NCBI RefSeq assembly: GCF_000011345.1
Contig: NC_004113.1
Span: forward strand, 310,001 to 374,000
Direction of reading: 5' to 3'
From: Thermosynechococcus vestitus BP-1
GTDB lineage: Bacteria > Cyanobacteriota > Cyanobacteriia > Thermosynechococcales > Thermosynechococcaceae
DNA length: 64,000 nt
Shown in pieces: positions 1-64,000 of the stretch. The notes below the pieces were generated by a model that had not been told where the DNA came from, made no database searches, and worked only from the letters and a program-made list of their open reading frames with translations. Within the stretch, counting starts at the first letter, position 1, and every line of letters starts with the position of its first letter. The translations under genes and the position numbers were made by a program.

Positions 1-914
1 AGTTCTGCAATCCAAGCGGCGGCTGTGAGTTGCCGGCGATCGCGCCAGTGGGTCAACACCGCCTCAAGGCTACGTTTTGCCGCAAGCTGCTCATTCTCAT
101 CTGCCAGTTGGGCCAAGGTCTCGCGATCGCCCCAGCGCAAAGGATCCAGGTCAGGGGTATCGAGCAATTGCAGCAGCCGCGCCTCCAGGAGAGCCGTAAT
201 GGCCAGTAGGGCAATGGGATCCGTCACCAAATCACAAATGCGCAGTTCCAGACGGTTTAGATCGTAGGGCCGGCGATCGCCATTAGGACGCACGGCACTC
301 CAGAGATGCCGCACATTTTGCATCGTGCCCTGTTGAAGTTGCGCCTCCGTCCACTCAATAAAGTGGGCATGGCTAGTAAATAGGGGCACTTGGGGGGGCG
401 TTTTGGGAAAGATGGCCCAGCGGGTGGAGTGATAGCCCGTCACCTGACCATCGAGAAACGGTGAAGCAGCACTGAGGGCTAGAAACAGGGGTGCCTCCAG
501 CCGCACAAGCCGACAGGCACGCATCAATGCCTCTGGCTCCCGCAAACCAATATTGATGTGGACACTGGCTGTCACCACCCGGGTGCCGTAGGTTTGCTCA
601 ATGTAGGTGTGATAAGGATTCTGGGGGTCAGAACGATAAAAGCGTTGAGTGTCACCAAGACTGAGGGTGCTGCCCGGAACCAGCGTTAAGTCCCCCAAGG
701 ATTGCAGATAGGCCCGCAGCCGAAAGCGGGGGCGCAGCAAGTCACAGAGGGCCTGATCATAGAGATACACAGGGGGCGTAGTAAATTCCACATTGCGGCT
801 ATCGGGTTCACGCACAAACCCCGGCAAGTCTTTCACAATGCGATCCGACAATCCCACAATCTCGCCTGTGGGTTTACCCGTGTAGAGTTCAACCTCAAAG
901 CCCTTTGACAGCAT
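1..914 (-). CDS. gshA: Glutamate-cysteine ligase, cyanobacterial type (3' end outside window)
   Basis: First enzyme of glutathione synthesis: ATP-dependent joining of glutamate and cysteine in the cytoplasm. The minus-strand frame opens with ATG at 912-914 (MLSKGFEVELYTGKPTG) and stays open to the left edge, giving about 304 codons. Segments such as REPDSRNVEFTTPP, TASVHINIGLREPEAL and QGTMQNVRHLWSAVRPNGD match my memory of the cyanobacterial gamma-glutamylcysteine ligase family. The usual length is near 380 residues, so about 80 C-terminal residues lie beyond position 1. It is transcribed away from the next gene. The assignment comes from remembered family motifs, not an alignment. Confidence 0.85.
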   Translation of the reverse strand, partial: MLSKGFEVELYTGKPTGEIVGLSDRIVKDLPGFVREPDSRNVEFTTPPVYLYDQALCDLLRPRFRLRAYLQSLGDLTLVPGSTLSLGDTQRFYRSDPQNPYHTYIEQTYGTRVVTASVHINIGLREPEALMRACRLVRLEAPLFLALSAASPFLDGQVTGYHSTRWAIFPKTPPQVPLFTSHAHFIEWTEAQLQQGTMQNVRHLWSAVRPNGDRRPYDLNRLELRICDLVTDPIALLAITALLEARLLQLLDTPDLDPLRWGDRETLAQLADENEQLAAKRSLEAVLTHWRDRRQLTAAAWIAE

Positions 915-1115
915 GGCAGCCCCTTAACTGAGTTGGGTGAGCGGGCAACCCCGCGTAGATGGGGAGTTTTTAGCTACTTAGTCACCATACCACGCTCTCG
1001 CCCTTGCCGCATATATGAACATTCGTGAAACTGCCACTGTAAGCATAACAATAAGCACAACAATCTGATACGATAACCTGTAATGCAAACTACACTGGCC
1101 AGTAGGGGTTTTCGC
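915..1115. promoter_or_regulatory. Divergent intergenic region
   Basis: Separates gshA (minus) from the YbjN-like gene (plus) and must hold both promoters. It is AT-rich near 1010-1080. No operator or terminator can be named with confidence. Confidence 0.35.
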
Positions 1116-1553
1116 ATGTTTGGTCAGCGGCGAGTCCAAGCGGATGTGCGTGTCGCGCGTCTCTTAGATCAATTGGGGATCCGTTACCGAGTAGATGAGG
1201 ATGGCGATTACCGTGTTATTTTTGATCTGGGTAACGGGCGATCGCAACAAGCCTTTATTGACTCGCAGACCCAACAACTGGGCAGCTACGAGATTCGCGA
1301 TGTCTGGTCAATTGGCTACATCTCCGACGGCCATCTGGACCAAGAGATAGCTAACTATCTCTTAATTGAAAATGCTACTAAGAAAATTGGCGCTTGGGAA
1401 CTACGCCCCCTTGCTAACAATAAATACATTGCTGTCTTCTGTAACAAAGTCGCCGCTGATTGCGATGCAGAAGCCCTCGATATGAGTATCCGTATTGTTT
1501 TACAGGTGGCCGACGAATTAGAGAAAATTCTTGAGGCGGGCGATCGCCTCTAG
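1116..1553 (+). CDS. YbjN / type III chaperone-fold-like conserved protein
   Basis: Small soluble protein of 145 residues beginning MFGQRRVQADVRVARLLDQL. The pattern of an N-terminal helix, a strand pair (YRVDEDGDYRVIFDLG), a central strand and a long C-terminal helix (RIVLQVADELEKILEAG) resembles the YbjN / bacterial sensory-transduction-regulator fold seen in many cyanobacterial conserved proteins. I chose ATG 1116 because AGGGG lies seven bases upstream. ATG 1083 is in frame and would add 11 residues, but has no visible ribosome-binding site. Function unknown; family membership is a fold-level inference. Confidence 0.6.
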   Translation: MFGQRRVQADVRVARLLDQLGIRYRVDEDGDYRVIFDLGNGRSQQAFIDSQTQQLGSYEIRDVWSIGYISDGHLDQEIANYLLIENATKKIGAWELRPLANNKYIAVFCNKVAADCDAEALDMSIRIVLQVADELEKILEAGDRL

Positions 1554-1598
1554 TTTTGAGTTGTTCTAGCCCATCCTCAGCAATGGTCGCCATCTAGG

Positions 1599-2231
1599 AT
1601 GACTCCAGAGGCGAGCTACTGGCTGACTCAAGCCCCCGCCGCCACACCTCAAGGGTGGGTAAATCATTTCAAAGATGGAAAAAGACTTTTTGGTGTGCCC
1701 CTGCTCCATATTCCGACTCACGGCCTTGGAACAAGCGCACAAGGAGCCGGTATGCTTCGAAGAGTGTAGCACGACTTCTGGGAATATAATGATGCAGGAC
1801 CTGACACCTTTTGGGAACTTCCCGATAGCCTCCAGAAATTCAAGAAAAAATTTCGAAATCAACTGCGTAAATTCTATCAAGCCCTAAATGGGCTGAGTAA
1901 CTGCAACATTGACCCCAATCAACCTAAACTACGGAGCATTGGCACTGTAACCCGTAACCAATGGAAGGAAATAGTTGACCAAAACTGCCGTATCGTTGTG
2001 TGCAATGGCAAAGGACAGTTTTGTAAACCTTTTGCGTTGGCAATCCTACACGATCATCAATTGATGAATACTAATAATACTAATCGACAAGGCCAAAGAC
2101 AGTATGACCAAAATCTGTGTGGGGAAGTTGGTCAGCCCTCGCCGGTTTGGGTTGCTAATTTAGACAGTGATCGAGTCAATTACCAGGTGGTGACTGTTTT
2201 TGGCGCAACTGTTGATCCTCGCAAGCGTTAG
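1599..2231 (+). pseudogene. Unrecognised gene interrupted by an in-frame TAG
   Basis: Reading from ATG 1599 (MTPEASYWLTQAPAATPQGW) the frame is open for 56 codons, meets TAG at 1767-1769, and continues open in the same frame to TAG at 2229-2231, 211 codons in all. Composition is protein-like on both sides: DGKRLFGVPLLHIPTHGLG before the stop and HDFWEYNDAGPDTFWELP, then VWVANLDSDRVNYQVVTVFG, after it. The frame is open back to 1560, so the true start may differ. The simplest reading is one gene inactivated by a single nonsense change. I do not recognise the family. It lies 56 bp upstream of the J-domain gene. Confidence 0.55.
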
Positions 2232-2287
2232 TTGAATTTACTACAATAGCAAGCCGGAGGTTACGTTCAGATTTTCCCCTAGTAGTC

Positions 2288-3193
2288 ATGAGTCACTACT
2301 ACAAAATTCTTGGTTTGCAGCCGGGTGCTTCCAAAGCAGACATCAAAGCAGCCTATCGTCGCCTTTGCCAGGAGTGCCATCCCGATAAACTGCCCCCTGA
2401 AACTCCGACAAGGGCGCGGCAAGTTGTCGAGGAGCACTTCAAGCAAATCAACGAAGCCTATCACTATCTCATGGAGCATGGCGACTGTCCCTCCTCATCT
2501 GTTGAACCAGAACCAGTCAGAGATGTCGGGGCGGTGCGCCCCATTTTTGATCCGGTGCGCATGGAAGCGGTAGCGCAAAAACTAGAGCAAGAGCGATGGG
2601 CCATTGAAAGGGAATATGAACGAGCAATCAATGCCATTAACAACCAGCAACAGAAGGAGCTAGCCTACCATGGCCTCAAGCTTGATGATTTAGATGCGAT
2701 CAGCTCGGCAAGGAAATGGGGCGATCTTATCCAGAGCAGCATTCTATTCTTGGTTGGTCTGTTGGTTGGTAGGATCGGAGGTTTTCTCGGCTTTCTGGGG
2801 TATGTATGGGCTTTTTTCTGTTTCTTGTACATGCTGGCAGCGATAGGGACAAAAGCAGTCAGTCCCCGCAAGTACATGATTATGTGCGAAATTAAACGGA
2901 AAACTGAGGCAGCCAAAACCGACGCTCTCCAGAAGAAAGAACGACGATTACACCAGCAATCAGCATATATTGATCGCCGTATTGAGCATTTCAAAAATCT
3001 GCCCTTAGAGATGCTTTCAGAATCCTTTGTTCAAAATCTCAGTGACGAAGATCAGTTTTTCCTGCTTTTGGCAATGAAACAAAAAGAAAAAGATGATCAA
3101 TGGCAGCATCTCGTTGGGGCCGGTCTCGGAATTGCTGCAGCAGCGGGAGTGGTCCTACTGCTATCTCAGCTCTTTTTGGGTAAATCATCTTAA
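2288..3193 (+). CDS. Membrane-anchored J-domain (DnaJ-like) protein
   Basis: A 301-residue Hsp70 co-chaperone-like protein. Residues 3-65 form a J domain (YYKILGLQPGASKADIKAAY) with the diagnostic HPD tripeptide in CQECHPDKLPP, which stimulates DnaK ATPase in this family. There are no DnaJ zinc-finger or Gly/Phe regions. A charged helical middle precedes a hydrophobic hairpin (about 153-190, SILFLVGLLVGRIGGFLGF) and a C-terminal membrane segment (GAGLGIAAAAGVVLLLSQL). This suggests an Hsp70 recruiter fixed at a membrane. Substrate unknown. It stands alone on the plus strand downstream of the broken gene. Confidence 0.8.
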   Translation: MSHYYKILGLQPGASKADIKAAYRRLCQECHPDKLPPETPTRARQVVEEHFKQINEAYHYLMEHGDCPSSSVEPEPVRDVGAVRPIFDPVRMEAVAQKLEQERWAIEREYERAINAINNQQQKELAYHGLKLDDLDAISSARKWGDLIQSSILFLVGLLVGRIGGFLGFLGYVWAFFCFLYMLAAIGTKAVSPRKYMIMCEIKRKTEAAKTDALQKKERRLHQQSAYIDRRIEHFKNLPLEMLSESFVQNLSDEDQFFLLLAMKQKEKDDQWQHLVGAGLGIAAAAGVVLLLSQLFLGKSS

Positions 3194-3339
3194 TTTGCAG
3201 GGTGAAGCGCGATCAGGAAGAAAAAGCATATACCACCCTTTTTAGGGGGAGACTATCCCCAAAACGCATCCTACCCCTACCTTGAGCGGAATAAAATGTG
3301 ATAGCATATCTGCTCTGGCATTATAGATAGTGTTTAGCT
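3194..3339 (+). promoter_or_regulatory. Leader region of serA
   Basis: 146 bp between the J-domain gene and serA. A TATAGAT-like -10 element is visible in CATTATAGATAG near 3320-3332. No riboswitch or terminator was identified. Confidence 0.35.
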
Positions 3340-4923
3340 ATGCCCAAAGTTCTGGTTTCCGATCCCATTGAACAGGTGGGGCTTGATTTGCTTGCCCAAG
3401 TGGCACAAGTAGATGTCAAAATCGGCCTCTCAGAGGAAGAACTGATCAAAATTATTCCCGAATACGATGCCCTGATGATTCGATCGGGAACCAAGGTCAC
3501 GAAAGATGTGATTGAGGCTGCCAACCAACTGAAAATTATTGGCCGTGCTGGGGTGGGTGTAGATAACGTCGATGTGCCTGCCGCCACTCGCAAAGGGATC
3601 ATAGTGGTCAATTCTCCGGAGGGCAATACCATTGCTGCTGCGGAGCACACCTTAGCGATGATGCTCTCCCTTGCCCGTCATATTCCCGATGCAAATGCTG
3701 CGGTTAAAGCGGGTCAGTGGGATCGCAAACGCTTCACAGGGGTAGAAATTTACAAGAAAACCCTTGGCATTATTGGCTTGGGTAAAATTGGCTCCCATGT
3801 GGCCACGGTTGCCCGGGCCATGGGGATGAAACTCCTTGCCTATGACCCCTATCTTTCAACGGAGCGAGCTGAACAACTGGGCTGCCGTCTTGTGGAGTTG
3901 GATGTTCTCTTTGCGGAGTCAGACTTTATTACACTGCACTTGCCGAAAACTCCCGAAACGCAGCATTTAATTAACGCCAAAACCATTGCCAAGATGAAGC
4001 CCACGGCCCGGATTATTAACTGTGCGCGGGGCGGCATTATTGATGAGGTAGCCCTTGTGGAAGCGCTCAAAAGCGGTAGGCTGGCGGGGGCGGCCCTCGA
4101 TGTTTTTGAAAATGAACCCCTTGAGGCCGATTCTCCCCTGCGGAGTCTGGGAATGGAAGCGATCTTAACTCCCCACCTGGGAGCTTCCACTGAAGAAGCA
4201 CAGGTGAATGTGGCTATTGATGTCGCTGAGCAAATTCGCGATGTCCTCCTGGGATTGCCGGCGCGATCGGCGGTGAATATTCCCGGCCTGCGCCCAGATG
4301 TCCTAGAAAAACTAGCGCCCTATATGCAGTTGGCAGAAACCCTTGGTAACTTGGTGGGGCAGTTGGCTGGTGGTCGGGTCGAGTCTCTGGAAGTCCGTCT
4401 GCAAGGGGAGCTGGCCACTAATGAGAGTCAACCCATTGTGATTGCTGCGCTGAAGGGGTTGCTCTCTCCAGCCTTGCGGGAGCGGGTCAACTATGTCAAT
4501 GCTGGGTTAGAAGCCAAGGAGCGGGGAATTCGCGTGGTTGAGACTCGCGATGAATCGCAGCGGGACTATGCCGGCTCCCTGACGTTGATTGCTAAAAGCC
4601 CATCGATGACGCGATCGGTGTCTGGCGCTTTGCTCTCCCACAATGAATTGCGCATCACCAGTATTGATGACTTTCCCATTAGTGTGGCGCCAACCCGCTA
4701 TATGCTGCTCACACTGCACCGTGATATGCCCGGCATTATTGGCAAGATTGGCACCCAGTTGGGAAGTTTCAATGTCAACATTGCCAGTATGCAGGTGGGA
4801 CGCAAGATGGTGCGTGGCAATGCGGTGATGGTGATTAGCTTGGACGATCCCCTGCCCGAAGGACTCTTGGAGGAAATCCTCAAGGTCCCCGGTATTCGTG
4901 ATGCCTATATCGTGAATTTGTAG
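3340..4923 (+). CDS. serA: D-3-phosphoglycerate dehydrogenase, long ACT-containing form
   Basis: Oxidises 3-phosphoglycerate to 3-phosphohydroxypyruvate, the first step of serine synthesis. The 527-residue length fits the long form: catalytic halves flank a Rossmann domain ([14 protein letters not shown]), with the catalytic-region motifs CARGGIIDE and TPHLGAST. An intervening allosteric substrate-binding domain follows (about 320-450) and a C-terminal ACT domain ([20 protein letters not shown]) that binds serine for feedback inhibition in related enzymes. Start is ATG 3340. prmA begins 8 bp after its stop, so the two are probably co-transcribed. Confidence 0.96.
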
Positions 4924-4931
4924 GCACGGTT

Positions 4932-5831
4932 GTGGTGCAGCGTTGGTGGGAAATTACCGTCACTTGTCAAGCTGAGGCGGAAGAGCTGGTCTACTGGCGC
5001 CTTCAATCCTTTGGCTGTCAAGGAACGGCAACTCAACTACAGCAGGGACGAGTGTTGATCCAAGGCTATGTGCCGCAGCAGCGGGTGAGCTTACTGGACA
5101 TTGCTGCCCTAGGGGTTTGGATTGAGCAGGATGTGGTGGCGCAAGGTTATCTCTCGCCAAAACTCCACTGGCAATTGGTGAACGAGCAGGATTGGGCCCA
5201 TAGTTGGCAAGCCTATTGGCATCCGATACCCGTGGGCGATCGCTTGCTGATTTGTCCCGCTTGGGAAATGCCACCCCTTGATAACACTCGCTTGGTGATC
5301 AAACTGGATCCCGGCATGGCCTTTGGCACAGGCACCCACGAAACCACCCAGCTTTGCCTTGAAGCCCTAGAGATGCAACTGGATCAAACCTTTGAGCCGC
5401 TGCCGCCGACAGTGATTGCCGATATTGGTTGTGGTAGCGGTATTCTGGCGATCGCCAGCCTCTTGCTGGGGGCCCAAAAAGCCTATGCCGTGGATACCTC
5501 GGATCTTGCTGTCACCGCCACTCAACGGAATGCAGAACTAAATGGCATTAGAGCCGACCAGTTGATTGTCCACCAAGGAAGTTGGGAGCAAGTTCTGGAG
5601 CTCGTCGATGGGGTCGTCTGTAACATCTTGGCGCCCGTCATTATTGAGATTCTGCCCCACTTGCCCGCAATTGTGAAACCCAAGGGCTGGGGTATCTTTA
5701 GTGGCATTCTCTTGGATCAAGCAGATCGTGTTGCCGAACAACTGAAACGGCAAGGCTGGAGCTTGGGTAGTGTTTGGCGACGGAACGAGTGGTGTTGTCT
5801 CAATGCTCGCTTTGAACGTTTGCCAGATTAG
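4932..5831 (+). CDS. prmA: Ribosomal protein L11 methyltransferase
   Basis: SAM-dependent enzyme that methylates lysines and the N-terminus of ribosomal protein L11. The 299-residue chain has an N-terminal substrate-recognition domain (QAEAEELVYWRLQSFGCQG), the family segment DPGMAFGTGTHETTQLCLE, SAM-binding motif I in DIGCGSGILAIASLLLGA and the motif CNILAPVIIEILPHLP. Translation starts at GTG 4932 or at the adjacent GTG 4935. It follows serA by 8 bp, and its stop lies 6 bp from the convergent glycosyltransferase stop, leaving little room for a terminator. Confidence 0.94.
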   Translation: MVQRWWEITVTCQAEAEELVYWRLQSFGCQGTATQLQQGRVLIQGYVPQQRVSLLDIAALGVWIEQDVVAQGYLSPKLHWQLVNEQDWAHSWQAYWHPIPVGDRLLICPAWEMPPLDNTRLVIKLDPGMAFGTGTHETTQLCLEALEMQLDQTFEPLPPTVIADIGCGSGILAIASLLLGAQKAYAVDTSDLAVTATQRNAELNGIRADQLIVHQGSWEQVLELVDGVVCNILAPVIIEILPHLPAIVKPKGWGIFSGILLDQADRVAEQLKRQGWSLGSVWRRNEWCCLNARFERLPD

Positions 5832-5837
5832 GGGGAG

Positions 5838-7001
5838 CTAGCTTTTCACCTTGGCTGCAGGTCGCACCAAAGAATAGGCAGTCATCAGTTCTTGATAACA
5901 GGCCTCTAGGCGATCCAAGTTGTGACTAAGGCTATAGCGCTCCAGCACTCGTTGACGGGCTTTGTTTCCCAGCAGGCGAATCATTTCCGGATGTTGATAA
6001 AAAATGGGCAGCAGCGCTTGCAACTGGGTTTTCACATACTGGGGATTCAAGACAATGCCGGCACCGGTTAGCACTTCACCATCCGCACCGACATCGGTGG
6101 CCAAGCAGGCCAAGCCACAGGCCATTGCCTCTAGGAGCGAAAGGGATAACCCCTCAATTTGTGAGGGCAGGATGAAGACATCACAGCCACGTAAAATTTG
6201 CAGCCGTTCTTGATCATTGACGATCGCGCCAAGCCAGAGAATATTTTGCTCGGGGCCATAATTCGCCATCAGTGAGGGCATCAGGGCACCCCCCCCCACC
6301 ATGAGCAACTTACAATCCGAGGGCATTTCTGCTGCACACCAAGCGCGCAGGAGGGCTTCAACATTCTTCTCAATCGCCATCCGCCCTTGGTAAACATAGA
6401 GGTAGCGCGCCTTAAAGTCCTCTTTGGCCGTAGAAGGTCCTGGGGTATATTTGCGCGTATCTACCCCATTGGGAATCACTCGCAGAGTCTCAGGGCCGAC
6501 CCCAAGACGAATCAGCAGTTCCTTTTGTGATTGGGAAAAGACAATCACGCGGTCATAGCGGGCTAAAAAGGGGGCATAGAGCTGGTAAGTCATCAAGGCG
6601 GTGCCCGCCGTTAGGGTACGATATTTTTCGCTATAGGCAGGATGAAATGTGGCAACTAGGGGAATCTTTAACTCTTCGCAGATGTCGGGAAGAAAGAAAT
6701 CAAGGGGAGACAGGGTCAAGGAGGCGTGGACAATATCAGGTTTGAGTTTCTTGAGGGATTCAACCAGAACTTTGTTGGCTCGTAGGGAGGGCAGGGTATA
6801 GACTTGCGATTTATAGAGGCAAGGGAGCGTTACATCTGGCATCTCACCTTCGCCCTCAGCTTCCTGTTCATCCTCTTGGGCAAAATGCAGAAAGCTCACC
6901 TGATAACCGCGATCCAATAGGCCATTGGTAATTTCACGACTATAGGTGACATTGCCACAGGGGGGAGATTTTTTGCCTAGCCACGCGATATGTAAAGCCA
7001 C
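5838..7001 (-). CDS. GT-B glycosyltransferase, family 4 (possibly DgdA-like)
   Basis: A 387-residue GT-B enzyme using a nucleotide sugar. The N-terminal acceptor half opens MALHIAWLGKKSPPCGNVTY. The C-terminal half carries VIPNGVDTRKYTPG, then EGLSLSLLEAMACGLACLAT, the family-4 EX7E donor-binding signature. The GNVTYSREITNGLLDRGYQV opening resembles what I recall of the cyanobacterial digalactosyldiacylglycerol synthase DgdA (Synechocystis slr1508), but I cannot confirm this. It is last in a six-gene minus-strand run, 49 bp after an Mla-type lipid-transport ATPase, which loosely fits a lipid substrate. Confidence 0.85.
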   Translation of the reverse strand: MALHIAWLGKKSPPCGNVTYSREITNGLLDRGYQVSFLHFAQEDEQEAEGEGEMPDVTLPCLYKSQVYTLPSLRANKVLVESLKKLKPDIVHASLTLSPLDFFLPDICEELKIPLVATFHPAYSEKYRTLTAGTALMTYQLYAPFLARYDRVIVFSQSQKELLIRLGVGPETLRVIPNGVDTRKYTPGPSTAKEDFKARYLYVYQGRMAIEKNVEALLRAWCAAEMPSDCKLLMVGGGALMPSLMANYGPEQNILWLGAIVNDQERLQILRGCDVFILPSQIEGLSLSLLEAMACGLACLATDVGADGEVLTGAGIVLNPQYVKTQLQALLPIFYQHPEMIRLLGNKARQRVLERYSLSHNLDRLEACYQELMTAYSLVRPAAKVKS

Positions 7002-7050
7002 AATTATTGATTCCTTTTTATGTCTTTTATAGGTTATCCATGGGACCTAT

Positions 7051-7857
7051 TTATAAAGCAGCAGTACCCACTTGATCAATGATGCGCATGGGACCATTGA
7101 CATCGCCGCTGAGAAACTGCCGCAAATAGGGATTATCTGTTGTCTGAATTTCCCTTTGGGTTCCCTCCCAACAAATACGCCCTTGATAGAGCAGAATCAA
7201 GCGATCGCCCGTGCGGTCAATCGTACTCTTTTGGTGGGTCACAACAACGTAGGCATGACCGGTTTTCTCCTGTAATTCCCGAATCAGATCCTCAATCACT
7301 GTCGAGGCAATGGGATCTAGCCCTGCCGTTGGCTCATCGTAAAGCAGGAGATAGGGATCATCATCGGGGTCTTCCGGATTATCGACAATGGCACGGGCAA
7401 AACTGACTCGCTTGCGCATCCCCCCAGACAACTGCGCTGGGTAGAGGTCTTCCATGCCAGAGAGGCCAACCATCGCCAGTTTTTCACTCACAATTTCACG
7501 AATGCGGGCTTCGGGCAAACGGGTGTGCTGATACAAATAAAAGCCAACATTCTCAGCAACCGTGAGAGAGTCAAAGAGGGCAGATTGCTGAAAGACCATG
7601 CCCATGCGCAGCCGGCACAGACCATCCTGGCGCAAGCCTTGGCGGCGTTCACCGGCCACATAAACTTCGCCCCGATCAGGAGCAAGCAACCCAGCAATAA
7701 TCCGCAGAATCGTTGACTTGCCAGTCCCAGAAGGTCCCAGAATCACAAGGGCATCCTGGGGATAAATGACTAAATCCACATCACTGAGGACAGGCTTATT
7801 GCCAAAGGCTTTGCAGACACCGCGCAGCTCTACTAGTGGTTCGGCCATGTGACCCAT
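7051..7857 (-). CDS. ABC transporter ATPase, MlaF/TGD3-like
   Basis: A 268-residue ATP-binding subunit with Walker A GPSGTGKST, signature LSGGMRKRVSFARA, Walker B LLLYDEPTAGLDP and the switch histidine in VVVTHQKST. The LSGGMRKRV form and the close fit to MlaF/Ttg2A/TGD3 suggest transport of phospholipid between membranes. The permease (MlaE-like) and MCE (MlaD-like) subunits are not in this window, which is common in cyanobacteria where these genes are scattered. ATG 7857 lies 3 bp after the HEAT-protein gene, so translation may be coupled; ATG 7848 (MAEPLVELRG) is an alternative start. Confidence 0.88.
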   Translation of the reverse strand: MGHMAEPLVELRGVCKAFGNKPVLSDVDLVIYPQDALVILGPSGTGKSTILRIIAGLLAPDRGEVYVAGERRQGLRQDGLCRLRMGMVFQQSALFDSLTVAENVGFYLYQHTRLPEARIREIVSEKLAMVGLSGMEDLYPAQLSGGMRKRVSFARAIVDNPEDPDDDPYLLLYDEPTAGLDPIASTVIEDLIRELQEKTGHAYVVVTHQKSTIDRTGDRLILLYQGRICWEGTQREIQTTDNPYLRQFLSGDVNGPMRIIDQVGTAAL

Positions 7858-7860
7858 CCC

Positions 7861-8616
7861 TTAGCCAAAGGCTTCTAGTTGTAGATCTTCGATCGCTTGC
7901 AGTCCCCGGGCATCCCCCAGCTTAAACAGCGCTGCTTTAGCATCTTCTTGGACGCCCATATCACTGTCTTGGAGGGCAGCAATCAGTTGATCAATAGCTT
8001 GGGTGTAAAGGGGCCCAAGGGGAATTTTGCGACAGGCATGACCTAAGGCCCAAGCACAGTTACTGCGCACAGCGGCGATCGCGTCCTGAGCCAAGGCAAG
8101 GGCAAGGGCAGGAATGGCAACTGTCGCCGCCTCTTCACTCGCTTCTGCCACCTGACCCAAGGAACTAGCCGCCCATAGGCGCACAGCAGAAATATCCGTT
8201 TGCAGGGCGTGAATCAAGGGGTCGAGGGTTCGGCGATAAATTTCTGGCAAGGGAAAGCGGACACCACAGTTACCCAAAGCCCAAACAATGCCTTTGCGGA
8301 CATAGCCATTCCAGTCTCGCTCCAATTGCTGAATGAGGGCATCCACCGCTGCCAAACTGGGGTTACGGCCAAGGGCATAGGCAGCACTAACGCGAACAAG
8401 AGGACAGGGTTCTTGCAGGAGATGGATGAGATAGGGTGTGGCGCGTTCATCCTGCAATTCGCAAAAGGCGCGAGCCGCCAACATCCGCTCTGTGACATCG
8501 GCAGAGGTGAGCAGGGGCAGCATGGCTTCAGGATCGGGACGAGCGCTCTCCTCATTCGGTAGCGCCGCTAGTGCATCCTCAGAACTGTCCAGAAGGGGGA
8601 AATCATTGTCATCCAT
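7861..8616 (-). CDS. HEAT-repeat protein of the PBS-lyase-HEAT type
   Basis: A 251-residue alpha-solenoid. After an acidic N-terminal tail come helical repeats of about 30 residues, including RVSAAYALGRNPSLAAVDAL, VRKGIVWALGNCG, VRLWAASSLGQVAEAS, VRSNCAWALGHACRK and VQEDAKAALFKLGD. Such repeats occur in phycobilisome lyase subunits (CpcE/F) and in NblB, but also in many scaffolds. No phycobilisome gene is nearby and the protein is not a clear CpcE/F or NblB by eye. It sits between ureB (33 bp) and the ABC ATPase (3 bp) in the same transcript direction. Role unknown. Confidence 0.8.
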   Translation of the reverse strand: MDDNDFPLLDSSEDALAALPNEESARPDPEAMLPLLTSADVTERMLAARAFCELQDERATPYLIHLLQEPCPLVRVSAAYALGRNPSLAAVDALIQQLERDWNGYVRKGIVWALGNCGVRFPLPEIYRRTLDPLIHALQTDISAVRLWAASSLGQVAEASEEAATVAIPALALALAQDAIAAVRSNCAWALGHACRKIPLGPLYTQAIDQLIAALQDSDMGVQEDAKAALFKLGDARGLQAIEDLQLEAFG

Positions 8617-8649
8617 ACTGTTTAATCTACAGGATGCTTGGAATCCCGA

Positions 8650-8955
8650 CTAGAGCGCACCGTTGACTTCCCCCCGAAAGCCATAGATTTGACGAGTGCC
8701 ACCCAAGGCCACTAGTTGCACCACCCGCTCGTCCCCCGGCTCAAAGCGAATGGCTGTGCCAGCAGGGATATCTAAGCGCATTCCCCGCGCTTGTTCACGC
8801 TCAAACTGGAGAGCCGGATTGACTTCGTAAAAGTGGTAGTGAGATCCCACCTGAATTGGGCGATCGCCGGTATTGGCGACCGTTAAAGTCACCGTTGGCC
8901 GGCCAGCATTGAGTTCAATGGTTCCCTCTGCGGGGATCAGTTCACCGGGAATCAT
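8650..8955 (-). CDS. ureB: Urease beta subunit
   Basis: The 101-residue small subunit of nickel urease. It opens [20 protein letters not shown] and contains [40 protein letters not shown] and GFRGEVNG, all typical of UreB. The protein is non-catalytic and packs against UreA and UreC. It is separated here from ureA, ureC and the accessory genes, lying 39 bp downstream of pdxH and upstream of a HEAT-repeat gene. The catalytic subunits must be encoded elsewhere if urease is active. Confidence 0.95.
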
Positions 8956-8994
8956 CGGGGTCTCAGCCCATCTTTACGAGGTATCCCCCCTATC

Positions 8995-9630
8995 CTAGGG
9001 GTAGAGGCGCACCCGCTGCCAGTGGTCTCCTTGGCGACGATAGCACAGGCGATCGTGGAGGCGATTGGGTCGCCCTTGCCAAAATTCAATGAGGGTCGGC
9101 AGCACACGATAGCCTCCCCAATGCTCTGGCCGAGGGACATTTTCGCCGTAGTGGGCTTCCACTGCCGCGAGGCGGGCTTCCAGCTCGGCGTAGGACGCTA
9201 AAACCTCACTCTGCTGGGATGCCCATGCCCCCCAACGGCTGCCAAGGGGACGACTTTGAAAGTAAGCATCAGACTCCGCTGCACTAATTTGCTCAACATT
9301 GCCCTCAATGCGCACCTGCCGTTCTAGCTCTGCCCACCAAAACACAAGGGCGGCCTTGGGATGGGCGGCTAATTCCCGACCTTTGCGACTGCGATAGTTC
9401 GTGAAAAAGACAAACCCGCGATCGTCTACTTCTTTGAGCAACACCAGTCGGGCAGCGGGCATCCCATCAAGGCCAACTGTGGCCAGTGTCATCGCATTGG
9501 GTTCCGGTAACTCCGCGTTGACAGCATCTGTCAACCAGAGGCGAAATTGTTCGATGGGATCCTCGGCAGCGTCGCTTTCGAGGAGACGTTGACGACGGTA
9601 ATCACGGCGTAGATCAGCAATGCGGGTCAT
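8995..9630 (-). CDS. pdxH: Pyridoxamine 5'-phosphate oxidase
   Basis: FMN enzyme oxidising pyridoxamine or pyridoxine 5'-phosphate to pyridoxal 5'-phosphate. The 211-residue length is standard. Visible family segments are [20 protein letters not shown] (FMN side), [65 protein letters not shown] and the C-terminal [10 protein letters not shown] with the basic phosphate-binding residues. Its ATG overlaps the stop of the DUF2339 gene by four bases (9627-9630), indicating coupled translation. Confidence 0.96.
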
Positions 9631-11414
9631 GGGTTTTCTTCGGACTTGTTGCTTGGGGATTCTTCACTGATCCTAGAGGATTCCCCGGGCGATCGCCGCC
9701 AGAGGGCGCGCAAAAAATAGCTCAGCAGCAAAAAAATCAAACCAAACCCCATAAATAGGAGGACTCGCCACAGGGGCGCAAGCTGGATGAGATCAACAAA
9801 GAAAAGCCGCCCTAAAGTAATGATGAGGGTGATTAAAGCCACCGTGCGCACCGCAGCGCTGTCCCGTTGCAAGCCATCGATAAGCAGTCCGACGCCAAAG
9901 AGTCCCCAGACAAGGGTGGCTGCCCCCGTACCGAAGGGGGCGAGTTCGTGCTGAATCCAAATCATCGTTACCCCATAGCCCAAGATCCAGTACAGAGGGC
10001 GGGTGGGTGGGGGCAAAAAACGCGTACTGACTGCTGCAGCGCCAAGCACCACCAAATGGGTGACAAAAGCCAGATTCAACAGCGGCGGGCGATCGGCGCT
10101 GGTAAAAAGCAGTTGACCAACGAAGCTAAGGCTGAGTAGTCCCCACCAAAGATGGGCAATCACCTGCAGGGGTCGCGAGGAATAGCGTTGGCTCAGATAA
10201 TGCAAAATCAGCCCCTCGATCGCCAGGGGTGCGAGGATAAAGCGATTGCTGGAGTAACGAACAACAATGCCAAAGGCAATCAGCACCAGTCCCGTCAAGC
10301 TATAGACCCAGCGCCAAGGTTGCGGCAGGCGTCGCCAGAGCAGACTGGTTCCGAGGTAGAGTACCCCAAAAAGGATAGACACCCCCCCTGTTATCGTTGC
10401 TGACCACTCCCAGAGGGCAGCACTCAGGCTGAGGGCAATCACTGGGTTAAAAGGGCCGATCGTTTGACCGTAGGGTTGGGGGGAAGTCTTTTGGGAGCGA
10501 TATCGCTCCGCTGCGCTGTCGCGATCGCGCCACTGATACCAAGGGGGCAACACCGTGAAGCCCAACCAAGTCAACGCCAGAATCCCCTGTAACACCCCCA
10601 CCTGATCAACGGGCTGAGGAGTCATTGACAGCCTTAACATCACCCATCCCAGCCAAAAGGCTGACAGCAGGAGCGATCGCCAGCCCTTCACTGCATAAAT
10701 TGCCCAACTGCCTAAGAGGATTAAAAAGGTGTAACTGGCCAATGCCAAAGGACGACTCATCTCTGGGTTGTAGAGCAACAAGGGGGTCCCTAGGCCGCCA
10801 AGGACACCAATCACTGCAAAAATGGCTCGATTTTGGCGCAACGCCATGAAAAACGCCCCTAGGGTCACCAACACCATCAATGGGAAGGCCACCCCCCAAG
10901 GCATGACGCTCAAAAACTGATAGGCAGCAAAGATCGTGAGGTAATAGGTTGCCAGGCCACCCCCCTGCAAAAACTGGCTAAAGATAGCTCGCCGCTGCAA
11001 CCGCCAGCTCAACCCCATCAAGGCAGTGCCGATCACAAAACCCATGGCAACGAGAACCGCATCGGTAATCCAGCCCAATTCAACGCCATAGCGAAAGAGG
11101 AAACCCATCCCCAACAGCAGCAGGCCAATGCCGAGACGGTTGAGCCACAGTTCCCAATTTTGCAGCCCGTCAGCCGGGGAAGGCGTTACTGGGCGTAGGG
11201 GTGCCAGCGATGGCAACTCAGGTGCTGGGCGCTGGGCCTTGATCGCAGCCGGTTCCTGGGGCGGTGTTGATTGTGTTGAAGGGTCTGGGATTCCAGCAGA
11301 GGAGAGGTCTTCACGGAAAATAGCGGTTTGCAGAATCTCAAGCGATCGCTGGAGAGCAGCCACAGCGGCTTCTAAGTTTTCCAGACGACGCCGCAACTCA
11401 TCCTTGTCTTCCAT
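9627..11414 (-). CDS. DUF2339-type polytopic membrane protein
   Basis: A predicted inner-membrane protein of 595 residues with no known activity. It starts with a coiled coil ([20 protein letters not shown]), then a proline-rich linker, then many hydrophobic segments such as [20 protein letters not shown] and WVMLRLS, a pattern typical of DUF2339. I place the start at ATG 11414 because AAGGAG stands seven bases upstream. The same frame is open to 11480 but that extension lacks a ribosome-binding site and loses the coiled-coil start. It is first in the minus-strand run and overlaps pdxH by four bases. Confidence 0.82.
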
Positions 11415-11931
11415 TATCTGGCTCCTTATGGACGATATCCCCGTTTTATGCGCTGCAGGGGAGGGCAATTCCTTGGGCAATGCACTCTAGAAGTGGCTGG
11501 AGAAGCGTGCCAACAGGCGTAAAAGGGAAACAAAATTGGGTCAGAAATCGTCCTGTAACACACAGAAAAGGTTACAAAAAGCAAATTTTATCCTTTAGAA
11601 TAATTTTTATTTTCGGTGATCTGAGTCACAAAAACATTCGAAAATTAAAAACAGTTTATTAAAAGTTTATAAAATTTTCTTATTTTCTTTCATCAACTGT
11701 AAATTCCGTCAATGTGCCAGTCTGCGTCGGTTTCACCGACTTCAGTGCTTTTTTATTCTCTTTCAAAATGTTTGCCACGAACAAAATGCCCGTGATGCTG
11801 GATTCTAGGCCTTCGTGGTAGGTTGAGACAGTTCCGCGATGAGAGCGAACACGGCACCAGTAGGGGTTATCCCTGTGTGATGTTGGTGCCCTACTGTCCA
11901 GCCGTATGGATGCCCTTTTTAACGGACGCCT
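11415..11931. promoter_or_regulatory. 517-bp non-coding region between divergent genes
   Basis: Lies between the DUF2339 gene (minus) and the RlpA-like gene (plus). The stretch 11560-11700 is strongly AT-rich. An inverted pair CAGTAGGG (11858-11865) and CCCTACTG (11889-11896) with a 23-nt loop lies about 35 bp before the RlpA-like start and could form a leader hairpin. The overlapping GGCACC (11853-11858) and GGTGCC (11885-11890) offer an alternative pairing. I see no protein-coding signal here. Confidence 0.4.
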
Positions 11932-12867
11932 ATGAAAAAAACGCTTTATGTGGGTCTGACAACAACCACGTTGGCTGTGTTGGGACTGCTTTCCAGTAGT
12001 CGTGCAACCACAACCACGCCAGCCCCAGAATCTGTTTCAGCCCCAGCCGCGCCGGCCGTTGCCACCAAAGTTGGGGAACGCCAAGCCACTACTGCAGCGA
12101 CAACGCGAGCGATCGCCAGTCTCCATCGCCACCAACAGCAAGGCCGCGAAGCCGTAACCGTCTATTTGCGGGGGATTCCTGTACTCACCTTTTTGGGGCA
12201 GCAGGTAACAGCCACGGCGGGCGTCAAAGTAGCTGCCGCTAATGGCGCTGGCATGCCAGAGCAAACCACCCTCTCAGAGGCAGCCCAACAGGCAACCCTT
12301 CTCACCGCTCGCCTCAATCAGCTCCACGAACAGGGCTTTGACGCCAACCTGGTGCGTGTGCGTTGGGATGCCCAACAACAAAACTATCGCATCTACGCCG
12401 ATCAAGAACCGCTCCTAACCCTGAACAATCAGGTCATGCTCCCGAATGGTTCACAACGCAGCGATGAAAACGCCCTGCGAATTGCCAACCTGATCCGACG
12501 CCAGTTGGGCAATGCCCCTGCTTTAACCAGCGTAGAGGGCAGCCCCAATAGGGTGGTGGCCATGGGGCCAATTCGGATGCAGTTTACGGGCCTTGCCTCC
12601 TGGTATGGTCCCGGCTTCCATGGTGCCCGCACCGCTAATGGTGAGCGATTTGATCAAGATGCCCTGACAGCGGCCCATCGCACACTGCCCTTTGGTAAAC
12701 GGGTACGGGTGACCAATCTCCAAAATGGCCGCTCAGTGGTGGTGCGGATTAACGATCGCGGGCCTTTTACCGGGGGACGGGAAATTGACCTCTCGCGGGG
12801 GGCGGCGGCTGCCATTGGCCTCATTGGTGCCGGTGTCGGATATGTACGCATTGACGTTTTGGACTAA
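11932..12867 (+). CDS. rlpA: RlpA-like double-psi beta-barrel protein
   Basis: An exported cell-wall protein of 311 residues. It begins with a signal peptide (MKKTLYVGLTTTTLAVLGLL), followed by an Ala/Thr/Pro-rich stretch and a middle domain of unclear function (about 80-200). The C-terminal 95 residues form the RlpA barrel: GLASWYGPGFHGARTANGER, LTAAHRTLPFGKRVRV, VRINDRGPFTGGREIDLS. In other bacteria RlpA proteins bind or cleave peptidoglycan lacking stem peptides during septation. The acidic residue of the barrel (D in NDRGPF) is present. No SPOR domain is visible, unlike the E. coli protein. Confidence 0.88.
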   Translation: MKKTLYVGLTTTTLAVLGLLSSSRATTTTPAPESVSAPAAPAVATKVGERQATTAATTRAIASLHRHQQQGREAVTVYLRGIPVLTFLGQQVTATAGVKVAAANGAGMPEQTTLSEAAQQATLLTARLNQLHEQGFDANLVRVRWDAQQQNYRIYADQEPLLTLNNQVMLPNGSQRSDENALRIANLIRRQLGNAPALTSVEGSPNRVVAMGPIRMQFTGLASWYGPGFHGARTANGERFDQDALTAAHRTLPFGKRVRVTNLQNGRSVVVRINDRGPFTGGREIDLSRGAAAAIGLIGAGVGYVRIDVLD

Positions 12868-12907
12868 CCCCCACCCCCTAAGGGCAAAGTGATAGAATGA
12901 ACGACAT

Positions 12908-12992
12908 GCTAGGGGTGTCTGCGGTCACAGCAGGCTGAGAGCAAACCCTTAGAACCTGAACCAGATCATGCTGGCGCAGGGAAGCTGTCTAG
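12908..12992 (+). promoter_or_regulatory. TPP riboswitch (THI element)
   Basis: Directly upstream of thiC. The conserved boxes are in order: GGGGTGTC (near 12912), GGCTGAGA (near 12933), ACCTGAACCAGATCATGCTG (near 12954) and GCGCAGGGAA. This is the thiamin pyrophosphate aptamer, which in bacteria lowers expression of the following gene when TPP is abundant. The distance to the thiC ATG is only about 16 bases, so control by blocking ribosome access is plausible. A -10-like TAGAAT is visible at 12893-12898. Confidence 0.93.
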
Positions 12993-14393
<1,401 letters not shown>

Positions 14394-14396
14394 GGC

Positions 14397-15386
14397 ATGG
14401 CCATTGATTTCAAGGGGGGGCTGATGGCGATCGCCCTCCTTTTTGATGTCACCAATGGCTTCCATGATGCCGCCAATGCCATTGCAACGGTGGTGGCCAC
14501 CCGTGCCCTTTCCCTACGCTCGGCGCTCCTCCTTGCTGCTGTGGCTAATTTTGGTGGGGCTTTCTTGAGTACGCGGGTGGCGCTCACCATTGAAGCAGGC
14601 ATTCTCCACAGCAGTGCCTTGGGTGGCCATTGGTTTGGCGTGATTAGTGCTGCACTCCTGGGGGCCATGGCCTGGAATTTGCTCACTTGGTATTGGGGTT
14701 TGCCCAGCAGTTCGTCCCACGCCCTCATTGGTGGCTTGGTGGGAGCAGCCCTCTTTCAAGTGTCACCCCAGATCATCTATTGGCACGGGATTGTTGGATC
14801 GGTGGTCATTCCCATGGTCGTGTCCCCCTTGGTGGCGATCGCGGTCGGCCTGAGTTTCATGACGCTTGTCGAGAAATGGCTGCAATGGCGAGACATTCCC
14901 CCAGAACACTGGCAACGGTTGCAGATTCTCTCGGGAATGTTGATGGCAGTGGCCCACGGTGCCAATGATGCTCAGAAAACAATGGGGGTAATGACCCTTG
15001 CCCTTGTGAGTTGGGGGAAACTGTCTCCGGATGCCGGTGTACCCTTCTGGGTGATGGCTGCCTGTGCCTTGGCGATCGCCATCGGTACCTATGGCGGCGG
15101 CGAGCGCATTATCCACACCACGGGGGAGAAAATTACATCCCTTGACCCTGTCAGTGGCTGCTTAGCTAACCTGAGTGCTGCCTTGACCGTGGCAGCCGCT
15201 AGTCTAGTGGGCTTTCCCGTCAGTACCACACAAGTCGTAGTGGGGGCGATCACCGGTGCCGGCTATCGCCAGCAAGGGGAAGTGAACTGGCACGTGTGGG
15301 GCCAAATTTTCATGGCCTGGGTGCTGACACTTCCCGGTGCCGCCCTGCTGGCGATGGCAATCTCTTTTTGTCTAGGGCAACTTTAA
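14397..15386 (+). CDS. PiT-family inorganic phosphate permease
   Basis: An integral membrane symporter of 329 residues with about ten hydrophobic segments. The duplicated PiT signatures are present: FDVTNGFHDAANAIATVVAT near the N-terminus and MAVAHGANDAQKTMGVMTLA in the second half, plus GLPSSSSHALIGGLVGAALF and GFPVSTTQVVVGAITGAG. The family carries metal-phosphate with protons or sodium; some members carry sulfate, so the substrate is likely but not proven. Its close spacing to thiC (3 bp) may place it under the same TPP control, an odd partnership. The start could also be ATG 14424. Confidence 0.88.
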   Translation: MAIDFKGGLMAIALLFDVTNGFHDAANAIATVVATRALSLRSALLLAAVANFGGAFLSTRVALTIEAGILHSSALGGHWFGVISAALLGAMAWNLLTWYWGLPSSSSHALIGGLVGAALFQVSPQIIYWHGIVGSVVIPMVVSPLVAIAVGLSFMTLVEKWLQWRDIPPEHWQRLQILSGMLMAVAHGANDAQKTMGVMTLALVSWGKLSPDAGVPFWVMAACALAIAIGTYGGGERIIHTTGEKITSLDPVSGCLANLSAALTVAAASLVGFPVSTTQVVVGAITGAGYRQQGEVNWHVWGQIFMAWVLTLPGAALLAMAISFCLGQL

Positions 15387-15393
15387 GCCAAGC

Positions 15394-15843
15394 TCAGGAA
15401 ACCTGTGTGGGTTGCATCCGTTGGGCATACTCCCGAAAGCGTTCGAGATCCGCTTGCAGTGTACTTTCAACCACGCGACCCAAGAACAGGCGATCCATAA
15501 TTTGTCCCAAGACCCCCGGAATTGCATAGGCGACCGAGAGCTTAACAATTGTGCTGCCCTGGCGATCGTAAAAGCGAATTGCCCCCCGATTGGGTAGGCC
15601 ATCCACGGATTCCCACTGAATAATTTGGTGCTTGACCTGGCGACAAATGCGCGATCGCCAGCTAAAGTGCCAGTTTCCCGTGGCCAACGTCCAGCGGGAT
15701 AGCGTGGGGTCCTCGGGGGTGATGACCACCGATTCAATCCACTTCATCCACAGGGGCATTTTCTCGAGATCGGACCACAGTGCCCAGACGCGATCGACAG
15801 CGGCGGCCACTTCAATCTGGACCGTATGCTCTAACCAACTCAT
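15394..15843 (-). CDS. SRPBCC (START-like) family protein coupled to crtQ
   Basis: A 149-residue protein with the helix-grip lipid/polyketide-binding fold: [40 protein letters not shown], an EGLP-type loop ([15 protein letters not shown]) and a long C-terminal helix. Members bind hydrophobic ligands or act as cyclases. Its ATG overlaps the crtQ stop by four bases (15840-15843), so the two are translated together. A role in handling a carotenoid or membrane lipid is an inference from that coupling only. Confidence 0.82.
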
Positions 15844-17279
15844 GGGTGACCTCCTGCCAAAATCGCTTGGGCGGCTTGTCGTCCGGACATTGTCGCCCCC
15901 TCCATACTGTCAATGTAGTCCTGCTGCGTGTAGCTGCCCGCCAAGTAAAAGTTAGGAACAGGCGTCTTTTGGGGTGGACGATAGGGATCCATGCCGGGGG
16001 CCTCGCGATAGAGGGACTGCGCTAATTTGACGACACTGTACCATGTCATGTTGAGATGGCGCGACGAGGGGAACAGTTCATGGACTTGGCGCAGGACGTG
16101 TTGGGCAATCTCTTCATTGCTGGCCTTAATGAAGGGATCACCGGGGGTGAGCACCACTTGGAGCAGGGAGCCTTGGCCTTCGCGATAGTAGTCCGCTGGG
16201 CTAGTGAGAGCCAAATCGGCAAAGCAGGAAAAATCGGCATCGGCGGTGTACAGCAGGTTATCAATACCCGTTGCTGCCACCTGTTTTTGTTTACGGGGGT
16301 CCTGCAATTCCGTAACCCAGCCATCAAATCGCAGTTGCACCGTGGCCACAGGCACGGCCTCGAGCTTAAAGATGTTGTCGAAGGTTGGGTGCGATCGCCA
16401 CGCCTCTGGAATCAGGCGTTGAATCCCCGGCACATCACAGGCACACAGATAGGCATCCGCCGTCACGGTTTCTAGCGCTTCCCCACGGGGAATGACTAAG
16501 CCTTCCACCCGCCAAGTGCTGGCATCCTCGCCGCGAAACAGAATTTCCTTGACTCGTCGCCGCAGATGAATTTTAGCCCCCCGCGCTTCAATATAGTTGA
16601 CCAAGGGCTTGAGCAGGTATTCCGCTGGTGATCCTTTGAGCATATTCAGCCGTGAGGCAGTTGTTTTGGCGGCAAACATCATAAAGATTGTCAGCATACA
16701 GCGAGCGGACATGTGCTCGGTATCAATGAAACCCAAGGCGTAGGAAATGGGATTCCAGAGGCGTTTGAGGCTATTTTCTGAACCGCCATGCCGCCGAAAC
16801 CACTCCGCAAAACTCATGCAATCTAAGGCGCGAATTTGGCGCATCGCCCCCTCATAGTCCACAAGACCGCGCACCACAGGACTGGTGCCAAGGGCAATAG
16901 CATTAAAAAACTTATCGGCAGCGGAGAGTTGACGGGTGGTGAAGAAGGCCTTGAGACCGTTGAAGGGGGCGCCCAAGGGAAAGCGAAAATCCAGTTCCCC
17001 CACCTGACCCCCACGATTAATAAAGGTGTGGGTATGTTCTTTGGGCAGGAGGTTGGCGATCGCCCCCACCTTGGTCATCAATTCAAAGAGATTGGCGTAG
17101 TTGTAAAAGAAAACATGCAGCCCCATCTCAATGTGGTTGCCATCGGCATCTTGCCAACTGCTGACTTTGCCCCCCACAAAGGGACGGGATTCGTAGATTT
17201 CAACCCTGTGACCGGCATCCACCAAATCCACTGCGGCGGCTAAGCCGGCCAATCCTGCACCAACAATGACAACCCGCAT
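15840..17279 (-). CDS. crtQ: Zeta-carotene desaturase, plant/cyanobacterial type
   Basis: FAD-dependent desaturase that converts 9,9'-di-cis-zeta-carotene to prolycopene in the membrane. The 479-residue protein begins with the dinucleotide fold [20 protein letters not shown], followed by [20 protein letters not shown], and ends with the second flavin motif [20 protein letters not shown] and [10 protein letters not shown]. Features such as [17 protein letters not shown] and [20 protein letters not shown] fit CrtQ better than phytoene desaturase CrtP. It is divergent from the 56-aa ORF and sir. Its stop overlaps the SRPBCC gene. Confidence 0.94.
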
Positions 17280-17437
17280 CGGTGATCCCAGAAAACTTTA
17301 CAGATTTTAACATTTTTCGTCCCCCGAGCGGTTTGCCGCGCGTTAAGAAACTTGGCAGAGCCCCTTGGTCCCCAGAACCCTCGTCTATGATCGAGGTAAG
17401 TTGAAGTTTTTGAATCGCTCACACTTACGGTGTGCTT

Positions 17438-17608
17438 ATGGCTACGCGTCGTGTCCTTGCCTTTCCCCTCTGGCAGTATTTGAACCAACGCCTATTTACT
17501 CCGGGCTTTACCCTGAATCCCAAGCGGTTCTGGCGGCAGTATTACGATGCTTACCTCGAACGCTGCTGGCAAAAGGACTGTGCCTCCAAGGAAGAACCCT
17601 CCTGTTAA
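17438..17608 (+). CDS. Small basic/aromatic 56-aa protein, function unknown
   Basis: The frame ATG 17438 to TAA 17606-17608 encodes 56 residues beginning MATRRVLAFPLWQYLNQRLF and ending in a Cys-containing tail (ERCWQKDCASKEEPSC). It is rich in aromatic and Arg residues (FWRQYYDAYLERCW) and has no membrane segment. It sits alone between divergent crtQ and sir with room for its own promoter. The protein-like composition suggests it is real, and I believe similar short proteins occur in cyanobacteria, but I cannot name the family. Confidence 0.5.
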   Translation: MATRRVLAFPLWQYLNQRLFTPGFTLNPKRFWRQYYDAYLERCWQKDCASKEEPSC

Positions 17609-17717
17609 TCATTCCCCAGGTTCGCTAAAATGAGATAGCTCAGTTTCCCGATCAAGATTAGGGACTTTTAGCTGTCGTCATTTTGGTTACCTTCGCCTGG
17701 TGGAAGACAAAAATACT

Positions 17718-19634
17718 ATGGTTGCTTCGCCCCCCTCTGCCGATGCCGCACTGAAACGCTCAAAAATTGAGGCTCTTAAGGAACGGAGCCAACACCTGCG
17801 AGAACCGGTTGCCACAGAATTACTAGAACCAACGAATCGTTTTAGTGAAGAGGGTGCGCAGATCCTCAAGTTCCATGGCTCCTATCAGCAGGATAATCGC
17901 GATAACCGCGTCAAAGGGCAGGAAAAAGACTACCAGTTCATGCTGCGCACCCGCAGTCCGGCTGGCTATATTCCGCCGCAGCTCTATTTAACCTTGGATC
18001 GCTTGGCAGAGGAGTATGGCAACCGCACCCTGCGGGCGACAACACGGCAGGGATTTCAACTCCATGGTATTCTCAAGAAGAATCTAAAAGCAGCGATCGC
18101 TGCCATTGTCCGCAGTATGGGATCCACCTTGGGCGCCTGCGGTGATCTGAACCGCAATGTTATGGCGCCCCCTGCCCCCTTTCGCGATCGCCCAGAATAT
18201 ACCCTTGCCTATGAGTATGCCCACCGCATTGCCGATCTCCTAACACCCCAAACGGGTGCCTACTACGAGATTTGGCTCGATGGCGAAAAGGTGATCTCCG
18301 CCGAAGAGCACCCCGATGTCAAGGCGGCACGGCAGCGTAATGGCAATGGCACCATTTTCCCGAATAATGAAGAGCCAATCTACGGCGATCATTATATGCC
18401 CCGCAAATTTAAGTGCTGCGTCACGGTGCCGGGGGACAATTCTGTGGATCTTTTCTCCCAAGATTTGACCCTAGTGGTGATCACCAACCCCCAGGGGCAG
18501 CTCGAGGGGTTTAACATCTATGCCGGTGGTGGCTTGGGGCGCACCCACAACAAAGAAGAGACCTTTGCCCGCCTGGCCGATGAAATTGGCTTTGTGCGAG
18601 CAGCCGATGTCTACGATGCAGTGAAGGCCATTGTGGCGACGCAGCGGGACTATGGCGATCGCTATAATCGGCGCCACGCCCGCTTGAAATACCTGATCCA
18701 TGACTGGGGGGTGGAAAAATTCAAGGCCAAGGTGGAGGAATACTTTGGCAAACCCCTCGAACCCTTCCGCCCCCTGCCGCCGTGGCGCTATCAGGACTTT
18801 TTGGGCTGGCACCCCCAAGGGGATGGCAAATTCTTCTATGGTTTGTCCATTGCCAATGGCCGCATCCTGGATCAGGGCAACTTCAAACTCAAGTCGGCCC
18901 TCAAGAAGATCGTTGAGGACTTTCATCTCCCCCTGCGGGTGACGCCCCACCAAAATCTGCTGCTGTGCGATATCTCTCCCGAGCAACAGGATGCCATTCA
19001 GCACCTCCTTGAGGAGCACGGCGTTCGGGATGTCAGTGCCATTGATCCCCTTGAACGCTATAGCATGGCCTGCCCAGCATTGCCCACCTGTGGCTTGGCC
19101 ATTACCGAGTCGGAACGGGCGATTCCGGGGGTACTGGAGCGGATTCGTCGCCTCATGGATCGGCTGGGGCTAAAGGACGAACATTTTGTGATTCGGATGA
19201 CGGGGTGTCCCAATGGCTGTGCCCGTCCCTACTTGGCGGAATTGGGCTTTGTTGGCATTGTCCCTGGCGCTTATCAAACGTGGTTGGGGGGGAGTCCCGA
19301 TCAAACCCGCTTGGCGGAGGTCTACATTGAGCGCTTACCTATTGCTGAACTGGAAACGGTCCTAGAGCCATTGCTGGTCTTTTATCGCGATCGCCGGCAG
19401 CAGGGAGAATCCTTTGGGGATTTTTGCCATCGGGTTGGTTTTGCCGCCTTGCGGCAGTTTGCGGCAAATTACGTTCCCACTGCCCCACCAAAGCGCTATC
19501 GCGTGGATGTGCGCGCTGATCAATACCAACAACTCAAGGAATTGGCAGCAGCCGAGGGCAGGTCCCTAGCGGCGGTGACCCGTGAAGCAATTCAGCATTA
19601 CCTTGAGCAATCCCGGCAAAACAAGCAAGGATAG
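17718..19634 (+). CDS. sir: Ferredoxin-sulfite reductase with a C-terminal ribbon-helix-helix-like tail
   Basis: Six-electron reduction of sulfite to sulfide using ferredoxin; siroheme plus 4Fe-4S. The core has two nitrite/sulfite reductase ferredoxin-like halves ([32 protein letters not shown]), the siroheme-side [10 protein letters not shown] and the cluster cysteines CPALPTC and [12 protein letters not shown]. Residues from about 19491 onward ([20 protein letters not shown], then [19 protein letters not shown]) look like a CopG/Arc-type strand-helix-helix unit appended to the enzyme. ATG 17718 gives 638 residues; GTG 17700 is an alternative start. tRNA-Cys lies 36 bp downstream. Confidence 0.94.
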
Positions 19635-19670
19635 GATGCCTATCGGCTATAATGAGGAATCGCCAAAGAG

Positions 19671-19742
<72 letters not shown>

Positions 19743-19757
19743 TCCCCATTCCATTGG

Positions 19758-20774
19758 TTATCCAGCTCGCTGCTCCAGCCAATCTAAGAGTCGATGGATA
19801 CCCCAGCAGTAGTCTGGATCACCCCAAAGGCGTTGGCACTTGCGATCGCTGGTAAAACCCACGTGACCTCCCTGTTCGCTCAGCAGCAGGGTAAGGGCAG
19901 GATTGCCCTCGGCAATCGTGAGCAGTTCGGGCACAAGGGAGGGATCAAATAGGGGATCATCGGCGGCATAGAGAATCCAGAGGGGTATTCTCAATTGGGG
20001 CAGCAGCGGCAAGGGACTACTGGCAGCGTAATACTCAGCTACACTGCTAAAGCCCAGGCGATCAATGACGAGGGCGGCGTCAAAACCGGCAATGGTGTCA
20101 ATCTTGGCAACGGTGTTGAGATCAAAGAGCTGAGGATAAAGGCGATGAAGGTGGCGAGCCAAGTGTTGGAGTTGACGGCTGATGGCGCCTTCAAATTGCC
20201 GCCCCCAAAACGTTGTGCCTAGGTAGGCAAGGGAACGATTGGAGTCAAGGTTGGGGCAGATCACCGCCGCACCGCCAATCTCTGTTTTTCCTTGCTGTTG
20301 GGCATACCAGGCACCCCAAAGGGCTAGCTGCCCCCCCAAGGAATAACCAACCAACCAATAGGGAGGAGTATAGCCAAGGGCTTGACACTGCTGGGCGATC
20401 GCCACAAAGTCTTGCCCTTCATAGAGACCATCACTGGTTAACACTGGAGACAGTTCTGCACTGCGGCCATGGGCACGCCAATCGAAAAGGAGGACATCAA
20501 AGCCGCGGGCGATCGCCCAATGGGCAAGGGTATGCAAGTACCATTGATTCTTGAGATCACCCGTAATGCCGTAGGTGGCAATGAGGGTGCCGCGGGCTTG
20601 GCCAACCCGATACCCCTCACCGTACAGGGGCACGCCCTCAGCTCCCTGGAAAACATGGCTGGTGTGGGGTTGCCAAGGGTAGAGACATCCCCAGCGTTGG
20701 ACATAGGCCGTAAAAACGGTGTGGATCACGCCAGAGTGCAGCGGCACTGGTGGCCAATAGGATAGGGATTGCAT
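19758..20774 (-). CDS. YheT-like alpha/beta hydrolase
   Basis: A 338-residue alpha/beta-hydrolase-fold protein of the UPF0017/YheT group. Visible are the oxyanion-side segment ATYGITGDLKNQWYLHTLAH, LLFDWRAHGRSAE, the nucleophile elbow GYSLGGQLALWG (Ser in GYSLGG), the acid region ILYAADDPLFDPSLVPEL and the catalytic-type His in EQGGHVGFT. Family substrates are mostly unknown, with esterase or lipase-like activity suspected. It is divergent from the GspC/PilP-like gene with a 73-bp shared promoter region. No signal peptide is evident. Confidence 0.87.
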   Translation of the reverse strand: MQSLSYWPPVPLHSGVIHTVFTAYVQRWGCLYPWQPHTSHVFQGAEGVPLYGEGYRVGQARGTLIATYGITGDLKNQWYLHTLAHWAIARGFDVLLFDWRAHGRSAELSPVLTSDGLYEGQDFVAIAQQCQALGYTPPYWLVGYSLGGQLALWGAWYAQQQGKTEIGGAAVICPNLDSNRSLAYLGTTFWGRQFEGAISRQLQHLARHLHRLYPQLFDLNTVAKIDTIAGFDAALVIDRLGFSSVAEYYAASSPLPLLPQLRIPLWILYAADDPLFDPSLVPELLTIAEGNPALTLLLSEQGGHVGFTSDRKCQRLWGDPDYCWGIHRLLDWLEQRAG

Positions 20775-20847
20775 AGAATTTAGTCATCCATCGTAGGCAA
20801 ACTGGGCAAAGTTGGGCGTTTGTGGTGATCATTGTGAGGCATAGGCG

Positions 20848-21675
20848 ATGACACAGAGCAATGGTCCAAAGCGGACAGAGCCCTACACCATAGAAACTTG
20901 TCTGACGGATGTCCAAGCCAATCGCTTGCTGGATGAAGTCTTTGCCGCCCTGGAGACCAACCCCAATGAGCCCGAATCCCTCGCAGCGGTTTTAGAGCCT
21001 AAGCCTTCCCTCCCCGTCCCTTTTGAACCGACGACTCCCCCTTCGGAGCCTTCTCGCTGGCTGCACCGTCCAGAGCCGCCGCCAACATTTTCTTGGGGCG
21101 ATCGCTTTTTGATGGGGGTAGGCATTGCCTCCTTTGTCCTGGGGGTTGGCCTCTGGATCAGCCTGAATCGCCAACCGGTCGCAGTTGCCCCTGACCCTGG
21201 GGTGACCACAACCCCTAGCCCCGCCGACATGGCCTTCGCTGAGTATCTGCAAAGGTCCCTTCAACTCCTGAGCCAGCAGGCCGCCACCCCGACCCCTTCA
21301 CCCCCCGCGATCGCCAGCAATTCTATGCCCAGCCCCACCACCTCTGCGCCAACCGTTGAGCGCATCTACGTTCCCGTTTACCAAGCCCCCCCAACACCCA
21401 CGGTGACCCTGCCCAATTTACCAACGGTGACCCCCCCTGAGCCAACAGCAACCCCTGCGCCGCCGCCGGCGCCCCCTCAACATACCCTAGTTGGCATCCT
21501 CGAACTGGGGGATCGCTCAGTGGCGCTTTTTCAAAGCCATGGCCAAACGCTGCGCTTGAGTGTGGGCGATACAATTGGCAACGACGGCTGGCAACTGGTG
21601 CAGATTCAAAATCAGCGGGCCGTGCTACGACGTCAAGGGGAAGTGCGCTCCCTCACCGTCGGTCAAAGTTTTTAG
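20848..21675 (+). CDS. GspC/PilP-like single-pass membrane protein
   Basis: A 275-residue protein with a cytoplasmic proline-rich N-terminus, one membrane segment (about 90-108, FLMGVGIASFVLGVGLWISL), a long Pro/Thr/Ala linker and a small C-terminal beta domain: HTLVGILELGDRSVALFQSH, then LSVGDTIGNDGWQLVQIQN and LRRQGEVRSLTVGQSF. That module resembles the HR domain of type II secretion GspC and pilus protein PilP, which link inner-membrane machinery to an outer-membrane secretin. A role in pilus or secretion assembly is therefore plausible. The TIGR04376-like gene starts 13 bp after its stop. Confidence 0.7.
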   Translation: MTQSNGPKRTEPYTIETCLTDVQANRLLDEVFAALETNPNEPESLAAVLEPKPSLPVPFEPTTPPSEPSRWLHRPEPPPTFSWGDRFLMGVGIASFVLGVGLWISLNRQPVAVAPDPGVTTTPSPADMAFAEYLQRSLQLLSQQAATPTPSPPAIASNSMPSPTTSAPTVERIYVPVYQAPPTPTVTLPNLPTVTPPEPTATPAPPPAPPQHTLVGILELGDRSVALFQSHGQTLRLSVGDTIGNDGWQLVQIQNQRAVLRRQGEVRSLTVGQSF

Positions 21676-21688
21676 GGAGGGGGCAGCC

Positions 21689-22231
21689 ATGAGTTTTTTT
21701 CGGGACTTGAATGCATTCCTAGAGCAAAAACTCGAGGACTTTATCCGTGCCAATCCTCAGCTTGAACTGAATCTGCTGCTCCTTGAGCTAGACGATCAAG
21801 AACGGCAAACCCAAGAGCGCCTATTACGGTTGCAACAGGAAGTCAATACCTGTGAACAGCAGATTTTAGGCCTTGTTTCTGAGATTCGCCGCTGGCGCGA
21901 TCGCATCCAAACGGCGATGGCCGCTCAGCGCCCCGACCTGGTGGAATTGGCACAGCAACGGGAGGCTGAATTACGCCGACGTGGAGAGCAATTGTGGACC
22001 CAGCGGCTCAATGCCCTCCATCAAATTCCCCTTACCCAGCAACTTTTGCAAAAGATTCGCGATCGCCGTCAGGAAGTGATGAACCGCGTTCCTACTACCA
22101 GTGCACCGCCACCCCCGCCCCCACCCCCGCCGCGCATCAGCAGTGACCTCAATGATCCAATTGAAGCTGAGTTTCGTCGCCTGGAGCTGCAAACTGCCCT
22201 TGAGGAACTGAAACGCTCGATGGGGTTATAG
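21689..22231 (+). CDS. TIGR04376-like coiled-coil protein
   Basis: A 180-residue soluble protein starting [20 protein letters not shown], with long charged heptad-like helices (residues 25-130) and then a run of nine prolines before a final helix ([20 protein letters not shown]). The opening and overall layout match my memory of the cyanobacterial TIGR04376 family of unknown function. ATG 21689 is preceded by GGGAGGGGG, which fixes the start; the frame is open upstream but overlaps the previous gene. It lies 13 bp downstream of the GspC/PilP-like gene and is probably co-transcribed. Confidence 0.75.
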
Positions 22232-22278
22232 GGCAACAGACGTGGGACAATCGAGAACGCGGTTTTATCAAATGTCCC

Positions 22279-23601
22279 ATGGCGGTTATTCAGATTACAT
22301 CCGACGACACTTGGCAGATTCAGGCCGATGGCCATCCCCTGCGGGGCACCCTCCAAGTACCGGGAGATAAATCCATTTCCCACCGTGCCCTGATGTTGGG
22401 GGCCATGGCAGAGGGCACCACCCAGATCACAGGATTGCTCGTGGGTGAAGATACCTGTAGTACCGCCTCCTGTTTCCGTGCCCTTGGTGCGGAGATTTCG
22501 CCTCTCAATGCCACGGCAGTAACGGTGCAAGGCTTGGGAATGGGCCGCCTTCAGGAGCCTGGGGATGTGATGAATGCCGGCAACTCCGGTACAACGATGC
22601 GGCTATTGTTGGGGGTATTGGCAGCGCAAACGGGTCGCTTTTTTACGCTGACTGGGGATGCCTCGTTGCGATCGCGACCGATGGCACGGGTTGTCACACC
22701 CCTCCTACAGATGGGTGCCCAGATTTGGGGCCGTCAACACCACAGTCGCGCTCCCCTGGCTATTTTGGGACAGCCCCTCGAGCCCATCACCTACTACAGT
22801 CCCATTGCCTCCGCTCAGGTAAAATCAGCGCTATTGCTGGCCGCCCTCCACACCGAAGGCACCACCCTTATTCGCGAACCCCACCGCTCGCGGGATCATA
22901 GTGAACGGATGCTTCAGGCCTTTGGGGCCCGTTTGAGCGTGGATGAGGCCACCTGTACAGTCAGTTTGGAAGGGCCGGCGGTCTTAAAGGGTCAGAAGGT
23001 CATTGTCCCTGGGGACATCAGTTCGGCTGCCTTTTGGTTGGTGGCAGCCTCCATTATCCCTGATTCAGAACTGCTGCTGACCAATGTGGGGGTCAACCCC
23101 ACCCGCACCGGTATTCTCGATGTTCTTTGGGCAATGGGAGCAGAGATTACCCTTGAAAATGAGCGGCTGGTTACGGGAGAACCGGTGGCAGATCTGCGGG
23201 TGCGATCGGCGAGGCTGAAGAGCACCCGTATTGGCGGTGAATTGATTCCTCGCTTGATTGATGAGATTCCCATTTTGGCCGTGGCGGCTGCCTTTGCCGA
23301 GGGGGTCACCGAAATTCGCGATGCCGCAGAACTGCGGGTAAAGGAGAGCGATCGCCTCAAGGCCGTGGCCACAGAATTGCAAAAAATGGGCGCTAAGGTC
23401 ACTGAACTCAGTGATGGCCTCGATATTCAAGGGGGCGGGCCCTTGCAAGGGACCCATTTGGAAACCTACGGCGATCATCGGATGGCCATGAGTCTGGCGA
23501 TCGCTGCCCTCAATGCCAAGGGAACCAGTGAAATTCACAACGCCAGTGCAGCAGCCGTCTCCTATCCAGAATTTGTAACAGTTCTGCAACAAATTGCTTG
23601 A
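22279..23601 (+). CDS. aroA: 3-phosphoshikimate 1-carboxyvinyltransferase (EPSP synthase)
   Basis: Joins shikimate 3-phosphate and phosphoenolpyruvate in the shikimate pathway. The 440 residues include the substrate-binding motifs [16 protein letters not shown] and [17 protein letters not shown], the arginine-rich PEP site [20 protein letters not shown], and [16 protein letters not shown] near the C-terminus. The NSGTT form of the glycine loop is the variant I associate with class II enzymes. It starts at ATG 22279, 47 bp after the TIGR04376-like gene. aroF, another gene of the pathway, lies at 41.4 kb but is not linked. Confidence 0.96.
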
Positions 23602-23913
23602 TAGCACAAAAATCCCAGTAATTCTTGGGCGACGTTCACTCAACACTAAACGCTGTATGCTAGCATCAAATAAATTGTTTTGGCGTCACCATCGGGGCTG
23701 GCCCGATGTTGAACTCTGCCTACCCCTGGGTAGTGGCGTCTTGGTGTTCCCGGCAATCCCTCGACTCAACTGAGCGCCGAAATGATACACAGTCAATAAA
23801 ATACGGTACCATAATTTTACCTCTACCCTAGGAGCACTGCTGCCTTTAACCTAGGCTTCGGAAACTTCCCTGACTCTCTGTTTTGATTCAAAAAAAGGTT
23901 GAGTTTGTTCATT
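23602..23913. ncRNA. Structured intergenic region, possible small RNA or leader
   Basis: 312 bp without an ORF between aroA and the MerR-type gene. Two strong hairpins lie close together: CATCGGG (23690-23696) with CCCGATG (23702-23708), and CTACCC (23720-23725) with GGGTAG (23728-23733). The word GGCGTC occurs just before the first and just after the second. Neither hairpin is followed by a T tract, so a simple terminator is unlikely. AT-rich sequence at 23795-23820 may be the promoter of the next gene. No Rfam family was recognised by eye. Confidence 0.25.
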
Positions 23914-24549
23914 ATGGCAACAATTCAAGACTTTGTTCATGTTCAGGATCAATGGTCATTAGATGAGTTGGTGGAAATCGCCAACGAACTCTTGCCCCAG
24001 CACCTCCCCCAGGAGGACTCCAAAAACCGTGTTTTGGAAGAGGTCAACCCGCGGCTGGTGCGCCATTACACCTCCTGCAAATTGATTGACCGTCCTGCTC
24101 GCATTGGCCGCGAAGGTCGCTACGGCTATCGCCACCTTGTGCAATTGCTGGTGGTGCGACGGCTGTTGATGGAGGGCTATACCGCAGGTGCCATTTACAA
24201 ACTGGTGTATCGCATGAGCACCCCAGAACTGCGGGCCCTCCTTGAGCAGGGGGTTCATCTTCAGTTGAATCCCCCCCCGATCAACCCAGCTTTGGCCTTT
24301 TTGCAGCAGGTACAGGAGCGCTCCGAGCATCGCTATGGGGAGCCCATGCGCGTCAGCCCCCCTATCAGCCGTCGCGAGGTACCGCCCCCGAGCCATTCAC
24401 CGCAACCCGAGTCTTGGAAGCGCATTGAGGTGGCCCCCGGCTTTGAAGTTCATATTCGCGATGACTTTAACTTTCCCCAAATCAATCGCGATCAGGAAGC
24501 CCTGGTGAAGCAACTGGTGCAATTGCTCTCTAGCTATACCCAGCGCTAA
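23914..24549 (+). CDS. MerR-type HTH protein
   Basis: A 211-residue protein starting MATIQDFVHVQDQWSLDELV. Residues about 15-90 resemble a MerR winged helix: NPRLVRHYTSCKLIDRP followed by YGYRHLVQLLVVRRLLMEGY, the usual wing and helix region. The C-terminal part (about 95-211) is proline-rich and then forms a short domain (VAPGFEVHIRDDFNFPQIN) ending in a helix. No metal-binding cysteine pair typical of MerR/CueR is present, so a different ligand or protein partner is likely. I chose ATG 23914 over an upstream TTG at 23899. Target genes unknown. Confidence 0.72.
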   Translation: MATIQDFVHVQDQWSLDELVEIANELLPQHLPQEDSKNRVLEEVNPRLVRHYTSCKLIDRPARIGREGRYGYRHLVQLLVVRRLLMEGYTAGAIYKLVYRMSTPELRALLEQGVHLQLNPPPINPALAFLQQVQERSEHRYGEPMRVSPPISRREVPPPSHSPQPESWKRIEVAPGFEVHIRDDFNFPQINRDQEALVKQLVQLLSSYTQR

Positions 24550-24619
24550 CGGAGAGCGTTCACTGAGACGAAATATCCTGGGTCGCGGTGAGCCCGCCGG
24601 CGATCGCTATAATAGCGCC

Positions 24620-25810
24620 ATGGAAGGATGCCTCAACGATACGGATATTTACACGCTGTGCCAAACCCTTGCCCTTGGCCAGCGCACCGGGGAACTATAC
24701 CTCGAAGATGATGCCGGTCGTACGTGGCTTCTCTTTTTGAATCATGGTTATTTGGTTTACATTGCCGATCGCCACAGCCACAGCTTAGAGCGGTTGCAGG
24801 ATCTGCTCTATGGACAGGGCATTCCTTGGCCGAGCCCCGATAGCCTCATCGAAAGTAAAGCCGGTGCCAGTTGGGTGGAATACGAATGCCTGTGGTGGCT
24901 CCTTGATCACTGCAAGCTCAGTCAAATCCATAGCGTGTGGCGTGCTCTGCTGCGGGAGAGTCTCTTTGACGTTGTTAGCCTCAATCGCGCCTGGTTCAAG
25001 TTTTATAGTGCGAGTCCCCTCACTCCCCAATGGCACAACCTCTCCCTAACGGCGCTGCTGAATGACAGCCTGAGTCATCTGCGGGAATGGAAAAAACTGC
25101 ATCCAGAATTGCGTTCCCTGGATCAATCCCTTCAACTGACGGATATTAAACCCACCGGTAACGACCCAGCGGATCAGTGGTTTCGTCAACTGGAGCCCTT
25201 CGTGCGCGAGCCAATCACCTTGCGCCGCCTGAGTCGACAACTGGGACGCGATGCCGTGACTGTGGGCAAACTCCTGCTGCCCTATCTCCATCAAGGGTAC
25301 TTACAAGTCAGTTCTTGGGCAACCAATGGCCACACCCGTACATTTCCACCCTCTTCTTGGCGGCAGTCGCCCCGGGTCGTGTGTGTGGATGATGCCGCCA
25401 CCGTGCGCCAAGTGGTTGAGTCCACTCTGCAGGCGGCAGGTTATGAGGCCACGGCGATCGCCCACCCGCTGACCGCCTTGAGTCTCATTTTCCAACTCAA
25501 CCCCGATCTGATTTTCCTCGATATTGCCATGCCCGAATTGGATGGCTACGAATTTTGCACCCTCCTGCGGCACACGCCTCGCTTCCGCTATACGCCCATT
25601 ATTATGCTGACTAGCCTCGTCGGTTGGAGCGATCGCCTGCGAGCCAAGGTGGCTGGTGCCACCGATTACCTCAGTAAGCCCTTTTCAACCCAAGAATTAT
25701 TAACAATTACGCATCATTACATTGGCGCCGCCCCGCCTGTAACCTCCTTAACAGACGAGTACTTTGGCGACGTGCTAGAAGCAGAGTCAGGCCTCGAGAC
25801 CTCCCGTTAA
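24620..25810 (+). CDS. pilG: PatA/PilG-type response regulator (DUF4388-like N-terminus plus REC)
   Basis: First gene of a pilus-type chemotaxis operon. The 396-residue protein has an N-terminal DUF4388-like domain (about 1-110, LALGQRTGELYLEDDAGRTW), a helical middle domain and a C-terminal receiver (about 255-375): PRVVCVDDAATVRQVVESTL, phospho-acceptor Asp in LIFLDIAMPELDGYE, Thr in IIMLTSLVG and Lys in YLSKPFSTQELL. The same layout is found in Synechocystis slr1041 (PilG) and Anabaena PatA. pilH follows after 86 bp. It likely passes the chemosensory signal to the pilus motor; the output mechanism is not known from sequence. Confidence 0.85.
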   Translation: MEGCLNDTDIYTLCQTLALGQRTGELYLEDDAGRTWLLFLNHGYLVYIADRHSHSLERLQDLLYGQGIPWPSPDSLIESKAGASWVEYECLWWLLDHCKLSQIHSVWRALLRESLFDVVSLNRAWFKFYSASPLTPQWHNLSLTALLNDSLSHLREWKKLHPELRSLDQSLQLTDIKPTGNDPADQWFRQLEPFVREPITLRRLSRQLGRDAVTVGKLLLPYLHQGYLQVSSWATNGHTRTFPPSSWRQSPRVVCVDDAATVRQVVESTLQAAGYEATAIAHPLTALSLIFQLNPDLIFLDIAMPELDGYEFCTLLRHTPRFRYTPIIMLTSLVGWSDRLRAKVAGATDYLSKPFSTQELLTITHHYIGAAPPVTSLTDEYFGDVLEAESGLETSR

Positions 25811-25896
25811 CCCCCCCAGGTGAACTGTTATGAAGCTGTCATACTCTTGGGCTTTTAGAATATAAAGCAAAACCTTAATTCTACGTGTAACCCCCT

Positions 25897-26262
25897 ATGA
25901 CCAAAGTCTTAGTTGTCGAAGATAGTCCACCCCAGCGGGAAATGATTAGCGAATTGCTGGCAAAAACAGGCTTTGAGGTGACGGTTGCCACCGATGGGGT
26001 GGAGGCAATGGAGCAATTGCAGCAGAGTACCCCAGATGTGGTTGTCCTCGACATTGTCATGCCCCGTATGAATGGGTATGAAGTCTGCCGCCAAATTAAG
26101 TCCGACCCTCGCACCCAATCCATTCCCGTGGTTATGTGTAGCTCCAAAGGTGAGGAGTTTGATCGCTATTGGGGCATGAAACAGGGGGCTGATGCGTACA
26201 TTACCAAGCCCTTTGATCCCAAAGAACTCGTTGGCACCATCAAGCAACTCTTGCGAGGCTAA
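25897..26262 (+). CDS. pilH: CheY-like single-domain response regulator
   Basis: A 121-residue receiver without an output domain. Acidic pocket residues in VLVVEDSPPQRE, phospho-acceptor D52 in VVVLDIVMPRMNGYE, the switch region PVVMCSSKGEEFD and Lys in YITKPFDPKEL are all present. By analogy with PilH/CheY it receives phosphate from PilL and controls pilus extension or retraction or acts as a phosphate sink. pilI starts 5 bp after its stop. Confidence 0.9.
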   Translation: MTKVLVVEDSPPQREMISELLAKTGFEVTVATDGVEAMEQLQQSTPDVVVLDIVMPRMNGYEVCRQIKSDPRTQSIPVVMCSSKGEEFDRYWGMKQGADAYITKPFDPKELVGTIKQLLRG

Positions 26263-26267
26263 AACAG

Positions 26268-26798
26268 ATGTTTAGTAGCTCAGATCTACTGGCCACCAAT
26301 GCTCCCATCGAAAGTGGCAGTATCGATGACCTTAGAACTCCCGAGGGAGATTTACATATCCTCTTTACAATTCCTAGCGGTGATACCTTGGCGCTACCGG
26401 CTATTGGGGTGCGTGAAGTCGTGGCCGTGAGTCCCGATCGCATTACCCCAGTGCCCAATACCTCCAATCTCCTCCTGGGGATTTTGAACTTGCGGGGCCA
26501 GGTGATTTGGGTAGCGGATACGGGTAAGTTTCTCGGGGACGACACCCCCTTGAATACCGATCGCTCTGAGCTATCGATTATTGCCATTGAGGATGATGAG
26601 TCAATGGTAGGGCTAGCCGTTCATCAGGTTCGGGGCATGGAGTGGCTCAACAATGACACCATTAAGCCTGCCACCCATGTCAGCGATCAGATGGCCCCCT
26701 TCGTGCGTGGCGAGTGGGTCTTTGATGGGGAGCAACAGGACATCGTAAAGCTTTTGGATCCCCTCGCCATTTTACGGAGTGCTCGCTGGGGACTCTAA
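26268..26798 (+). CDS. pilI: CheW-like adaptor
   Basis: A 176-residue protein with one CheW domain (about 25-170): LHILFTIPSGDTLALPAIGV, ISPVPN-type strand as DRITPVPNTSNLLLGILNLR, GQVIWVADTGKFLG, then VHQVRGMEWLNNDTIKP. CheW proteins bridge the receptor PilJ and kinase PilL in a signalling array. It is 5 bp after pilH and 198 bp before pilJ. Confidence 0.9.
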   Translation: MFSSSDLLATNAPIESGSIDDLRTPEGDLHILFTIPSGDTLALPAIGVREVVAVSPDRITPVPNTSNLLLGILNLRGQVIWVADTGKFLGDDTPLNTDRSELSIIAIEDDESMVGLAVHQVRGMEWLNNDTIKPATHVSDQMAPFVRGEWVFDGEQQDIVKLLDPLAILRSARWGL

Positions 26799-26996
26799 AC
26801 TAGAAAACGTAGAATCTCAACCGAGACTCGCGCTCAAGCCTCACCGTGGAACTCATCAAAACCAGTCACTTTAGGAAAATTAACACACCCATGATATCTT
26901 TCCCAGGGATTGGCGCATACTTTGTAATTAAAGGTTCCTTGATTTCGTTCTGACACTTATCTGCCTCTTTTGATCCTCCATTCTGGGAGTAAGCCC
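26799..26996 (+). promoter_or_regulatory. 198-bp gap between pilI and pilJ
   Basis: The largest gap inside the chemotaxis operon; it may hold a secondary promoter for pilJ-pilL. GGGAG at 26985-26989 is the ribosome-binding site for ATG 26997. No clear hairpin terminator is visible. Confidence 0.3.
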
Positions 26997-29900
26997 ATGG
27001 CATCCAGCAGCACCCAACACACCCAAGAATATCAAAAAGCGGTTGCCGCTTATGTACAAGGCAACTACGAAGAAGCGGCAAAAATCACTGATCAATTAGT
27101 GGGTACCCGACCGGGCGATCCAAACCTACGGCTGCTGCGGGGGCACATTTACTGCTGCCAACAACGTTACAGCGAGGCTCAAGAGCAGTACCATGCGGTT
27201 CTCAATGCCACAACTGATCCAGAATTGATTAATTTGGCCAACGAGAGCCTTGCCAAGATTAGGGATTTGATTCCTGCTGCTGAACCTGCCAGGCACGGGG
27301 GCGAAGAATACGCCACCCCCCTGCAAGGAGATGACACCCAGCTTCAGGGGGACAATACCTTTTTGCAAACGACCCCACCCATTGGGGAACCTCAAGCCAC
27401 AAGCCCCTCAGAGGAATTGAGTCTTGAGCACTTTGAGGACTTTGGCAGCGATCTAGGGACGCGTAACCCCTTTGACGATCTCGAGGTTGCTGGCATTGAG
27501 GAAGAGTTTGGCGCCAGTTTAGAACAGGTTACCTTTAATCCCTTCGACGAAGATGCAGCGGTTCAGGATCCCTTTAGCAGTTTTTCGGCTGACCCCTTGG
27601 AAGAGCCAGTCGCAGACATTCCAGAAATTCCCATTGGTGAATCGGTGCAGCCTCTAGGGGTTGAAGCCACTGGAGATGATGATATCACGATGCTCATGGG
27701 AAGTTCTCCTTTGACCCGGTCCGCACCACCCAGCCCTAGTCCTACTTTTGATGGTGAGGCAGCAGCAAGTACGGCGGATCCTTTTCAAGAAATGACGCCG
27801 CCCTCCCTAGAAACATTTGATAATCCCTTTGCTGCTGAAGTAGCCGTCTCTGAAGAGAGCCCCTTTGGGGGGCTGACAGAATCGGGAGCAGCCAATGCTT
27901 CTGAAGAGAGTCTTTTTCCAGCTTTTGAGGACTCTCCAGCAGTCAATATCTCGGCAGAAAGTCTCTTTGGTGAGATTGAGGAAGCCCCAGCAGCTAGCAT
28001 TTCTGAGGAGAGCCCCTTGCCAAATCTCAGGGAATCCCCTCAGGCCAATGTTCCTGAAGTCTCCACCTCTGCCGCTGGTATCAGTGATTTGTTCACTAAT
28101 GAAGAACCAGACGCCATTGAGTTGTTGCCGCAGCCGGAATTAAGTTCTTCTGATGCTGCCGAGGAAGAAGATGATCTCTTTGGGGACTTCCTAGCGTCCC
28201 TTGATGAAGCTCCAGAGAGTGCGGCACAGCCCCTGTCTCCTCAGGCCTTTGATCCCGCTACCTTTGAGGATGAGCAAACGATCGCTATGTCTGAGTTTCC
28301 TGCACCTGAAGCCCTGAGGGGGCCGGCAGGATCAGCGATCCCTGAAGGGGAAGCTAGCGCTAGCGGTGCTGAACCTGTTGAATCCATTGCCGGCTTTGAT
28401 CTAGAAGATCTTTCCTTTGGCAGTGCAGATCTTGGCGATGCTGGATTTGATGATGAAATGACCATTGCCCATCCCCAAGGCCATGGCATGGGTGCCGCTG
28501 GCTCAGAGGCCACAGTGATGACCGATGCTGGTACTGAGACCTTTGCGGTTTTACCGGATGAATTTGATCTGAGCCAGCAAAGTCTTGAGGAGTTGGCTGA
28601 TTTTAACCTCGATCCCAGTCAAAGCACAAGTCGTGCTGAAGCACCTGCCTCCAAAGAAAAGCAGCATCTCTCAACCTTTACTGAGCAAGTGTCGGTTGCC
28701 GCTCTCGCTGCCTCACCGCCTACGGCTTCACCCGCGGTTGAGACCAGAGCAACCTCTACCCCAGCAGCACCCACCGGCTCCCTAGAGCAACAAACCATTA
28801 CCTCAGCGGTGTTAACAGGTATTTGTTCGGCCTTAGCCGCCGGAGCTGTCAGTGTGGGTTTTCGCACACCGTTGCCTGTTCCTGTCATCAGTACTGTTGC
28901 TACCGGTCTGATTGCCGGTGGGGCAGCCTATGGCCTAGGACGGCGCAGTGTCAGTCGCATCAAACACTTCTGTACAGATTTGCAGGCTCAGTGTAACGCC
29001 GTGATTGCCGGTGACATGACAGCCCGAATGCCTGTGGGCAGTGATGACGAGCTAGGACTTCTCGCCCAAAGCTTTAACCAGATGACCGACACAATCCAGC
29101 AAATTACCGCTGAAGCTCAGAAAAAAGCTGAGGAAATCGAGCGGCAGCGGGATGATTTGCAGCGCCAAGTGATCCGACTCCTGGATGATGTGGAGGGTGC
29201 AGCCCGCGGGGACCTGACCGTACAGGCGGAAGTGACGGCGGACGTACTGGGAGCAGTGGCGGACTCCTTTAACCTAACCATTCACAACCTGCGGACGATT
29301 GTGCAACAGGTGAAAATTGCTGCCCAGCAGGTGAGTCGTGGTGCCGCAGAAAACGAAACCTTTGCCCGCAGTCTCTCAGCAGATGCCCTGCGGCAAGCGG
29401 AGGAGCTAGCCGTCACCCTCAACTCGGTGCAGATGATGACCAATGCCATTCAGCGGGTGGCCGAAAGTGCCCAGGAAGCCAATGAGGTGGCCCGCAATGC
29501 CTCAGAAACAGCCCTCCGTGGTGGTGAGGCGGTGGAGCGCACGGTGGCGGGTATTTTGCAGATTCGGGAAACGGTAGCGGAGACCACCCGCAAGGTGAAG
29601 CGGCTAGCGGAATCTTCCCAAGAAATCGCCAAGATTGTGGGTGTGATCTCGTCGATCGCCAACCGCACAAACCTGTTGGCGCTAAACGCCAGTATTGAGG
29701 CCGCGCGGGCCGGGGAAGCAGGTCGGGGGTTTGCGGTGGTGGCCGATGAGGTGCGGCAACTGGCAGACCGAGCAGCTAAAGCTTCGAAGGAAATTGAGCA
29801 AATTGTCTTGCAAATTCAAAGCGAAACTGGCGCGGTAATGACCGCTATGGAAGAAGGAACGCAGCAGGTGATTGAGGGGACGAAGCGGGCAGAGCAGGCC

Positions 29901-30161
29901 AAGCACGCCCTTGAGGACATCATCCAAGTGTCGTCGCAAATTGATACCCTGGTGCGCTCGATTACCAACGCCACGGTGGAACAAACCGAATCAGCGCGAG
30001 CAATGGCTCAGGTGATGCAATCCATTGAGTTGACAGCGCAGGCCACTTCTCAGGAGGCACAGCGGGTGTCCGACTCATTGCAAGGTCTAGTGAGTGTGGC
30101 ACGCAACTTGCAGGCATCGGTGGAACGGTTCCGTGTTGAAAATACTGAAGATCAAGCCTAA
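26997..30161 (+). CDS. pilJ: PilJ-type methyl-accepting chemotaxis protein with TPR and acidic repeats
   Basis: Receptor of 1054 residues. Residues about 5-110 look like TPR helices ([20 protein letters not shown]), then come some 450 acidic, disordered residues including four 17-residue repeats, a hydrophobic segment or pair (about 600-650, [18 protein letters not shown]), HAMP-like regions and a long methyl-accepting coiled coil whose hairpin tip is [20 protein letters not shown]. There is no GAF or other photosensory domain, unlike PixJ-type receptors, and no periplasmic sensor domain. Synechocystis slr1044 has a comparable layout and is needed for pilus formation. GGGAG seven bases upstream supports ATG 26997. 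Confidence 0.88.
27852..28055 (+). repeat. Four 51-bp in-frame repeats in pilJ
   Basis: Encodes four consecutive 17-residue units: [51 protein letters not shown] and [17 protein letters not shown]. The E-x-S-[PL]-[FL] start and the S/A-rich end are kept while the centre varies. The units are acidic and probably disordered. Confidence 0.8.
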
Positions 30162-30179
30162 GCAATCCGGGAGGGGGCT

Positions 30180-33100
30180 ATGCAAAGCGATCAACAAAAG
30201 CGCATTCTGGGCTACTTCATTGAGGAAGCGCAGGAACACCTGACCACCATTGAAGATAGTTTGATGAATCTCCAGCAGGTGGTCAATGACCCCGAGGCGA
30301 TGAGTGAAATGTTTCGGGCAGCCCACTCCGTCAAAGGGGGAGCGGCCATGCTCGGACTCCACAGTATTCAGCACACTGCCCACAAGCTGGAGGACTACTT
30401 CAAAATCCTGCGGGAGCATCCCGTCACCGTGGATGAAACCCTAGAGCAACTGTTTTTGCAAGCCTTTGATGCCCTGCGGGAACTCCTCGATGAATTGCAA
30501 GGCCCCTTTGGTTTGACGGAGGAGACCGCAACCGCAACCCTGAATCGGGTGGAGCCAGTCTTTAATCAACTGCAAGCTCACTTGAGCTACCTGACCCAAG
30601 GAGGAGAGGCACAGCCCCCTGTGACTGCTCCTGCTCCCGCCGTGGCTGAACCCCTTCAGCCAGGGGTACAACCCGTTGCTGATTCAAGCTACCGCCTAGT
30701 CTTTCAAACGGAGGTCCCCGATCGCCTGCGGGCAATGTTGCAACTCTTCAAGCAGCCGGATTCGCCCCAAGTGCGGCAAGAATTGGCGGCGGCCTGTTCT
30801 AATTTGGGTCAATTGGGGGAAACCTTTGCTCTGCCCCAGTGGGTTGAATTGCTGGCGATCGCCCAACAGGCGGTGAGTAACACAGCTCAACCCCTCACGG
30901 CCTTGGCACCAGTGGTGATCAAAGAGATTATGGCGGCTCGCGACTTGGTGCTTAGTGGTCAAGGCAGTGGGATTCGTCCCAGTGATAGTTTAGTGGCGCT
31001 GCAACCCCCTGTGATTGAGGAAACTGCGGCTGTTGTGCCCGAAGAGCCAGAGCCTGCGGTCTTGGCATCAGCCCCCGTGACCCTTGAGGAACCAGCGGCA
31101 CCCCCTGAGGTGACTCCTCGAGAGGTGGCTGGGCCTGAGGAAGTTGAGATTTCCGAGCCAATGAGCGACGGCCAGGGGGTCACTGTTTTTGACGAGGAAA
31201 GTGGCACTGATTTCCAAGAATTGAGTGACATTTTTAGTGATCCAACGGCGCTGCCGCCGGAGTGGCTGGAGGAGACCCTTGGGGAGGATTTGGCCAGTTT
31301 GGAACTGGGCAATGAAGCGGCCGTTGATGAGGAGATTTCCGACTTTTTGAAGATGACGACTGAGGAGTTGCCTGAGGCAGAGTCCAGCCTTGAGGCCCTC
31401 CTCGATGAAATTCAGGAGCTCTCTGATGAGCCGGTCCCTTCAGAAGGGGTGGAGGCATTCCTTGATAATCTCACGCCGCTAGCGGCTGAAACCATGGCTG
31501 AGGATTTGGAGGCGACCTTGACACCTGAGGGTTCTGTTGAGGAAAGTGCAGCCGCAGAATCCTCTGAACTCGGTCTGGAAGCATTCCTTGCACAATTCAC
31601 CGAGGAACCCCCCTCAGAGACGGCAGCCCTTGATGAGGCAGTTGCTTCCCTAGAAGATTTTTGGGGGGAGGTGGAAACCCCTGAAGCTCCCGATCTGCTT
31701 CCCCGAGAAGAGGATTTTGAGATCCCTGCCCTGAGTGATGTTGCTGAGGATGTGGCTGAGTTCCTCGAAGAGGTGCCGGGTCTCAATGATGTCCTAGACA
31801 ACTTGGTCGTAGATAATGGCGCAGAAGAGGCCCTCGCAGAATTGATTACCCCGCCAAGCACTGACGATCCTTGGGCAGAAGCGCCCTCCTCCTTGGAAGC
31901 GCCAGCGATCGCTGAGCCAGGGATGCCTGAGGTCACAGCGGCCAATAGGACTGAACCCGAAGCACTGCTGGAGGAAGTTGTCCCCGGCGCTGAGGCGGCA
32001 GACATTGCCGAGCTAGAATCTCCCTTGGAGGCGTCTGTACCCGCTGCTGAGACGACGAGCATTGCTGAGTCTGAAGCCCTGGTAGAGGAATCCCTAGCCG
32101 CTCCTGGAGCGACGGGCATTACGGAATCCGAAGGGGGGGCACAGGAATCTGCTCTCTCCCCTGAAACTGCCAGCATGGCTGAACTGGAGGCACTGGTGAA
32201 TGACGCCGCTGGGCCTGCCACCCCCGAAAGCGTCTTCGAGGAATTGGAGGGGTTGATTGAGCAAAGGACAACTCCTACACCCCCACCCGAGGCTGCCCCA
32301 TTCAGCGAATTGGATCAGCTTTTAGAGGCGGCGGCGCCACCGACCGCGACCTTTGAGGATTTAGAACAGCTCTTGGGGCAAGCCACCCCGGCGGCACCCC
32401 CTCCACCCCCCGCCACAGCAGCGCCTGCCGCCGCTGATGATAGTTTTGCCGATTTAGAGAAATTAATTCCCCAACCCGCAGGGAGTAGTGCAAAGGCAGC
32501 CACCCCTCGGCGAACAGGCGCAGGGGCAAAAGGTGGCTCCTTGGTGGAACAAACCATGCGTGTACCGGTGCGCCACCTCGATACCCTCAGTAACCTCGTT
32601 GGGGAGTTGGTAGTCAACCGCAATAGCCTCGAAGATGCCCAAGAACGTCTGCGGCAGTTTCTCGATAACTTGCTCTACCAAGTCCAACAACTGGGGGATG
32701 TCAGCCAACAAATGCAGGACCTCTACGAGCGATCGCTCCTTGAAAGTTCACTCTTGGGTGTGACAACAGCGCGGGCAGCCAATGGCCAAAGAGAGCAGAG
32801 CACCCACGCCACGGGTGTCGAGTTTGATGCCTTGGAAATGGATCGCTTTACCGGCTTCCATACCCTCTCTCAGGAGGTGATTGAGCGGATTGTGCGGGTG
32901 CGGGAGGCAGCGGATGACATCCAGTACGTCATTGATGAAGTGGAGCAGGTGGCCCGGCAGTTTCGTCAAGTCACTACCCAAGTCCAAGAGGGCTTGAGCC
33001 GCTCACGAATGGTCCCCTTCCGTGAAATGTCTTCCCGCTTACCGGGAGCCGTGCGCCGCGTTGCCAGTACCATCGGCAAACAGGTAGAACTCAAGATTGA

Positions 33101-34481
33101 GGGAGAAGATACCCTCATTGACAAGGGGATCCTTGAAAAACTCTTTGACCCGATGACCCACCTGATCAATAACGCTGTCTATCACGGGATTGAAACGCCC
33201 GAGGAGCGACGACGACTGGGCAAACCGGAAAAAGGCCTGATTCGCGTCCGGGCGTTCTATCAAGGTAGTCAAGCGATTATCTCCGTCAGTGACGATGGGG
33301 CGGGGATTGACCCAGAACGGGTAAAACGCAAGGCGATCGAGAAGGGTCTCCTCAAGGAGGCCGATGCCCCCAACCTTTCCCGCCAAGAGGTCTATGCCTT
33401 CCTCTTCCAATCGGGCTTTAGCACCAAAGATCAAGCGGATACCCTTGCGGGTCGCGGTGTGGGTATGGATGTGGTGCGCAAAAATCTGGAGGACATTCGC
33501 GGCACGATTAACATTGACTCTACGGTAGGCAAAGGCACCACATTTACCATTCGCTTGCCCCTGACCCTGAGCATTACCAAAGCCCTCTGTTGCATTGATA
33601 ACCACTGCCGCATTGCCTTCCCCATTGACGGCGTCGAAGATATGCTGGATATTCCCCAAGAGCGCATCCAAACCCTAGAGGATGGTCAGCGCCTCCTCTC
33701 GTGGCGCGATCGCCAGCTGCCGGTGCGTAAACTCGGGGATTTGCTGAAATACAGCCGCCACATCAGCCGTGGCAATGTCTATGGCGGTAGCCCCCAAGAT
33801 GAGGGCATGGTCTCGATGGTGGTGCTGCGCAGTGGCGACGATCTCGTGGCCATGGAGGTGGATCAGGTCATCGGTGAACAGGAAATCGTGATCAAGCAGT
33901 TGTCGGGGCCGGTACCGAAGCCGCTGGGTGTTGCTGGGGTCACTGTCCAAGGGGATGGCCGCGCGATGGCGATCGCTGACGTGCTGGAAATTGTTGACCT
34001 GTCCCTAGGACGCATGGATCGCGAGTGGCGTGGGTTTGGCCACACCACGGAGGTCACCGAGCCCGAGGACGCCTCCGAGCCCCTCGTGCTGATCATCGAC
34101 GACTCAATTACGGTGCGGGAGTTGCTCTCAATGACCTTTACGCGGGCAGGCTACCGCGTCGAGCAGGCGCGGGATGGTCAAGATGCGTGGGAAAAACTGC
34201 GCTCTGGCTTGCCCTGTGACTTGGTCTTCTGTGATATTGAGATGCCACGCATGGATGGTTTGGAGTTGCTGTCGCGAATTCAAAAGGATCCTAAACTCAA
34301 CCATCTGCCGATCGCTATGCTCACCTCCCGGGGTGCCGATCGCCACCGCAAGATGGCCGCGCAACTAGGGGCACGGGGCTACTTTACCAAGCCCTACCTG
34401 GAGGAGCAATTACTGGATGCAGCAGCGCGTCTCCTCAGGGGTGAAGTTCTTGTGCAGCAGGAGCCAACACCGACCTCATGA
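30180..34481 (+). CDS. pilL: PilL: CheA-type hybrid histidine kinase, uninterrupted
   Basis: A 1433-residue kinase that phosphorylates the PilG/PilH receivers. Order: HPt domain with phospho-histidine H49 in AAHSVKGGAAMLGL; a very long acidic linker (about 270-770) with 19-residue repeats; dimerisation helices (MRVPVRHLDTLSNLVGELVV); HATPase (N box HLINNAVYHGIETPEERR, G boxes ISVSDDGAGIDPERV and AGRGVGMDVVRKNL); CheW-like domain; C-terminal receiver with D1352 in DLVFCDIEMPRMDG. In Synechocystis the equivalent is split into two genes (slr0073 and slr0322); here it is one. It lies 18 bp after pilJ and overlaps the helicase gene by four bases. Confidence 0.93.
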   Translation: MQSDQQKRILGYFIEEAQEHLTTIEDSLMNLQQVVNDPEAMSEMFRAAHSVKGGAAMLGLHSIQHTAHKLEDYFKILREHPVTVDETLEQLFLQAFDALRELLDELQGPFGLTEETATATLNRVEPVFNQLQAHLSYLTQGGEAQPPVTAPAPAVAEPLQPGVQPVADSSYRLVFQTEVPDRLRAMLQLFKQPDSPQVRQELAAACSNLGQLGETFALPQWVELLAIAQQAVSNTAQPLTALAPVVIKEIMAARDLVLSGQGSGIRPSDSLVALQPPVIEETAAVVPEEPEPAVLASAPVTLEEPAAPPEVTPREVAGPEEVEISEPMSDGQGVTVFDEESGTDFQELSDIFSDPTALPPEWLEETLGEDLASLELGNEAAVDEEISDFLKMTTEELPEAESSLEALLDEIQELSDEPVPSEGVEAFLDNLTPLAAETMAEDLEATLTPEGSVEESAAAESSELGLEAFLAQFTEEPPSETAALDEAVASLEDFWGEVETPEAPDLLPREEDFEIPALSDVAEDVAEFLEEVPGLNDVLDNLVVDNGAEEALAELITPPSTDDPWAEAPSSLEAPAIAEPGMPEVTAANRTEPEALLEEVVPGAEAADIAELESPLEASVPAAETTSIAESEALVEESLAAPGATGITESEGGAQESALSPETASMAELEALVNDAAGPATPESVFEELEGLIEQRTTPTPPPEAAPFSELDQLLEAAAPPTATFEDLEQLLGQATPAAPPPPPATAAPAAADDSFADLEKLIPQPAGSSAKAATPRRTGAGAKGGSLVEQTMRVPVRHLDTLSNLVGELVVNRNSLEDAQERLRQFLDNLLYQVQQLGDVSQQMQDLYERSLLESSLLGVTTARAANGQREQSTHATGVEFDALEMDRFTGFHTLSQEVIERIVRVREAADDIQYVIDEVEQVARQFRQVTTQVQEGLSRSRMVPFREMSSRLPGAVRRVASTIGKQVELKIEGEDTLIDKGILEKLFDPMTHLINNAVYHGIETPEERRRLGKPEKGLIRVRAFYQGSQAIISVSDDGAGIDPERVKRKAIEKGLLKEADAPNLSRQEVYAFLFQSGFSTKDQADTLAGRGVGMDVVRKNLEDIRGTINIDSTVGKGTTFTIRLPLTLSITKALCCIDNHCRIAFPIDGVEDMLDIPQERIQTLEDGQRLLSWRDRQLPVRKLGDLLKYSRHISRGNVYGGSPQDEGMVSMVVLRSGDDLVAMEVDQVIGEQEIVIKQLSGPVPKPLGVAGVTVQGDGRAMAIADVLEIVDLSLGRMDREWRGFGHTTEVTEPEDASEPLVLIIDDSITVRELLSMTFTRAGYRVEQARDGQDAWEKLRSGLPCDLVFCDIEMPRMDGLELLSRIQKDPKLNHLPIAMLTSRGADRHRKMAAQLGARGYFTKPYLEEQLLDAAARLLRGEVLVQQEPTPTS
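31959..32186 (+). repeat. Four 57-bp in-frame repeats in pilL
   Basis: Encodes four 19-residue acidic units: EALLEEVVPGAEAADIAEL, ESPLEASVPAAETTSIAES, EALVEESLAAPGATGITES and EGGAQESALSPETASMAEL. Each ends in a [IM]-[AT]-E-[LS] motif. They lie in the linker between the HPt and kinase core. Confidence 0.78.
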
Positions 34482-37147
34482 GTGAGCGATCGCCCGCCCT
34501 AGCAGACTTCCTTGCCCAACTCCCCTTTGAACTGGATGCCTTTCAGGCGGCCGCAATCGCTGCCCTTGATGCAGGTCGCTCTGTGGTAGTCTGTGCCCCT
34601 ACGGGCTCAGGCAAAACCCTCATTGGTGAGTATGCAATTCACCGGGCCCTAACGCGGCAGCAACGGGTGTTTTACACCACCCCCCTCAAGGCGCTCTCCA
34701 ACCAGAAGTGGCGTGACTTTCAGCAGCAGTTTGGCGCCGCGCAGGTGGGCCTTTTAACCGGGGATATCTCAATTAACCGTGATGCTCCGATTCTCGTGAT
34801 GACAACGGAAATTTTCCGCAATATGCTCTATGGCACCCCCATTGGCGAAGTGGGCACCTCCCTTGCAGGGGTAGAAGTGGTGGTGCTAGATGAATGCCAT
34901 TACATGAACGATCGCCAGCGGGGCACCGTCTGGGAGGAATCCATCATCTACTGTCCCAAGGAAATTCAACTGGTGGCTCTCTCCGCCACGATTGCCAACG
35001 GCGAACAACTCACCGACTGGATTCAATCCGTCCATGGGGATGCCGAACTTATCTACTCCGACTGGCGACCCATTCCCCTGCACTTTTACTTTTGCAACGG
35101 CAAGGGACTCTTTCCCCTTTTAGACGGCCAACGCAAACGCCTCAACCCGAAGCTCCACGGCCAGCCTGAACTGCGGCGACGCGGCAGCAAGCGGGACTTT
35201 TTGAGCATTCGCTACGTGGTTAGTCAACTGCAACAGCGGGACATGCTACCGGCAATTTACTTTATCTTTAGTCGCCGCGGCTGTGACCAAGCGGTTCAAG
35301 AGGTCTTGGGCATGAATCTCCTCACCAAGGCGGAACAGCAGGCACTGGCGGAACGGGTCGAGGCCTTTTTGGCACAGCATCAGGACATTGTTGCCCCTGA
35401 AATGATTGCCCCCCTCTACCAAGGGATTGCCGCTCACCATGCCGGGGTGCTGCCGGTGGTGAAGACCCTTGTGGAAACGCTCTTTCAGGAGGGCCTGATC
35501 AAACTCGTCTTTGCCACAGAAACGCTGGCTGCAGGGATCAATATGCCGGCGCGCACCACGGTGATTTCTACGCTCTCGAAGCGCACTGACAGTGGTCATC
35601 GGCTCTTGACAGCCTCGGAGTTTCTGCAAATGGCCGGACGCGCTGGCCGCCGGGGCATGGATACGGTGGGTCATGTAGTGACCTTGCAAACCCCCTTTGA
35701 GGGCGCCCATGAAGCAGCATTTTTGGCCACTGCCGCTCCGGATCCCCTGATGAGCCAATTTACCCCCAGCTATGGCATGGTCTTGAACCTACTCCAACGC
35801 CACACCCTTGAAGAAGCGCGGGAACTGGTGGAGCGCAGTTTTGGGCAATATTTGGCCACATTGCAACTGACACCGCAGCGGCAGGCGATCGCCCAACTGG
35901 AAATGGAACTGCAAACCGTGCAACAACGCCTTGCAGGCATTGATCGCCAGCAACTAGCGCAGTATCAAAAGCTGCGGGAACGGCTACGGCAGGATCAACG
36001 CCTCCTGAAAATCCTCGAACAGCAGGCGGAGCAGGAACGGACCCAAGCACTACTGCCGTTGATGATGGCAGTGCCACCGGGGACGTGGCTCCATATCAAA
36101 TCCCCCCTACGGGAGCATCCCCCCTTAGCGGCTGTCCTCTGTCAACCCGTTGCCGGTTCGGGCCAGTTGCCCCACTGGCTGTGCCTTGCTGCCGATGGTC
36201 GTTTGCGGGTTGTTGGCATTGATGACATTTTGGGGGTCTATCCCGATCGCCCCCCCTGTGATCCTCTGCCGCCGCTCCCAGAGGCAATGAAACTGCGCCG
36301 CGGGGAAAGTTATCCCTGCCATGGCGCGGATCACTACCTTGGTTGCCTCCCGAATCTCCCCCCCGTCCTAGCTGCGCCGGAAGTGGCTGCCCAAGCGGCC
36401 AAAATCGCCGACCTAGAGGCCAAACTCAGCCAACTGCAAGGGAGTCTGCCGCAAAATGTCCATTCGCTGCTGCGCTTAGTTCGTCGGGAAGAACGGCTAC
36501 AAACAGAACTGCGCGATCGCCAGCAGAAGCTCCATCAACAGTCCCAACGCCACTGGGAGCAATTTCTTGCCCTCATTGCTGCCCTGCAAGACTTTGGTGG
36601 CCTCAATGATCTGACCCCCACTCCCCTTGGGGAAATGGCCGCTGCCCTGCGGGGAGAGAACGAACTCTGGTTGGCCTTGGCCTTGGCCTCGGGTGAACTG
36701 AATGACTTGCCCCCCCACCTCTTGGCGGCAGCGGTTGCCGCTTTAGTGACTGAAACACCCCGCTCCGATAGTTGGTGCAACTACCCCATTCCCAGTGAAG
36801 TGGAAGAACGCCTTGCCGCCCTGAGTCCGATTCGCCGGCGGCTCTTTCAGGTGCAGCGCCGCTATCAGATTATTTTTCCCCTCTGGTACGAGTGGGATCT
36901 CATTGGCTTGGTGGAGCAGTGGGCCTTGGGCACGCCGTGGCATGAATTGTGCGCTCAAACCAATCTTGATGCCGGCGATATTGTGCGCTTGCTGCGGCGC
37001 ACCCTGGATTTTCTGTCCCAAATTCCCCATGCGCCCCACACCAGTCCCCAACTGCGCCAAAGTGCCCAGCAGGCCCGCTATCTCCTCGATCGCTTCCCCG
37101 TGAATGACCTGCTGGAAGGGGTGGAGCTAGAGGTAGCGACTCTATAG
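34478..37147 (+). CDS. Ski2/Mtr4-like DExH-box helicase
   Basis: An 889-residue superfamily 2 helicase. Motif I is APTGSGKTLIGEYAIHRAL, motif II VVLDECHYMNDRQRG (DECH), motif III LSATIAN, motif V/VI region TETLAAGINMPARTTVI and QMAGRAGRRGMD. A coiled-coil insertion (about 465-520) and a C-terminal DSHCT-type helical domain (about 730-880) match Ski2/Mtr4/Dob1-like proteins, which unwind RNA for degradation. Cyanobacteria and plastids have such proteins (ISE2 is the plastid example). Its ATG overlaps pilL by four bases (34478-34481), so it is co-translated with the chemotaxis operon, an unexplained pairing. Confidence 0.92.
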   Translation: MSERSPALADFLAQLPFELDAFQAAAIAALDAGRSVVVCAPTGSGKTLIGEYAIHRALTRQQRVFYTTPLKALSNQKWRDFQQQFGAAQVGLLTGDISINRDAPILVMTTEIFRNMLYGTPIGEVGTSLAGVEVVVLDECHYMNDRQRGTVWEESIIYCPKEIQLVALSATIANGEQLTDWIQSVHGDAELIYSDWRPIPLHFYFCNGKGLFPLLDGQRKRLNPKLHGQPELRRRGSKRDFLSIRYVVSQLQQRDMLPAIYFIFSRRGCDQAVQEVLGMNLLTKAEQQALAERVEAFLAQHQDIVAPEMIAPLYQGIAAHHAGVLPVVKTLVETLFQEGLIKLVFATETLAAGINMPARTTVISTLSKRTDSGHRLLTASEFLQMAGRAGRRGMDTVGHVVTLQTPFEGAHEAAFLATAAPDPLMSQFTPSYGMVLNLLQRHTLEEARELVERSFGQYLATLQLTPQRQAIAQLEMELQTVQQRLAGIDRQQLAQYQKLRERLRQDQRLLKILEQQAEQERTQALLPLMMAVPPGTWLHIKSPLREHPPLAAVLCQPVAGSGQLPHWLCLAADGRLRVVGIDDILGVYPDRPPCDPLPPLPEAMKLRRGESYPCHGADHYLGCLPNLPPVLAAPEVAAQAAKIADLEAKLSQLQGSLPQNVHSLLRLVRREERLQTELRDRQQKLHQQSQRHWEQFLALIAALQDFGGLNDLTPTPLGEMAAALRGENELWLALALASGELNDLPPHLLAAAVAALVTETPRSDSWCNYPIPSEVEERLAALSPIRRRLFQVQRRYQIIFPLWYEWDLIGLVEQWALGTPWHELCAQTNLDAGDIVRLLRRTLDFLSQIPHAPHTSPQLRQSAQQARYLLDRFPVNDLLEGVELEVATL

Positions 37148-37189
37148 TCTGAGATAGAGCGCCTGAGATAACTGGAGTCATCAAAGGAG

Positions 37190-37262
37190 TGGCTCAGGCG
37201 GGATTCGAACCTGCGACCTTGGGCTTATGAGTCCCCTGCTCTAACCACTGAGCTACTGAGCC
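37190..37262 (-). tRNA. tRNA with CAT anticodon (Met elongator or Ile2)
   Basis: On the minus strand: acceptor GGCTCAG/CTGAGCC, D arm GCTC-AGTGGTTA-GAGC, anticodon loop CTCATAA and T arm GCAGG-TTCGAAT-CCCGC, with discriminator A. The first acceptor pair is G-C, so it is not the initiator. The D arm and the bases before the anticodon resemble E. coli tRNA-Ile2 (CAU modified by TilS) as much as tRNA-Met, so the amino acid is open. As written, the anticodon stem GGGGA/GCCCA has only three Watson-Crick pairs and the T stem has one A-C mismatch. Confidence 0.85.
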
Positions 37263-37390
37263 GGATTTTTTGCACAATCCCCATTATAACGCGACTGTCT
37301 CAAAACTCAAGGCTCTGGCCAGCAGATTCAAGGCAAGTTCACCCTACAATTTACAATTAAAGAGTGCATCCATTAGAGGAAGGATAGGCG

Positions 37391-37765
37391 TTGGGCAAAG
37401 CAGAACGCACCGCTCTTGACAACAAGCTGTCACAGCGATTTATTCATCTGGATCCGGCAGGGTATTTCATTATCTACATTGACCCTGAGCAACAACTGAT
37501 CTGGATGAAACACTATCCCAATGACATCAACGAGAAGGGCTTAGCGGTGGATCCCGATACCGGGGAACCGATTCCCACCAAAGGCAAAGTCACGCGGGAA
37601 CCCGATCTGGTACTGAGCGGTCGTACCGCAAAGGAGTTATGTATTGAACTCTTTGAAAAGGATCGCCAACTGGTGACGATGTTTGACCACGCGGCCTATC
37701 TCGGTCGTGAGCTGATGCGGGCACAGTTTTGTTTGGATGAAGGGATTGAGTATATCCAAGATTAG
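37391..37765 (+). CDS. DUF4346 protein
   Basis: A 124-residue protein starting at TTG 37391, supported by GGAAGGA six bases upstream. It contains DPAGYFIIYIDPEQQLIWMK, VDPDTGEPIP and ELFEKDRQLVTMFDHAAYLG, which fit the cyanobacterial DUF4346 domain of unknown function. There is no signal peptide or membrane segment. Its last 29 bases overlap the cytochrome gene in another frame, implying joint expression. Confidence 0.8.
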   Translation: MGKAERTALDNKLSQRFIHLDPAGYFIIYIDPEQQLIWMKHYPNDINEKGLAVDPDTGEPIPTKGKVTREPDLVLSGRTAKELCIELFEKDRQLVTMFDHAAYLGRELMRAQFCLDEGIEYIQD

Positions 37766-38255
37766 ACCACCCCGGCGCTGGGGGATAGGGACAGTCCTTT
37801 TGATGCTCTGTGCCCTAGTGGGTACTGCCCTATCAGCGATCGCCACCCCAGACTTCAGCGGTACCGTCGATGTTGTGCCCTTGAATACCCAGTTGGGAGC
37901 GCAAATCTATCTACAGCGCTGTGGCAGTTGTCATCTTGCGGTGCCCCCGGAAACATTGCCCACTCAGGCATGGCAGGTGCTGATTCAAGAGACCAATCAC
38001 TATGGTGCCGCCCTCGAACCCATTTCCCGCCCAGAGTTAGGGCCCCTGTGGAACTATTTGCGCACCTATTCTCGACCGCTTCCTGAGGATAGCCAAATTC
38101 CCTTTCGCGTTGGGCGATCGCCCTTCTTTCGCATCCTCCATCCCCGTGTGCAAGTGCCCCAGCCCGTCACCCTCAATGGTTGTGCCCAGTGTCATCCCAA
38201 GGCTACCCTCTTTAACTTTCGTGAGCTCAGTCCGCAGTGGTTGGATTCCCCCTAG
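37737..38255 (+). CDS. Diheme c-type cytochrome-like protein
   Basis: A 172-residue exported protein. A basic N-terminus and hydrophobic stretch (about 15-34, WGIGTVLLMLCALVGTALSA) form a signal or anchor. Two heme-attachment motifs follow: CGSCH at 62-66 and CAQCH at 149-153. This fits the diheme cytochrome c group with heme-binding at both ends of the domain. It probably acts in the thylakoid lumen or periplasm as an electron carrier; the partner is unknown. ATG 37737 overlaps the end of the DUF4346 gene by 29 bases. Confidence 0.85.
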   Translation: MKGLSISKIRPPRRWGIGTVLLMLCALVGTALSAIATPDFSGTVDVVPLNTQLGAQIYLQRCGSCHLAVPPETLPTQAWQVLIQETNHYGAALEPISRPELGPLWNYLRTYSRPLPEDSQIPFRVGRSPFFRILHPRVQVPQPVTLNGCAQCHPKATLFNFRELSPQWLDSP

Positions 38256-38288
38256 AATGTTTAGGGATGGTGAATTCTCCACCGCCCC

Positions 38289-39077
38289 ATGGGTTCTGGC
38301 TCCTCCAATCGCTCTTCTTTGCGTCTTCAACGGATAATGCTGCGCCGGCGCTGGCTACAGCAGGAGTGGTGGACGGTTGTGGCCCTCCTCCTCTGGGGAA
38401 TTTTGTTTCTCCAGTATGGATGGCAGGGGCGACTTGGGTTACTGATTCACCCCAACTACTTTGGACTGGCGATCGCCAGTGGTTTGCTTTTAGTGGCTGT
38501 GAGTGGTTGGCAAGGGTGGCGGTTGTGGCGGGGGCGAGTGACCCCTGCGCAGCATGTTGCGCTTCTACCGACCCGTTGGACCCTCACTCTCCTCATTTTC
38601 GCCGCCGGGGCGGGGTTGGTGATTACGCCCCGTTCTTTCAATAGTGCAACGGCGATCCATCGCGGTCTTGAAGAGGGCTTGACAGTGACACGCAATACGC
38701 CAGTGGCTTTTCGCCTCAGTCAACGGCCGCAGGACCGCACGCTCATTGACTGGATTCGCACCCTTGACGTCTATCCCGAACCCGATGCCTATAGTGGCCT
38801 ACCCGCTCGCATTGAGGGATTTGCTGTCCATAGTCCGCAACTGCCAGAGACCTATCTCACCCTCAGCCGCTTTGTGATGACCTGTTGTGCAGCGGATGCC
38901 TATCCAGTGGGACTGCCCGTGAAATTGGGGCGATCGCGCCAAGCCTATCCCCAAGATCAATGGTTTCGGGTTGAAGGTCGGATGACCACAGAAACCCTCA
39001 ACAACCGCCGTCAATTGGTACTCGTTGCTGAGACAATAACGCCAATTCCTGAACCGGAAAATCCCTTTATGTACTGA
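38289..39077 (+). CDS. TIGR03943/DUF1980-like permease-associated protein
   Basis: A 262-residue protein with two or three N-terminal membrane segments (WWTVVALLLWGILFLQYG; YFGLAIASGLLLVAVSGW; TLTLLIFAAGAGLVIT) and a soluble C-terminal domain containing RIEGFAVHSPQLPETYLTLS and RFVMTCCAADAYPVGLPVK. The CCAAD motif and layout match the TIGR03943 family, often encoded beside a DUF318 permease (YraQ-like). No such permease is adjacent here. The start may be ATG 38337 (MLRRRWLQQ) rather than 38289; neither has a strong ribosome-binding site. The next gene starts 4 bp after the stop. Confidence 0.78.
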   Translation: MGSGSSNRSSLRLQRIMLRRRWLQQEWWTVVALLLWGILFLQYGWQGRLGLLIHPNYFGLAIASGLLLVAVSGWQGWRLWRGRVTPAQHVALLPTRWTLTLLIFAAGAGLVITPRSFNSATAIHRGLEEGLTVTRNTPVAFRLSQRPQDRTLIDWIRTLDVYPEPDAYSGLPARIEGFAVHSPQLPETYLTLSRFVMTCCAADAYPVGLPVKLGRSRQAYPQDQWFRVEGRMTTETLNNRRQLVLVAETITPIPEPENPFMY

Positions 39078-39081
39078 GGCA

Positions 39082-39789
39082 ATGCTTTTTCACCTGATTC
39101 ATACTCCCTACTGGATTGTCTTGGGTATGGGGATCCTACTCTTTTTGACGGTGATCTTTGGGGAGGTGGGGGATGACGAGGTCGAGCTAGAGGGAGATGC
39201 CGATCCCTCGGAAATGGCGGTCGATGTCGAGGAGGGTATCTCATTTCTGGCGATGCTCCATTGGTTGGGGGTGGGGAGAGCGCCCCTCATCCTTTTGCTG
39301 GCCTTGGACTTTAGCCTTTTGGGCGTGCTGGGCTGGTTTTTGAATGTCCTCTTTTACACCTTGAGTGGCACTTGGCCAGGGGTGGTGTGGTCTGGCGTGA
39401 TTGCGATCGCTGCACTCCTTTTGGCACTGACCATTGGCGGTCTGTGTTCACGGCCTTTGGGACAGATTTTTGCTCAGTTTAGTGAAGATACCCGTCGCGA
39501 TCGCCTACTGGGGTGCAGTGGCCACGTCAGTTCTGCCCATATTCCCCGCAGCGGGACGGGCATTGGTCAAGTGAGTGTTTTGGATGCCAATGGCAATCGG
39601 CTGCTTGTGCCGGCAGTGCTGCCCCCTTGGGCAACGGTTACCCCCCAGCAGGGTCAGGAAGTTTTAATTATCGATCGCCAAGGGAATGAGTACATTGTTG
39701 TAACCAAAGACAGCTGGGATGAAGCCGCCTGGTTACGCCAGCACGGACACTCTCAGATGCCTCCGATCAAGGAGAGGGAAGACGCCTAG
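39082..39789 (+). CDS. YqiJ/NfeD-like membrane protein with OB fold
   Basis: A 235-residue protein with three hydrophobic helices (ILLFLTVIFGEVGDDEVE-type N-terminus; LILLLALDFSLLGVLGWFLN; VIAIAALLLALTIGGL) and a C-terminal beta domain (GCSGHVSSAHIPRSGTGIGQ, then VLIIDRQGNEYIVVTK) typical of OB-fold proteins of the YqiJ/NfeD group. Those proteins accompany flotillins in membrane microdomains, but no flotillin gene is present here. It follows the DUF1980-like gene by 4 bp. An acidic loop (EVGDDEVELEGDADPSE) sits between the first two helices. Confidence 0.75.
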   Translation: MLFHLIHTPYWIVLGMGILLFLTVIFGEVGDDEVELEGDADPSEMAVDVEEGISFLAMLHWLGVGRAPLILLLALDFSLLGVLGWFLNVLFYTLSGTWPGVVWSGVIAIAALLLALTIGGLCSRPLGQIFAQFSEDTRRDRLLGCSGHVSSAHIPRSGTGIGQVSVLDANGNRLLVPAVLPPWATVTPQQGQEVLIIDRQGNEYIVVTKDSWDEAAWLRQHGHSQMPPIKEREDA

Positions 39790-39800
39790 GAAATCCTGAA

Positions 39801-39873
39801 TGGGCGGTGAGGGACTCGAACCCCCGACAGCCTCGGTGTAAACGAGATACTCTACCAACTGAGTTAACCGCCC
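39801..39873 (-). tRNA. tRNA-Val (TAC)
   Basis: Minus strand: acceptor GGGCGGT/ACCGCCC, D arm ACTC-AGTTGGTA-GAGT, anticodon stem TCTCG/CGAGG with loop TTTACAC (anticodon TAC), T arm with GTTCGAGT and discriminator A. All stems pair well. Confidence 0.95.
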
Positions 39874-40058
39874 ACGTTCCAGAGGATCTATCATAGCAAA
39901 GGTATCGCCCATTTCTAAAATATCCCTCAGGGGGCCTAGCCTGCTCTCCAGGAGTTGAAGCAAGCCTGGGCAGGGAAAAGTGCTGTAGGTCAATAGAGTC
40001 ATCTCGTGCAAAGAAAATCCGCTAGGATCAACCTGTTGAGATCTGCAAGGAAGACCCT
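39874..40058. promoter_or_regulatory. Promoter region of txlA and tRNA-Val
   Basis: 185 bp between the divergent tRNA-Val and txlA. AGGAAG at 40048-40053 is the ribosome-binding site for ATG 40059. No other element stands out. Confidence 0.35.
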
Positions 40059-40607
40059 ATGGGAGCAGCAACGGCAGCCAGTGGTCAGCGGTTACGGAAT
40101 TTTGTGATTGCTGTTGTCGCCATTCTCATTAGTTTTGCCCTATTGGCTGGTTTAGGCAGTGACAATCAACCCCTCACCCTTGCCGAGCAAGCCAAACACG
40201 CTACCCCTTGGGAGGAGGCTCAAGTGAATGGCAAGCCGACACTTTTGGAGTTTTATGCCAACTGGTGCAGCACCTGTCGTTCGATGGCCAAGGATTTAGG
40301 GGAATTAAAGGCGCAATATCGCGATCGCGTGAACTTTGTCATGCTGAATGTGGACAACAGCAAGTGGCTACCGGAAATTGAGCAATTTAATGTGGATGGG
40401 ATTCCCCACTTTGTCTTTCTGAATCGGCAATTGGAACCCCAAGCGGTGGCGATCGGCCTCCAACCCAAGGAAGTGATGGCCAAAAATCTTGAAGCCCTCA
40501 GCAATGACCTCCCCTTGCCCTATGGTCAACTGACGGGTGAGATGTCGCAACTCCCCAGTCCCCTTGCCCGTCAACGCAGTGATGATCCCCGTAGTCATGG
40601 GGGCTAG
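40059..40607 (+). CDS. txlA: Membrane-anchored thioredoxin-like protein, TxlA/HCF164 type
   Basis: A 182-residue protein with an N-terminal membrane anchor (about 15-33, FVIAVVAILISFALLAGLG) and a thioredoxin domain carrying the redox motif WCSTC in LEFYANWCSTCRSMAKDL, plus the cis-proline loop DGIPHFVFLN. In chloroplasts HCF164 passes reducing power across the thylakoid for cytochrome b6f assembly, and cyanobacterial TxlA is its homologue. Start at ATG 40059 fits AGGAAG five bases upstream. The coiled-coil gene begins 3 bp after its stop. Confidence 0.9.
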   Translation: MGAATAASGQRLRNFVIAVVAILISFALLAGLGSDNQPLTLAEQAKHATPWEEAQVNGKPTLLEFYANWCSTCRSMAKDLGELKAQYRDRVNFVMLNVDNSKWLPEIEQFNVDGIPHFVFLNRQLEPQAVAIGLQPKEVMAKNLEALSNDLPLPYGQLTGEMSQLPSPLARQRSDDPRSHGG

Positions 40608-40610
40608 ACG

Positions 40611-40937
40611 GTGGAACCCCAAGATGAGGTGCGCCAAGTCTATGAAGAGACCCAGGCGCGGATCAACCAGCTTTACCGCGAGTATGAGCACATCAAAGCC
40701 ACCCAAGCCCGGTTGCAAGAACGTAACCCGGCTGCCCTCGATCAAGAGCGCGATCGCCTGCAACAGGAACTGCGGCAACTAGAGGCGGAGTTTGGCCTCA
40801 CCCTGCTTTTTCATTTAGGAGAGGCGGCCCAGGAACGTTGGCAAGAAATCCTCGCTCAAGAAAACTTTTGGCAATTTGTGCGCTTTGCCGGTTTGGGGTT
40901 TATCCTTGGCCTCCTTGTTAAGAGCCTGATGGGCTGA
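40611..40937 (+). CDS. Coiled-coil protein with C-terminal membrane helix
   Basis: A 108-residue protein starting at GTG 40611. Residues 5-75 are a charged coiled coil (QVYEETQARINQLYREYEHI) and the last 20 residues are hydrophobic (FVRFAGLGFILGLLVKSLMG), suggesting a tail anchor. It follows txlA by 3 bp and may be co-translated. Its end overlaps the convergent GNAT gene by 20 bases. Family not recognised. Confidence 0.65.
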   Translation: MEPQDEVRQVYEETQARINQLYREYEHIKATQARLQERNPAALDQERDRLQQELRQLEAEFGLTLLFHLGEAAQERWQEILAQENFWQFVRFAGLGFILGLLVKSLMG

Positions 40938-41406
40938 TCCTTAGGGCCGTTTGCCAGAGGCCAGGGCGAGAATCGGGAATGGGCACCGCGCCAACGGTCT
41001 TTGCATAAAACGCCTCTGAGGAGACCCAACCAATGACGGCATAGCCATAGCCGGCACTGCGCATTTGAGCCAAGGTTAACTGCAGGAGAAGGCGACCAAT
41101 TCCCCGTCCGCGGTGAGGTTCTGCCACAGCCATGGGTCCAAACAGTCCTAGGGCAGCGGCATCATAGCAGGCAAAGCCAAGCAGTTCACCCCCTTGAACG
41201 GCAATCAGTCCCCGTGGGGGGCGCTGGCTGAAGGCGATCGCCACCTCACTCCGCCAACCGGCACTAAAGCGATCGCCCACCCACTGCACAATCCAATCCA
41301 CTTCTGATCCCAAGGGCTGCCGATAGTGAACCCCCTGCTGTTGCTGTGCCATCACCGCAGGCCAATCCACCACCAGATCGTAGAGCCTGACCAGCATATC
41401 GGTCAT
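40918..41406 (-). CDS. GNAT-family N-acetyltransferase
   Basis: A 162-residue acetyl-CoA-dependent transferase. The acetyl-CoA loop is VAEPHRGRGIGRLLLQLTLA, matching the R/Q-x-x-G-x-G/A signature, preceded by GELLGFACYDAAALGLFGPM and followed by GYGYAVIGWVSSEAFYAKTV. Substrate unknown. It lies 19 bp downstream of aroF on the same strand and overlaps the convergent coiled-coil gene at its 3' end by 20 bases. Confidence 0.88.
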   Translation of the reverse strand: MTDMLVRLYDLVVDWPAVMAQQQQGVHYRQPLGSEVDWIVQWVGDRFSAGWRSEVAIAFSQRPPRGLIAVQGGELLGFACYDAAALGLFGPMAVAEPHRGRGIGRLLLQLTLAQMRSAGYGYAVIGWVSSEAFYAKTVGAVPIPDSRPGLWQTALRISPSGS

Positions 41407-41425
41407 TGGCTTTTTCCTACCTTTC

Positions 41426-42457
41426 CTAGCGGCTCAAACTGACAAGGGGACGTTGCAGCGTCTGCATCAACTCGTCAAACTGATCGGGGGTAAGGGATTG
41501 AGCACCATCGGAGAGGGCTTTTGCGGGGTTGGGGTGTACCTCAATCATCAGAGCATCAGCGCCTGCCGCCACCGCGGCTTTGGCCATTGCCGGCACAAAT
41601 TCTGCCCAGCCGGTACCATGGCTAGGGTCAATCATAATCGGTAGATGGGTTAGCTTGCGCAGCACAGGAATTGCCGCTAAATCCAAGGTATTGCGGGTAT
41701 ATTCGCGGTCAAAGGTACGAATGCCCCGTTCACAGAGAATCACATTGGGATTTCCTGCCGCCAGAATGTACTCCGCAGCCATCAACCATTCCTCAATAGT
41801 GGCGGACATGCCCCGTTTGAGGAGGACCGGCTTGGGTTGGGCACCCACCCGCTTTAGGAGCGAAAAATTTTGCATATTGCGGGCACCAATTTGCAGCACA
41901 TCAGCCACTTCAGCAATTTTGTCTAGATCCGCTGCATCCATGACTTCCGTAATGATGCCTAAACCGGTTGCTGCTTTTGCTGCCGCCAACAGTTCAAGGG
42001 CACTTTCGCCATGTCCCTGGAAGGCATAGGGGGAGGTACGGGGTTTGTAGGCACCGCCGCGCAGGAATTTGGCCCCCGCTGCTTTCACCCGCTGTGCGGT
42101 TTCAATGATCATGGTCTCATTCTCAACCGAGCAAGGCCCCGCCACCACCACCACATCATGTCCTTCGCCGAAAATAACCTCGCCATTGGGCGTGGGCACC
42201 ACCACTTCACTGGGTTCACCGTGGCGATACTCGCGGCTGGCGCGCTTGAAGGGCTGCTCAACCCGCAAGACGTGTTCAATCCAAGGGCTAATTTCTTGAA
42301 TCCGTAGGGGATCAAGTTCTGCTGTTTCGCCAACAAGGCCGATCACTACCTTGTGCTTACCCACAATTTTTTCAGGGGTCAATCCCCAACTTTGCATTTC
42401 ACTGCTGACCCGCTCAATTTCTTCACTGGGGGTGCCACTTCTTAGAACGATAATCAT
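41426..42457 (-). CDS. aroF: 3-deoxy-7-phosphoheptulonate (DAHP) synthase
   Basis: First shikimate-pathway enzyme, joining PEP and erythrose 4-phosphate. The 343-residue protein from ATG 42457 ([20 protein letters not shown]) has an N-terminal ferredoxin-like regulatory domain and the KDO8P-like barrel: [67 protein letters not shown] and [12 protein letters not shown]. This is the AroF/AroA(I-beta) type. The frame is open to 42544, but that part lies in the promoter region facing the amidase gene, so I use the internal ATG. Confidence 0.95.
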
Positions 42458-42526
42458 CGGCTTGCTGATCCCAACTTTTCCGCTTAGGGTTTGATTGTAT
42501 TGTGCCAAATTGGTTGGATTCTGCCT

Positions 42527-43390
42527 ATGTCGGCTCGTTCCCAAGGCCTGCGGTTTCTGATTTCCCTAGCGATCGCCACCGTGGTTGTGCTCTCCCTTTG
42601 GAAGGTAATGATTGGCTCTATTCCCCAGGGGAATCTACCCCTCGATCTCAGCCAGGCCGTATCGATTGATGATCCAGAATTTGATAGGCCAACGGAATCC
42701 TTGCCTGCGTCTGCACCCGAGAATCCGCTGCTGCCTCTGCAGCGCAGTGACGGCGCCGCCTACGATCGCCTCTTTGCTCAAGTGCGCCAAGTTCATCAAC
42801 AGTGTGCGACTACTCCCCCTTGGTACAGTGTGCCTATCGATCCCACCAATTTTGGCGATCGCTACCGTACCGATCTTCGGGGTCAACTGCTGGATCATGA
42901 ACCCCTGATTGTTTTACATGAAACGGTGGACTCTGCCGCATCAGCCCTCAACTTTTTCCAAACGCCGCATCTGCGCGATGAAGAACAGGCGAGCTACCAT
43001 GAATTGATTACCCTCAACGGTTGGCTGCTGCACTTAGTGCCTTGGTCGAAGCGCGCCTATGGTGCCGGCAATTCCGCCTTTGGCAAGGAAGCGGCGCAAA
43101 CAAATCCCCGCCTTGCCCCTTCGGTGAATAATTTTGCCCTCCACTTTTCCCTAGAAACACCCCCCCAGGGGCGCCACAATGGCCCTAGCCATACTGGCTA
43201 CACCGATGCCCAATACCGCACCTTGGCGTGGCTAGTGGCGCAAACGGGTATTGATCGCCAACGGGTGACCACCCATGCAGCGGTCGATCGCTCCGGGGAA
43301 CGCATGGATCCGCGCAGCTTTGATTGGGTTAAATTTAATCGCTATTGGCAGCTCTATCGCGATCGCGCCTGTGGCGATTCCCTTCCCTAG
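42527..43390 (+). CDS. N-acetylmuramoyl-L-alanine amidase (Ami_2/PGRP fold)
   Basis: A 287-residue cell-wall hydrolase that cuts the bond between MurNAc and the peptide. [20 protein letters not shown] forms a signal anchor. The amidase domain has the first zinc histidine in [13 protein letters not shown], the segment [20 protein letters not shown], and the second zinc ligand in [21 protein letters not shown] chose ATG 42527 because it opens the signal anchor; the frame extends to 42491. Its 3' end overlaps the SDR gene by four bases, tail to tail. A decayed copy of its last 60 bases occurs at 44636-44697. Confidence 0.87.
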
Positions 43391-44268
43391 AAGTAGCGAC
43401 CTAAGAATGTCTCTAGGGATTCAAAGGAAAGTTGAAAATAAGTTTGGGCACGCTCAATTTCACTGGCAGGGCAAAGACTTTCATAGGCCAACAGCGTCCG
43501 CAGCGTTCCAAGACTGGCGTCCAAATCGCGACTCATGACGCCGAGGAACTGGCGAGCACCATCAATGACACTCAGGGGCACTGTCATGACAAAGGGGCGC
43601 CTATTGAAAAAGCGACCAAGGCGATCAGCAATCTCTTGGCGGGTGAAAACCTCTGGATGCGCCATGCTAAAAATCGCTGGCTGACTGGCTTGACTGGCAA
43701 TGAGAATACAGCGGGCTAAATCGTCGGGACTGAGCAGTTGCAGCCGATGCTGCGGATCCCCAAGGACAATGTAAACCCCCGTCTGCTGAAAGCGCTCCGC
43801 AAGGGGAAGCAAACTTGACATTAGGGTAGGACAGCGAAAAATGCTGTAGTTGAGGCCACTGCTGATGAGCACCTGCTCAACTTCGTACTTGGCCTTGAGA
43901 AAGGGGGACTGCTGGCGATCGCCCGTCACCGCCAGAGGAGAAATCAGCGTTAGATAGCGCACCCCCTGCTCCTGAGCTGCCTGAATCACATCCAACGTGG
44001 CACGGTAATCAATGGCCTGGATGGCACGGCTCAGTAACTGACTGCCATGGCAGCAAATGACCGCTTCCACGCCCTTCATGGCCGCCTGAATATCGCGGGG
44101 CTGTTGCAGATCGCCGATAAAAATCTCAGCCCCCCATTCCTTGAGAAGCTCGTATTGGCTCGTTAGGCGCACAAATGCCCGTACAGGTAAACCCAACGTG
44201 ATACAGCGGCGCACCACCCGCAAACCCAGTTGTCCTGTGGCACCCGTAACCAAGTACATGAAGCGCAA
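43387..44268 (-). CDS. Ycf39-like atypical SDR (NmrA-like)
   Basis: A 293-residue Rossmann-fold protein. The NAD(P)-binding loop is YLVTGATGQLGLRVVRRCI, followed by IFIGDLQQPRDIQAAMKGVE and AVICCHGS. The active-site Tyr-Lys of classical SDRs is absent, as in NmrA/Ycf39 proteins. In cyanobacteria Ycf39 works with chlorophyll synthase and photosystem II assembly, but several paralogues exist and I cannot say which this is. The start is ATG 44268 or ATG 44259. Confidence 0.82.
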   Translation of the reverse strand: MRFMYLVTGATGQLGLRVVRRCITLGLPVRAFVRLTSQYELLKEWGAEIFIGDLQQPRDIQAAMKGVEAVICCHGSQLLSRAIQAIDYRATLDVIQAAQEQGVRYLTLISPLAVTGDRQQSPFLKAKYEVEQVLISSGLNYSIFRCPTLMSSLLPLAERFQQTGVYIVLGDPQHRLQLLSPDDLARCILIASQASQPAIFSMAHPEVFTRQEIADRLGRFFNRRPFVMTVPLSVIDGARQFLGVMSRDLDASLGTLRTLLAYESLCPASEIERAQTYFQLSFESLETFLGRYF

Positions 44269-44875
44269 CCATCAAAGGATTCTTGTCTCAGCGTGCCCTA
44301 GGGGGAGCCACAATGCAAGACTCTTCATTGACTACCAGGATGATTTTTGGTTGGATTGTCTTTTTATTGTCGGTTTTGGCGGAGGGGTTGTGAACCCACT
44401 GTTTGCTTTGGATAGGGGTAAAAGTGGCTGCCCCAAGCCCAACCTTCAAGATAAGGCAAGATAAGGCGAGTGCCTTGGCAGAGGATTCAGCAAACATGAC
44501 CGTGAAAAGCGTATCTGCCAAATAGCCTTGGCCTTTAAGAATGGCTAGGGCATTGAACAAAGGACAGTCCTATCCGGCAATAAAACTCGGAGCAAAAAGA
44601 AAAATCTTGCTTGGGGGAAGCGCACAGATCTAGCCAGCTTTGATTGGGTTCAATTTAGGCGCTGTTGGCAGCGCTATGGCATCGCCCCTGGGGAGACTGC
44701 AGAAACTAGACTTGGCCGCTCTGAGCACTAAACAACAATCTATATCTTTAATCTATATCTTTGGCACAAAACTTCAATCGGTGGAAGGAACGAGTGATAA
44801 CGTTGAAATCAACTTTGCCTATATTCCCTGCAATAGTATAGGATAAGGAAAACCGTAAAAACTGCTCAAGGGACT
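44269..44875. other. 607-bp non-coding region with gene remnants upstream of the dynamin island
   Basis: Contains three notable pieces. At 44313-44393 a 26-codon ORF (MQDSSLTTRMIFGWIVFLLS...) follows GGGGGAG. At 44636-44697 lies a decayed copy of the amidase 3' end (43316-43377), with 37 of the first 42 bases identical. From 44670 the sequence begins a long direct repeat shared with 48281 onward, including a 13-nt tandem doubling (44737-44762). I see no convincing gene of normal size here. Confidence 0.6.
44313..44393 (+). CDS. Possible 26-aa membrane micropeptide
   Basis: ATG 44313 is preceded by GGGGGAG five bases upstream. The 26-residue product has one hydrophobic helix (MIFGWIVFLLSVLA). 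It does not match any small photosystem or cytochrome b6f subunit that I can recall. It may be chance. Confidence 0.2.
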   Translation: MQDSSLTTRMIFGWIVFLLSVLAEGL

Positions 44876-47524
44876 ATGCAAGCGCCAAATCTCGTCTATC
44901 GGAAATTTCAGGCTGCGAGAGACGCGGCCCAAGGGTTCAAAGGTCAGTGGCAGCAATTCTCAAAGCGGTTCATTGATTGTCTTGAGCAGACCCAAAAGGC
45001 GGGGCAGGTGAAGGCGGACTTTCTCCAGCAATGCAAAGCTGACATTGCAGCACTTCACTCAAGTTTAGAGGAGGCGTTACAGGCACTCAACGCAAGGCTA
45101 GACAGCCCCCTACTCACCCTTGCCACCACCGGTACGACTAGCAGCGGCAAAAGTACCCTTGTCAACTTCCTCTGTGGTGCTGAACTTGTCCCTGTTGCCG
45201 TCAGTGAAATGAGCGCCGGCACCGTTACCCTTGAGGATGGCGACGTCCCCTCCCTGACCATTGAAGCCACACCGGGGGCCCTTTGGGAATGCGGCACTTG
45301 GGAAAACATTAGTGCAGCCACCATCTATGACAAGCTAGAGGAGGCAATGGTACAGTACCTAGACACCAAGGACACAAACCCTTCCCTAGCGCCCCCCAAA
45401 GCCAACATCACCTACCCCATCCAGTTTCTGCGGCAGCATCGGCACCAGTTGGGCCTGCCCTTTGGGACTCGTGTTCAGCTCCTTGACCTGCCCGGCTTTG
45501 CCTATGTGGGGGATGAGCGGAATGCCCAGATTATCCGTGAGCAATGTCGGCAGGCGCTATGCCTTGTCACCTACAACAGCGCTGAAACGGACGCCAAGAA
45601 AACCGAACAACTCCTTGAGGAAGTGGTGATCCAAGTCAAAAACCTAGGGGGGTCACCGGCACGGATGCTCTTTGTCCTCAATCGCATTGATGTGTTTCAG
45701 GAGGATAGAGACCCCCAGAAGTCGGAGCAGCGCTTTGTGAGCAAGACCGTTGGCCAGATCAAAGCTAAGCTTAAAGAGAAGTTGCCGGAGCATGAGGAGG
45801 CCATTGAGACGCTGAAGGTGCTGAAGCTGAGTGCCCGGGCGGCTTTGTATAGTCAACTCATCCAGCAAAGCGTAGGGGAAGAACGGGCAAAGATTTGTGA
45901 GCGGGCGGAGGAACAGCACAAAGCGTTAATTGGCGAAGACCTTTTAGAAGAGTTGCCCCGTAATCCAGCGAAATGGACTGATCACGATTGCCAGCGGGTG
46001 GCAGAGAGTCTGTGGGCAAATTCCTATGGTCAAGAACTCTTTAAGGAACTGGTTGAGCAAATTCAACAGCATTTTGCCGAGCTCGTCATTCCCCAAATTG
46101 TGGTGGACTTCAACAAGGGTGCAGCAAATAAGGTTCTAGAGTGGTGTACCCAAGAGGTCGATGCCATCTGCAACAGTATAGAAGAGAAGTATCGCCAAGA
46201 GTGTGAGAGGCTAGAGGAGACTGGGGTTCAACTTTCAGAGAAACTACAACAAGCGGGGAAAAACCTGAAGGTACCTTTTGAGGAGATGAAAGAGCTCATT
46301 ACCAGCCATTCACCCATTACCAACCATTCGATTGTGTTATTAGAATCTATTATGTTCGAATTTATTGGAAATAAAGAACAAACTGAGTGCGAACCCGAAG
46401 TTGATGATAATGATGATGATGAGTGGTCGGATAAAATACGGCAATGGCGCGATAAAATACAGCAATGGCATAGTCAGGTTGATGATGAGTGGAGGGATAA
46501 AATAAAGCTAGATGATGAAATATTACCTCTGATATACACTTGGAGACGTGAAGTATTCATCTCAATTGAGCAACTACTAGAGCAAGTTTACCTTTCTATA
46601 CAAGGTGGCAAGGTCGATTTTTCAGCGGATGTGAACCTTAAGCAGTTGCCACCCCCTGACCAGAAATACGTGCAGGAACTTGAGGAAACATTAAGAGAGT
46701 TCATTGAATTCATCAAGGCTATAGGTTATAACTGTGCAGACGTTGCTAAACAAGGAATGACCATTCGGCAAGAGACCCAGGGAGATTTCAAAATTATCTA
46801 CTTTCAGTCCATCATCAAAAATATCCAAAAGCGTCTTAGTGAGGTTATTGAAGTTCTTGTCAAAAGTGTTCTAGCTCGTGAGCAGGGTCCTATTTACGAC
46901 GTCGTGAGCCTCTTATTTAGAAACCATTTAGAATACCTACAGGAGAGTGCTCAGAGGATTGCCCCAGAGCTTGGGATTCAGTTCCCGATGAGTACTTTAA
47001 GTCAAGTTCAGAAAGAACTCAATTGGGACATCTCCCTAGAAAAAGCCTTTTCTCCAGAAGCAAAAGAGGCGACATGGACCGCTATTGAAACAAGGAAAAC
47101 AAGACCTTGGTGGCTGCTCCGGTTGATTGAAATAGAAACAAAAGTAACTGTACAAAAGTCTGGCTTAGAGCTTGAAGTTCCCAGCATGGAAAAGCTCTGT
47201 GAAGACTGGATCGCTGCCTGTAAAGAGCGGGTGGAGGAGTACTTAGTGCCCGCATATCTTGATTGGTTTATAGAGCAAACCGATTTGCTCACAGAACAAG
47301 CGAATGAATATCAGCAAGCGGTACTAGAGCGCTATCGCTCTAAATTAAGCGAATGCCGCCAAGCGCTCAGCATAGATTATGAAACCCGCAAGCAGTTTTG
47401 GGAGCCAATGCGCACAAGTGTGGCTGAGCTAGAACAAGAGCGACCTTCTTGGGATAAGATTAAGCAGTCTGAAAATGCTGGAGTAACGTCCATTGATCTA
47501 AACGCTGAAACTAGCTCAGTATAG
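44876..47524 (+). CDS. Dynamin-like GTPase, copy 1 (882 aa)
   Basis: A large GTPase of the dynamin superfamily. G1 is GTTSSGKST (86-94), G3 DLPGFAYVGD (from 204), and G4 NRID (269-272); SAGTVTLEDGD may supply the G2 threonine. Long charged helices before (1-75) and after the G domain are consistent with the bundle and stalk of bacterial dynamin-like proteins, which remodel or tether membranes. A very acidic patch (EVDDNDDDEW) lies near 510. No transmembrane segment is obvious. The downstream small gene starts 39 bp later. Residues 1-719 equal copy 2 exactly; the rest is diverged. Cellular role unknown; membrane or antiphage functions are only possibilities. Confidence 0.85.
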   Translation: MQAPNLVYRKFQAARDAAQGFKGQWQQFSKRFIDCLEQTQKAGQVKADFLQQCKADIAALHSSLEEALQALNARLDSPLLTLATTGTTSSGKSTLVNFLCGAELVPVAVSEMSAGTVTLEDGDVPSLTIEATPGALWECGTWENISAATIYDKLEEAMVQYLDTKDTNPSLAPPKANITYPIQFLRQHRHQLGLPFGTRVQLLDLPGFAYVGDERNAQIIREQCRQALCLVTYNSAETDAKKTEQLLEEVVIQVKNLGGSPARMLFVLNRIDVFQEDRDPQKSEQRFVSKTVGQIKAKLKEKLPEHEEAIETLKVLKLSARAALYSQLIQQSVGEERAKICERAEEQHKALIGEDLLEELPRNPAKWTDHDCQRVAESLWANSYGQELFKELVEQIQQHFAELVIPQIVVDFNKGAANKVLEWCTQEVDAICNSIEEKYRQECERLEETGVQLSEKLQQAGKNLKVPFEEMKELITSHSPITNHSIVLLESIMFEFIGNKEQTECEPEVDDNDDDEWSDKIRQWRDKIQQWHSQVDDEWRDKIKLDDEILPLIYTWRREVFISIEQLLEQVYLSIQGGKVDFSADVNLKQLPPPDQKYVQELEETLREFIEFIKAIGYNCADVAKQGMTIRQETQGDFKIIYFQSIIKNIQKRLSEVIEVLVKSVLAREQGPIYDVVSLLFRNHLEYLQESAQRIAPELGIQFPMSTLSQVQKELNWDISLEKAFSPEAKEATWTAIETRKTRPWWLLRLIEIETKVTVQKSGLELEVPSMEKLCEDWIAACKERVEEYLVPAYLDWFIEQTDLLTEQANEYQQAVLERYRSKLSECRQALSIDYETRKQFWEPMRTSVAELEQERPSWDKIKQSENAGVTSIDLNAETSSV

Positions 47525-47563
47525 GAAATACTCGTTAATCAAAAGTGGCAGGAGGATTATTAC

Positions 47564-48262
47564 ATGTCAAAAGAAACAAGACAAGAAACAACAATAAAAT
47601 TTCCTGCGTTGGGTATAGAGTTGCTTAAGTTCGATGGACAAAAAGTGGAGTTTTTCGGGAAAGAAGTTCTTAAGTTCGATGGACAAAAAGTAGAAGTTTT
47701 GGGGGGAGAAGTTCTTAAGTTCGATGGACAAAAAGTGGAAGTTTTCAGGCAAGAAGTTCTTAAGTTCAATGAAGATGATTGTCTAACTAGACCTCTGCCT
47801 GATCCATCAGGCAACTGCGATCTTCAGACTCCCAGGGAATCGGAAGAGCAGAGCCATCAGCCAGAACCAGTTAGAGTTCAGGCTTCTATTGCTTTAATTC
47901 TCCAAGCAAAGTATGCACCTTCTCTTAAGGAAAAGGATGTCATTCAACTAAATGACCTTTTAAGATACATTGACAAGGCAGCCTACTATTTGGTTGTGAG
48001 AACTCAAGAGATAGATAACATCGAGAAAAATTTATCTCTTGGGGAATTGGATGATAAGGCATATGAACAAGATATTTACCTGCGCATAGACATCCATCCA
48101 GCAATTCCTGAGGAAATATGCAATGCAAAGAGTAAGCTAGCCATCACATCCTTCCTTCAAAAGCATAGAAATGAATTGGAATTTAAGAATTTTAAGAATT
48201 TTAAGGTGTCCCCTTTGAAGTTACGCCTGAGTAGCAGAGGCTTAGAACAATTCAGGTCTTAA
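47564..48262 (+). CDS. Small partner of dynamin copy 1, with 15-aa N-terminal repeats
   Basis: A 232-residue protein with a good ribosome-binding site (AGGAGG) before ATG 47564. Residues 20-69 consist of three 15-residue repeats (LLKFDGQKVEFFGKE and two near copies) plus a fourth start. The C-terminal part (about 105-232, ASIALILQAKYAPSLKEKDV through LRLSSRGLEQFRS) is about 80% like the copy 2 partner. There is no membrane helix, unlike that partner. A 9-nt tandem doubling (48185-48202, Lys-Asn-Phe) marks a further difference. Unrecognised family; likely acts with the adjacent GTPase. Confidence 0.7.
   Translation: MSKETRQETTIKFPALGIELLKFDGQKVEFFGKEVLKFDGQKVEVLGGEVLKFDGQKVEVFRQEVLKFNEDDCLTRPLPDPSGNCDLQTPRESEEQSHQPEPVRVQASIALILQAKYAPSLKEKDVIQLNDLLRYIDKAAYYLVVRTQEIDNIEKNLSLGELDDKAYEQDIYLRIDIHPAIPEEICNAKSKLAITSFLQKHRNELEFKNFKNFKVSPLKLRLSSRGLEQFRS
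47621..47770 (+). repeat. 45-bp tandem repeats in the small partner of copy 1
   Basis: Three full 45-bp units (47621-47665, 47666-47710, 47711-47755) and the first 15 bases of a fourth. Each encodes [LV]LKFDGQKVE plus five variable residues. High base identity among the units indicates recent expansion. Confidence 0.9.
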
Positions 48263-48410
48263 CAGCTAGTGGCTAGTGGTAGCGCTATGGCATCGCCCCT
48301 GGGGAGACTGCAGAAACTAGACCTGGCCGCCCTGAGCACTAAACAACAATCTATATCTTTGTCGCAAAACTTATAGGATAAGGAAAACCGCAAAAACTGC
48401 TCAAGGGACT
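48263..48410 (+). promoter_or_regulatory. Leader of dynamin copy 2
   Basis: 148 bp that repeat the leader of copy 1 from 48281, but lack one 13-nt unit and about 60 bases present in copy 1 (near 44775-44837). The last 35 bases before the ATG are nearly identical in both leaders and contain ATAAGGAAAACCG. Confidence 0.5.
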
Positions 48411-50996
48411 ATGCAAGCGCCAAATCTCGTCTATCGGAAATTTCAGGCTGCGAGAGACGCGGCCCAAGGGTTCAAAGGTCAGTGGCAGCAATTCTCAAAG
48501 CGGTTCATTGATTGCCTTGAGCAGACCCAAAAGGCGGGGCAGGTGAAGGCGGACTTTCTCCAGCAATGCAAAGCTGACATTGCAGCACTTCACTCAAGTT
48601 TAGAAGAGGCGTTACAGGCACTCAACGCAAGGCTAGACAGCCCCCTACTCACCCTTGCCACCACCGGTACGACTAGCAGCGGCAAAAGTACCCTTGTCAA
48701 CTTCCTCTGTGGTGCTGAACTTGTCCCTGTTGCCGTCAGTGAAATGAGCGCCGGCACCGTTACCCTTGAGGATGGCGACGTCCCCTCCCTGACCATTGAA
48801 GCTACACCGGGGGCCCTTTGGGAATGCGGCACTTGGGAAAACATTAGTGCAGCCACCATCTATGACAAGCTAGAGGAGGCAATGGTACAGTACCTAGACA
48901 CCAAGGACACAAACCCTTCCCTAGCGCCCCCCAAAGCCAACATCACCTACCCCATCCAGTTTCTGCGGCAGCATCGGCACCAGTTGGGCCTGCCCTTTGG
49001 GACTCGTGTTCAGCTCCTTGACCTGCCCGGCTTTGCCTATGTGGGGGATGAGCGGAATGCCCAGATTATCCGTGAGCAATGTCGGCAGGCGCTATGCCTT
49101 GTCACCTACAACAGCGCTGAAACGGACGCCAAGAAAACCGAACAACTCCTTGAGGAAGTGGTGATCCAAGTCAAAAACCTAGGGGGGTCACCGGCACGGA
49201 TGCTCTTTGTCCTCAATCGCATTGATGTGTTTCAGGAGGATAGAGACCCCCAGAAGTCGGAGCAGCGCTTTGTGAGCAAGACCGTTGGCCAGATCAAAGC
49301 TAAGCTTAAAGAGAAGTTGCCGGAGCATGAGGAGGCCATTGAGACGCTGAAGGTGCTGAAGCTGAGTGCCCGGGCGGCTTTGTATAGTCAACTCATCCAG
49401 CAAAGCGTAGGGGAAGAACGGGCAAAGATTTGTGAGCGGGCGGAGGAACAGCACAAAGCGTTAATTGGCGAAGACCTTTTAGAAGAGTTGCCCCGTAATC
49501 CAGCGAAATGGACTGATCACGATTGCCAGCGGGTGGCAGAGAGTCTGTGGGCAAATTCCTATGGTCAAGAACTCTTTAAGGAACTGGTTGAGCAAATTCA
49601 ACAGCATTTTGCCGAGCTCGTCATTCCCCAAATTGTGGTGGACTTCAACAAGGGTGCAGCAAATAAGGTTCTAGAGTGGTGTACCCAAGAGGTCGATGCC
49701 ATCTGCAACAGTATAGAAGAGAAGTATCGCCAAGAGTGTGAGAGGCTAGAGGAGACTGGGGTTCAACTTTCAGAGAAACTACAACAAGCGGGGAAAAACC
49801 TGAAGGTACCTTTTGAGGAGATGAAAGAGCTCATTACCAGCCATTCACCCATTACCAACCATTCGATTGTGTTATTAGAATCTATTATGTTCGAATTTAT
49901 TGGAAATAAAGAACAAACTGAGTGCGAACCCGAAGTTGATGATAATGATGATGATGAGTGGTCGGATAAAATACGGCAATGGCGCGATAAAATACAGCAA
50001 TGGCATAGTCAGGTTGATGATGAGTGGAGGGATAAAATAAAGCTAGATGATGAAATATTACCTCTGATATACACTTGGAGACGTGAAGTATTCATCTCAA
50101 TTGAGCAACTACTAGAGCAAGTTTACCTTTCTATACAAGGTGGCAAGGTCGATTTTTCAGCGGATGTGAACCTTAAGCAGTTGCCACCCCCTGACCAGAA
50201 ATACGTGCAGGAACTTGAGGAAACATTAAGAGAGTTCATTGAATTCATCAAGGCTATAGGTTATAACTGTGCAGACGTTGCTAAACAAGGAATGACCATT
50301 CGGCAAGAGACCCAGGGAGATTTCAAAATTATCTACTTTCAGTCCATCATCAAAAATATCCAAAAGCGTCTTAGTGAGGTTATTGAAGTTCTTGTCAAAA
50401 GTGTTCTAGCTCGTGAGCAGGGTCCTATTTACGACGTCGTGAGCCTCTTATTTAGAAACCATTTAGAATACCTACAGGAGAGTGCTCAGAGGATTGCCCC
50501 AGAGCTTGGGATTCAGTTCCCGATGAGTACTTTAAGTCAAGTTCAGAAAGAACTCAATTGGGACATTTTCGTAGAAAAAGCCTTTTCTCCAAAAAAGGCG
50601 ACATGGACCACTACTGAAAGAAGGAAAGCAGGACCTCGGTCGCTGCTCTGCTTGATTGAAATAGAAACAAAAGTAAATGTAAAAAAGTCTGGTTTCGTGC
50701 TTGAAGTTCCCAGCATGGTAAAGCTCTGTGAAGACTGGAGCGCTGCCTGTAAAGAGTGGGTGGATGAGTACTTAGTGCCCGCATATCTTGATTGGCTTCT
50801 AGAGCAAACCGATTTACTCACAGAAAAAGCGAATGAATATCAGCAAGCGGTACTAGAGCGCTATCGCTCTAAATTAAGCGAATGCCACCAAGCGCTGAGC
50901 ATAGATTATGAAACCCACAAGCAGTTTTGGGAGCTAATGCGCACAAGTGTGGCCGAGCTAGAACAAGCCCGACCTTCTTGGGATAAGATTAAGTAG
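48411..50996 (+). CDS. Dynamin-like GTPase, copy 2 (861 aa, amber-shortened)
   Basis: Same GTPase motifs as copy 1 (GTTSSGKST, DLPG, NRID), and residues 1-719 are identical. From residue 720 the sequences diverge (here FVEKAFSPKKATWTTTER, there SLEKAFSPEAKEATWTAI), with two residues missing. The frame ends at TAG 50994-50996 where copy 1 has CAG; the frame then remains open for 19 more codons to the TAG at the position equivalent to the copy 1 stop. The shortened end probably leaves the protein functional. The small partner gene follows 96 bp later. Family and role as for copy 1, not proven. Confidence 0.85.
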   Translation: MQAPNLVYRKFQAARDAAQGFKGQWQQFSKRFIDCLEQTQKAGQVKADFLQQCKADIAALHSSLEEALQALNARLDSPLLTLATTGTTSSGKSTLVNFLCGAELVPVAVSEMSAGTVTLEDGDVPSLTIEATPGALWECGTWENISAATIYDKLEEAMVQYLDTKDTNPSLAPPKANITYPIQFLRQHRHQLGLPFGTRVQLLDLPGFAYVGDERNAQIIREQCRQALCLVTYNSAETDAKKTEQLLEEVVIQVKNLGGSPARMLFVLNRIDVFQEDRDPQKSEQRFVSKTVGQIKAKLKEKLPEHEEAIETLKVLKLSARAALYSQLIQQSVGEERAKICERAEEQHKALIGEDLLEELPRNPAKWTDHDCQRVAESLWANSYGQELFKELVEQIQQHFAELVIPQIVVDFNKGAANKVLEWCTQEVDAICNSIEEKYRQECERLEETGVQLSEKLQQAGKNLKVPFEEMKELITSHSPITNHSIVLLESIMFEFIGNKEQTECEPEVDDNDDDEWSDKIRQWRDKIQQWHSQVDDEWRDKIKLDDEILPLIYTWRREVFISIEQLLEQVYLSIQGGKVDFSADVNLKQLPPPDQKYVQELEETLREFIEFIKAIGYNCADVAKQGMTIRQETQGDFKIIYFQSIIKNIQKRLSEVIEVLVKSVLAREQGPIYDVVSLLFRNHLEYLQESAQRIAPELGIQFPMSTLSQVQKELNWDIFVEKAFSPKKATWTTTERRKAGPRSLLCLIEIETKVNVKKSGFVLEVPSMVKLCEDWSAACKEWVDEYLVPAYLDWLLEQTDLLTEKANEYQQAVLERYRSKLSECHQALSIDYETHKQFWELMRTSVAELEQARPSWDKIK

Positions 50997-51092
50997 TCTG
51001 AAAATGCTGGAGTAATCTCCGTTGATCTAAACGCTGAAACTAGCTCAGTATAGGACATACTCATTAATCAAAAGTGGCAGGAGGATTATTAC

Positions 51093-51683
51093 ATGTTAAA
51101 AGAAACAAGACAAGAAACAATAATAGAAATTCCTTGGTCGCTTCTTGAGTTCGGTGGAGAAAAAATTCTTTTTGGTTTGGGTTTTTTGGTTCTTTTGATT
51201 TTGGTTTTTTGGGTTTTTTGGAGAGCGTTGCTTAACAGCAATCCTCAGACTCCCAGGAAATCGGAAGAGCAGAGCTATAAGCCAGAACCATTTAAAGTTA
51301 ACGCTTCTATTGCTTTAATTCTCCAAGCAAAGGATGCACCTTCTCTTAAGGAAAAGGACACCATTGAACTAAATGAACTTTTAGAATACATTGACAAGGC
51401 AGCCTACTATTTGGTTGCGACAACTCAAGAGATAGATAACATCGAGAAAAATTTATCTCTTGGGAAATTGGATCATAAGGCATATGAACAAGATATTTAC
51501 CTGCGCATAGATATTTACCTGCGCATAGACATCCCTCCAGCAATTCCTGAGGAAATATGCAATGCAAAGACTAAGCTAGCCATCAAATCCTTCCTTCGAA
51601 AGCATGGAAATGAATTGCAATTTGAGGTGTCCCGTTTGGCGTTACGCCTGAGTAGCAGAGGCTTAGAAAACCTCAGGTCTTAA
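51093..51683 (+). CDS. Small partner of dynamin copy 2, membrane-anchored
   Basis: A 196-residue protein with the same leader and first codons as the copy 1 partner (AGGAGG before ATG 51093). In place of the 15-residue repeats it has a strong membrane helix (about 27-47, LFGLGFLVLLILVFWVFW). The C-terminal domain from ASIALILQAKDAPSLKEKDT to RLSSRGLENLRS is shared. An 18-bp tandem doubling (51492-51527) repeats IYLRID. Unrecognised family. It may tether the GTPase to a membrane, an inference from layout only. Confidence 0.72.
   Translation: MLKETRQETIIEIPWSLLEFGGEKILFGLGFLVLLILVFWVFWRALLNSNPQTPRKSEEQSYKPEPFKVNASIALILQAKDAPSLKEKDTIELNELLEYIDKAAYYLVATTQEIDNIEKNLSLGKLDHKAYEQDIYLRIDIYLRIDIPPAIPEEICNAKTKLAIKSFLRKHGNELQFEVSRLALRLSSRGLENLRS
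51492..51527 (+). repeat. 18-bp tandem doubling in the small partner of copy 2
   Basis: Two exact copies of GATATTTACCTGCGCATA. The copy 1 partner has only one, so the doubling arose after the module was duplicated. Confidence 0.95.
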
Positions 51684-51808
51684 CAGCTAGTGGCTAGGCG
51701 CTGAATCTGGCCAGGTTGCCACACGCAACTGCCTTTGGCTGATCCCTGGCAAAGGGAATGGGGTACCCTAAGAAAGGCTTTGCACATTGAACGAGGAACA
51801 CAGCCCGA

Positions 51809-53131
51809 ATGACCCTTGAGTTTCGCGCAGCTCAGCATCTGAGCCATGAGCTTTTTGCTGCCTTAAAGCCGGGGGAAGCGCTCTTTGTTGAAATTGCCAG
51901 TGAATCCAGCCAGTTTATTCGCTTTAATCGGGCGCGGGTACGTCAAATTGGCACGGTAGAGGATACACAGGTCACCCTGCGGTTGCAACTGCAGCAACGG
52001 ACGGCGAGCACTTCCTTTCCCTATAGGGGAACGGCGGATTTGGCGGCGGCCCTAGAGTATTTGGCGCAATTGCGCTCAGAAACGGTTCAGCTCCCTGTGG
52101 ATCCCTACTTAGTGCCACCAACGGATACGGGCTCTATTCAAGACACCTACCTTGGCCGCCTACCTGATCCTGACTCGGTTGTAGAAACCATCCTCAAACC
52201 TGTGCAAGACCTTGATTTTGTCGGCATTTATAGTGGCGGCACCATCGCTCGCGGTAGCTTTAACTCCGCAGGCCAGGAGCATTGGTTTGCCACGGAAACC
52301 TTTTGCTTAGATTATTCCCTCTTTACAGACACGGGCAAAGCCGTCAAAAATAGCTACGCCAGTACCCATTGGGACACTGCCACCTACGAAACCCAAATTG
52401 CCAGCGATCGCCAGCAGTTAGCCCAGTTGGCACAGCCGCCACGCCAGTTGCCGCCAGGACGCTATCGCACCTACTTTGCCCCCGCTGCTGTCGCTGAACT
52501 CGTGGGGATGCTCTCCTGGGGCGCCGTCAGTGAGGCCGCCTATCGTCAAGGGGGCAGTGCCCTCGCCAAGTTACGGGAAGGGGTGACTCTATCTCCCCTT
52601 TTCAGTTTGCAGGAGGACTTTACCAGCGGCACGGTGCCCCGCTTCAATAGCGATGGCGATATTGCTCCTCCCTACCTCTCTTTAATTGAGCGCGGCCAAT
52701 TGCAAACGCTGCTCATTAGTCGGCGCACAGCTCAGGAATACAACCTTGTGGCCAATGGTGCCAACCGGCAAGAAAGCTTGCGATCGCCCCTCGTGCTGGC
52801 CGGTACTCTGCCAGCGGTGGATGTGCTTGCTGCCCTCGATACGGGGCTGTACGTCGGCAATTTGCACTACCTCAACTGGAGCGATCGTCCCAATGGACGC
52901 ATAACGGGCATGACCCGCTACGCCTGTTTTTGGGTAGAGCAGGGCAAAATCGTTGGCCCCATTAGCGATCTGCGGTTTGATGACAGTTTGTATGACTTTT
53001 GGGGCAACAACCTAGAAGCCTTGACCGACACCCCCATGTGGATCGCCAACACCGATACCTACGAACGCCGCTCCCTTGGGGGCATTACGGTGCCGGGGAT
53101 GCTAGTCAAGGCCTTTCAGTTTACGCTCTAG
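51809..53131 (+). CDS. pmbA: TldE/PmbA-family protein
   Basis: A 440-residue member of the TldD/TldE family; in other bacteria TldD and TldE form a heteromeric protease that processes peptides. The HExxxH metal motif of TldD is absent, so this is the non-catalytic TldE/PmbA-like partner. Family features include GSFNSAGQEHWFATETFCLD near the middle, LIERGQLQTLLISRRTAQEY and RYACFWVEQGKIVGPISDLR near the end. It begins right after the dynamin island with its own upstream gap of 125 bp. A TldD partner is not in this window. Confidence 0.85.
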   Translation: MTLEFRAAQHLSHELFAALKPGEALFVEIASESSQFIRFNRARVRQIGTVEDTQVTLRLQLQQRTASTSFPYRGTADLAAALEYLAQLRSETVQLPVDPYLVPPTDTGSIQDTYLGRLPDPDSVVETILKPVQDLDFVGIYSGGTIARGSFNSAGQEHWFATETFCLDYSLFTDTGKAVKNSYASTHWDTATYETQIASDRQQLAQLAQPPRQLPPGRYRTYFAPAAVAELVGMLSWGAVSEAAYRQGGSALAKLREGVTLSPLFSLQEDFTSGTVPRFNSDGDIAPPYLSLIERGQLQTLLISRRTAQEYNLVANGANRQESLRSPLVLAGTLPAVDVLAALDTGLYVGNLHYLNWSDRPNGRITGMTRYACFWVEQGKIVGPISDLRFDDSLYDFWGNNLEALTDTPMWIANTDTYERRSLGGITVPGMLVKAFQFTL

Positions 53132-53156
53132 GTTACTCCCAAGTTACTCAGCTAAG

Positions 53157-53873
53157 TTAGTCGGCGGTGGCCAGTTCAGTGCTGCCCCGCTGTTTGCGAC
53201 GAGTCAGCGTATTAAAGAGCAACTGCCCAATGGCCCTGATCAGGTTGCCCTCCAGTTCCTGGAAGATCTTCATGTTCATGCCAAAGGCGGCATTGGCCTC
53301 ATCCACAATCCGGTCTGCCGTGGCCTCATCCACCGGCAGTTCATCGAGGCGTTGGCGATAGAGTTGCTTAAAGGCCTTTTCGTCACTAATGGACTCAAAC
53401 CGATAAAACGCTGTGCCTTCGCCATCCTGCAAATTCATCGCCCGCTCAGCAATCCCCTTGAGGATTTGGCCGCCCGAAAGATCCCCTAGGTAGCGGGTGT
53501 AGGAGTGCGCCACCAACAGTTCCGGGGCAGTATTGGCCACCTCATGGATGCGGGCAACATAGGCCTGCGTCGCTGGCGAAGGGGGAATTTCCTCGCGCCA
53601 ATTGGAACCAAAGTAATAGGTGAGATCTCGCTCAAGGCTACTTTTGCGGTTCAGCTCCGGAAAGTAAATTTTGCCAACAATGGGATGATCTTTGAGCCGC
53701 TCCATCTCCTGTTCCATGGCGCTGTAAACGTGATAGAGGCTGGCAACGAGCTTGCGGTAGGAGCTTTTTTCTACGGTGCCTTTGAGGAAGCAGCGCACAA
53801 AGCCAACGTTCTCGGCCATGGTATGGGCTTTTTTGGTGCCTTCGCGCAATTTCGTCGCTAGAGACGTTGTCAT
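53157..53873 (-). CDS. ho1: Heme oxygenase 1
   Basis: Ferredoxin-dependent cleavage of heme to biliverdin, CO and iron, the entry to phycobilin synthesis. The 238-residue protein from ATG 53873 begins MTTSLATKLREGTKKAHTMA with the proximal heme histidine in KKAHTMAE. The distal-helix signature YTRYLGDLSGGQILKGIAER is intact. AAGGA lies seven bases upstream of this ATG, so I prefer it over the GTG- or TTG-type extension to 53900. Its 3' end faces the tldE gene 25 bp away. Confidence 0.96.
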   Translation of the reverse strand: MTTSLATKLREGTKKAHTMAENVGFVRCFLKGTVEKSSYRKLVASLYHVYSAMEQEMERLKDHPIVGKIYFPELNRKSSLERDLTYYFGSNWREEIPPSPATQAYVARIHEVANTAPELLVAHSYTRYLGDLSGGQILKGIAERAMNLQDGEGTAFYRFESISDEKAFKQLYRQRLDELPVDEATADRIVDEANAAFGMNMKIFQELEGNLIRAIGQLLFNTLTRRKQRGSTELATAD

Positions 53874-53971
53874 CACAGGATCCTTCTTGAAATTTTGCAA
53901 CGTTTTATTTCTAAAAGTGACTGTTAGTGCAGTCTATCTTTCAGGCTAAGGGCAAATGACACCCTTTTTCA

Positions 53972-55363
53972 TTAAAAATCATTAAGGCGATCGCGGGCCG
54001 CAGCCAGGGCCTGGCGCACCTGATCAAACCCTGTCCCACCATAGCTATTGCGGGCAGCCACCACTTGGCGGGGGGCAATCCGTTGATAAATATCCGGCCC
54101 AAAGGCGGGATGCAGGGCTTGCCATTCCTCAAGGGTGAGGTCTTTGAGGAGCTTCTGCTGAGCAACACAGGTTTTCACCACTTGCCCCACCAAGTTATAG
54201 GCCTCGCGGAAGGGCACCCCTTTGCTGGCCAAGTAGTCGGCCACATCCGTAGCATTGGCAAAATCACTCTCCACCGCCGCTGCCAAGCGTTGGGTTTGAA
54301 ACACCAGCCCCTCGGCCATCAGGATCGTCATTGCCTCTAGGCAGGCACGCACCGTATCGACGGCATCGAAAAGGGCTTCTTTATCCTCTTGGAGATCCTT
54401 GTTATAGGCCAAGGGTAGCCCCTTCATCATCACCAAGAGGGCCTGCAAGTGGCCAAAGACGCGGCCGCTTTTCCCCCGCACCAATTCCGGCACATCGGGA
54501 TTTTTCTTTTGGGGCATGATACTAGAGCCGGTGGCACAGGTATCGGTGAGCTGCACAAAGGCAAACTCCTCAGAGGCCCAGAGAATAATCTCCTCCGAGA
54601 GCCGCGATAGATGCACCATGATCAAGCTAGCGGCACAGAGAAATTCAATGACAAAATCGCGATCGCTGACGGCATCGAGGCTATTGCGATAGGGTTCCCG
54701 AAAGCCCAACAATTCCGCTGTGTAGTGGCGATCGATGGGGAACGTTGTGCCCGCCAGGGCCCCAGCCCCTAAGGGAGAGATATTCACCCGCTCGCGAATT
54801 TGCCGCAGTCGCTCAATGTCCCGCTGCGCCATTTCCACATAGGCGAGGAGATGGTGAGCCAAGCTCAGGGGTTGTGCCCGTTGCAGGTGGGTGTAACCAG
54901 GGATGAGGGTTTCTACATGGGATTGCGCCAGATCCAGCAGGGTGCGCTGCCACTGCCGCAGTTGTTGAAGAATGTGATCAATTTCGGAGCGTAAATAGAG
55001 GCGCACATCGGTGCCTACCTGATCGTTGCGCGATCGCGCCGTGTGCAGTTTCTTACCCACCTCCCCCACCAATTCTGTGAGGCGGCGTTCAACGGCAAAG
55101 TGAACATCCTCCGCCTCAATGCCGGGGGTAAACTGACCGGCACGGTATTCTTGGCGAATTTGCTCTAGGCCTTGGATCAGTGTTTCTGCTTCCTCTGGGC
55201 TAATGATCCCTGTTTTTGCCAGCATGCGGGCATGGGCCTGGGAGCCGCTGAGATCGTATTCAATGAGGCGAATGTCAAAACCAATACTGGCGTTAAAGCG
55301 GGCGATCGCCGGATGGAGGGCCTGTTCAAAGCGCTGGCTCCAAGGCTGAGGTGGGGCACTCAC
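53972..55363 (-). CDS. argH: Argininosuccinate lyase
   Basis: Last step of arginine synthesis, releasing fumarate from argininosuccinate. The 463-residue fumarase-superfamily protein has [20 protein letters not shown], the TGTxxxxx-type middle region [20 protein letters not shown] and the conserved signature [20 protein letters not shown] with the catalytic serine loop. It is 15 bp downstream of the small membrane protein gene on the same strand. Start is ATG 55363. Confidence 0.97.
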
Positions 55364-55378
55364 GGGCAGTTCTCAGGG

Positions 55379-55582
55379 CTAAAAGTTCAGGAGCTTGCCA
55401 AAGATCCAGCCAATGGCCAAACCAATAATCAGTGCCCACAGTTGACCCGAATCGACAAAGTTTGCCCACGCCTTAGAAACGTCTTCCCCCAACGTGTCTT
55501 TGAATTTTTGGGCCACGATAATTTGCGGCTCAATCGTCACTTGGCTAGCAATAAGGTAGTTCGATCCAGGATTCATAGCCAT
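55379..55582 (-). CDS. Small single-pass membrane protein
   Basis: A 67-residue protein with an N-terminal soluble half (TIEPQIIVAQKFKDTLGEDV) and a C-terminal membrane helix (LWALIIGLAIGWIFGKLLNF). Start at ATG 55582 or ATG 55576. It lies 15 bp upstream of argH. Similar short proteins seem to occur in cyanobacteria; no function known. Confidence 0.6.
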   Translation of the reverse strand: MAMNPGSNYLIASQVTIEPQIIVAQKFKDTLGEDVSKAWANFVDSGQLWALIIGLAIGWIFGKLLNF

Positions 55583-55679
55583 TGGCGAAAACGCAACTCA
55601 AATTTATCCTAGCGGAGGCGGGGGCGATCGCCAACTGGTATGCCAACACTGAGGCGGAGGGACAGCCTTTTGCAACCAT

Positions 55680-56045
55680 TCAAGAGAAATAGTCAAGAAG
55701 AATAGAGCGATCGCGCCCCTGTTTTTTGGCCTGATCAACAGCAGCATCAGCAATGGCAAGGATCTCAGTTAAGGTGCTCTGACGTTCCCCGGCAGTGACA
55801 AAGTATGACCCAGCACTAACTGTGATGTAGCGATGGTAGGCCGTGTCTCCTTGGCGGATTTTCAGTTCCCGCATGTGATGGGCCATCCGTTTAACGATTT
55901 GTTGAGCCGCCCCAAACATCATAGGGGAGTACAAGGGCAAACTCCTCACCCCCATAACGGGCAATGACATCGTTGCAGCAATGGACCCTAAGGGTTTGAG
56001 GCACCAAGTGTAGGGCGCGATCGCCCGCCAAATGTTTGTCAAATG
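55680..56045 (-). pseudogene. Frameshifted fragment of a GGDEF diguanylate cyclase
   Basis: The 3' half of a GGDEF domain in two minus-strand frames. One frame reads DKHLAGDRALHLVPQTLR then NDVIARYGGEEFALVLPYD (RYGGEEF active-site motif near 55940-55960). After a shift near 55905-55925 the other frame continues GAAQQIVKRMAHHMREL, YHRYITVSAGSYFVTAGERQ and ADAAVDQAKKQGRDRSILL. An 11-nt tandem doubling (CAAATGTTTGT at 56029-56039 and 56040-56050) marks the upstream break, beyond which no cyclase sequence continues. It is therefore non-functional, lacking the domain start. Confidence 0.75.
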
Positions 56046-56286
56046 TTTGTCACAGTTGAGCCGCCGGTCTTGGCAGCCTCTACACCCAAAACCCGACGAC
56101 TGTTCTCTACCTTAGGGCCCAATTTGTTAGGGCCAAATTTGTCAATGTATTGCCCCCCTGCGGCAATGGGATTCTGTGCTTAGTGGTCACAGACGCCTGA
56201 TTGAGGGCCTGTCGTTGACCCGTCAAGAACCGTGGGAGGAGGAAATTCGGCAACTGGTACGGACAACGACCTTCGTCCAAAACGCT
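56046..56286. other. Degenerate intergenic stretch with a plus-strand gene tail
   Basis: About 240 bp with no intact gene. On the plus strand an open frame from about 56118 to TGA 56289-56291 encodes APLRQWDSVLSGHRRLIEG followed by LSLTRQEPWEEEIRQLVRTT and a short end. It looks like the C-terminal tail of a lost gene, but I do not recognise it. Confidence 0.3.
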
Positions 56287-57384
56287 TTATGAACTCTTCT
56301 CGCTGGGTGAGAGGAGTCCCATTGCTTGGAGTTCTTGGGTGAGGCGCTGGGCCTCCGCTGGATTTTGATCCCGCAGCAGGGCAATGGCTTGACGTAGTTT
56401 GGCAAGGCCAGCACTGACCTGTCCTAGACGCAGCAGCAGTGCCCCCTGATTTTGATAGGCTAAGGCACAGGTTGGATCCAACCTTTGCAGGCGATCGTAG
56501 GTGGCCAGGGCATGGCCCCAGCGTTTTAATTGCTTTTGGGCTTCCGCCAGCCGCAGATAGGTAGCAAGATGCATCACCTCAGGGGTGGGCGTCCCTAGGG
56601 CCATTTCATAGGCGGCAATTGCCGCTTGCCACTCCCCGCGCTCAGCGTAGAGATTCCCTTGCTGATAGTAAAGTTCCTGGGCGATCGCTGGCGGAAGGGT
56701 ATCAGTCTTTAACCCCTCTTCTAAACACCGCTGAGCCTGCTCCCAGTTGCCCCTGGCCAGATATACACCGGCTAATTTACTCCACAGGTAGGCGTCCTCA
56801 GGGTGCTGCTCAAGGTGGCGACGCATAATGCGCTCAGCCCGTTCCTGCTTTTGCTGCCGCTGGTCGCCCAGATAGCCCCTGTGGACAATGGCAACACCAC
56901 TGACATGACCAATTTGCCAATGGGGTTCCCGCTGTTGGAGCGCCAAAACGCTGTCATCAATGGTTTCGTGGTAGGGCCGCTGAAAGGAGATGGCCGGATG
57001 ACGGCGAAAGAGCCGCGCTACGGGCGTATAGGGGGGAATAACACCCAGTTCCTGCCGCAGCAAGATGACCACCAGCCAGTTGGGGTGCTGGCAAATTTGA
57101 GGCAGCAAAGCAGCAAAGGCAGGGGTGAGGGTTTCATCAGCATCGAGAACTAAGACCCACTCAGTGGTCACATACCCTAGAGCAACATTGCGGGCAGCGG
57201 CAAAATCATCTTGCCAAGGAATTTCATAGACCCGTGCCCCCCAATCGCGGGCGATCGCCACCGTTTCATCCTGCGACCCCGTATCCACAATCACCGCTTC
57301 ATCAACAACGCCGGCAACACTGGCTAGGCACTGGGGTAAGCGTGTCGCCTCATCCCGCACAATCATGCAGAGGGTAATGGCCAT
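56287..57384 (-). CDS. GT2 glycosyltransferase with TPR repeats
   Basis: A 365-residue protein. Residues 1-220 are a family 2 GT-A fold: MAITLCMIVRDEATRLPQCL, VIVDTGSQDETVAIARDWGA and the DXD-type metal motif in WVLVLDADETLTPAF. The C-terminal 150 residues are TPR-like helices (AYLWSKLAGVYLARGNWEQA; QELYYQQGNLYAERGEWQAA). Such fusions decorate proteins or make cell-surface glycans. Its ATG lies 5 bp after the murB stop, so it may belong to the mur operon; the acceptor is unknown. Confidence 0.87.
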   Translation of the reverse strand: MAITLCMIVRDEATRLPQCLASVAGVVDEAVIVDTGSQDETVAIARDWGARVYEIPWQDDFAAARNVALGYVTTEWVLVLDADETLTPAFAALLPQICQHPNWLVVILLRQELGVIPPYTPVARLFRRHPAISFQRPYHETIDDSVLALQQREPHWQIGHVSGVAIVHRGYLGDQRQQKQERAERIMRRHLEQHPEDAYLWSKLAGVYLARGNWEQAQRCLEEGLKTDTLPPAIAQELYYQQGNLYAERGEWQAAIAAYEMALGTPTPEVMHLATYLRLAEAQKQLKRWGHALATYDRLQRLDPTCALAYQNQGALLLRLGQVSAGLAKLRQAIALLRDQNPAEAQRLTQELQAMGLLSPSEKSS

Positions 57385-57389
57385 AGACC

Positions 57390-58295
57390 CTAGGCAAAGT
57401 TACCAATGAGCTTTACTTCTGGGTGCAACCACACCGCCCAGCGATCGGCCACAGCAGTTTGCACATAGCGGATCAGATGATAAACATCCATGGCCGTTGC
57501 ACCGCCACAGTTGAGGATAAAGTTGGCGTGTTTTTCCGAAACTTGGGCATGGCCAATCTGGTAGCCCTTCAGGCCCGTTTGCTCAATGAGCCACCCCGCA
57601 GTCCACCCTTGGGGATTGCGGAAGACACTGCCACAGTTGGGGAAACCGTAGGGCTGCGTCCGCAGGCGATCGCTCAGATGTTTTTGGGTCTCTGCTTTCA
57701 CTTGGGCGGGATCATGGCCGGGTTCCAACTGCCATGTGGCCTGCAGTACCAAGCGCTGCGTCTCCTGAAGATTTGATGTGCGGTAGGCATAGCCCAACTC
57801 CCGTGCCGCCACCACTGCCAACGTGCCATCGGGTTCTAAAATCACCGCTGACACCAGCCGCTGCGCTGTACAGCTGCCATGGGCACCGGCATTCATCACC
57901 ACTGCTCCTCCGACGGTGCCGGGGATGCCAACAACCCACTCCAGACCGCGCCAGCCGAGTTTGGCGGTATGGTGAGCCAACTTCGGCAAGGGATAGCCTG
58001 CACCCACCGTGAGTTGTCCCGTCTCTAGATCAGTTGTGAGATAGCGCAGATGCTTCGTGGAGATCACCAGCCCCGGCACACCGCGATCGCTCACCAACAG
58101 ATTAGATCCTGCCCCCAAAACCGTAATCGGCAGTCCCTCCTCCTGTGCCCAAATATAGGCCGCTTGCAGTTCAGGAATGGTACGCGGTTCCACCAACCAC
58201 TCCGCACAGCCCCCCACATTCAGGGTCGTGAACTTCGCAAGGGAGACTTGCCGTTGTAGGGGGCACTGGGTTTGGGGCAAGCAGGCCAGGGTCAT
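57390..58295 (-). CDS. murB: UDP-N-acetylenolpyruvoylglucosamine reductase
   Basis: FAD/NADPH enzyme making UDP-N-acetylmuramate for peptidoglycan. The 301 residues include the FAD-binding segments [20 protein letters not shown] and [28 protein letters not shown], the catalytic serine loop in [11 protein letters not shown] and [18 protein letters not shown]. The compact C-terminal lobe without the Tyr loop suggests type II MurB. Its ATG overlaps the murC stop by four bases (58292-58295). Confidence 0.96.
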
Positions 58296-59734
58296 AGGGC
58301 GATCGCCTCAGTGAGGGAAGAGACACTGAATTGTTCCTGATCCGCCATAACAGAGGGAATCAGTTGATTGAGGTTGCCAGCCCCAAGGAAGATGACCAAG
58401 TCCCCCGGCTGCAGCAGATGCGCCAAGCGAGTTTGCACCGCTTCAAGGGTGGGGCAGTAATCCACTGAAGCATGGTACTGACGGGCACAGGTGGCAACAT
58501 CGGCACCACTAATTGTGCCGGGATCGGGTTCGCCGGCACTATAGATATCCGTAAAGATCACGTGATCCGCTGCGGTGAAGCACTGACCAAAGGCCTTGAG
58601 CAAGGTTTGGGTACGGCTATAGCGGTGGGGTTGAAACACCGCCACGATTCGTTGCCAAGGGGTTTGAGTACCCACTTGGAGGCGGGCTGCCTCTAGGGTA
58701 GCCATAATTTCACTGGGATGGTGGGCATAGTCATCAATGAAGCGAATGCCATTCACCTGTCCCCGTTCTTCAAAGCGGCGGCGGGCACCGCGAAACTCTA
58801 AAAGGGCAGCAGCAATGGTGGCAAAGTCAATGCCGAGATAGCGTCCCACGGCAATCACTGCCAGGGCATTTTGCAGGTTGTGGGCACCCAAAACATTCAG
58901 TTGCAAAATTCCAAGGGACGTGCCCCGCTCCCAAACCCGCGCCGTTGTGCCCTCAGCGGTGTATTGAATATGATCTACACAGTAGTCCACCGCTGCTTGC
59001 CGTTGCAGGCTATAGGTCAACAGGCGGGGATGATGCAGGCGATCGCGGATATTCGGACAATCGGCACAAGCAATAACAATCTCTGCTTGATCCGCAAACT
59101 GCTGAAACGTGGCCACCACCTCTTCAAGGGAATTGTAGTGATCGGGGTGGTCAAGTTCGATATTCGTAATAACGCCAATATGGGGATGGAATTTGCGCAG
59201 AGAGCCATCGGACTCATCGGCTTCAGCCACCAGGTAACGACTTTGACCCACACGGGCATTGCCCTGCCATGCCGCCACTTCACCCCCGACAATAATTGTT
59301 GGATCCAGCCCAGCCTGTAACAGCAAATAGGCAATCATACTGCTGGTGGTTGTCTTACCGTGGGTACCGGCAACGGCAATACTTTGGCTGCGGTGCATCA
59401 GTGCCGCGAGTACATCGGAACGGTGAAAGATTGGACAGCCTAAGTGTTGAGCCGCTAGATATTCAGGGTTATCGCTGCGAATGGCGCTGGAGCAAATGAC
59501 CTGAGGCAGTGGAGTAAAGGGATACCTTTCAAGGTTAGCAGCACTCTGGCCAATAAAAATCTGCACGCCTAACTCAGCCAGTTGCTCGGTCAAACGATTG
59601 GGACGCAAATCGGATCCAGACACCCTCAAGCCCTTTTTGGCCAGAATGTAGGCAAGGGCTGACATCCCAATACCGCCAATGCCAATGAAGTGGAATGGAC
59701 GCTCGTTAAACTCCATCACTGGCCGATTTGCCAC
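58292..59734 (-). CDS. murC: UDP-N-acetylmuramate-L-alanine ligase
   Basis: ATP-dependent addition of L-Ala to UDP-MurNAc. The protein has the Rossmann loop [20 protein letters not shown], the ATP loop [40 protein letters not shown], the [10 protein letters not shown] motif ([20 protein letters not shown]) and [14 protein letters not shown] prefer GTG 59734, which has GGAG six bases upstream, giving 480 residues; TTG 59740 and ATG 59716 are in frame. It heads a murC-murB-GT2 minus-strand run. Confidence 0.95.
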
Positions 59735-60099
59735 AAGCAACTCCTTTACTCCGCCAAAAGAAAATTTTTAGAAGCAAAATAATAGTATCGATAGACTCAA
59801 GTCAATGAATTGAATATTAGCTTAGGGATGGACTAGGTATAAATTCTTAGGCTCATCATAGCAGGTTACCTTGAAGCTCCATGGGCTAATACTGGCAGAT
59901 CTGGGGTGAATATGTCACCTTGAGCGAAAAAAATTTTTTGCAGGCAGTTTATTGACCATAGCTCAGCCTAGGGTTGATTCCAGCAGTGGATCAGGAGTTC
60001 GACAAAGAATAAACTCTGGCAGAGATAAATTCAGCGGGGTGTAAGGTAGAAGGTTGATACCGCCTTGTCGGTGTGCCGTTATCTTGCTGAGGACTGGGA
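59735..60099. promoter_or_regulatory. Divergent 365-bp region between murC and ycf66
   Basis: Non-coding and AT-rich near 59760-59830 and 59925-59945 (a perfect AAAAAATTTTTT palindrome near 59930). It must contain both divergent promoters. Genes point away from it on both sides. No DnaA box of the exact TTTTCCACA type was seen here. Confidence 0.4.
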
Positions 60100-61191
60100 A
60101 TGCTGACGAACTTGCTAGCTTGGAGTATGGCGATCGCCAGTTTAGGCTTGTATCTGTTGGGCTTCTTCCTGCCGGAACTGTACCGTAGGTTTGATCTGGT
60201 GGCCAGTGGCGCGGGATTGTTCTTTGCTTTGACCCTGTGGATCTATGGCGATCGCATTGGCGGTGGCTTGCTCCTAGGAACAACAGCCGCAGTGGCTTTA
60301 ATCCTTTGGTTTGGCGGGCAGACCCTCAGCTATCGCTGGCAACTCACCCACCCCGGCGATCGCACCGATACCCAAAAGGCCCAAGCTCTCTGGCAAAGGG
60401 TGAAGTCTCTCCTGCCTGAAGCCGCCCTCGCCAAAGTCAGTGAGCTACTGAAGGGCCTGGTGAGTCCTGTGGCCAGTCGCTTCCAAAAGCAGCCCGATCG
60501 CCCCCAGCCCGCCGTGGATATCCCGCCACCGCCGATGGATACTGGCAACATCAAAGAAGATCTGTGGACAGCAAGCACCCCCAGTCCCGTTGCTGAACAA
60601 CCCACCCCAGCCACTGAGGAAGCTGCCGCAGTCCCAGCAGAATCTGCCGAACCTGAACCAACGGCCAGCCCAACTGCAGACACACCAGCTGATCACGAAG
60701 GGGGTGCCGAAATGACTGCCCCAGAAGAGTCAAACGTTGAAACGCTACAGCCACCAACGGCTACGACCCCGGAAGAGCCGGAACCAGGAACGGTTACGGC
60801 TTCAGAAGAAGCTTCAGAAGAAGCGGTGACCCCCTCGGAAGCGCCAGCCGCTCCTGAAACAGGGGTTGAGGCTCCAGAAGCCACAGTGACCGCCACAGCA
60901 CCAGCGGAACCCGCATCTCCTGAAACAGTCGTCAATGCTCCAGAACCCACGGCAACCCCTGAGCCAGGGGCAGAACCGCTTTTGGCCTCTGAACCTGCTC
61001 CCGCTGCTCAACCCGCAGAAACGATGCCTCCAGTTCCAGAATCGCGCACCTCTGCTGCCGATCTCCTAGGGGAGATTCCTGAAAATAGTGATGTTGAGGA
61101 CGAGGCAATGGCAGCGGAGATAACCATTGAAAATCCAGAACCTGTTCCCCCTCAGGACAGTGACTGGCCCCCTCCCGAAGCTCGTCTGTAA
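60100..61191 (+). CDS. ycf66: Ycf66-family membrane protein with long acidic Pro/Ala tail
   Basis: A 363-residue protein. Residues 1-90 match the Ycf66 module: LGLYLLGFFLPELYRRFDLV, ALTLWIYGDRIGGGLLLGTT and a third hydrophobic stretch, followed by a helix. From about 140 the chain is an acidic, Pro/Ala/Glu/Thr-rich tail (PETVVNAPEPTATPEPGAEP is typical), certainly disordered. Ycf66 is known from cyanobacteria and some plastids without an assigned function. It is the first plus-strand gene right of the divergence point. Confidence 0.85.
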   Translation: MLTNLLAWSMAIASLGLYLLGFFLPELYRRFDLVASGAGLFFALTLWIYGDRIGGGLLLGTTAAVALILWFGGQTLSYRWQLTHPGDRTDTQKAQALWQRVKSLLPEAALAKVSELLKGLVSPVASRFQKQPDRPQPAVDIPPPPMDTGNIKEDLWTASTPSPVAEQPTPATEEAAAVPAESAEPEPTASPTADTPADHEGGAEMTAPEESNVETLQPPTATTPEEPEPGTVTASEEASEEAVTPSEAPAAPETGVEAPEATVTATAPAEPASPETVVNAPEPTATPEPGAEPLLASEPAPAAQPAETMPPVPESRTSAADLLGEIPENSDVEDEAMAAEITIENPEPVPPQDSDWPPPEARL

Positions 61192-61731
61192 CATCTCATT
61201 GCGGGTACAGGGCCGGACTAATCCCGGCAAAAGTTAATAAAGTCAGGAATTCATAACTTTTGCGGCTTTTATTTTCTCTGAAGCAAGCCTTAATAGAACC
61301 TTAATTTTCCCCTCACTTTCCCCAAAAATTCCCCAATTTTCCCAAGGTTTTCCACAGATTGGGGCAGAGTTTTCCACAGGTCTTTACGGTATGACTAGGT
61401 TTCAAGACATTTCTGGGGATAACTGTCGCTGGCGCCCTGGGGAAAACCTGAGGAGGGCCAAAAGTCTGGAAATGCCTATTTTGTCGTGGATTGCGATCGC
61501 CAAGATGGGTGAAAACAAGGATTGACAGTCCCTAGGACAACCCAGACAATGGAGTTCCACGGATAGAGATTCACTTGCTCTGAAACCTTGGGAGGGTAGG
61601 GCTAAATCCCACTCTGAGTCAGGGGTTTGGGGATTTGGTCAGAACTGTTATGGGAGTTTTCCACAGGTTTAGCCAGGGCGAGCTGATTGTGCCTGCAATT
61701 TTATCTTGGTTTTATTGAGGTAACTCACGGT
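61192..61731. other. Non-coding DnaA-box cluster, candidate replication origin
   Basis: 540 bp without a gene. Three exact TTTTCCACA boxes lie on the plus strand at 61348-61356, 61370-61378 and 61657-61665. Near variants are TGGGGATAA (61413-61421, reverse of TTATCCCCA) and TGGGGAAAA (61438-61446). An AT-rich stretch (about 61228-61315) precedes the boxes. The chance expectation for even one exact box here is well below one. Known cyanobacterial DnaA boxes have this consensus. dnaN and dnaA are not in the window, so origin function is inferred. Confidence 0.55.
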
Positions 61732-61935
61732 ATGAACGCTCAAGCCACGATTAGTATTCTTGCCGAGATTCCAGAGGAGCTACACGAAACCCTGAAATAC
61801 TACCTCGAGCGGCATCCCGATTGGGATCAGGATCGCGTCTTTGTGGCTGCCCTGTCACTCTTTTTGCTGCAAAATGGAGAATGCGATCGCCGCACGGCAC
61901 GGGTCTATCTCGACTCGTTGTTTAAGCGATCCTAA
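61732..61935 (+). CDS. DUF2811 protein
   Basis: A 67-residue cytoplasmic protein starting MNAQATISILAEIPEELHET and continuing YYLERHPDWDQDRVFVAALS, which fits the cyanobacterial DUF2811 family. I chose ATG 61732; the frame extends to 61687 into the DnaA-box region. hemY follows 24 bp after its stop. Function unknown. Confidence 0.8.
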   Translation: MNAQATISILAEIPEELHETLKYYLERHPDWDQDRVFVAALSLFLLQNGECDRRTARVYLDSLFKRS

Positions 61936-61959
61936 AGACTTTGGAGGGTAGGAAAACGG

Positions 61960-63363
61960 GTGATTGAGGTAGATGTTGCAATTGTTGGGGGTGGTCTCAG
62001 TGGCCTCAGTGTTGCTTGGCGGTTGCAGCGGAGCGCCCCTCACTACAGTGGCGTTCTTTTAGAGGCCAGCGATCGCCTGGGGGGCAATATCACGACCCAA
62101 GCGGCGGAGGGCTTTGTCTGGGAACTGGGTCCCAATAGCTTTGCCCCCACCCCTGCCCTCCTACAACTCATTGCCGAGGTGGGCTTGCACTCAGAGCTCA
62201 TTCGGGGCGATCGCCACCTACCGCGCTACATCTACTGGCGGGGGGAACTCTACCCCCTCGAACCCACCCGTCCCCTGGCCTTGGCCACTTCAAATTTGCT
62301 CAGCCCTTGGGGAAAAGTACGGGCAGCCCTTGGTGCCTTGGGGTTTGTGCCTCCCTATCTGGGCAGTGGGGACGAGTCAGTTGATTCATTTTTCCGTCGC
62401 CATTTGGGGCAAGAGGTTGCTGAACGACTGGTGGCCCCCTTTGTCTCTGGGGTTTATGCCGGTGATCCGCAACAATTGAGTGCCGCTGCTGCTTTTCGTC
62501 GTATTGCCCAACTGGAAAAACTAGGGGGTAGCCTCATTGCCGGGGCTCTGCGCCTGCGGCGTCAACAACCCCCTCAACCAAAACCCCCTGCACAGGTGCA
62601 AATGCGACCAGGGGAGCTTGGCTCCTTTAGGGAAGGTTTGGCTGCTCTGCCGCGGGCGATCGCCCAACAATTGAAGGCACCCCTTCACCTGCAAACCCCT
62701 GTTGAAGCGATCACCCCAGAACCCAAGGGTGGCTACCTGCTGCGCAGTGGTGAGCAAACGTGGCATGCCCGCAGTGTGGTCTTGGCAACGCCTGCCTATC
62801 AAACCGCAGAGTTAGTCGCTCCCTTCCAGCCAGCGATCGCCCGTGCTTTGGCGACCATCCCCTATCCCACCGTGGCCTGTGTGGTCTTGGCCTACCCTGC
62901 CGGACTGGGACGCAGTGTACGCCCCGGATTTGGAGTACTGGTTCCTCGTGGTCAGGGCATCCGTACCCTGGGCACCATTTGGTCGTCCTGTCTTTTTCCC
63001 CAACGCACCCCCGCCGGTTGGCAAGTCTTCACCAGTTTTATTGGCGGTGCTACGGATCCCGATTTGGCTAGCCTTAGGGAAGAAGCGATTGTCGAGCAAG
63101 TGCAGCAGGATTTGACCCGCCTCCTTGATTTACCCGCAGCCAAGGCACGATTACTCGGTATGAAAGTTTGGCGACGGGCGATTCCCCAATATATTGTGGG
63201 CTACCCTCAGCAGTGGCAGCAGGTGACCCATGCCCTCACCCAAACCCCTGGGCTTTTCCTGTGTAGTAACTATGCTGAGGGTGTGGCCTTGGGCGATCGC
63301 GTCGAACACGGCAATCGAACCGCTGCTGCCGTGGCTGCCTATCTTGCAGGAGGCCAGTCCTAG
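61960..63363 (+). CDS. hemY: HemY-type protoporphyrinogen IX oxidase
   Basis: Oxygen-dependent FAD enzyme that oxidises protoporphyrinogen IX for heme and chlorophyll synthesis. The 467-residue protein has the FAD motif DVAIVGGGLSGLSVAWRLQR, then EASDRLGGNITTQAAEGFVW and ELGPNSFAPTPALLQLIAEV; the C-terminal motif is NYAEGVALGDRVEHGNRTAA. Start is GTG 61960. Many cyanobacteria use the unrelated HemJ instead, so presence of HemY is informative. The HicB-like gene starts 2 bp after its stop. Confidence 0.92.
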   Translation: MIEVDVAIVGGGLSGLSVAWRLQRSAPHYSGVLLEASDRLGGNITTQAAEGFVWELGPNSFAPTPALLQLIAEVGLHSELIRGDRHLPRYIYWRGELYPLEPTRPLALATSNLLSPWGKVRAALGALGFVPPYLGSGDESVDSFFRRHLGQEVAERLVAPFVSGVYAGDPQQLSAAAAFRRIAQLEKLGGSLIAGALRLRRQQPPQPKPPAQVQMRPGELGSFREGLAALPRAIAQQLKAPLHLQTPVEAITPEPKGGYLLRSGEQTWHARSVVLATPAYQTAELVAPFQPAIARALATIPYPTVACVVLAYPAGLGRSVRPGFGVLVPRGQGIRTLGTIWSSCLFPQRTPAGWQVFTSFIGGATDPDLASLREEAIVEQVQQDLTRLLDLPAAKARLLGMKVWRRAIPQYIVGYPQQWQQVTHALTQTPGLFLCSNYAEGVALGDRVEHGNRTAAAVAAYLAGGQS

Positions 63364-63365
63364 GG

Positions 63366-63611
63366 ATGTCGCTGTCGGACTATATGAATGCGGCTCTGGA
63401 GCGGGCGGTTTATCACTTCAATGCAGAGGATGGCCTGATTTACGGTGAAATTCCTGACCTTGAGGGGCTCAAGACCAATGGCAAGACAGTGCTTGAATGC
63501 CGCGAGCGTCTTTCCGAACTCTTGGAGGATTGGATCTATTTCCATGTCTCGCGCGGGATTCCGGTACCGGTGATTAACGGCATTGAAGTTCCCATACGCG
63601 AGATTTTCTGA
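63366..63611 (+). CDS. HicB-like (UPF0150) protein without a HicA partner
   Basis: An 81-residue protein with the HicB/UPF0150 partial RNase H-like fold: AVYHFNAEDGLIYGEIPDLE, GLKTNGKTVLECRERLSELL. HicB antitoxins normally pair with a HicA toxin; no HicA-size gene with the glycine-histidine motif precedes or follows. It starts 2 bp after hemY, so it is co-transcribed with it and may not be a toxin-antitoxin component. Confidence 0.78.
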   Translation: MSLSDYMNAALERAVYHFNAEDGLIYGEIPDLEGLKTNGKTVLECRERLSELLEDWIYFHVSRGIPVPVINGIEVPIREIF

Positions 63612-63770
63612 GCCTTGCCCCCTTTGGATACCCCTTATCTATAGAAAAGGGTTGTATTCTCAATAGGCCAGCGATCGCTGCCCTGTAACATAAACGAGCA
63701 AACATAGCCTAAGATTATCGGTAAGGTTAACGAAGCGATACATCCGCTCTACTAAGGAGGATAGAACCCT
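63612..63770 (+). promoter_or_regulatory. Terminator-like hairpin and fbaA promoter region
   Basis: A short hairpin (CCCTT near 63633 with AAGGG near 63650) may end the hemY transcript. Further on, AAGGAGG at 63754-63760 is the ribosome-binding site of fbaA. The region between is the likely fbaA promoter. Confidence 0.35.
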
Positions 63771-64000
63771 ATGGCACTCGTACCCATGCGCTTGCTGCTG
63801 GATCACGCAGCCGAAAATGGTTACGGCATTCCCGCCTTCAACGTCAACAACATGGAGCAAATCCAAGCCATCATGCAGGCGGCCCACGAAACCGACAGTC
63901 CCGTGATTTTGCAAGCATCGCGGGGTGCCCGTAAGTATGCTGGGGAAAACTTCCTGCGTCACCTGATTTTGGCTGCGGTGGAAACCTACCCCCACATTCC
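63771..64000 (+). CDS. fbaA: Fructose-bisphosphate aldolase class II, N-terminal part
   Basis: Reversible aldol cleavage of fructose 1,6-bisphosphate in glycolysis and the Calvin cycle. ATG 63771 follows AAGGAGG by 10 bases. The 76 visible codons read [20 protein letters not shown], then [20 protein letters not shown] and [16 protein letters not shown], matching the start of the zinc-dependent class II-B enzyme. The right edge cuts the gene; the zinc histidines lie beyond. Confidence 0.92.

What the first reader, a model, noticed from the sequence alone, without database searches (positions are those of the whole stretch)
44670..51697. Tandemly repeated two-gene module: dynamin-like GTPase plus a variable small partner
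Two consecutive units each hold a GTPase of about 870 residues (GTTSSGKST, DLPG, NRID) and a small gene with a shared C-terminal domain and a different N-terminus. The GTPases look like the bacterial dynamin-like family, whose members remodel or tether membranes and sometimes occur as adjacent pairs. I know of no described system combining two nearly identical dynamins with a membrane-anchored and a repeat-bearing partner. I propose that the small proteins set where each GTPase acts. Membrane repair, thylakoid shaping or antiphage action are open possibilities. No recognised defence gene lies beside the island.
Basis: partly seen in the sequence, partly recalled or inferred. Interest (0 to 1): 0.87.

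Follow-up and report, generated by a model that had tools for sequence, protein, structure and literature searches.

The report
Hypervariable dynamin GTPase–adaptor gene module
A probably heat-loving cyanobacterium carries three copies of a two-gene module, a dynamin-like membrane GTPase plus a small adaptor protein; the module is a pared-down relative of an apparently undescribed three-gene bacterial dynamin operon whose GTPase tail and adaptor change unusually fast, as the parts of immune proteins that meet a changing enemy do.

Summary
Two units (44837-48266 and 48372-51697) each hold a dynamin-like GTPase and a small gene; a third unit lies 49.6 kb upstream, outside the window. Fold prediction places the GTPase with mitofusin, BDLP and SynDLP. 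Among 386 cyanobacterial genomes the GTPase (DynA) and the small gene occur in the same 15 genomes, always adjacent; in 13 of these a second, different dynamin (DynB) follows. This genome lacks DynB and has multiplied DynA plus the small gene. Both insertion sites are empty in related species. The small protein is a modular adaptor: a conserved 120-residue domain without a fold match, behind an N-terminus that is a membrane helix, a 15-residue repeat or a stub. The GTPase fronts of units A and B are identical over 1,760 nt (probable gene conversion), whereas the adaptor domain shows 47 nonsynonymous to 3 synonymous changes among the three copies (neutral expectation 11-15 synonymous). In Microcystis the back half of DynA plus the small gene is swapped as an allelic block between near-identical flanks. 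Best reading: an adaptor-positioned membrane-remodelling GTPase under recognition pressure, most likely anti-phage. The defence role is inferred; no defence genes lie beside it.

The parts
44666..44749 (+). relic of the 3' tail of a unit, upstream of unit A (the same tail follows unit A at 48277-48360 and copy C at L031:10414-10467)
44837..44875 (+). leader shared by units A and B (98-99% identical)
44876..47524 (+). DynA copy A: dynamin-like GTPase, 882 aa
   Evidence: Dynamin_N 1.2e-9; AlphaFold2 pLDDT 79, closest PDB folds mitofusin/BDLP/SynDLP, VIA Z about 22
45131..45157 (+). G1/P-loop GTTSSGKST of DynA copy A
45270..47029 (+). block with no nucleotide difference between copies A and B (corresponds to 48805-50564): probable gene-conversion tract
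45485..45496 (+). G3 motif DLPG of DynA copy A
45680..45691 (+). G4 motif NRID of DynA copy A
47036..47200 (+). beta-hairpin region (codons 721-775), candidate membrane-contact tip; start of the part in which copies A and B diverge
   Evidence: predicted strands 730-742 and 753-768; A/B identity 0.887 at 47064-47213
47564..48262 (+). small adaptor A, 232 aa, no membrane helix
47619..47771 (+). 45-nt tandem repeat, 3.4 copies, coding for 15-residue repeats (EVLKFDGQKVEVFG-like), where adaptor B has its membrane helix
47876..48259 (+). conserved adaptor C-terminal domain, copy A
48411..50996 (+). DynA copy B: dynamin-like GTPase, 861 aa; a TAG ends it 19 residues before the position homologous to copy A's stop
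51093..51683 (+). small adaptor B, 196 aa, with one N-terminal membrane helix
51165..51221 (+). membrane helix ILFGLGFLVLLILVFWVFW of adaptor B
   Evidence: hydropathy 2.79; helix 25-47 in the model
51297..51680 (+). conserved adaptor C-terminal domain, copy B (pLDDT mostly above 90; no PDB fold match)

Best explanation
The module is a reduced and multiplied form of a three-gene bacterial dynamin operon (DynA, small adaptor, DynB). DynA is a mitofusin/BDLP-type membrane-remodelling GTPase without a membrane helix of its own. The adaptor binds the back half of DynA (stalk, tip and GED) through its conserved domain and sets where DynA assembles through a swappable N-terminus: a membrane helix in adaptor B, a 15-residue repeat in A, a short stub in C. 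DynA then polymerises and remodels or seals membrane. The back of DynA and the adaptor are the parts that meet a varying partner, most likely a phage product or phage-damaged membrane, so they diversify while the GTPase motor stays constant and is homogenised by gene conversion. Shown here: dynamin fold, adjacency, co-occurrence, absence of DynB, anchor swapping, excess nonsynonymous change in the adaptor domain, and block exchange of the DynA back half plus adaptor in Microcystis. Inferred: the physical DynA-adaptor contact, membrane positioning, and the anti-phage purpose.
For: Dynamin superfamily. Adaptor adjacent in 15 of 15 dynA genomes; in the only other genome with an adaptor match (G309) it also sits beside a dynamin-like GTPase. 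DynB follows in 13 of 15. Adaptor: conserved domain, variable N-terminus, usually one membrane helix. Diversification: 47 nonsynonymous and 3 synonymous changes in the adaptor domain among copies A, B and C, P 0.0017 to 0.00004 against neutrality; with codons near gaps removed 26 and 0, P 0.001 to 0.00009. DynA codons 721-end: 38 and 6. Reading frames kept: no stop between copies A and C against 5.2 expected. Neighbouring housekeeping genes have w 0.05-0.30 against a sister species. Microcystis: four genomes with dynB 95-100% identical, but two classes of DynA-back-half-plus-adaptor 54-68% identical, which recombine against different fronts. Patchy, decaying distribution: 15 of 386 genomes, with dynB fragments in five more; empty sites in sister species. 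Precedents: Bacillus DynA delays phage lysis (PMC8844932); MxA specificity lies in a fast-evolving loop (PMC12047444).
Against: Neighbours in this genome and in relatives are mostly housekeeping genes, and PADLOC finds no consistent defence genes beside the operon. No orthologue was found in phage, plasmid or viral collections, so there is no sign of carriage by mobile elements. Elsewhere in the family the DynA tip is not fast-evolving (w 0.21-0.27) and the adaptor domain has w 0.43-0.50, so the excess in the window copies rests on three paralogues and few synonymous changes. The Microcystis blocks could reflect transfer of an old allele without selection. Nothing here tests contact between DynA and the adaptor.
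Confidence: 0.45

Rival explanations
1. Membrane maintenance: the module repairs or shapes plasma or thylakoid membranes under stress (heat, light, antibiotics), and the adaptors direct DynA copies to different membranes. No enemy is involved.
For: Bacterial dynamins are widely proposed to tether or repair membranes (PMC6104087); cyanobacteria have thylakoids and many dynamins (PMC5827413); neighbours are housekeeping genes; different N-termini could mean different membranes.
Against: A maintenance gene is not expected in only 15 of 386 genomes and in one sampled genome of its own genus, to decay often, or to show more nonsynonymous than neutral change in the adaptor and block-swapped alleles in Microcystis.
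Confidence: 0.25
2. Relaxed constraint after loss of DynB: the three copies are decaying duplicates, and the divergence of tails and adaptors is drift.
For: DynB is gone; w of DynA between copies is 0.85-0.93; DynA copy B has lost 19 residues at its end and adaptor C is short; relatives often carry broken copies.
Against: Drift gives w near 1, not the 47 to 3 ratio in the adaptor domain. All three GTPases and adaptors stay open, with no stop between A and C against 5.2 expected; the G domain is the least changed part and appears to be homogenised.
Confidence: 0.15
3. Signalling switch: like E. coli RdcA/RdcB, the GTPase and its small partner read GTP level or membrane state and regulate another membrane protein rather than remodel membrane.
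For: RdcA is a dynamin-like GTPase encoded with a small partner and binds a membrane domain of DgcE (PMC6510439); the two-gene layout here is superficially the same.
Against: The RdcA/CrfC profile (PRK09866) matches only the P-loop region weakly (15.9 bits against a cut-off of 1146) and no RdcB-like family matches the adaptor. The whole predicted fold is that of long-stalked remodelling dynamins. A regulator does not explain the diversifying adaptor.
Confidence: 0.1
4. Self/non-self or kin recognition: allelic DynA tails and adaptors mark strains and govern membrane exchange or conflict between cells.
For: Two allelic classes at one locus in Microcystis, recombining with different fronts, resemble recognition loci.
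Against: No part carries a recognisable export signal or outer-membrane feature beyond the single adaptor helix; three different versions coexist in one genome here, which is odd for an identity marker.
Confidence: 0.05

Closest known systems
Tandem cyanobacterial dynamin pairs (BDLP1 'Tandem B' and its 'Tandem A' neighbour; survey PMC5827413)
   Same: Dynamin-like GTPases encoded in neighbouring genes in cyanobacteria; heterotypic action proposed.
   Different: DynA and DynB profiles match BDLP1 at best at the P-loop (2e-4), while BDLP1-like paralogues of Nostoc match it at about 1e-27. A small adaptor lies between the two genes here; none is encoded beside the other cyanobacterial dynamins examined, and the survey text names KGK, HSR1 and DnaK neighbours but not this one. 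Its supplementary gene list could not be read.
LeoABC / Eleos dynamin systems
   Same: Two cooperating dynamins in one operon, one with a membrane anchor (PMC4159319); DynA matches PADLOC LeoBC and LeoA weakly.
   Different: Matches are weak and partial; the membrane anchor sits on a separate small adaptor, not on a split GTPase; the window's genome has no second dynamin type.
Campylobacter Cj-DLP1/Cj-DLP2 heterotypic pair
   Same: Adjacent different dynamins that tether membranes as hetero-oligomers (PMC6104087); among the fold matches of DynA (5oxf, 5owv).
   Different: No adaptor gene between them; in the window's genome only the DynA half remains.
E. coli RdcA (YjdA/CrfC) with RdcB (YjcZ)
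   Same: Dynamin-like GTPase followed by a small partner gene that binds it (PMC6510439).
   Different: RdcB is soluble and no RdcB-like family matches the adaptor; RdcA's profile does not match DynA beyond the P-loop.
Vertebrate Mx and IRG immunity GTPases
   Same: Dynamin-family GTPases with constant motor and fast-evolving recognition parts (MxA: PMC12047444, PMC4687636); tandem copies in the case of IRGs (own knowledge). Works-like comparison only.
   Different: Different branch of the superfamily; no adaptor gene; antiviral action shown there, not here.
Bacillus subtilis DynA
   Same: Bacterial dynamin that protects a culture from phage by delaying lysis (PMC8844932).
   Different: Two fused dynamins in one chain, no adaptor, no diversification known to me.

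Membership tests
Dynamin superfamily (bacterial dynamin-like proteins) | dynamin-type G domain with G1, G3 and G4 motifs | tested here: met
   Dynamin_N 38.9 bits, cut-off 27; GTTSSGKST, DLPG, NRID
Dynamin superfamily (bacterial dynamin-like proteins) | G domain followed by long helical neck and trunk with C-terminal GED return helix | tested here: met
   model helices 385-477, 547-577, 593-615, 639-695, 771-854; best PDB matches mitofusin, SynDLP, BDLP, Z about 22
Dynamin superfamily (bacterial dynamin-like proteins) | GTP-dependent membrane binding, tubulation or fusion | not testable with these tools
   needs purified protein
BDLP1 clade (cyanobacterial 'Tandem B') | full-length sequence similarity to Nostoc BDLP1 | tested here: not met
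   DynA profile: BDLP1 not among hits to E 0.1; DynB profile: 2e-4 over 63 residues; BDLP1-like paralogues score about 1e-27
KGK-clade cyanobacterial dynamins | downstream small protein with KGK domain (PF08872) | tested here: not met
   none of 19 adaptors matches PF08872 at E up to 1
LeoABC / Eleos | LeoA and LeoBC proteins encoded together | tested here: not met
   only partial LeoBC/LeoA matches, 1.4e-6 and 4e-4, by the same protein; no second dynamin type in the genome
E. coli RdcA/RdcB | RdcA-type GTPase (PRK09866) and YjcZ partner | tested here: not met
   15.9 bits against cut-off 1146, P-loop only; no YjcZ match in adaptors
DynA-adaptor-DynB operon (described here) | DynA of this clade followed by an adaptor with the conserved C-terminal domain | tested here: met
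DynA-adaptor-DynB operon (described here) | DynB downstream | tested here: not met
   no DynB in the genome; 13 of the 15 sampled dynA genomes have it, so this is a derived two-gene form
Anti-phage defence systems | protects against phage in an infection test | not testable with these tools
   only indirect evolutionary signs
Anti-phage defence systems | located among other defence genes (common but not required) | tested here: not met
   neighbours mainly housekeeping here and in relatives

The most novel reading that the evidence does not exclude
A bacterial counterpart of Mx/IRG immunity: a dynamin defence operon in which an unrelated adaptor carries the fast-evolving recognition surface together with the dynamin's back half, the two being exchanged as one block between strains, while motor and second dynamin stay constant. 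In this genome the second dynamin was dropped and three differently anchored versions coexist.
Probability: 0.3. Interest if true: 0.85.

Novelty: new variant of a known kind. Interest (0 to 1): 0.66.

Why it matters
Bacterial dynamins are common but few have a known purpose. A dynamin operon with a dedicated, swappable membrane adaptor gives a handle on how these GTPases are sent to a membrane. If the diversification is driven by phage, it would show that bacteria, like vertebrates with Mx and IRG proteins, use dynamins as recognition-driven antiviral machines, and a hypervariable locus with natural alleles makes this directly testable.

Tried and rejected
The adaptor domain gave no Pfam or solved-structure match (best VIA Z 3.2), so its fold is unassigned, not shown to be new. 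Search for mobile-element carriage: no phage, viral or orthologous plasmid match; one distant dynamin on a Nostoc plasmid at 27% identity. Defence-island test on 114 neighbour proteins: at most 3 proteins per PADLOC family, and one protein near the operon in Nostoc L041 hit mad8; no consistent partner. Promoter and terminator scans: no more sites than in shuffles. Membership in the BDLP1, KGK, Leo and Rdc groups was tested and rejected as listed. An assembly artefact of the tandem copies was considered and rejected: the genome is one contig, the copies differ in leader, tail and small gene, and a third divergent copy exists elsewhere. DynA alignment A3 could not be used for the viral scan; A1 was used instead. 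Literature searches for Eleos with dynamin-like terms, and for cyanobacterial dynamins with anti-phage defence, gave nothing.
Full report
Observation. ORF listing confirms GTPase A 44876-47524 (882 aa), small gene A 47564-48262 (232 aa), GTPase B 48411-50996 (861 aa) and small gene B 51093-51683 (196 aa). The units align at 98% over 2,769 nt and at 85% over the small gene's 3' part. Small gene A has a 45-nt repeat in 3.4 copies; small gene B has one strong membrane helix. A third unit lies at C1:305241-307886 of the same one-contig genome, 49.6 kb from unit A, with a third small gene, 158 aa, with neither helix nor repeat. The three GTPases are the only full-length large dynamin-like proteins that a Dynamin_N search finds in the genome. 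The organism is probably a Thermosynechococcus (my inference from 2.59 Mb, 53.8% G+C and gene content; not tested).

Arrival. In four relatives of the same genus the window site holds no module: in G005 the two flanking genes are 69 nt apart, in G002 and G004 about 450 nt, and G001 also lacks it. The site of the third copy is likewise empty in G002 and G004. Among the sampled genomes of the genus only this one has DynA of this clade. A tail relic at 44666-44749 suggests that a further unit once stood in front of unit A.

What the large protein is. Pfam Dynamin_N is over its cut-off. The AlphaFold2 model (mean pLDDT 79) matches mitofusin, BDLP, SynDLP, IniA and the Campylobacter pair, with VIA Z about 22 for the best. 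It has no membrane helix by hydropathy, but a predicted beta-hairpin at 730-768 with conserved aromatic residues (R-W--LW in relatives) is a candidate membrane tip (inference). It is not of the BDLP1 clade.

The family. A scan of genome contigs brought 25 loci. Where the locus is readable and intact, the order is DynA, small gene, DynB, in Nostoc, Okeania, Microcystis, Crocosphaera, Phormidium, Geitlerinema, Leptolyngbya, Xenococcus, Chamaesiphon and Snowella; DynA with a small gene also occurs in MAGs labelled Nitrosomonas, Anaerolineales and Flavobacterium (the labels may be wrong). In a sample of 386 cyanobacterial genomes, DynA (E below 1e-100) and the small gene occur in the same 15, always adjacent; DynB, whole or half, is in 13 of these. 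The two exceptions are this genome and G422, whose DynA carries a stop. Five further genomes keep only pieces of DynB. One more genome, G309, has the small gene beside a more distant dynamin. Other dynamins of the same genomes lack the small gene. Duplication recurs independently: G050 has its own tandem of DynA plus small gene, one small protein without and one with a clear membrane helix; G215 has two small genes in a row. In the tree the window copies form one deep branch.

The adaptor. Its conserved domain of about 120 residues is predicted with pLDDT mostly above 90 as a mixed alpha/beta domain and has no match in Pfam or among solved structures. In front of it stands a variable segment, usually with one membrane helix and often a further N-terminal region; some members have no helix. 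Within this genome the segment is a repeat, a helix or a stub, with sharp borders. In Microcystis G490 the same domain lacks the helix and N-terminal region of its sister.

Evolution. Copies A and B have no nucleotide difference from 45270 to 47029, yet differ by 11% at 47064-47213 and more in the small gene; copy C differs from both by about 4-5%. Gene conversion of the motor is the simplest account. Among the three copies the adaptor domain shows 47 nonsynonymous and 3 synonymous changes; neutral expectation is 11-15 synonymous, P 0.0017 to 0.00004 depending on the transition bias assumed. Without codons near gaps it is 26 to 0. DynA codons 721-end show 38 to 6 (P 0.12 to 0.016). The G domain shows no such excess. 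Housekeeping neighbours compared with G002 have w 0.05-0.30. No stop has arisen between A and C against 5.2 expected. In the wider family DynB is the most constrained protein (w 0.14 in the one pair tested) and the adaptor the least (0.64-0.84 over full length), but the DynA tip is not unusual there.

Microcystis. In four genomes dynB is 95-100% identical in every pair. The back half of DynA plus the small gene comes in two classes, 54-68% identical between and mostly 85-100% within classes (the adaptor's N-terminus apart); the front varies independently, so G488 shares its front with G496 but its back with G490. The exchanged block runs from about codon 420 of DynA to the end of the small gene. 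The same division, constant motor against changing tail plus partner, is thus seen in two unrelated lineages. That tail and adaptor change together fits physical contact, though linkage alone could give it.

Reading. Patchy presence, frequent decay, empty sites, duplication, block exchange and nonsynonymous excess are marks of genes in conflict with a changing opponent. With the precedents of Bacillus DynA (PMC8844932) and of MxA (PMC12047444), anti-phage action is the likeliest purpose, at about 0.45. Against it: no defence island, no mobile-element carriage found, and no experiment. Membrane maintenance (0.25) and decay after loss of DynB (0.15) are the main rivals.

Limits. The selection test rests on three paralogues with few synonymous changes, and the star counting treats the majority base as ancestral. 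Collections are samples. The genus is inferred. Contact, localisation and function are untested.

Noticed in passing
window 44614-44690 and 43295-43371: A degenerate second copy (82%) of the 3' end of the neighbouring N-acetylmuramoyl-L-alanine amidase gene lies just upstream of unit A and runs into the tail relic; it may mark how the units arrived or spread.
   Followed up: partly
window 51491-51529: 18-nt tandem duplication in small gene B (YLRIDI twice) within the conserved domain.
   Followed up: no
window 46430-46469 and 49965-50004: DynA of this genome has an acidic, repeat-bearing insertion (DDNDDDEWSDKIRQWRDKIQQWHSQVDDEWRDK) absent from relatives; pLDDT is low there.
   Followed up: no
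L035 6178-8676 (G005, same genus): A more distant single dynamin-like GTPase (832 aa, PADLOC LeoBC 2e-13) in a sister species that lacks the module.
   Followed up: no
L056 4984-9189 (MAG labelled Nitrosomonas): DynA-like domain in a 1401-aa open frame followed by an adaptor and a short dynamin-like gene: a possible fused version of the operon.
   Followed up: no
L190 1797-5278 (G309): Distant, broken dynamin followed by an adaptor-like protein with membrane helix: the adaptor family extends beyond the DynA clade.
   Followed up: partly
L033 2282-4938 (G050): A probable nSTAND-type NTPase gene lies upstream, on the opposite strand, of the duplicated dynamin module.
   Followed up: no
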